Shown here: positions 1 through 23,072 of the stretch, piece by piece
Layout of the letters: each line of letters opens with the position of its first letter
Position numbering within the stretch: position 1 is the stretch's first letter
IMG/VR virus record: IMGVR_UViG_3300031963_000965
Coordinates: 1 to 23,072 of that record
DNA length: 23,072 bases
Source of the DNA: a virus
Direction: 5' to 3' (one strand)
The notes under the pieces: generated by a model
Told to the model about the DNA's origin: nothing
The model's input: only the letters and a program-made list of their open reading frames with translations
The model's database searches: none
Translations under genes and position numbers: made by a program

Positions 1-296
1 CGATAATCAAACGTCAGCATTTTATTCTGATAGTCCCAAGACCTCAGATCAGCTTCGTCTTGCCACTTATAGGTATTGACAAGATTATCGAACTGCATCC
101 GAGCATCTTGTCTGGCCCAATTGGCGGCACGTCTACCCTGACGGTTGCCAAACCGCCAGGTCTGCATATCATATTTATATTGCTTAGCTACCTGTTCGTT
201 GTAAGCATCAATTTGAGACTGCTGACTAGAAGCTCCTAAAATAGAACTACCAATACTCAGAGCCCCAAAGATTGCATCGTCCCATCCAAAGGCCAT
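1..296 (-). CDS. Probable internal virion protein (gp14-like), N-terminal part, cut by window edge
   Basis: An ORF starts at ATG 296, three bases after the stop of the tail tubular protein B gene, and stays open to base 1, giving 98 residues of an incomplete protein. It begins MAFGWDDAIFGALSIGSSIL, a glycine/serine/hydrophobic stretch, and then becomes polar and helical, rich in Gln, Arg, Asp and Trp (for example RAANWARQDARMQF). In T7-like phages the gene after gp12 in this direction usually encodes a small internal core protein (gp14) that is ejected with the DNA. The hydrophobic start and the position fit that role, but there is no catalytic or diagnostic motif, so the assignment rests on synteny. 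The rest of the gene lies outside the window. Confidence 0.6.
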   Translation of the reverse strand, partial: MAFGWDDAIFGALSIGSSILGASSQQSQIDAYNEQVAKQYKYDMQTWRFGNRQGRRAANWARQDARMQFDNLVNTYKWQDEADLRSWDYQNKMLTFDY

Positions 297-299
297 CCC

Positions 300-2735
300 T
301 TAACGCCTCCGATAATAGCGAGGTGAATAATTGCCTTCCCACATCATCGACGTAAGTGCGACAGGGAATGGGGAATCACTGAATACACGTATGTTGAAGT
401 TGTCATTACGTTGATGTATGGGAAGAGTGAAGATATTAGATTCGGTCAGAGGAACGTCGTTAGCAAGATAATAATCAGCATCCTGAACGGATTGAATGTC
501 GTACCATTCAGCAGCCCCTTTCCTCTTAAGTTTGAAGCCAATGTTGCTGGACAAACCAACGGAGAACTTCAGGCGACCAACAGTCAGTGTCGCTGTGTAA
601 TCAGACGTACCTTCAGAAACCTGGTAGTAGATCTGTGGAAGCTCAACATCAAAGTTGTATTTGTATCCGATATAGATCTGAGCAGCCTGACTGGTCAGGT
701 TCTTCCCTTGCACAGCAAAGTATGTACCTGTCCCATCTGTCCCTCGTGTTGGTGTCACGGTAAAGCCGGACTCCACAACAGAGTTGTTCTGGACAGTACC
801 TGCAACGATTAGTACAGGGGTAAGCGCCGTAACATCGCTGTACGGTAGGTAGCACTTTGTGGTCTGTGTGCCAGAGTCGTAGACGACTGAGGATGGGTTC
901 CTGTACATATCAATGCAGATTTGAACAGGGTTACCCTGATTGGTTACAAGGATCTGACTGTCAGGAGTCTGGTTAAGGTTGTTTCTAATCAGTGAGTACT
1001 GGCCGGACTGGTAAGTGACAGCCCAGAAGTTATCAGCATCAACAGTGCAGAATTGAACATTACCAGGTAGTTGCCACTTAAACCATGACTGCATCAGCAT
1101 CTTCTCAGCTGAGCCATAAGTACGATAGAAGTACACAAATGGTGTAGTCCTACCAGACATAGCGATGAAGCTGTTCTGCGAACTGGCAATCAGGTTGTCA
1201 ATCGTGCTTGGAATCCATTCAGAGATAATCCGACCAATATCAATCACATCAGGACTTTCCTGCTGACCTCGTGTTTGCATTGCAAAGACACGCATGTAAC
1301 CAGGAATCTTGCTGACAAACATGATGTTGGTGCCAACGTCCACTGGATGGATCAATGGATCAATCTCGTAGTTAGAGATGGCACGGATTGTTGTTGTACC
1401 AGGAGTCAGCACCCCTTGGTCTGCATACAGCATGAACTGTTGGCTTTCGGTGAACAACACCAGACCTTGTGCTGTTGGTACTACTGACTTCAGAACAGCA
1501 GGTCGAATGCTTGAGCAGCTGATATCAATCGGATCGTTTGGAACACTGGAAAGAGCAGTGACGTGATAGAAGTTGAAGTATTCACCAGCCTGACTCATCG
1601 ACACATTGTCTTCAGTCAAGAAGCCAAGTCGATTGTTATGGAAGAATGCTTTCTGGATCTTCTGACCTACAAAACTTGGGTGCTCATTGGTTTCATCATC
1701 ACCAACCAACCGGGGCTCCCAGAACGACCTAGCAGCGTTGCTAACGTCCTTCTGAAGCGGTCTGAATACGAAGGTATTGAGTGCTGTATTGAGCAGCTCA
1801 TGGGGCATTGTAGAGGGGTTAAGGCCAATTGATATGCCAGGCTTGATCGTCTCTTCCCAATAGCCCTTACCAGAGACACCGTTATCTGCTTTGAATTCAG
1901 CATAGTAAGTATCCTCTCGACCAACAGTATTGTTGACGGTTACAATTCTACCGTTCATCGTCTCGCCAGGCAGTTCACCAATGTTATTAACACTATCCTG
2001 ATACGCCTTGATATCATCACCACCAACACCACCTGATGCATCGATGGTAAAATCAGCGGTACAGCTTAATTCAAGCGTACCCTTGAGTTTGGTAACAGTA
2101 AGCCCAGATATACTAAGACCATTAATACCGCTCTGAAGTGTTGAGAGAATAGTATCAATGTTGAGAACCTTGTTGGTTGTTGTGTCGCTATTGGTAGTAG
2201 GCTCAGCGTTCTTTGTCGTAAAGTTGTAAGTAGAGCTATTGATCGTGACTTTATATTCAGCTCCATATGCAGCGTTGTAAACACGAATAGTTGCCTTACG
2301 CTTTGGATAAACAGTAGTCGCTGCCTGAGTTGTGACAGTAACTGTGTTGTTAACGACGAGAGTTGTGTCTTGAACAGTGAGGATGTCGTAGTTATCCTTT
2401 GTACCTGTCAGGTAGTTAGCTGCGCTGTTCTCATAAGTAACAGTTGCAGCTACACCTGTTGCAGCATTCCAGACGTTAATGGTTGATCCGTTGATGTTAC
2501 CGATATAGGTCTCACTGTTATCACGACGGATATAGAACCACTTGGCGTTGGCAAATGCGTTGGGTGTTGAGGATAAAGTCTGTAGGTGCTTAAAGCCAGG
2601 ACGCTTTGCTAAACCAAACGTAGGGTCTGGGTAAGCATTGAGGCATTCTCTCAGTTGACCTGGAAATTTTTTGTCATCAGGTTGCTTGGATACACCACCA
2701 AGGAAGTTGGGTATCCGTTGGGTTACACTTGCCAT
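300..2735 (-). CDS. Tail tubular protein B (T7 gp12-like nozzle)
   Basis: This 811-residue protein is the size expected for gp12, which forms the tapered nozzle of the short podovirus tail. The N-terminus (VTQRIPNFLGGVSKQPD, followed by CLNAYPDPTFGLAKRPG) is the typical start of the family, which opens with an 'IPNLIGGVSQQPD-like' segment and then a 'KRPG' motif. The rest is beta-rich with many Thr, Asn and Gly. The C-terminus RYYRRR is strongly basic. The ATG at 2735 overlaps the TGA of the upstream gp11-like gene (ATGA), so translational coupling is likely. gp11 and gp12 together form the tail. Identification is firm from size, N-terminal motif and neighbours. Confidence 0.93.
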   Translation of the reverse strand: MASVTQRIPNFLGGVSKQPDDKKFPGQLRECLNAYPDPTFGLAKRPGFKHLQTLSSTPNAFANAKWFYIRRDNSETYIGNINGSTINVWNAATGVAATVTYENSAANYLTGTKDNYDILTVQDTTLVVNNTVTVTTQAATTVYPKRKATIRVYNAAYGAEYKVTINSSTYNFTTKNAEPTTNSDTTTNKVLNIDTILSTLQSGINGLSISGLTVTKLKGTLELSCTADFTIDASGGVGGDDIKAYQDSVNNIGELPGETMNGRIVTVNNTVGREDTYYAEFKADNGVSGKGYWEETIKPGISIGLNPSTMPHELLNTALNTFVFRPLQKDVSNAARSFWEPRLVGDDETNEHPSFVGQKIQKAFFHNNRLGFLTEDNVSMSQAGEYFNFYHVTALSSVPNDPIDISCSSIRPAVLKSVVPTAQGLVLFTESQQFMLYADQGVLTPGTTTIRAISNYEIDPLIHPVDVGTNIMFVSKIPGYMRVFAMQTRGQQESPDVIDIGRIISEWIPSTIDNLIASSQNSFIAMSGRTTPFVYFYRTYGSAEKMLMQSWFKWQLPGNVQFCTVDADNFWAVTYQSGQYSLIRNNLNQTPDSQILVTNQGNPVQICIDMYRNPSSVVYDSGTQTTKCYLPYSDVTALTPVLIVAGTVQNNSVVESGFTVTPTRGTDGTGTYFAVQGKNLTSQAAQIYIGYKYNFDVELPQIYYQVSEGTSDYTATLTVGRLKFSVGLSSNIGFKLKRKGAAEWYDIQSVQDADYYLANDVPLTESNIFTLPIHQRNDNFNIRVFSDSPFPVALTSMMWEGNYSPRYYRRR

Positions 2736-3343
2736 CAGCGATACAATGCCTTGAAGGGTTCATAGCTGTTGTAGTAATTGGCTCCACGAGGGTGACCAAA
2801 GAAGGTGTAGTCACCTTGATTACATTCATACTCAAGAGCCATAGCCCGTGTATAGGCTTCACGTTGTTGGAGCATCTGGTATTGGGTGTTGTCACCAACA
2901 ATCCTTGAAGACACCAACACAGCAGCTCTTGCCACGATGTAGTCCTTGATTGGTGTAGGAAGGTCTACCCAATCAAACAACCACACCACATCACATCGAA
3001 CAGGCTCATCCCACTGGTACGTGTGATTAGTCCGGTCATATAGCTTCCCACTCCGTCGTACAGCATCTTTGTCCCTGTACTCAGGAGTCAGATCCATTTG
3101 GATCATATTGTTGGGAATGACAATGTTCTTGTTCGTATCAGGAGTGATGGGATAATCGTATTCACGGTTAAATGTCCATCCCTCCGCCTGCACCTCCCGT
3201 GACACCTGTAGAAGGGTGTCGTATGCAATCGCAACGTCCGGGTTGGTTTGAGTAAGAGTGGTTACAGGCGCCTGACCAACTGACGCCAGAATTTCATTAA
3301 CAGCTTGAAGCTCGGTCTGAGCGTTAGTGGTTGGAAACGGCAT
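2735..3343 (-). CDS. Tail tubular protein A (T7 gp11-like adaptor)
   Basis: The 202-residue product matches gp11, the ring that joins the portal to the nozzle. Its N-terminus (ELQAVNEILASVGQAPV) is characteristic of the family, as is the later segment EVQAEGWTFNREYDYP. The C-terminal half holds DLPTPIKDYIVARAAVL, also typical. ATG 3343 lies just downstream of the strong terminator at 3369-3398, so expression must come from read-through or from a promoter in the short leader. I see no clear promoter there. Its stop overlaps the start of the gp12-like gene. Confidence 0.93.
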   Translation of the reverse strand: MPFPTTNAQTELQAVNEILASVGQAPVTTLTQTNPDVAIAYDTLLQVSREVQAEGWTFNREYDYPITPDTNKNIVIPNNMIQMDLTPEYRDKDAVRRSGKLYDRTNHTYQWDEPVRCDVVWLFDWVDLPTPIKDYIVARAAVLVSSRIVGDNTQYQMLQQREAYTRAMALEYECNQGDYTFFGHPRGANYYNSYEPFKALYR

Positions 3344-3368
3344 AACGATAGCGTTATTAGCTTTGGAT

Positions 3369-3398
3369 AAAAAAAAGGGGGGACCCCGAAGGATCCCC
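3369..3398 (-). terminator. Intrinsic terminator after the capsid block (UUCG tetraloop)
   Basis: Read on the minus strand, an 8-bp stem GGGGATCC / GGGTCCCC (one G-U pair) encloses a TTCG loop and is followed directly by CC and eight T residues. Stem arms are 3391-3398 and 3379-3386; the T-run is 3369-3376. It sits between the small post-capsid gene and the gp11-like gene, the same place as the T-phi terminator of T7 behind gene 10. It would set a high capsid-to-tail expression ratio. Confidence 0.92.
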
Positions 3399-3405
3399 GG
3401 ATTAA

Positions 3406-3585
3406 TCAGACGTTAGCGATGTTGCACTCAACGCCAGGATATGCAGTACGCAGACCCTTAGTGGTCGAAGCCACAGCAGAGTCAGCGACAGCAGAGCCAT
3501 AACCAAAACGAGTCTTGGCTACAGAAATACGAACGGCATCAGTGGTGCAAGCACCGTTGTTGCCAGCAGCTACAGAAGCAGCCAT
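3406..3585 (-). CDS. Small Ala/Gly-rich protein after capsid (59 aa)
   Basis: A 59-residue ORF starts at ATG 3585 with a good ribosome-binding sequence (GAGGT, about nine bases upstream) and ends at TGA 3406. The protein begins MAASVAAGNNGACTTDAVRI and ends PGVECNIANV; it is rich in Ala, Val and Gly and has two cysteines. The start lies 11 bases after the stop of the preceding 109-aa gene, and the gene is the last one before the strong terminator, so it should be co-expressed at high level with the capsid. I do not recognise the family. A virion-associated or capsid-accessory role is an inference from position only. Confidence 0.75.
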   Translation of the reverse strand: MAASVAAGNNGACTTDAVRISVAKTRFGYGSAVADSAVASTTKGLRTAYPGVECNIANV

Positions 3586-3596
3586 GATGTTTTACC

Positions 3597-3926
3597 TCAG
3601 TTGGTATAGTTAACAGTATCAACGCGGAACGTTGCACTAGTCGTACCAGCAACGCTCAACACGTCACCAACACGATAACCATCACCACCAGCAGCAACGG
3701 TCTGTCCAGTTACAGCGCCAGAGGCGACAGTAGTGGTCAGAGTACAACCACTACCGTTGATGTTGTCATCAGTAGTGGCTTTAGTGCCAGCAGTTTGACC
3801 AGTGCCAGCAGTGAGACGAGTCACGCTGACAACAGTGCCACCTTCGCGCCCAGGCTCAATAGGAGGACGCATGTAGGCAGTTTCACTTGTGGTGACGCCT
3901 ACACCGCCAACAGGTGCGAATCCCAT
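3597..3926 (-). CDS. Hypothetical structural protein after capsid (109 aa)
   Basis: This gene starts at ATG 3926 with the best ribosome-binding site in the region (TAAGGAG, seven bases before the start) and follows the capsid stop by 14 bases. The 109-residue product is beta-prone and poor in charged residues, with many Thr, Gly and Val, and holds a segment GGDGYRVGDVLSVAG (about 79-93) of a kind often found in phage structural and fibre-like proteins. The context (between capsid and terminator) and the strong start suggest an abundant virion protein such as a head decoration or short appendage protein. No sequence motif proves it. Confidence 0.75.
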   Translation of the reverse strand: MGFAPVGGVGVTTSETAYMRPPIEPGREGGTVVSVTRLTAGTGQTAGTKATTDDNINGSGCTLTTTVASGAVTGQTVAAGGDGYRVGDVLSVAGTTSATFRVDTVNYTN

Positions 3927-3940
3927 TGTCGTTCTCCTTA

Positions 3941-4960
3941 TCAGGAACGAGCCGACTGCAGTTCAATAGCAGCAGCGGGATTCAGAGTGCCACAGCCCAT
4001 GGCAAGACGACCCACGATGATGTCACCTTGATACATGGTGCGAACATCAGAGCCAGTGGTTTGCACTTGAGGACCAATGGCCTCAACCACACCAGCGGCA
4101 TCTTTGTGGTAGATCAAACCACAGTGGGTGCTGAAGTTACCGGAGTAATCGTTATTCTCACCGGTCACAGCAGCAACAGTACCAGCCAGGAAGGGTAGGT
4201 TGTTGGAGCGCTTGATGGGAATACCAGCGATCTCATAGAGACCTTCGCCGGACTGCAGGCTACCGGAGTTGTTGCCGAAGTCACGGTTCAGGATGTTGCT
4301 GTCAACCTGGCTCACCAGTGCGTAGTACTGGCGAGGAGAGAGTACAGCCATACGACCCTGCTTAGGCAGGTTCTTTTCATCCATGATGGAAGCAGCTTCA
4401 AAGAAGGCATCCACCAGAGCTTGAGCGTCGTACTCTTTCTGCACACCCAGTTGAATCACGCTACCGCCGGGCTCAGGGCCAGGAGCAGCAGTAATCGGGT
4501 GAGCTTCACGAGCAGACTTTGCGATCTGACGGAAGATCTTCTTGTCGTAAGCCTCAGCCAGAGCGTGGCCGATCTTAGCGGCGATCTCCGAACGCAGGCT
4601 GTAGTGAGCCAGAGTCTCATCAAGGTCATAGACAAACGCGCTGGAGATCAGCAGGTCGTCACAGACGATGGTCTTCTCGGCCACCGGGGGGTCACCACTG
4701 CCCAGGATCGGAGTACCGGGTTCATGGTACGAAGCCTCCATACGGCCCGTGAAAATGAACTGCATCGCCTTTCCATTTTTCAGGGTACGGCTTTGCACAG
4801 TGCCCTTAGCGATAGTCGCGCCTTCATAGGCTTTGAACATCTCGCCAGAGAACAGTTTCAGATAAGTTGCATACTTGGTATCATAAGCAGTACCAAGAGC
4901 AAGAGGAGTAGCCGACGTATTATTTACGCGACCTACAGGAGTAATAAGAGTGTTAGCCAC
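3941..4960 (-). CDS. Major capsid protein (T7 gp10-like)
   Basis: The 339-residue protein is the shell subunit. The N-terminus MANTLITPVGRVNN and the segments GEMFKAYEGATIAKGTVQSR, GKAMQFIFTGRMEASYH and CDDLLISSAFVYDLDE match the T7-like capsid family, as do its length and its place after the scaffold. The start codon is GTG at 4960 and no Shine-Dalgarno sequence lies near it, which is odd for the most abundant phage protein but not rare in cyanobacterial systems. A palindrome with a T7-promoter-like GGGAGA start lies 28-45 bases upstream, and a structured leader with a tRNA-like element lies beyond it. Two small genes follow before the terminator. Confidence 0.96.
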   Translation of the reverse strand: MANTLITPVGRVNNTSATPLALGTAYDTKYATYLKLFSGEMFKAYEGATIAKGTVQSRTLKNGKAMQFIFTGRMEASYHEPGTPILGSGDPPVAEKTIVCDDLLISSAFVYDLDETLAHYSLRSEIAAKIGHALAEAYDKKIFRQIAKSAREAHPITAAPGPEPGGSVIQLGVQKEYDAQALVDAFFEAASIMDEKNLPKQGRMAVLSPRQYYALVSQVDSNILNRDFGNNSGSLQSGEGLYEIAGIPIKRSNNLPFLAGTVAAVTGENNDYSGNFSTHCGLIYHKDAAGVVEAIGPQVQTTGSDVRTMYQGDIIVGRLAMGCGTLNPAAAIELQSARS

Positions 4961-4985
4961 AATAGTAAAGAGAGAAGTTTGTTAC

Positions 4986-5012
4986 GTTCTCCCTAAGCGC
5001 TTAGGAATTCCA
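4986..5012 (-). promoter_or_regulatory. Candidate phage promoter/operator upstream of capsid
   Basis: A perfect 14-bp palindrome CCTAAGCGCTTAGG lies at 4992-5005, overlapping a second 8-bp palindrome GGAATTCC at 5004-5011. On the minus strand it runs straight into TTAGGGAGAAC, which resembles the TATAGGGAGA start region of T7 class III promoters. If transcription began at GGGAGA (4993) the capsid leader would be about 33 nt. The position is that of T7 phi10. I found no second convincing copy in the window, so this stays a candidate. Confidence 0.35.
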
Positions 5013-5037
5013 ACGAAGGAGCTTCATTGGCATTCAT
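4993..5037 (-). CDS. Possible 14-aa micro-ORF in capsid leader
   Basis: MNANEAPSLEFLSA starts at ATG 5037, which shares a base with the TAA of the preceding micro-ORF (TAATG), and stops at TAG inside the palindrome before the capsid gene. The stop-start overlap is the same kind used by real genes here, but an ORF of this size can easily arise by chance. No ribosome-binding site is clear. Confidence 0.15.
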   Translation of the reverse strand: MNANEAPSLEFLSA

Positions 5038-5117
5038 TAAAGGTTGTTGTTGATTGTCGTCTCTCCGACTGTCATGGCATTGGTTGTCGGCGTACCGGCC
5101 AGTGCCAATTCTTCCAT
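5037..5117 (-). CDS. Possible 26-aa micro-ORF in capsid leader
   Basis: An ORF of 26 residues starts at ATG 5117, inside the 3' acceptor strand of the tRNA-like element, and ends at TAA 5037. The peptide begins MEELALAGTPTTNAM and continues VGETTINNNL. Its composition looks protein-like, and it is linked by TAATG to another micro-ORF. There is no clear ribosome-binding site and its reading depends on the tRNA-like element not being cut out, so I treat it as a candidate only. Confidence 0.22.
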   Translation of the reverse strand: MEELALAGTPTTNAMTVGETTINNNL

Positions 5118-5179
5118 CGGGAATCGAACCCGAACTCTTCGGCATGTCGCCTATGTCCTGACCACTAGACTATGGAAGA
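5109..5179 (-). tRNA. tRNA-like element with degenerate anticodon arm (71 nt)
   Basis: The minus strand carries a perfect 7-bp acceptor stem (TCTTCCA / TGGAAGA), TA at positions 8-9, a D-arm GTCT-AGTGGTCA-GGAC, and a 5-bp T-stem TCGGG/CCCGA with the loop TTCGATT. The region between D-arm and T-arm is two bases too short for a normal anticodon arm: TAGGCGACATGCCGA can pair only as a stem with an A-G mismatch, and its loop has no U at position 33. No CCA is encoded. The D-arm resembles tRNA-Glu-type genes, but I cannot assign an anticodon. It could be a decayed phage tRNA, or a tRNA-shaped RNA kept for RNase P/Z cleavage in front of the capsid message. Confidence 0.5.
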
Positions 5180-5181
5180 CA

Positions 5182-5234
5182 CCACATTGCTGTGGATTTC
5201 AGCCCGATTAGTGTGCGTTAGCACGCACTGCGGG
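5182..5234 (-). other. Two RNA hairpins upstream of the tRNA-like element
   Basis: Between the 15-aa ORF and the tRNA-like element the minus strand can form two hairpins. One is GTGCGT-GCTA-ACGCAC (arms 5223-5228 and 5213-5218) with an outer CCCG/CGGG helix (5231-5234 and 5203-5206). The other is CCACA-GCAA-TGTGG (5182-5195) with a GNRA-type loop. Neither is followed by a T-run, so they are not terminators. With the tRNA-like element they make a structured stretch of about 130 nt ahead of the capsid gene. Confidence 0.5.
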
Positions 5235-5243
5235 AACTATTTC

Positions 5244-5291
5244 TCAGCAGCCTTTCTTTCCGCCGCCGCCCTTACCGCCTTTACCTTTCAT
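5244..5291 (-). CDS. Lys/Gly-rich 15-aa micro-ORF
   Basis: ATG 5291 starts two bases after the stop of the 57-aa gene and encodes MKGKGGKGGGGKKGC before TGA. The peptide is only Lys and Gly apart from Met and a C-terminal Cys, so it would be very basic and unstructured. Tight spacing to the gene before it is the only support; there is no clear ribosome-binding site. It could be a real nucleic-acid-binding peptide or chance. Confidence 0.35.
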   Translation of the reverse strand: MKGKGGKGGGGKKGC

Positions 5292-5293
5292 GA

Positions 5294-5467
5294 TTAGGTC
5301 CAGGCAGCACCACCGGCTTGAACCTTCACGCCTTTTGGGCTCAGTTCAGTCAGGGTTTGGTTGGCTTCGCCATAAGCACTAATGAATGCCCGGCTGTTCG
5401 CAGTAGGGGTTACATACTGCACAGTCACCGAAGATACCTTCGGATCAAAGGGATTTGCTTTTGCCAT
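5294..5467 (-). CDS. Small hypothetical protein (57 aa) between RlpA-like and capsid genes
   Basis: I place the start at ATG 5467 (MAKANPFDPKVSSVTVQYVT) because the RlpA-like gene ends at 5469; the same frame is open further upstream but would overlap that gene. The product is 57 residues, polar and beta-prone, ending KVQAGGAAWT. It lies in the capsid-assembly block, so a role in the head or in assembly is possible. I do not recognise the family and no motif is visible. Confidence 0.65.
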   Translation of the reverse strand: MAKANPFDPKVSSVTVQYVTPTANSRAFISAYGEANQTLTELSPKGVKVQAGGAAWT

Positions 5468-5468
5468 G

Positions 5469-5774
5469 TCAATTAATTCGGTGAATAGTGACTTGACCCA
5501 CACCCGCACTTCTCAAACCAATCACCTCAGCAGCAGCACGACTAAGGTCAATATCACGATTATGAACAAAAGGTCCACGATCATTGATACGGACATTGAC
5601 GCACCGTTTATTTGAGGTATTGCAGACACGTACCTTTGTTCCAAATGGAAGAGTACGATGTGCTGCAGTCATGGAATGCATATTAAAGATCTCACCAGAG
5701 GCGGTGCGATTGCCGTGACATGGATGACCATACCACGATGCAAGAGAAGCAAGTGTTAGTGTCAGAGTAAGCAT
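5469..5774 (-). CDS. RlpA-like double-psi beta-barrel protein (putative peptidoglycan lytic transglycosylase)
   Basis: The 101-residue protein is almost exactly one RlpA-type domain. It has ASWYG (12-16) followed by TASGEIFN (24-31), [10 protein letters not shown] (36-45) and INDRGPFV (63-70), then [14 protein letters not shown]. The His (H39) and Asp (D65) known to matter for lytic transglycosylase activity in Pseudomonas RlpA are both present. The first 11 residues, [11 protein letters not shown], are hydrophobic but lack the positive charge of a standard signal peptide; there is no lipobox and no SPOR domain. The gene stands between scaffold and capsid, so it may be a virion muralysin for DNA entry or the phage's lysis enzyme. 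No T7-type lysozyme gene is seen in the window. Start ATG 5774 is the only good choice, since an in-frame stop lies 48 bases upstream. Confidence 0.85.
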
Positions 5775-5823
5775 GAGTTCGTTGCAAAGGACTTTTATAT
5801 TGCTTACTCTTCCAACTACTTAA

Positions 5824-6594
5824 TCAGAACTGGATGTTTGAACGTTCCAGTTTGTCGGCAATATCCATGCGATATGCAGGGTCATTGTCGTAGCGAGGAT
5901 CACTCATCGCGCGAACGAGTTCGGCTTGACTACGGAATACATCTTGGCTACTGCTAGGAGCAGTTCCTTGAAGTAGTTGACCGTCATAACCGTTAGCATC
6001 CAAGAACCTTGACTTCAGAGCCTGCACGGCAAAGAAGCATGCAAGAGGATCACCACGTTCCATGACAGTGTCATACATGCTGATCTCTTGATCACTGAGA
6101 GCTTCGGAAGCCCAGCTCATCATTGCTGTGTAGTTTTCATCACCACCAACAACAGCCTTGAGTTGACCAACATCATCCTCAGAGAGGGGAGCTACTTGAG
6201 ATGCTTCCTCAGCCTGAGCACGGTATTCGAGATACATCTGTGCCAGGTCTGCAGGATCCATGTTCTGCAGAGCTTCAAGAGTTTCCTCGCTATAGTCATC
6301 TTGTGATTCAAGCCACAAGCGTTCAAGGAAATTCAGATCAACTGGTTCTTGTTGCTCATCAGGTTCTTCTTCCTGCAGCTCGACCTCTTGTTGAGGTTCA
6401 CGGTCTTCTGGATTACCAAGCTTACGCTGCAGTTCAATGTATGCCTGTTCCAGATCTTCTGCATCGCGGAACTTACCAGCAAGCAGCTGCTGCTCCTCTT
6501 GATGCAGAGCCTCGCCTACACGAAGCGAATCGAGTTCATCTTGGGAAAAATCTCCTTCTTGATACTCAGTGGTATCAACTGTCAGTGTAGCCAT
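5824..6594 (-). CDS. Capsid assembly scaffold protein (T7 gp9-like)
   Basis: This 256-residue protein is very acidic and Gln-rich (the segment from about 68 to 86 is nearly all Glu, Gln, Pro and Asp), mostly helical, and without cysteine-rich or enzymatic motifs apart from a single Cys. This is the usual make-up of podovirus scaffolds, which assist procapsid assembly and leave the head. It lies between the portal and capsid genes as gp9 does. The C-terminus DPAYRMDIADKLERSNIQF carries basic and aromatic residues, in line with the capsid-binding end of scaffolds. The start ATG 6594 overlaps the end of the small 72-aa gene by 20 bases. Confidence 0.9.
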   Translation of the reverse strand: MATLTVDTTEYQEGDFSQDELDSLRVGEALHQEEQQLLAGKFRDAEDLEQAYIELQRKLGNPEDREPQQEVELQEEEPDEQQEPVDLNFLERLWLESQDDYSEETLEALQNMDPADLAQMYLEYRAQAEEASQVAPLSEDDVGQLKAVVGGDENYTAMMSWASEALSDQEISMYDTVMERGDPLACFFAVQALKSRFLDANGYDGQLLQGTAPSSSQDVFRSQAELVRAMSDPRYDNDPAYRMDIADKLERSNIQF

Positions 6595-6793
6595 TAGTGG
6601 TGATTACTTTAAGGTTTCCCAAACCAACACGTTCAATACGGTTAGGCACGCCAATGGTCGGCTTACCAATCTTGGTTCTGGGTGCATATTTGTTGCCAGA
6701 ATCATCGAAGAACGCTTTGTCTTCAGATGACAGCGGAGGCGGCACTGGCTTGTTCTTGGATCGCGTCGGGCGACTGGGTACTGCTTTGTCCAT
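6575..6793 (-). CDS. Small protein overlapping the portal gene (72 aa)
   Basis: ATG 6793 is preceded by GGAG seven bases upstream, a good ribosome-binding site embedded in the portal coding sequence. The first 71 bases overlap the portal gene and the last 20 overlap the scaffold gene, so only the middle is free of other genes. The protein starts basic and Pro-rich (MDKAVPSRPTRSKNKPVPPP) and has an ordered-looking C-terminal half, KIGKPTIGVPNRIERVGLGN followed by LKVITTNGY. Relatives may be present in other cyanopodoviruses at this place. Function is unknown; position suggests head assembly. Confidence 0.75.
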   Translation of the reverse strand: MDKAVPSRPTRSKNKPVPPPLSSEDKAFFDDSGNKYAPRTKIGKPTIGVPNRIERVGLGNLKVITTNGYTDS

Positions 6794-8336
6794 TAATCAT
6801 CTCCATTGCTTGAGGGTTTTTACTTGGGTCAAGGATTGGTGTTTTAGCCAGCTGACCAATCTGCTGAGTAATTGCCATATCCTTCTGCATCGCCATGTTG
6901 CGTTGCATCTCGCCTTGCATCTGCTGTTCTGTTTTCACAAGGTTAAGAACATCAATACCTTGTGCAGCAGCAAGACGCTTGACTACCTCAATACTGTTGA
7001 TGTATTTAGCAATTGCCTCAGGCCCCATTGTCTGAGCAATGGTCGTCATGAAAGCAGCAAGGCTTTCACGATCCTGACCACGCCCCAATGCATTGACACC
7101 AGCAACAATCGTTGGCTTTACAATATCCTTTGGAAGACGAGGAATTTGACCAGTCTTCTGGAATACATTAAGTTTACGGTTCAGGTAAGGAACCAAGAAC
7201 TCAGTAGTCAGCAAAGAGAAGAGACCACCAAGCTGTTGCTCTAGTTCCATCTGAGTCATCCGCACTTCTTCAGCAGTAGTGCGTTCAGATTGACGAACAG
7301 AAAGAATCAGGAAGGCTTCACTAAGACGCCGTTCCAGTGATTGCATCATTTCATAGGCGGTTCTAAAGTCAGCAGTTTTGCCGACTTGAATGACGCCAAT
7401 ATCATCGGGTCGCCCTTGAACGATAGCACCGTTACCTGCAGCCGCCAGGGTGGCCGGTTTAGTGGTGCTTGAGGGTGACACTACGAAGACAACTTTAGCG
7501 GCTGCTGCAGAGCCTTCTACGAGGGCCTGAGAGAGTGCTTCAAGGGAACGGAGATCACCGATAAACTCTTCGACTCTTCCCCGTCCGTACACCTCCCCAT
7601 CAACTGTGTTGAAGCGAAGGACAAGCCAGGGGTTAGCTTCAATCGGAGCCTTACCCATTGAACCAGGAATGATCTTGTCTTCGTATTCCTGATGCCAGAC
7701 AAACCTATTGTTGTCACGGCGGATATGGGTGTAGATGTCTGCTTCATCATTACGTTCAGCCTCAGTACCTGCAACGCTATTAGGCATTGCTTGAGGAAGA
7801 ACTTTCATCAGAAGCTTCTTGGAGATGCGTTCTTTGGTGACTATTTCAAGCACATTACCGTTGCCATCTCTTTCTACAACATAGCGATTAAGCGGATACA
7901 GCTTGAGCTGATCCTTACCCATAAAGATCAACGCATTACCTGCAACAACCAAATGCTTCAGTGCTTGGTGTACAACGACACGATCACTAGAAGCAGCAAT
8001 TGATTCAAGAATAGTACGTTCAATCTTGGCAAAGGACAGGTCAAGCTCAGACCTGACTTCTGGTGGGAAATCAGTGCCAAGTGCAGTGTCATCTACTTGC
8101 AGCTTAAAGAAGCTGGTTTGAGGAGGCAGTAGAGCCAGCATCAACTTAGATGCCAGAGTGACCACCCCCTTTGCACCAACGCTTTGCCACGGTGTAGGGA
8201 GATGACGTGCACCTTTCACAAACTCCTCTTCACCTCGATTGAGGTAAGGCAGTGTCAGGTCTGCTGCTTGTCTTGCTACGTTTAGAAATTGGGAACGATC
8301 ACTTGCTAAATAGTCATACCGTGTTTTGGCTGACAT
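6723..8336 (-). CDS. Portal / head-tail connector protein (T7 gp8-like)
   Basis: The 537-residue product is the dodecameric portal through which DNA is packaged and ejected. The N-terminal region RQAADLTLPYLNRGEE and the motif LPTPWQSVGAKGVVTLASKL are diagnostic of the T7-like family, and length fits. The Gln/Met-rich C-terminal tail (EQQMQGEMQRNMAMQKDM and beyond) is also usual. ATG 8336 overlaps the stop of the upstream gene as TAATG. The end overlaps the small 72-aa gene. Confidence 0.95.
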   Translation of the reverse strand: MSAKTRYDYLASDRSQFLNVARQAADLTLPYLNRGEEEFVKGARHLPTPWQSVGAKGVVTLASKLMLALLPPQTSFFKLQVDDTALGTDFPPEVRSELDLSFAKIERTILESIAASSDRVVVHQALKHLVVAGNALIFMGKDQLKLYPLNRYVVERDGNGNVLEIVTKERISKKLLMKVLPQAMPNSVAGTEAERNDEADIYTHIRRDNNRFVWHQEYEDKIIPGSMGKAPIEANPWLVLRFNTVDGEVYGRGRVEEFIGDLRSLEALSQALVEGSAAAAKVVFVVSPSSTTKPATLAAAGNGAIVQGRPDDIGVIQVGKTADFRTAYEMMQSLERRLSEAFLILSVRQSERTTAEEVRMTQMELEQQLGGLFSLLTTEFLVPYLNRKLNVFQKTGQIPRLPKDIVKPTIVAGVNALGRGQDRESLAAFMTTIAQTMGPEAIAKYINSIEVVKRLAAAQGIDVLNLVKTEQQMQGEMQRNMAMQKDMAITQQIGQLAKTPILDPSKNPQAMEMINGQSSTQSPDAIQEQASAASAVI

Positions 8337-9034
8337 TATGCGAAGTTAAGATTAGAGATCATCATGCTTCGGTTCAACTGTTTCGTTCCCTTTGTAGAGA
8401 GACCCAGTTGACGACGACTTGACTTTTTAGATTTGAGACCGGCAGCACTGTCAATACCAGCACCACCACCAGGGAGACCATTACCATCAAGTTGAGAAGT
8501 GGTATCAGCAGCAGGAGTACCCACGTCTCCTCCCATATCCCCACCGTAGTCACCACCAAAGTCACCACCAGTTTCACCGCTGTAATCACCGGTGCCAGTA
8601 TCCGTGGTATCTAAACCAGTATCAACAGGTGCTTGTGCGGTGGGTTTCGCAGTTGGACCACCATATCCTCTGGGGAGGACAGTAGCGGTTGAACCTTTGC
8701 TGCCAATAAAGAGAGTGCTCTTAGGGTCAAGCTTCCCTGCAGATTTGATCTGATTGATGATCGGGTTGACAGGCTGATTAAAAGCGCTATACTTATAATA
8801 ATCGTTTGGCGAAAAGTATGCGCCTTTGTTGTACTGATTGACAACACCAGAGTTAATCGTCAGGCCTTTGTTAGCAACTGCACGTTCTAAAACGCGGTTA
8901 GCATTGCCACCGGCATCGATGATGCGCTCAAACTCTTTACGACCAAGATTACCGTTCTGCGCTGCTTGGCCAATCAGTTGTGTTACTTGTTGCCGTTGTT
9001 CTTGCTGACGTTGTTCTTGTTTCTTTTTAGCCAT
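8336..9034 (-). CDS. Hypothetical protein with Gly/Asp-rich repeat region (232 aa)
   Basis: I choose ATG 9034 (MAKKKQEQRQQEQRQQVTQL), which overlaps the previous stop by eight bases, over the earlier ATG at 9061. The protein has a basic Gln-rich start, an ordered middle (about residues 20-115, with a YFSPNDYYKYSAFNQPVNPI segment), a low-complexity part near 130-175 made of Asp-Thr-Gly and repeated GGD(F/Y/M/V) units, and a basic C-terminus (LKSKKSSRRQLGLSTKGTKQ). It lies just before the portal gene and is coupled to it by TAATG. The family is not recognised. The repeat region could be a flexible linker or bind metal; this is not shown. Confidence 0.8.
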   Translation of the reverse strand: MAKKKQEQRQQEQRQQVTQLIGQAAQNGNLGRKEFERIIDAGGNANRVLERAVANKGLTINSGVVNQYNKGAYFSPNDYYKYSAFNQPVNPIINQIKSAGKLDPKSTLFIGSKGSTATVLPRGYGGPTAKPTAQAPVDTGLDTTDTGTGDYSGETGGDFGGDYGGDMGGDVGTPAADTTSQLDGNGLPGGGAGIDSAAGLKSKKSSRRQLGLSTKGTKQLNRSMMISNLNFA

Positions 9035-9212
9035 CTTCAATACGTGTTTTAATCCACTCAATTACTGAGCGCTGGCCACTTTTGTACATCACCATATTGA
9101 TTGGATCAATGGGGTGAGGGAGAAACTCAGGAAAGTTTTCCTCCAACTCCTCCAACAACTTCTCAGTTGTCAACCCAAGATTCAACCCAAGCTCTTTGGT
9201 TTCAATGATCAT
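9027..9212 (-). CDS. Small conserved-type phage protein (61 aa)
   Basis: This 61-residue ORF is linked by ATGA to the gene before it and overlaps the next gene by eight bases. It is acidic and helical (TTEKLLEELEENFPEFLPHP), then has MVMYKSGQRSVIEWIKTRIE, a segment of a type I associate with small proteins upstream of the portal in T7-like phages. Function is unknown. The packed overlaps on both sides make it a convincing gene. Confidence 0.8.
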   Translation of the reverse strand: MIIETKELGLNLGLTTEKLLEELEENFPEFLPHPIDPINMVMYKSGQRSVIEWIKTRIEDG

Positions 9213-10045
9213 CAGACGTTAAGCCAGGATCCTTTGTAACCCATGTTGGTATTGAATGCACTCATCCACGGAGATGTGAATTGATCATACCCTTGAGAAC
9301 CAAGCTTCTTAGTTGGGTCTTGTCCATTGTTTGTCCAACGTGTAGGTACAGCTGATTCTCCCTGCATGATGCGATCCACACCTTGGGGAGTTTGTGCGTA
9401 GTACCCATTCTCCAAGATGTTACGTGCAACGTCCGGCGTGTAGGGACTGTTCGATAAGTCATTATCTTGGTTGCCTTGAGTTGAGTACCAAGTAACACCA
9501 CGATCTTGCAGACCTCCACGACCTAAGCCAATGTTACTCTCTCCAGCAGGGTTGAACATGACACGTCCAGGTGTGGAGAACTGTGCATTAGGCCCCTGCG
9601 TGTATGCACGATATGACTCAGGGTTATCGTTCTGCCAGTTATCCAACACTGCCATCGGACGGACACCAATCATCAGACTGCTGTTTCCATAGTCTTTGGA
9701 ACCACGGAAGCCCTCAAGTGCATCACGGATCTGTTGATCAGAATAACCAGCAGCTTGAGCGCGACCCCATGCAGCACCATCAAAGGCACCCATCTTGTTC
9801 TGACTGGTCAGCAGATTGTTGTAGTCAGCATTTCGATCACGACCGCTGGCATACTTCAAAATGTCATTGGATTGCCAAGAGTTAGCTGCTTGAGCAACTC
9901 GGTTGGTAGTACGAGTGGATGCTTTGTTGGGAGTACGACTTGCAGTAGCAGTACGCACATTCTTTGGAGCTGTGCTACGAGCAGGTGCTGCAGCTGCACT
10001 TGTTTTAGTACTCTTTTGAGGAGTACGTTGCTTTTGTTTTGCCAT
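9212..10045 (-). CDS. Hypothetical protein, basic N-terminus (277 aa)
   Basis: ATG 10045 has AGGA four bases upstream. The first 50 residues are very basic and Ala/Thr/Ser-rich (MAKQKQRTPQKSTKTSAAAA), followed by a globular part rich in Asn, Gln, Gly, Trp and Tyr (for example YSDQQIRDALEGFRG and PSESYRAYTQG-like stretches). There are no cysteines and no enzyme motif that I can recognise. It begins the block between RNR and portal, where some related phages carry hli and psbA. The composition and position would suit a virion or packaging-associated protein; that is inference. Confidence 0.8.
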   Translation of the reverse strand: MAKQKQRTPQKSTKTSAAAAPARSTAPKNVRTATASRTPNKASTRTTNRVAQAANSWQSNDILKYASGRDRNADYNNLLTSQNKMGAFDGAAWGRAQAAGYSDQQIRDALEGFRGSKDYGNSSLMIGVRPMAVLDNWQNDNPESYRAYTQGPNAQFSTPGRVMFNPAGESNIGLGRGGLQDRGVTWYSTQGNQDNDLSNSPYTPDVARNILENGYYAQTPQGVDRIMQGESAVPTRWTNNGQDPTKKLGSQGYDQFTSPWMSAFNTNMGYKGSWLNV

Positions 10046-10073
10046 GATTCCTAAGCAATGGAATTGTTAATGC

Positions 10074-10787
10074 CTAAGCATATTGGGGTAGATTTGGATT
10101 CGCATGCTCAAAGAATGCAGGCATCCGAGCACGTTGTGTTTCAATAAGTCCTTCTGCTTTTCCGGCGTACATCAAGCTGTCGCTTTGATCAAGCCAGAAC
10201 TGCTTATCAAGGTACTTGTTCTCAGACTTCTTGAGTGGTTGCATCACCCAGGCAATGGTTGCCTTCCTGAGGCGATCAAGAGAAGGAGATACAGTGAGAC
10301 CAAGCTCACGACATACCAAGCTATTCGTTGCCACATGTACTTGCTCATCCCTACTTATGTCGGCGGATACTGTTCGTAAGCCAGCGTCACCATTAAAGCG
10401 GAAGAAGGGGAGTAGAACGAAGAAAATTGCACGCTCGGCCACCATTGCTTTGAGGACCGTATGATCAGGATGCGCCGTCCAAGCATCGCGGAGTCGCATT
10501 GCTTCTGCTTCAGCAACTGGGTCAGTGCCGATAGCTTGGGCGATGTAACCGAGAGCCAAGTCGTGGTTAACTTCGTCTTTGATGTTGGATCGCAGTAAGT
10601 CCCGCGATAGCTCTGGAACTTCATTCTTCAATGCATCATCAATAAAGTCGCCAACAGGAAGTTCCATATGGCGTAGGGCGAGAGCCCGAAAGATGGTTTC
10701 TTCCGAGCCCTCAGCAAGCTGACCAGCAGTGGTTTGCACTGGGGTCCACTTACGTTTACGACTAAATAGTTTCTGATAGGGGTTCAT
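10074..10787 (-). CDS. nrdB: Class I ribonucleotide reductase beta subunit, cyanophage type
   Basis: This is the small metal-binding subunit that should generate the radical for the alpha subunit encoded just upstream. Starting at ATG 10787 (TAATG overlap with the alpha stop, GGAGAG five bases upstream) it has 237 residues, shorter than the roughly 320-380 of usual NrdB. Metal ligands can be placed: E42 (spacing of the first carboxylate), E72-x-x-H75 (DEVNHD), E118 (AERAIFF) and E148-x-x-H151 (RDEQVH). The residue four after H75, where the radical Tyr sits in E. coli NrdB, is Leu79. Tyr236 near the end could be the C-terminal radical-transfer Tyr. This agrees with the class I reannotation published for the Prochlorococcus phage P-SSP7 RNR. 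Such genes are often left as 'hypothetical'. Confidence 0.85.
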   Translation of the reverse strand: MNPYQKLFSRKRKWTPVQTTAGQLAEGSEETIFRALALRHMELPVGDFIDDALKNEVPELSRDLLRSNIKDEVNHDLALGYIAQAIGTDPVAEAEAMRLRDAWTAHPDHTVLKAMVAERAIFFVLLPFFRFNGDAGLRTVSADISRDEQVHVATNSLVCRELGLTVSPSLDRLRKATIAWVMQPLKKSENKYLDKQFWLDQSDSLMYAGKAEGLIETQRARMPAFFEHANPNLPQYA

Positions 10788-12190
10788 TACTCTCCGCAGT
10801 TGCAATCAGGAGCAGGGTCATTTAGTAGTTGCTCCAAGTAATCGTCAACTTCAGACTCATCGAGCGCAGCGTATGCACTGGACTTGTCTTGAGTGTCTCC
10901 CATTACCTGAAGCGAATAGTAAAGGGAGGTCTGCGGTGATTGCAGCCACTCCTCAATGAATGCTTCGTCATAGGTGATCACATCTGACCAGCTATTGAAC
11001 GAGTATCCATGAAGAAGTCCCGTCATATTCAGCAACCGGACAATACCGTTTGCTACTTTGAAATAATCATCCCAGCCAACTTCAGACGCGATCTCAACAG
11101 GACCGTAGTCAAAGCTCTGGACACCAAAGGTGCCGCTATCACGGTCCACTTGACGAGCAATGGGAGGAGCAATCTCAGGGGTTGTGGTGTACCCATCAAG
11201 ATCCTTATAGCGGTAGCTGCACGAGGCAGTAGGGGCAATGGCAAAGGCACGGACCATGTTGTTAGCCTTAGCGATTGCAGCCGCCTCACGGATACCAGCA
11301 TGGATCTCATGAGCTAGTACTGAAGCAGGAGTGTGTTCATGAGGACGGTTGTTGACGATGTGATCCAACGCCTCACCAAACTCCTTGTATGTCACCCCTT
11401 GTTGACGGAGCAGGTTGGAAAGTCCAAGCATTCCGAGACCGACTTGGCGATCAACCTCAGGAGTGAGGTATTCACCGCTGTCTCCAACACCTGTCTTTGC
11501 GTGGAGGTGACACAGTTCGGACATTCCACGTGAAAACGCAGATCGAATGTCATCAAATTGGCATGCCCCAAGGTTGACATGTTGCAGTAGACAGGTGCCC
11601 CGTGTTGGCAGGTACACCTCCAGGCAAACATTTCCGTAGATACGTTGTCCACGTTTATCGATTTTAGTTTTGTTGAGCCAAACGTCGCCGCGTTTGATGG
11701 CAAGAATTAGCGCTTCCTTGACTTCGTTCGTGGCAACATTCCACCAATGCTGGTTAATGTTGACGCAGCGCTTAACCCAAGGCAGCTCACTACGACTAGC
11801 AGTAATGAACTCAAGCACATCAGGATGGTTGAGATCAAGATGACATACAACTGCTCCATTTTTGTAGACACCACCCCTACGAAGAATCTCATTCAACGTT
11901 GAGTAGATCTTTGCAAACGAGACAGGACCCGACGCAACCAAGCCCTTACCATTCTCCGCCCCTTTAGGTCGCAACTTAGATAGATGTACAGCAACACCAG
12001 CTCCATATCGCAGAGCATGGCTAACAAAACGCCAGGACGCTTCGATTCCATTAGGTCCCTCCATAGTGTCTTCAACAACGAAGACTGTACAACTTACAGG
12101 AAGACGAGATGTCGGATCATCAATCCAACTTTGTACACGGCCAGTTCGTGCGATGAGTTCTTTTTCCACAGTAGTATCAGACAAGATCAA
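10787..12190 (-). CDS. nrdA: Ribonucleotide reductase alpha (catalytic) subunit, cyanophage type, class I
   Basis: The enzyme converts ribonucleotides to deoxyribonucleotides for phage DNA synthesis. Visible catalytic parts are Cys34 (LPVSCTVF), the N187-x-C189-x-E191 triad (GNVCLE), Cys200 as the redox partner, the IAPTASCS loop (318-325) and a CNCGE tail with Cys463/465 for reduction by thioredoxin-like donors. The Tyr424-Tyr425 pair in SLYYSLQV corresponds to the radical-transfer dyad of class I enzymes and argues against a B12-dependent class II enzyme, the label such genes often carry. At 467 residues it is compact and lacks an N-terminal ATP-cone. The start given is TTG 12190, overlapping the MazG-like stop by 14 bases; a GTG at 12169 is an alternative and neither has a clear ribosome-binding site. 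Confidence 0.9.
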   Translation of the reverse strand: MILSDTTVEKELIARTGRVQSWIDDPTSRLPVSCTVFVVEDTMEGPNGIEASWRFVSHALRYGAGVAVHLSKLRPKGAENGKGLVASGPVSFAKIYSTLNEILRRGGVYKNGAVVCHLDLNHPDVLEFITASRSELPWVKRCVNINQHWWNVATNEVKEALILAIKRGDVWLNKTKIDKRGQRIYGNVCLEVYLPTRGTCLLQHVNLGACQFDDIRSAFSRGMSELCHLHAKTGVGDSGEYLTPEVDRQVGLGMLGLSNLLRQQGVTYKEFGEALDHIVNNRPHEHTPASVLAHEIHAGIREAAAIAKANNMVRAFAIAPTASCSYRYKDLDGYTTTPEIAPPIARQVDRDSGTFGVQSFDYGPVEIASEVGWDDYFKVANGIVRLLNMTGLLHGYSFNSWSDVITYDEAFIEEWLQSPQTSLYYSLQVMGDTQDKSSAYAALDESEVDDYLEQLLNDPAPDCNCGE

Positions 12191-12557
12191 TCAGTGAAGG
12201 TTCGTAGTAGTTAGGCCCTTTGAGAATCTTTCCATCCTCACGACGTATGGGCTTGCCGTCTTCCCCAAGCTTGCTCATGTTGCTGGCATGCACTCGGTTA
12301 TATGCTGTTTGCAGATCCCAACTAAACGCTGCAGCCATCTGATGACACACGTACACCAGATCAGCAAGCTCCTTCAGTAGATGCTCACGTGCCCGCTTGT
12401 TCGTGATGTCTTCAAGTAGATCAAGGTATGCATGAGCAACCTCTAGGTGCTCCTCATCGATCAAATTCTGTTGCAGTTTCAAAGAGGTATTCGTCAGCCC
12501 AAGCGGCAGTTCGTACGCTCTCCGAAATTCGTGTGCTGCTGTTTCGTAGAAACTCAC
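12177..12557 (-). CDS. mazG: MazG/HisE-like nucleotide pyrophosphohydrolase
   Basis: The all-alpha NTP-pyrophosphatase signature is clear: an EE-x-x-E set in NLIDEEHLEVAH, E-x-x-D in KELADLVYVCHQM and an N-x-x-K element in HASNMSK, followed by GKILKGPNYYEP, usual in the cyanophage/PRA-PH-like group. Cyanophage MazG proteins hydrolyse (d)NTPs and have been discussed as modulators of host nucleotide or alarmone pools. I prefer the GTG at 12557 (VSFYETAAHEFRRAYELP), giving 126 residues, the usual size. The frame is open up to 12656, but that would bury most of the DUF3310 gene. Even so it overlaps that gene by 104 bases. It directly precedes the RNR genes. Confidence 0.85.
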   Translation of the reverse strand: MSFYETAAHEFRRAYELPLGLTNTSLKLQQNLIDEEHLEVAHAYLDLLEDITNKRAREHLLKELADLVYVCHQMAAAFSWDLQTAYNRVHASNMSKLGEDGKPIRREDGKILKGPNYYEPSLIDLV

Positions 12558-12735
12558 GTTCGTTTTCAAGGTAGTGGATTGCTTTAGTGAGGTCGTCAAT
12601 GGGGTCTGCTGTTGGCTTCTTTCCACAACGGCAGATATATTTGATTGCATTACCAAGATGGAAACTTAATTGTTGTTCTCGGATGAAGTCTCCGACTTTC
12701 CAACTTGATCCATAGTGCTCTGGGCTATCGGCCAT
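12454..12735 (-). CDS. DUF3310 family protein (93 aa)
   Basis: The first 63 residues carry the DUF3310 pattern: DSPEHYGSSWKVGDFI, then LSFHLGNAIKYICRCGKK, then DPIDDLTKAIHYLENE. Members are common in T7-like and other phages; some are annotated as nucleotide-kinase-like, but no activity is established that I can rely on. The last 30 residues are outside the domain and lie wholly in the overlap with the MazG-like gene. The start ATG 12735 lies inside the preceding small gene, with which it overlaps by 70 bases. Confidence 0.85.
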   Translation of the reverse strand: MADSPEHYGSSWKVGDFIREQQLSFHLGNAIKYICRCGKKPTADPIDDLTKAIHYLENEREFLRNSSTRISESVRTAAWADEYLFETATEFDR

Positions 12736-12878
12736 TGCTTTACAAGATTGGATACAGTGTTAGTGAGGTAAAAGTTCTGATGTTGCAATGCAAGAAGGAC
12801 AGTGATGATGTCCTCCTTTCTTGATTCAGGTAGCAAATCGTTCAGGCGTCTCATCTTGAACTGCTGCTCCACCGTCAT
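12666..12878 (-). CDS. Small NblA-like protein (about 70 aa)
   Basis: From ATG 12878 the product begins MTVEQQFKMRRLNDLL and continues ITVLLALQHQNFYLTNTVSN and LVKQW. The (L/V)EQQF-x-x-R start followed by an amphipathic helix pair is the pattern of NblA, the small cyanobacterial adaptor that triggers phycobilisome breakdown; several freshwater cyanophages carry nblA genes. Here the similarity is limited to the N-terminal motif, overall length and helical character, so I call it NblA-like only. The gene overlaps the exonuclease gene by 53 bases and the DUF3310 gene by 70. An ATG two codons earlier (12884) is equally possible; GGAG directly abuts the chosen ATG, which is too close for normal use. 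Confidence 0.6.
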   Translation of the reverse strand: MTVEQQFKMRRLNDLLPESRKEDIITVLLALQHQNFYLTNTVSNLVKQWPIAQSTMDQVGKSETSSENNN

Positions 12879-13620
12879 CTCCATCACTGGGGGTGGGGGT
12901 CCAAAGGATTGGCTCATTGGTGTCGAAGTTGTAGTCGGTGTACTGGAGAATCCGCGCGAGACGTGCATTAAGAAGAGCATCATCTTCAGTCATTCCTCGT
13001 TCTTCAAAGGCTTGAACAACTGTTTCCCAACAGCAGCCATGTTTATCGAGGAGGGCATCAGCACGTTTGATACCAATCCCAGGAGCACCTGCATAACCAT
13101 CTGTCTGGTCACCGCTCATCGTTTGAATCAGATGCCATCGATCTCCCTCTTCCTTGGTGATTTCAATCACAGGATTCTTGAGATCAAACAGCAGTCCTGG
13201 TATCTGCCTCATGTCCTTATCGGGTGAGCAGATAATCAGTTCGTTCTCTGATTCAATTGGATCTGTTGCGTAGATACCAAGAGCATCGTCAGCCTCAAGA
13301 TTGTCAACGACCATGGTGATGTAGTTGTCACCACACCAGTTGAGCAGACGCTTGTAGCCACAGGGCTTCTTCCTATTTCGATGACCCTTGTAATCCGGGT
13401 AAATTTTTTTCCTGAAATTCTTTGAGCTACTGAAGAACAGGATGAAGTCATCGAACTGACCCATGCATTCAGCAATGGACATCAGCTCTTTCTGGAATAG
13501 TTCCAGTACATCAGAGAAGCGACTTGTGACAACAATTAGGTCGTCGTCGTAGTCGATCTCATCTTCACAGGCAGCACACGCCCTGTATGCAATGAAGTCA
13601 GCGTCAATCAATAAAGTCAA
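12826..13620 (-). CDS. 5'-3' exonuclease (T7 gp6-like, FEN/PIN family)
   Basis: The 264-residue protein is a flap-nuclease-type 5'-3' exonuclease, which in T7 removes RNA primers and degrades host DNA. Conserved acidic metal-binding sites are visible: IDADF at the N-terminus, NLEADDALG, SPDKDM and SGDQTDG, followed by the helix-hairpin motif APGIGIKRAD. KGHRNRKKP is the basic arch region. The start codon is TTG (13620), overlapping the previous TGA, and it is well supported by GGGAGAG about five bases upstream. The Gly/Asp-rich C-terminus is encoded in the overlap with the NblA-like gene. Confidence 0.93.
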   Translation of the reverse strand: MTLLIDADFIAYRACAACEDEIDYDDDLIVVTSRFSDVLELFQKELMSIAECMGQFDDFILFFSSSKNFRKKIYPDYKGHRNRKKPCGYKRLLNWCGDNYITMVVDNLEADDALGIYATDPIESENELIICSPDKDMRQIPGLLFDLKNPVIEITKEEGDRWHLIQTMSGDQTDGYAGAPGIGIKRADALLDKHGCCWETVVQAFEERGMTEDDALLNARLARILQYTDYNFDTNEPILWTPTPSDGDDGGAAVQDETPERFAT

Positions 13621-13823
13621 AACTCTCCCAATGCCTCCCTGATTGTCTTTTCAGCAAAGCCACTTGCACGCAAGATTATTCGGAACTGTTCGACATAGCC
13701 TTGGATAGTCATGTCAGTAGCATCAAATTTAAAGGTGTACTTGTTCACTGATGGGTAGTGAGGCAGGTCACCGTTCTTGCAATCAAGGGTTACTGTGATC
13801 CATGTTGAGACCTCATTGGTCAT
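13617..13823 (-). CDS. Small hypothetical protein (68 aa)
   Basis: ATG 13823 overlaps the TGA of the 46-aa gene and the stop overlaps the TTG start of the exonuclease gene, so the gene is translationally packed on both sides. The sequence mixes beta-like segments (TWITVTLDCKNGD, YTFKFDATDMTIQGYVEQF) with a helical end (AEKTIREALGEF). No family recognised. By position between replication genes it may assist DNA metabolism, but nothing shows this. Confidence 0.78.
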   Translation of the reverse strand: MTNEVSTWITVTLDCKNGDLPHYPSVNKYTFKFDATDMTIQGYVEQFRIILRASGFAEKTIREALGEF

Positions 13824-13960
13824 TTGCCTTGGCCTCGACGTAGTTTCTTGGTGCCTTTGGGTAAGGAGCGGGTTCCGTTTCCCTGTCTGGTGTGCTTGAA
13901 CTTGGCACGTGATTCAAATTGTTTTTTAGCCAAGTTGGTTTTTGATTTAGTCGTAGGCAT
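13820..13960 (-). CDS. Very basic 46-aa protein
   Basis: This short ORF runs from ATG 13960 (TAATG with the gene before) to TGA 13820 (ATGA with the gene after). The peptide starts MPTTKSKTNLAKKQFESRAK and ends KGTKKLRRGQGK, with about a third Lys/Arg and only three acidic or aromatic positions of note. It would bind nucleic acid or acidic proteins non-specifically; a role as a small DNA- or RNA-binding factor is an inference. Perfect stop-start overlaps on both sides make it a convincing gene despite its size. Confidence 0.75.
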   Translation of the reverse strand: MPTTKSKTNLAKKQFESRAKFKHTRQGNGTRSLPKGTKKLRRGQGK

Positions 13961-14460
13961 TAAACGGCGGAGAATAGTTTTACAGTTTTATAACGGCCTT
14001 GCAGAACGCCACTGCGTACTGAGACAGGAAGAGCACGAAGAACACGGAAAGATTTCTGACATACAACACTTTCAAAATCGAACACTCCATTTGAAGCAGC
14101 GTTGATAGAACAGAAGTTCAGGACACGCAGCAGCTCATCAGGGTCATAACCCTTATCTAGCGCATACAGCATGATGCGGTCACGCATCCGGTTAATACGC
14201 TCAGGCTTAACTGAAATAGCGGCCCTCTTCATTGAGGGTACTCCAGCAAAAGGAAGTCGACCCAAATAAGAATCGTCTGGAAGATAGCCTTGACCTATGA
14301 GATCACGGATAATATGGTGAATGTTCTTATAAACAGCAGTATTGCTATGCCCATCACACACTGAACCCTGACACAAGGATTTCAATGCATACTCAACGGC
14401 TTTGTGCTCATTATGTTTCCTGACAGTCAACTGTGATTGCTCCTTCTCGATTTGATTCAT
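13960..14460 (-). CDS. Hypothetical protein (166 aa)
   Basis: The open frame extends to 14652, but those extra 64 codons lie over the upstream gene and look like its shadow. I place the start at ATG 14460 (MNQIEKEQSQLTVRKHNEHK), with a 50-base overlap. The protein is mostly helical with a few cysteines (YALKSLCQGSVCDGH, RVLNFCSINAAS) and a basic segment MKRAAISVKPERINRMRDRI. No motif is recognised. It sits between DNA polymerase and exonuclease genes with tight coupling to its neighbours. Confidence 0.78.
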   Translation of the reverse strand: MNQIEKEQSQLTVRKHNEHKAVEYALKSLCQGSVCDGHSNTAVYKNIHHIIRDLIGQGYLPDDSYLGRLPFAGVPSMKRAAISVKPERINRMRDRIMLYALDKGYDPDELLRVLNFCSINAASNGVFDFESVVCQKSFRVLRALPVSVRSGVLQGRYKTVKLFSAV

Positions 14461-15094
14461 GTCGGCGGATGTAATCACATTTGGAACGGATGCAGTCGCC
14501 CACACTTTGCCATGATCCCAATAAGCTGAACCACTCTTCACGGCTGAAGTTGTCAGTGAATTCATTTGCATGAGTAAGGTTGTCGATTTGTTCAAAGAGT
14601 TGAATAATCTTGTTGTAGTCCGAATGTGTCTGTTCACCAGGCTGTAGCTCACGAGCAGGGGACATTCGTTTGATGTCGGATGCTGTGATTTTGGTGATTT
14701 CTGGCTTGGCTATGTCCTCAACGACAACAGCCTTAACCTCGTCAGGTGCGCGGCAGAACTCTTCCCGTGCTTTGCGAGAGAGCTTTTGCTCAGCGATCTC
14801 AACAGGTAAATGCGCGCACTGCGCGTGTTTGAACCAGTCCATCTGGCGCTGAGCATCCCTTGGCGTGATGCCAAGCTCCTCACATGCCTTGAGGAAGTGT
14901 CCGTGGCCAACAGTGGCCGCAAGATCTTCCTTGGCCTTGGAGAGGGCTTCCCCAATCCGGTAGTCAATGGCCTCGTTGACGGCTTTGCGGATCGATTCGC
15001 AGCCCTTCACGTAGCTGACTAACTGGTCGCCACTGGTGAATGTTGAAGGTAATGTTGGAAGTAGCTTGGTCGTCTGTATGACGATGGCGTTCAT
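14411..15094 (-). CDS. DUF3102-like hypothetical protein (227 aa)
   Basis: It follows the polymerase gene by ten bases. The central part (about 45-95) reads YRIGEALSKAKEDLAATVGH, then FLKACEELGITPRDAQRQMD, which resembles the DUF3102 pattern of an 'IG..L..AK' helix followed by 'GIS.RTAQRYM', a putative helix-turn-helix. That would suggest DNA binding. The rest is helical and charged, with a C-terminal FSREEWFSLLGSWQSVGD. The role in phage growth is unknown; regulation or replication support are both possible. Confidence 0.8.
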   Translation of the reverse strand: MNAIVIQTTKLLPTLPSTFTSGDQLVSYVKGCESIRKAVNEAIDYRIGEALSKAKEDLAATVGHGHFLKACEELGITPRDAQRQMDWFKHAQCAHLPVEIAEQKLSRKAREEFCRAPDEVKAVVVEDIAKPEITKITASDIKRMSPARELQPGEQTHSDYNKIIQLFEQIDNLTHANEFTDNFSREEWFSLLGSWQSVGDCIRSKCDYIRRHESNREGAITVDCQET

Positions 15095-15104
15095 CTATTC
15101 ATTG

Positions 15105-16376
15105 TTAGTGGGTGTTGGCCCACGTATTACCTCTGCCAGCTTCTGCTGCAATCGGAATTCGTAGGTTGTAGAACTCTCCAGCTTGTGCTGCCGCAAGTTC
15201 AAGGTTGAACATCAACGTGTCCGCATGAGTGGGGTTACATTCAAACTGAAGCTCATCATGGATAAATGCCAGTTGATCAGCTTCAATACTGAGTTGTTTA
15301 ATTTGGTCGTTGGCGATGACCATCCATCGCTTCGCAATGACACCAGCTCCTGATTGCAGGAGATAGTTCAGAGCTTTATGGGGTCCATCAACAGCGATAC
15401 GCCGTCCATCAATTGAATTGATGTGGCCAACTGATTGAACCTTTTTCTTGACGGCCGCAACAAGATCGCTAAGACCTTCAATTGCATCAAGATACGCTTG
15501 CCGTATCTCTGCCCCTTTCTTCTTTGCCTTATCGGCAGGAAGCTGAGGGTCATAGGAAAGTCCGATCTTTTCGTTCCCAGCCCCGTAAAGAAAAGCATAG
15601 GTAACGGTCTTGACGAGCTTACGACTAATGCCAATCTTGTCGGCATTAACTTGGTGTATGTCGCCATTAAGCAAGATCTCACCATAGCGGCCACCGTCAT
15701 AACGACTAAGGTAATGCGCGAACATCCGCAACTCGATGCCGCTAAGATCGGCCCCAACCATGCATAGTCCTGGAGTTGCAGTGAATAGTCGTCTGAATCG
15801 TTCATCAGATGGGACTTGGGCCAGATTTGGGTTTCGATGAGCGCAGCGATGGGTGTTAGTGGATACTGAGCAGTTGTGATGAACACGATTCTTACGAACT
15901 AACTTCAACCAGGCGTTAGTACCTTCCGATAGCATACCTAGTTGTTTGCTTAGTTCAAGACACTGAAGGAACTCAAGAGCAATCGGCGTACCAATGTCTG
16001 TGAGAACAACTTCATCGATGGTTGCCTTACCTTTATCAGTAAACTGATTAGGCTCCCAACCATAGAACTCCTTCATCACCCATGCAATGTGATCTCGACT
16101 GGTTGGGTTAAGATCCTTGATGCGCGTAAATGTGCCATCTGTGAAATATCCTCTGGTCGAGTTAGGACGACGAGGAGTAAACTCGCCTCCCTCAACGAAA
16201 GGATGCCGCTGTCTAAGAGATTCTTGCAGCGAATCAAGTGCAGATCGAAGTTCGCATTCCAGCTCATGAGCGGATCGTTCGTCGAAGTACCAGCCATGTA
16301 GTTGTTGCTTGGTGAGGATCTCAGCGACTCGATGTTCAAGGGTTACCCAATCAGGTATTTCTGGAAGTGACTCCAT
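15105..16376 (-). CDS. DNA polymerase, polymerase domain ORF (T7 gp5 C-terminal part)
   Basis: The ORF encodes the palm, fingers and thumb of a T7-type family A polymerase. Motif A is GADLSGIELRMFAH with D210; motif B is RKLVKTVTYAFLYGAG with R252, K256 and Y260 (Tyr discriminates poorly against dideoxynucleotides); motif C is FIHDELQ with H373-D374-E375. The thioredoxin-binding insertion of T7 appears shortened (about residues 60-95). I start it at ATG 16376 (MESLPEIPDW), 423 residues; the frame is open to 16409. The 3'-5' exonuclease domain lies in a separate ORF in another frame that overlaps by 34 bases. In T7 both domains are one chain, so this gene is split, frameshifted, or misread. 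Confidence 0.93.
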   Translation of the reverse strand: MESLPEIPDWVTLEHRVAEILTKQQLHGWYFDERSAHELECELRSALDSLQESLRQRHPFVEGGEFTPRRPNSTRGYFTDGTFTRIKDLNPTSRDHIAWVMKEFYGWEPNQFTDKGKATIDEVVLTDIGTPIALEFLQCLELSKQLGMLSEGTNAWLKLVRKNRVHHNCSVSTNTHRCAHRNPNLAQVPSDERFRRLFTATPGLCMVGADLSGIELRMFAHYLSRYDGGRYGEILLNGDIHQVNADKIGISRKLVKTVTYAFLYGAGNEKIGLSYDPQLPADKAKKKGAEIRQAYLDAIEGLSDLVAAVKKKVQSVGHINSIDGRRIAVDGPHKALNYLLQSGAGVIAKRWMVIANDQIKQLSIEADQLAFIHDELQFECNPTHADTLMFNLELAAAQAGEFYNLRIPIAAEAGRGNTWANTH

Positions 16377-16852
16377 AGTTTGTGTGTGACTTGAAGATCC
16401 TGTACGCAATAGTCCTCCATGTCTTGTGACCAGTTTTTCCAGTCAGTTTGTTTTGCAAAGCCACCCTTGTATTCACCAAGCCGGTAGCCATAAGCTTCAA
16501 GAGAGTGACGACCGCGAAGTTGAAGTGGCATGTGCGGCCAATTCTTAATTCGGTCGATCTCAAGAAGGTTAGGATGATACAAACGACTAAGAATAAGAGT
16601 GTCAAGTGTTCTTGGTGGCGCGAACCACGGGTAGAACTTCTGAATGACTGGGATGTCGTAGTTGATTACATTCTGGCCAATGATTGTCTCAGCACCTTCC
16701 AGCATCGTGATGGCACGAGCGATAGGTTCTTGAGTACCTTCATCGTTGAAGACATAAACCTCATTGTTACCAAGGTCTTTGATAGCAACACAGTGGATGG
16801 TGGTAAGGTTGTCGTACAGGCCGTCAGTTTCGATGTCAAAAAGAAGGTTCAT
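16343..16852 (-). CDS. DNA polymerase, 3'-5' exonuclease domain ORF (T7 gp5 N-terminal part)
   Basis: The 169-residue ORF holds the DnaQ-like proofreading domain of T7-type polymerase: FDIETDG (D6, E8), INYDIPVI (D66), LDTLILSRLYHPNL, HSLEAYGYRLGEYKGGFAK and YCVQDLQVT (D154). All expected metal-binding acids are present, so proofreading should be intact. It ends at TAA 16343 just where the single-chain enzymes continue into the polymerase domain, which here is in the -1 frame. ATG 16852 overlaps the TGA of the preceding small gene. It can act as a free subunit, or be the first part of a frameshifted single chain. Confidence 0.93.
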   Translation of the reverse strand: MNLLFDIETDGLYDNLTTIHCVAIKDLGNNEVYVFNDEGTQEPIARAITMLEGAETIIGQNVINYDIPVIQKFYPWFAPPRTLDTLILSRLYHPNLLEIDRIKNWPHMPLQLRGRHSLEAYGYRLGEYKGGFAKQTDWKNWSQDMEDYCVQDLQVTHKLWSHFQKYLIG

Positions 16853-17016
16853 CAGTAGACATCATTAGGTTGCCAGTGAGAATCAACTCCGTAGTAATCA
16901 CACAGAAACTCAAACAGAATCGGTAGCGTGATCACCTGACCTAAACTGCTGATCTCACCACGCTCATGCATGGTGATCATTTCATCTGGAGTGCAGATGA
17001 TGATGGTGTCAGACAT
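16852..17016 (-). CDS. Small hypothetical protein (54 aa)
   Basis: ATG 17016 overlaps the preceding stop by eight bases, and the TGA overlaps the ATG of the exonuclease-domain gene. The peptide begins MSDTIIICTPDEMITMHERG and has LPILFEFLCDYYG and DSHWQPNDV near the end. It is acidic with two cysteines and a hydrophobic core pattern, so probably folded. No family is recognised; the site between helicase and polymerase suggests a small replication accessory protein. Confidence 0.75.
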   Translation of the reverse strand: MSDTIIICTPDEMITMHERGEISSLGQVITLPILFEFLCDYYGVDSHWQPNDVY

Positions 17017-17182
17017 CGATGGCTTTAGTGGGTTTTCTGATCACGGCTTCTAATTCCTGAAGCGTGTCTGCCCGGTAGGGTTGTGCTCGTTGCACCATTT
17101 CTGGTGACGGCGGGTTGGGGCGCTTGAGCAGTGATTCGTAGTTAGAAGTCCGTGTTTGGCTCGAACTCTGGTTCAGCTTCAT
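17009..17182 (-). CDS. Small hypothetical protein (57 aa)
   Basis: I start it at ATG 17182 (MKLNQSSSQTRTSNYESLLK), so that it overlaps the primase-helicase gene by 41 bases; the longer open frame upstream is inside that gene and is probably a shadow. The product is polar, Pro-rich (KRPNPPSPEMVQRAQPYRAD) and likely disordered with one C-terminal helix. The overlap with the next start (eight bases) supports coupling. No function can be assigned. Confidence 0.6.
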   Translation of the reverse strand: MKLNQSSSQTRTSNYESLLKRPNPPSPEMVQRAQPYRADTLQELEAVIRKPTKAIDV

Positions 17183-18731
17183 GCTCGATAAAATGGCAAG
17201 TGTTAAGGTCATAAATAAGGTCACAACAAGGGCCAACTTCTCCGCTGTAGCGATTTTTGAGTACTCGTACAGTTGTTGCGGAGTTGGTTTGTTGATTCCG
17301 TTCAAGTGCAATAACGGCATCACTAAGTTGTGCGATGCTGTGTGATCCTCGTAACGAACCAAGGCTCACACGTGCTCCTTCCTCGTGACTCTGGTCACCA
17401 CTAGGACGACGCAGGTGAGACACAAGGAACAATGAGATACCAGTCCGTTCCACAAGAGAACGAAGCTTGGTCATTGTCTGGTCGATGACACGACGTTCAT
17501 CTCCATCAAGACCACTCAACAGAATGCTGAGGTGATCAAGAAAGACAATCTTTACGTCAAGACCTTGGGCAAGATACTCCACACGGTTATAAATAACATC
17601 GGGATCAAAACTACCGAAGCCATCAAAAAGATAAAGCGGCCAATGTCCAAGGGTTCTGGAGTAGACATCTGTTAGTTCAGTGCGTGAGTGTTCACCAATG
17701 TGGTAAGGTTTGCCTTCAGCGACGGACATCAGTCCCAAGGCGGTTCGACGGTTACTTTCTTCAAGTGCCAAGTAGCCAACTCGTTCTCCCTTGTTGAGAA
17801 GGTGAGTTGCGAGTTCACGACAGAAAGAGGATTTACCAATACCAGAGCCTGCAGTAATTGTGACAAGCTCTCCACACCTGATCCCGTGTAGCTTCTGCTG
17901 GAGCCCTTGATAGGGGTATTCATGGAGTCCATCATCGTTAGGTTTAAGGATCTGCTCTAGAAGGCTCTTCGCTTCGACAATGCCGTCTGGGCGGTATGCG
18001 GAAGCATTCCAGATTGCTTCTTTAATCGCTTGTGTCTTGCCAGCCTGGAGTGCATCGGAAGCATCCTTGAAATCTGGCAAGTGAGCGATCTTAACCTTGC
18101 CTGGTGGCAATACCCCTGCCGCATCCTTCGCAGCTTGACGGCCTGGATCGTCGTTATCAAAGAAGAGGACAATCTCCTCATAGCCCTGGAGCCACTCAAG
18201 CTGCCTTTGAATCGCACGCTTGGCCGAATTGGCACCATCCGGTATTGATACCATCGGCCAATTCCCCGCGTAAGCCTGATAACACGAAAGCGCATCAAGC
18301 TCTCCTTCGGAGATAACAACTCGTTTCCCAGAACTTGGGAAGAGCTGCTGTCCAAAGAGTTGTCCATCAGGGTTTGATCCTTCCCATCGAAATTGTTTGT
18401 CAGGGGTTTTTACCTTGGCACCAGTGCAGCTTCCATCCTTTGCAAAGTAATGGAAGTAGAGTTGATTACCTTCTCGATGAACTCGATACTTACGGCAAGT
18501 CTCTTCACTGAGGCCACGTTTAGGTAGTGGCTCAGGGGTTCCCTTAATGGGAAATGTCATTCGTGGTTTTGACGATTTGACAGCGTTGAATTCACCAGCT
18601 TCCCAATAGCCACACCCAAAGCAGTAGCCATGGCCGTCGTCGTAACGACCAAGATTGTCTCCACTACCACAATTAGGACAAGGTTCATGGGTGAGATACT
18701 TACTTGTTTCTGTATCGAGAGATGACTGCAT
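17142..18731 (-). CDS. Primase-helicase (T7 gp4-like)
   Basis: The 529-residue protein has the full bifunctional layout. A zinc-binding domain carries C18, C21, C37 and C40. The TOPRIM primase core has ISEGELDA (E142) and FFDNDDPG (D192, D194). The helicase has Walker A GSGIGKS (295-301), Walker B IVFLDH with D399, and the H4 segment LVSHLRRP. The C-terminus EPEFEPNTDF is acidic and ends in Phe, as in T7 gp4, where this tail contacts the polymerase. It primes and unwinds at the phage fork. ATG 18731 overlaps the preceding small gene by 32 bases. Confidence 0.95.
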   Translation of the reverse strand: MQSSLDTETSKYLTHEPCPNCGSGDNLGRYDDGHGYCFGCGYWEAGEFNAVKSSKPRMTFPIKGTPEPLPKRGLSEETCRKYRVHREGNQLYFHYFAKDGSCTGAKVKTPDKQFRWEGSNPDGQLFGQQLFPSSGKRVVISEGELDALSCYQAYAGNWPMVSIPDGANSAKRAIQRQLEWLQGYEEIVLFFDNDDPGRQAAKDAAGVLPPGKVKIAHLPDFKDASDALQAGKTQAIKEAIWNASAYRPDGIVEAKSLLEQILKPNDDGLHEYPYQGLQQKLHGIRCGELVTITAGSGIGKSSFCRELATHLLNKGERVGYLALEESNRRTALGLMSVAEGKPYHIGEHSRTELTDVYSRTLGHWPLYLFDGFGSFDPDVIYNRVEYLAQGLDVKIVFLDHLSILLSGLDGDERRVIDQTMTKLRSLVERTGISLFLVSHLRRPSGDQSHEEGARVSLGSLRGSHSIAQLSDAVIALERNQQTNSATTVRVLKNRYSGEVGPCCDLIYDLNTCHFIEHEAEPEFEPNTDF

Positions 18732-18909
18732 TGATCAGCTTTTCGTAAATGTCAGCGGAGTTCTGGAAGTACGAATGCCAATCGTTTAGTGCATCAGCAA
18801 AGCAAGTGACAACTTCATCGGGTGTCAATTCACCAAGCTTGATCGCCTCCTCTGCCTCACATAATGCATCGGAGAAGAATTCAGTGATGCGCTCTTTAGT
18901 GGTCGTCAT
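18700..18909 (-). CDS. Small hypothetical protein (69 aa), paralogue of the next gene upstream
   Basis: ATG 18909 overlaps the TGA of the 49-aa gene (ATGA). The sequence is acidic and helical: KERITEFFSDALCEAEEAIK, then LTPDEVVTCFADALNDWHSY. The second segment lines up with SPNDIVEGFEDALDSYEEL of the neighbour, giving the shared pattern (S/T)P-x-(D/E)-(I/V)V-x-x-F-x-DAL-(D/N). The pair therefore looks like a tandem duplication. No function is known; it is encoded between endonuclease I and helicase. Confidence 0.75.
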   Translation of the reverse strand: MTTTKERITEFFSDALCEAEEAIKLGELTPDEVVTCFADALNDWHSYFQNSADIYEKLINAVISRYRNK

Positions 18910-19055
18910 TGTTGTGTGTGGAAACGTTGGATCAATTCTTCGTAGCTATCCAATGCATCTTCAAAGCCTTCAACAATGTCATTCGGTGAGGAATGCTTGT
19001 CGAGAGCCATGATTAGATTGGTAGCTAGATCTTTGATCAGCTCTACATCAGCCAT
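18906..19055 (-). CDS. Small acidic hypothetical protein (49 aa), paralogue of the next gene
   Basis: I start at ATG 19055 (MADVELIKDLATNLIMALDK), overlapping the endonuclease stop by 13 bases; an earlier ATG at 19109 would lie deep in that gene. The C-terminal half (SPNDIVEGFEDALDSYEELI) matches the motif of the following gene. It is helical and acidic, too small for an enzyme, and may be an adaptor or inhibitor-type protein. Confidence 0.7.
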   Translation of the reverse strand: MADVELIKDLATNLIMALDKHSSPNDIVEGFEDALDSYEELIQRFHTQQ

Positions 19056-19396
19056 TCGATTGGGATACTGTGGAACACACACCATTGGAATCCGTGTTTC
19101 TCGGCCCATTTGGCGTATGTTGTTTTTGATCCTTTGTAGATCTTGTTATAGGGCGATTGAAATACAAAGCGAATATCAAGGTCAGGGTTCTGATCCTTTA
19201 CTGCCTTCATCTTTCGACGATCCTCTTCGGTCAGATGACCTTTCACCTCAAGGTAGATACCTGAAGGCAAAAGAAAATCTGGACAGTAGTTATGTTGGAT
19301 CTGATATGCAACCTTGGTTGATTCGTACTCGTACTTCACGCCCAGGTTGGTGAGAAGATCAGCGACCTTTTCCTCCAACCCAGAGCGGAAAGCCAT
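19043..19396 (-). CDS. Endonuclease I (T7 gp3-like Holliday-junction resolvase)
   Basis: The 117-residue product has the nuclease core of T7 endonuclease I: an N-terminal Glu in GLEEKVADLL, then CPDFLLPSGIYLEVKGHL containing the PD...ExK metal site. It resolves branched DNA before packaging and helps break host DNA. Length is slightly below the T7 enzyme (149). It follows the SSB gene by five bases, as in the T7 order 2.5-3-4. Confidence 0.93.
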   Translation of the reverse strand: MAFRSGLEEKVADLLTNLGVKYEYESTKVAYQIQHNYCPDFLLPSGIYLEVKGHLTEEDRRKMKAVKDQNPDLDIRFVFQSPYNKIYKGSKTTYAKWAEKHGFQWCVFHSIPIEWLM

Positions 19397-19401
19397 CGGA
19401 A

Positions 19402-19980
19402 TCAGAAATCGATGTCAGTTTCAGTTGCAGGTGCCGGAGTCACGTTCGGATCGTCGGCCTTGAAACCCTTGGTTTTACCAAAGAGTTCAACGACATCGTC
19501 CGCATTCATATCGCCAGAATCAACACCAGCAGAAGATGAAATGCTAATAACTTGCACACCTTGCAACTTCAAAGAGGTTCCATAGGAGAACCCATCTTGC
19601 TTGGTGTAAGGCTTTTGAAAGAATGCAAGCTTCACAACACTGCCGCTATAAAGCGGAATGCTGGGATCACGCAGAACCGTACCTTCGCTATCAACGATAG
19701 TGGGCTTCAGTTTGTCTTCGTCTTTCCAGCTGAATTTGACTTTGTACTTACCTTGCTCCACTTCCTCCCATGGCTCAGGTTGAGCAAGAGCACGCTTGGG
19801 ATTCTTGAGCTTAGACTTAGCCCACTCAAGTGCGGGGCCACGGTCTTGCTCTAGTTGCTCGATAATACTTTCATCGGAAAGAATAGCAGACAACGTATAG
19901 CCAAATTTGCTGGGTTTCATCACAGCTTGAAATCCTTCAAGGACAACAGGCTTTTCAGTGACGATAGTTTTGGGGGCCAT
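19402..19980 (-). CDS. Single-stranded DNA-binding protein (T7 gp2.5-like)
   Basis: The 192-residue protein matches the size and place of gp2.5. It has an OB-fold-like middle with Lys and aromatic residues (KYKVKFSWKDEDKLKP, KLAFFQKPYTKQDG, SYGTSLKLQGVQVISI), and the family's acidic C-terminal tail ending in Phe (ATETDIDF), which competes with DNA and contacts the polymerase. The start ATG 19980 overlaps the RNA polymerase stop (TAATG). It coats ssDNA and coordinates the replisome. Confidence 0.92.
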   Translation of the reverse strand: MAPKTIVTEKPVVLEGFQAVMKPSKFGYTLSAILSDESIIEQLEQDRGPALEWAKSKLKNPKRALAQPEPWEEVEQGKYKVKFSWKDEDKLKPTIVDSEGTVLRDPSIPLYSGSVVKLAFFQKPYTKQDGFSYGTSLKLQGVQVISISSSAGVDSGDMNADDVVELFGKTKGFKADDPNVTPAPATETDIDF

Positions 19981-22319
19981 TAACAGAAAAAATAGGTGGA
20001 TTCAAGGACGGATTCAAGATCGAGATCACCAATGATTGGTGGCTCTGTCTCGGCGTCAATTGCTTCAGCAAAATCCAGAAGTGGATTGCTGATGGTAAAG
20101 ATTTCGCAGTAGGTTTCCCTGACTACGCGGTTCAATGTGCCCATGTCAGTTGCTCGACAAAGCACTGAATCGTGGATCACCGTGAACGGTGCGTTGAACT
20201 TCAGGAATGCTTGATGAAGGATCGAAGCATCCAAAGAGTGGATAAGGTTGGGAGCTGTGCTGGATTTATGACCAGCAACATCTGGGCCTTCGTGACCTGT
20301 AGTTAGGTTGACTTCACAACGACCAAGGATCTGTAACTTGATTGTTGTTACCTTACGTTTGCGTCGGTTTTGTCTGACAATAAACCCAGATGGTGTTTCC
20401 CAAGTAAGGTGATCTACGCCGCGCTTAAACGCTGCGCCAACTTCTTGTTTGATCCAATCCATGACACGCATTGGACCTGGGACAACCTCATACATCGCTT
20501 CTCTGACTGCATTCACAATCAGAGTGAGTTCTTCAGGTGTAAACTCAGCACCCTTTTCTTTCAAGGCTTCACGGATGTAAGCCCTGTTGGAATGTTTGGT
20601 TGCGTTGTATGGAATGGTCATCACTGTTCTCTTTGTGACCTTCCGATCAAGGAGAGCAGCTAGGTGATCTGGCAGTTTTGGTTTGGCAACCTCAGCCACA
20701 ACTTTGTACGCATCCTGTGGTGTATCTGACGGAAAGACATTGACCAACCTTGCAGTTGATTGATCTCTCGCCATACCAGCCAGGATCTGTAGTCCTGAGC
20801 ACGTCGCATCAATAGCAACCGGCAGATTTGTCCAACTTCTTGTGCACTCAATGACACAAGCGTTGTACTCCTCACATGCAGCGAGGAACTGCCACGGCTC
20901 ATCTGCAGCCTCCCATTCGACTATCTCCACTAGTGGAGCGCTAGCCACACGAGAAATCAAGCGGTGGTTCTGAAGAACCCAGTCCTGACGTTCTTGCATC
21001 GTGGCTTTGTCCAACCCATTTCCGTAGCAGGTTGCTACTTGAAATGCCAGCCAGGCTTCTGCTTCATCCGTCATGAACGACGGTTCAGCAAACTTCAGCA
21101 GGGATTTACCGAAGTCAGTGTCTTGTGGGGTAAGGAAGGCCGGGATCGGATACGTACGACCTCGATAGTCAAATGACCACGGGAGATAGAACTTGTCTTT
21201 CCCCTTGAAGATCTTGACGGTCTCCATCGTCATGCGTGTTCGGCATGACCGTTTGAATGACGCAGCGTTCTGGTTCAGGACCTCTGCTGCTTGCCGTCTG
21301 TACTCGTGCCTGGCCTCGTCGTTCTCAGCGATGTCGAACGGTTTGTTGGGGAGGGGTAGCTCAATGATCGGCAAGAACTTACCGACCTTGTACTGACGCT
21401 CCATCAAGGTCTCAGCCACGTCAACGATGAACTCATTGAGCGTGTAGGCAACCTTCTGGAGCTTGTTCAAAAACAGGAGTGGCGTGTTCCCCTGTACTAA
21501 TCCGCCCTCACCGCGTCGCACCATCTCATGGCCATGCATTAACTCGTTGAGGAGGTAGCCACCAGCCTTGATGGGACTCCAATCTCGTGGTGGGACCAAC
21601 ATGGGCCACGCCATTGGAGCAAACATCAGAGCGTCTTGCATCAGCTCCTCCTTTTGCATGGCAAAGAGAAGACTCGGCACCAGCAAGGTGTACCGCCTCT
21701 TATCTCTGACAACCATGTGCTTGTCGAACCACCCAGTGGCCTTCAGCACACAGTCAAGAAGCCACCCACCAAGCTTTGCTTTTGTAGCAGTTGGCCAATT
21801 GTCCCAGTGATGCTCGTGGCGATTCATCATCGTGCGAGCCACCGTGGCCTTCTGCTGGGTGCCGCAGGCGCTGTGCCAGTACTGCCGCTTAATGCGGTCA
21901 TACAGCTCAGGATCCTGTGACTCGTACCAGCGGAGCTGACACTCCTGCTCCAGGGCTTGGCCGATGGCAACGATCACATTGGCGATCTCGTTGGCCTTGT
22001 CCTTTGGGCTGAACACCTTGTCGAAGGTCAGCTTCAACGCAATGGCTGCTGCTGCCTCTGGTTCGATCTCAGCCAGGTATTGATGGATGGTGGCGAAGTC
22101 AACGCCGTTCTGCCCCTTGTGGATGCGTATCAGCGTGTCCTCTATGACCCGTGAGACCTCTCCAAGGGCTGCCTGGATACTGGCTACCCCATAGACCGTT
22201 GCCGACCCGTAGGAGCGCTCCTCCAGCTTGCGTGTGTTGTCCAGAAAGCGTTCTCGCCCGTAGGCAATGGCCCGCTTTTCCAGCTCGATCTGTTGCTCCG
22301 TGAGAGCAGGTGAAACCAT
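19980..22319 (-). CDS. Single-subunit DNA-directed RNA polymerase (T7 gp1-like)
   Basis: The 779-residue enzyme transcribes the phage middle and late genes. Catalytic parts are clear: VAIDATCSGLQ with D504, KRTVMTIPYN with K563 and Tyr571 at the same spacing as K631/Y639 of T7, and VIHDSVL with H716-D717. Region 655-685 (KRKVTTIKLQILGRCEVNL and beyond) takes the place of the promoter-specificity loop and differs from T7, so promoters should differ too. It is about 100 residues shorter than T7 RNAP, mainly in the N-terminal domain, as in other cyanopodoviruses. A terminator lies upstream, so it probably has its own promoter in the 70-base leader; I see no clear host-type promoter and only a weak ribosome-binding site. 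Confidence 0.96.
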   Translation of the reverse strand: MVSPALTEQQIELEKRAIAYGRERFLDNTRKLEERSYGSATVYGVASIQAALGEVSRVIEDTLIRIHKGQNGVDFATIHQYLAEIEPEAAAAIALKLTFDKVFSPKDKANEIANVIVAIGQALEQECQLRWYESQDPELYDRIKRQYWHSACGTQQKATVARTMMNRHEHHWDNWPTATKAKLGGWLLDCVLKATGWFDKHMVVRDKRRYTLLVPSLLFAMQKEELMQDALMFAPMAWPMLVPPRDWSPIKAGGYLLNELMHGHEMVRRGEGGLVQGNTPLLFLNKLQKVAYTLNEFIVDVAETLMERQYKVGKFLPIIELPLPNKPFDIAENDEARHEYRRQAAEVLNQNAASFKRSCRTRMTMETVKIFKGKDKFYLPWSFDYRGRTYPIPAFLTPQDTDFGKSLLKFAEPSFMTDEAEAWLAFQVATCYGNGLDKATMQERQDWVLQNHRLISRVASAPLVEIVEWEAADEPWQFLAACEEYNACVIECTRSWTNLPVAIDATCSGLQILAGMARDQSTARLVNVFPSDTPQDAYKVVAEVAKPKLPDHLAALLDRKVTKRTVMTIPYNATKHSNRAYIREALKEKGAEFTPEELTLIVNAVREAMYEVVPGPMRVMDWIKQEVGAAFKRGVDHLTWETPSGFIVRQNRRKRKVTTIKLQILGRCEVNLTTGHEGPDVAGHKSSTAPNLIHSLDASILHQAFLKFNAPFTVIHDSVLCRATDMGTLNRVVRETYCEIFTISNPLLDFAEAIDAETEPPIIGDLDLESVLESTYFFC
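20926..20940. repeat. Copy 1 of repeated palindrome TCCACTAGTGGAGCG (inside RNAP gene)
   Basis: A perfect 14-bp palindrome CTCCACTAGTGGAG (20925-20938) lies in the RNA polymerase coding region. Fifteen bases, TCCACTAGTGGAGCG, recur identically in the RNAP leader at 22365-22379. Confidence 0.6.
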
Positions 22320-22364
22320 GTTGTCTTAAGAAATGTGTGCGGCTAGTACCGGTAAAAAGGGCTA

Positions 22365-22379
22365 TCCACTAGTGGAGCG
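22365..22379. promoter_or_regulatory. Copy 2 of repeated palindrome, RNAP leader (possible operator)
   Basis: The 12-bp palindrome TCCACTAGTGGA followed by GCG sits 46-60 bases upstream of the RNAP start, between the terminator and the gene. The identical 15-mer within the RNAP gene makes this a candidate binding site for a dimeric regulator, or part of an RNAP promoter region. Function is not shown. Confidence 0.4.
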
Positions 22380-22387
22380 ACCTAGAC

Positions 22388-22415
22388 AAAAGAAAAGACG
22401 GGGACTAGCCCCGCC
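22388..22415 (-). terminator. Intrinsic terminator between attP and RNA polymerase gene
   Basis: On the minus strand the stem GGCGGGG / CCCCGTC (one G-U pair; arms 22409-22415 and 22397-22403) with a 5-nt loop CTAGT is followed by TTTTCTTTT. It would stop transcripts coming from the integrase/attP region before the RNAP gene. Confidence 0.85.
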
Positions 22416-22445
22416 TTGATTCGTTAATGCAGTGCTCTGAGACGC

Positions 22446-22486
22446 GTACCTGAAACTAGCGCGTCTACCAATTCCGCCACATCCGC
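22446..22486 (-). other. Candidate attP: 5' half of tRNA-Leu(CAG)
   Basis: Forty-one bases on the minus strand read like the 5' half of a bacterial tRNA-Leu: GCGGATGTGGCGGAATTGGT, then AGACGCGCTAGTTTCAGGTA and C. This covers the acceptor 5' strand, D-arm, and the anticodon stem and loop with anticodon CAG, and then the tRNA match stops. The integrase gene lies just upstream on the same strand. P-SSP7 is reported to carry a 42-bp match to a host tRNA-Leu gene next to its integrase, so an attachment site is the natural reading. A 7-bp inverted repeat AGACGCG (22460-22466) / CGCGTCT (22440-22446) frames the anticodon region. Confidence 0.82.
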
Positions 22487-22625
22487 AAGTGGCACAAGGT
22501 CAACTGCCGCAGTCGATTTCAGAGAAAAATCGAGTCGTCAGACCCTGTAGATCTCGGTTTGGGACTCGCCGAGATGGCGTTCCGAACCCGATGAAAAGAG
22601 CGTATCACAGCACCGCTAGGAGCGG
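22487..22625. other. Gene-free stretch with inverted repeats between integrase and attP
   Basis: With the attP, terminator and RNAP leader this makes up the only gene-free stretch of about 300 bases (22320-22625). This part holds three inverted repeats: TCGATTT/AAATCGA at 22513-22533 (7-nt loop), TCTCGG/CCGAGA at 22552-22574 (11-nt loop) and ACCGCT/AGCGGT at 22612-22626, abutting the integrase stop. None is followed by a T-run on the minus strand. They may be integrase arm sites or transcript 3'-end hairpins; I see no ORF here. Confidence 0.5.
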
Positions 22626-23072
22626 TTAGATCCGAGTCATTGCAGCTAGTTGTGGCATCTGAGCCAGCAATTGTTGCAAAGCATTAACCTGATTCAGGAG
22701 CTGGTCATAGGACGGCTGAGCGGGTTGAGCGGGTTCCGGTGCGGGCTGGGTAGCTCGCTGGAGCTGAGCGTTGAGGGCCTGGTGAGCTTGGTTGCGGGCC
22801 ACATCCGAAACCTTGCAGTAACGAAGTGTGGTTTCGATCCGCTTGTGACCCATCAAGTCTTTGATGGTCATTGGCGGCACACCAGACTCATTAAGAAATG
22901 TGGCGTAGCTGTGACGCAGTGAATGAATGACGTGTTTCTCGTCAATTCCTACATAGTTGCGAATCTTATTGAAGGAGCGTCGTAACGAATCAGCAGAGCC
23001 GAAGTCATCGGCAAAGATGTGCTTCCTTGGGGGCTGATCACGTGTCCTTTCGATCATGAATGGAAGGATCCG
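22626..23072 (-). CDS. int: Tyrosine recombinase / integrase, C-terminal part (cut by window edge)
   Basis: The frame is open to the last base, so the N-terminal arm- and core-binding domains and the first catalytic Arg lie outside the window. The visible part has HSLRHSYAT (box II His-x-x-Arg), LMGHKRIE with the conserved His, and TTLRYCKV with the nucleophilic Tyr. These are the C-terminal catalytic residues of phage integrases. After the Tyr is an unusual extension of about 60 residues, first helical, then Pro/Gln/Ala-rich (QPAPEPAQPAQPSYDQLLNQ), ending with a likely amphipathic helix. A candidate attP lies about 140 bases downstream. The ATG at 23057 is probably internal. Confidence 0.93.
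   Translation of the reverse strand, partial: RILPFMIERTRDQPPRKHIFADDFGSADSLRRSFNKIRNYVGIDEKHVIHSLRHSYATFLNESGVPPMTIKDLMGHKRIETTLRYCKVSDVARNQAHQALNAQLQRATQPAPEPAQPAQPSYDQLLNQVNALQQLLAQMPQLAAMTRI

Follow-up and report, generated by a model that had tools for sequence, protein, structure and literature searches.

A class Ø ribonucleotide reductase from an uncultured phage fragment has leucine at the radical-tyrosine position and probably stores its oxidant on a metal pair

Ribonucleotide reductases (RNRs) of T7-like cyanophages have been treated in two studies that bear directly on the gene pair described here. A protein of the phage P-SSP7 was reannotated as an RNR beta subunit without the radical tyrosine, and a novel subclass of class I was proposed for it (Harrison 2019, PMC6370689). 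In that study Phe, Leu or Val at the radical site was counted as class Ic, and Cyano SP, the group of P-SSP7, and class Ic did not fall into one clade in the trees (Harrison 2019, PMC6370689). Under the name class Ø the group was set apart from both class I and class II, described as comprising the smallest RNRs and placed ancestral to these two classes (Burnim 2022, PMC9531940). Its marks are a short alpha that lacks an ATP-cone and has an NVCLE finger loop, a Tyr dyad and a CXC or CXXC tail, and a beta of ~240 residues, encoded by the adjacent gene and ending just after a Tyr (Burnim 2022, PMC9531940, PMC9669993). The betas were stated to have Phe or Leu at the radical site, and the small subunit can be unstable without metal (Burnim 2022, PMC9531940). 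In the studies consulted, neither biochemical activity nor metal content nor an EPR signal was found for any class Ø beta.

In the present study a virus record of 23,072 bases (IMGVR_UViG_3300031963_000965), the whole of which is called the window, was analyzed. It encodes a T7-like RNA polymerase, a primase-helicase, a family A DNA polymerase, endonuclease I and an integrase as well as both RNR subunits, the genes of which group by sequence with those of T7-like cyanophages. Together with a MazG/PRA-PH-like gene, the RNR genes form one nucleotide-metabolism block, and MazG is annotated at the corresponding place in the record of the phage S-CBP4. The features are listed below; the codons in the last line, counted from the ATG at 10787, are the crux of the finding.

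12177..12656, minus strand: nucleotide pyrophosphohydrolase-like (MazG/PRA-PH) gene, upstream of alpha (PF01503, 5.6e-5)
10787..12190, minus strand: RNR catalytic subunit alpha, 467 aa, TTG start (7URG, E 2e-261; PF02867, 1.8e-21)
10074..10787, minus strand: RNR small subunit beta, 237 aa, ATG start, predicted ferritin-like R2 core (phrog_6799, 1.5e-132)
10545..10577, minus strand: beta codons 71-81 (D71 E72 V N H75 D L A L79 G Y81)

The TAA stop of alpha and the ATG of beta overlap by one base (at 10787). Elsewhere in the window, the family A DNA polymerase (15105-16852, minus strand) is divided between two open frames that overlap, one of 169 aa that is exonuclease-like (16343-16852) and one of 434 aa with the polymerase part (15105-16409); the P-SSP7 record mentions a possible split polymerase or programmed event. 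A tRNA-Cys gene (5109-5179, minus strand; Rfam tRNA, 49.4 bits) displays the unusual anticodon ACA, and the integrase-family gene (22626-23057, minus strand; PF00589, 7.6e-14) is situated at the end of the fragment.

The translation of alpha carries the Tyr424-Tyr425 dyad exactly where an earlier note on this DNA had placed it, in addition to the catalytic C189 within the NVCLE finger-loop motif, the active-site pair C34/C200 and a C-terminal C463-x-C465 (CNC tail); an ATP-cone was not found in alpha, PF02867 being the sole profile above the cut-off. Comparison with the class Ø alpha of S-CBP4 (PDB 7URG, cryo-EM) gave an E-value of 2e-261 over residues 9-467, whereas B12-dependent and class I enzymes, next among the solved structures, reached only ~1e-9. 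Among the relatives the NVCLE finger loop was present in 218 of 238 alphas, that of the window included, CXC or CXXC at the C-terminus in 237 and the Tyr-Tyr dyad in 236, the two exceptions being a frame that ends early and a sequence with X at the dyad. Beta lies directly downstream of alpha in 302 of the 310 loci whose examined DNA includes alpha. The window pair combines the short alpha, NVCLE, the CNC tail, an adjacent beta of 237 residues and L79 and is, judged by its sequence, a class Ø (Cyano SP, 'If') RNR of a T7-like cyanophage, alpha being assigned by its match to 7URG. The earlier note had called the enzyme class I by sequence; this label oversimplifies, as alpha belongs to class Ø, its nearest solved relatives outside class Ø include B12-dependent class II enzymes, and the group was separated from both classes (Burnim 2022). 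Membership in the group of the P-SSP7 RNR, which the note had also suggested, is borne out by a beta that is 75% identical and has the same Leu, and the reannotation and subclass proposal to which it referred are indeed those of Harrison 2019 (PMC6370689).

In the 237 residues of beta the ligands E42, E72, H75, E118, E148 and H151, all at the positions given earlier, lie in two E/D+EXXH metal motifs, and the chain closes with Y236, A237 and the stop. This set cannot be due to chance, as the six residues are invariant across 261 distinct homologues, save for one X at 151. Leu79, and Tyr81 two residues further on, were likewise confirmed in the translation. The distance H75+4 agrees with the rule for R2 proteins (E. 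coli H119/Y123, Met-included numbering), and a HMMER profile of 79 betas paired H75, L79 and Y81 with H123, F127 and Y129 of the class Ic R2 of Chlamydia trachomatis (1SYY; PDB 2ANI is its F127Y mutant), a pairing that is weak taken alone (whole-sequence E 0.15). Leu79 occupies the radical-tyrosine position. The observation of Leu in place of the radical Tyr is correct but not new, since Burnim 2022 (Phe/Leu for the whole group) and Harrison 2019 (new subclass) came earlier.

The relation of beta to R2 proteins became visible only through profile and structure comparison. Single-sequence searches of PDB and Pfam with the window beta gave no match, and Ribonuc_red_sm (PF00268) matched 31 of 79 relatives (best 1.8e-5) but not the window beta. 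With hhalign, the beta family and E. coli NrdB alone were aligned over just 10 columns, the global mode being meaningless; against nine R2s (E 0.013) E118, D147, E148 and H151 were paired with E. coli E205, D238, E239 and H242 (Met-included numbering), in the second half of beta only. An R2 fold is predicted for beta: each of the 50 structural matches listed for its modelled structure (high confidence, mean pLDDT 91.9) is a class I R2, with Z 18.7-20.4 and, in the majority of rows, 211-222 superposed residues. The class Ic Mn/Fe R2 (4D8F, Z 20.2) is level with the others, and with rows less than Z 2 apart the comparison does not separate R2 subclasses.

About 345 loci and records yielded the 261 distinct full-length betas, which are related sequences found with seeds from the class Ø group itself; several 'bacterial' loci among them are probably phage contigs in metagenome bins. 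Alignment with P-SSP7 and other cyanophage homologues, a check proposed in the earlier note, revealed the same Leu in P-SSP7 and not a single Tyr at position 79, which is Leu in 234 betas and Phe in 27, with three changes on the tree (FastTree). Position 81 is more variable (Tyr 243, Phe 14, Met 2, Leu 1, Asn 1), with 11 state changes. Sixteen of the 18 betas without Tyr81 adjoin an alpha that has both the catalytic Cys and Tyr-Tyr; in the DNA examined around the remaining two, no alpha was found. D71, W14, D147 and Y236 are invariant (261/261), and besides Y236 no Tyr of beta is.

Several loci of the sample are noteworthy in their own right. The class Ø beta of Calothrix membranacea FACHB-236 (L106:4001-4717), with all ligands and Asn81, is an orphan beta; no alpha was found in its neighbourhood or in the 8.8-Mb genome. 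In Microcystis phage Mic1 (L086, 3001-3738) an NrdB-annotated beta stands alone among small genes of the opposite strand, and no alpha is annotated within 3 kb of it. A class I R2 (PF00268) was sought in three genomes bearing relatives, and none was found. In the S-CBP4 locus (L082, KC310804.1; 3001-3713) the annotated beta stops at 3618, and the record may carry a frameshift in beta, because the tblastn match extends past this end, as a second piece, to 3713.

Where the radical is stored if position 79 is Leu can be narrowed by these data. The earlier note had left the choice between the metal centre and another residue such as Tyr81; storage on the metals remains the most likely part of this proposal, and Tyr81 is contradicted. 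Retention of Tyr in 243 betas speaks for Tyr81 as a substitute for the absent Tyr at 79, but its replacement in 18 of 261, through 11 changes on the tree and in 16 cases beside an intact alpha, makes it a very unlikely radical store. Moreover, on a predicted uninterrupted helix (residues 59-86) Tyr81 lies at 240 degrees from H75, as compared with 60 for E72 and 40 for L79, and would therefore face away from the metals. Judged by sequence, Tyr81 is dispensable, and we give next to no credence to storage on it. A literature search turned up nothing on Tyr129 of the Chlamydia enzyme, and this precedent was left unused. With Tyr81 ruled out, the metal pair and an invariant Trp are left as candidates for the radical store. 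Storage on another protein residue, for instance W180 (261/261) or W103 (260/261), or on a modified residue seems quite improbable: the conservation of both Trp would suit such a role, but they could be ordinary core residues of the helical bundle, and a stable Trp radical is not known to us as the store in any class I R2.

A different kind of alternative, which we consider very improbable, is that alpha is class II-like and driven by adenosylcobalamin, with the ferritin-like gene dispensable. Old annotations label alpha class II, and outside class Ø the B12-dependent 1XJE (1.1e-9) matches as strongly as the class I enzyme 6DQW (1.2e-9). Yet neither a beta nor a Tyr-Tyr dyad would be expected in class II, and the window has both; the dyad, absent only from the two exceptions named above, stacks beside the catalytic Cys in the structure of S-CBP4 alpha (Burnim 2022, PMC9531940), and a neighbouring beta with invariant ligands is almost always present.

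The window thus probably encodes a class Ø RNR with a metal-stored oxidant and without a store on Tyr81. Beta would be a minimal R2-type ferritin-like protein that holds two metal ions by its six ligands, and with Leu79 the oxidising equivalent would most likely reside on these two metals, in the manner of class Ic (Mn/Fe) and class Id (Mn2). We infer this as the best explanation because the ligands and W14, D147 and Y236 are invariant; the first ligand is Glu, as in Ic and Id (Harrison 2019 table, PMC6370689). After activation by a presumably oxygen- or superoxide-derived oxidant, the oxidising equivalent may be passed via D147/W14 to Y236 of beta, from there to Y424/Y425 and finally to C189 of alpha, which would then start ribonucleotide reduction. 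W14, D147 and Y236 probably correspond to W48, D237 and Y356 of E. coli, as suggested for D147 by hhalign, for W14 by spacing and a W-x-P motif, and for Y236 by the remark of Burnim 2022 on the C-terminal Tyr.

Residue 46, four positions after the first ligand E42, divides the group into two: Gly occurs in 134 of the 261 betas, Lys in 123, Ala in three and Arg in one. The Lys46 betas form one branch (125 members, 123 with Lys, support 99), Lys46 is present in all 27 Phe79 betas, and the window beta has Gly46 (codon at 10650-10652). P-SSP7 is a further example of a Gly46 beta, Syn5 and S-CBS4 of Lys46 betas. In characterised class Id proteins a lysine that arose from Gly, and was proposed to attract superoxide, is also situated at first-ligand Glu +4 (E170/K174, E67/K71; PMC6754362, PMC8463856). 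As the word lysine is absent from the main texts of Harrison 2019 (PMC6370689) and Burnim 2022 (PMC9531940), the split seems undescribed there, and Lys at E42+4 in about half of the group is what is new here relative to these main texts. It is regarded as a lead, not a mechanism. By analogy, the Lys46 half might be activated as Mn2 with superoxide, as in class Id, and the Gly46 half as O2-activated Mn/Fe or Fe2, which would refine the metal-storage explanation and is not an exclusive rival to it. The single well-supported branch, the identical offset, the origin of the class Id Lys from Gly and its proposed attraction of superoxide favour this idea; on the other hand, the class Id helix unwinds and brings the Lys inward, whereas for class Ø the analogy is one of sequence, and Mn2 is assumed as well for those class Id proteins that lack the Lys (PMC6754362). 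That class Ø betas are a tyrosine-free, metal-oxidant group with two activation types split by residue 46 is therefore put forward tentatively and is on balance doubtful; if true, the class Id lysine arose twice. In any case, the Lys/Gly split offers two natural enzyme types for comparison in one assay.

Compared with known systems, the radical-site Tyr of classes Ia and Ib is replaced by Leu79 in the window beta and is present in none of the 261 betas. The class Ic R2 of C. trachomatis (Mn/Fe) likewise lacks this Tyr (F127 = L79), has Glu as first ligand and shares the R2 fold (Z 20.2 to the model), but its second-sphere Glu119 corresponds to Asp71, invariant in the 261 betas and fitting no known subclass, and it is ~110 residues longer, with ~13% identity. 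Class Id NrdB (Mn2(IV,III); F. johnsoniae, L. blandensis, F. ignava) shares the Glu first ligand, an alpha without ATP-cone and a metal-centred oxidant, as is proposed for class Ø beta; it retains the Tyr, unused as a radical, where the window beta has Leu79, and its lysine position is Lys in the K46 half of class Ø and Gly46 in the window. The P-SSP7 beta agrees in its ligands and second-sphere residues (E, E, H, E, E, H, D, D) and differs only in that its numbering is offset by one residue beyond the first ligand. Closest stands the class Ø RNR of S-CBP4 (7URG, PMC9531940), to which alpha is matched at E 2e-261 and beta is ~81% identical; both pairs display the Tyr dyad, NVCLE, the CXC tail, Phe/Leu at the radical site and a short beta ending just past a C-terminal Tyr, and the window, in which no functional difference from S-CBP4 was seen, contributes a new sequence, that of a fragment of an uncultured phage.
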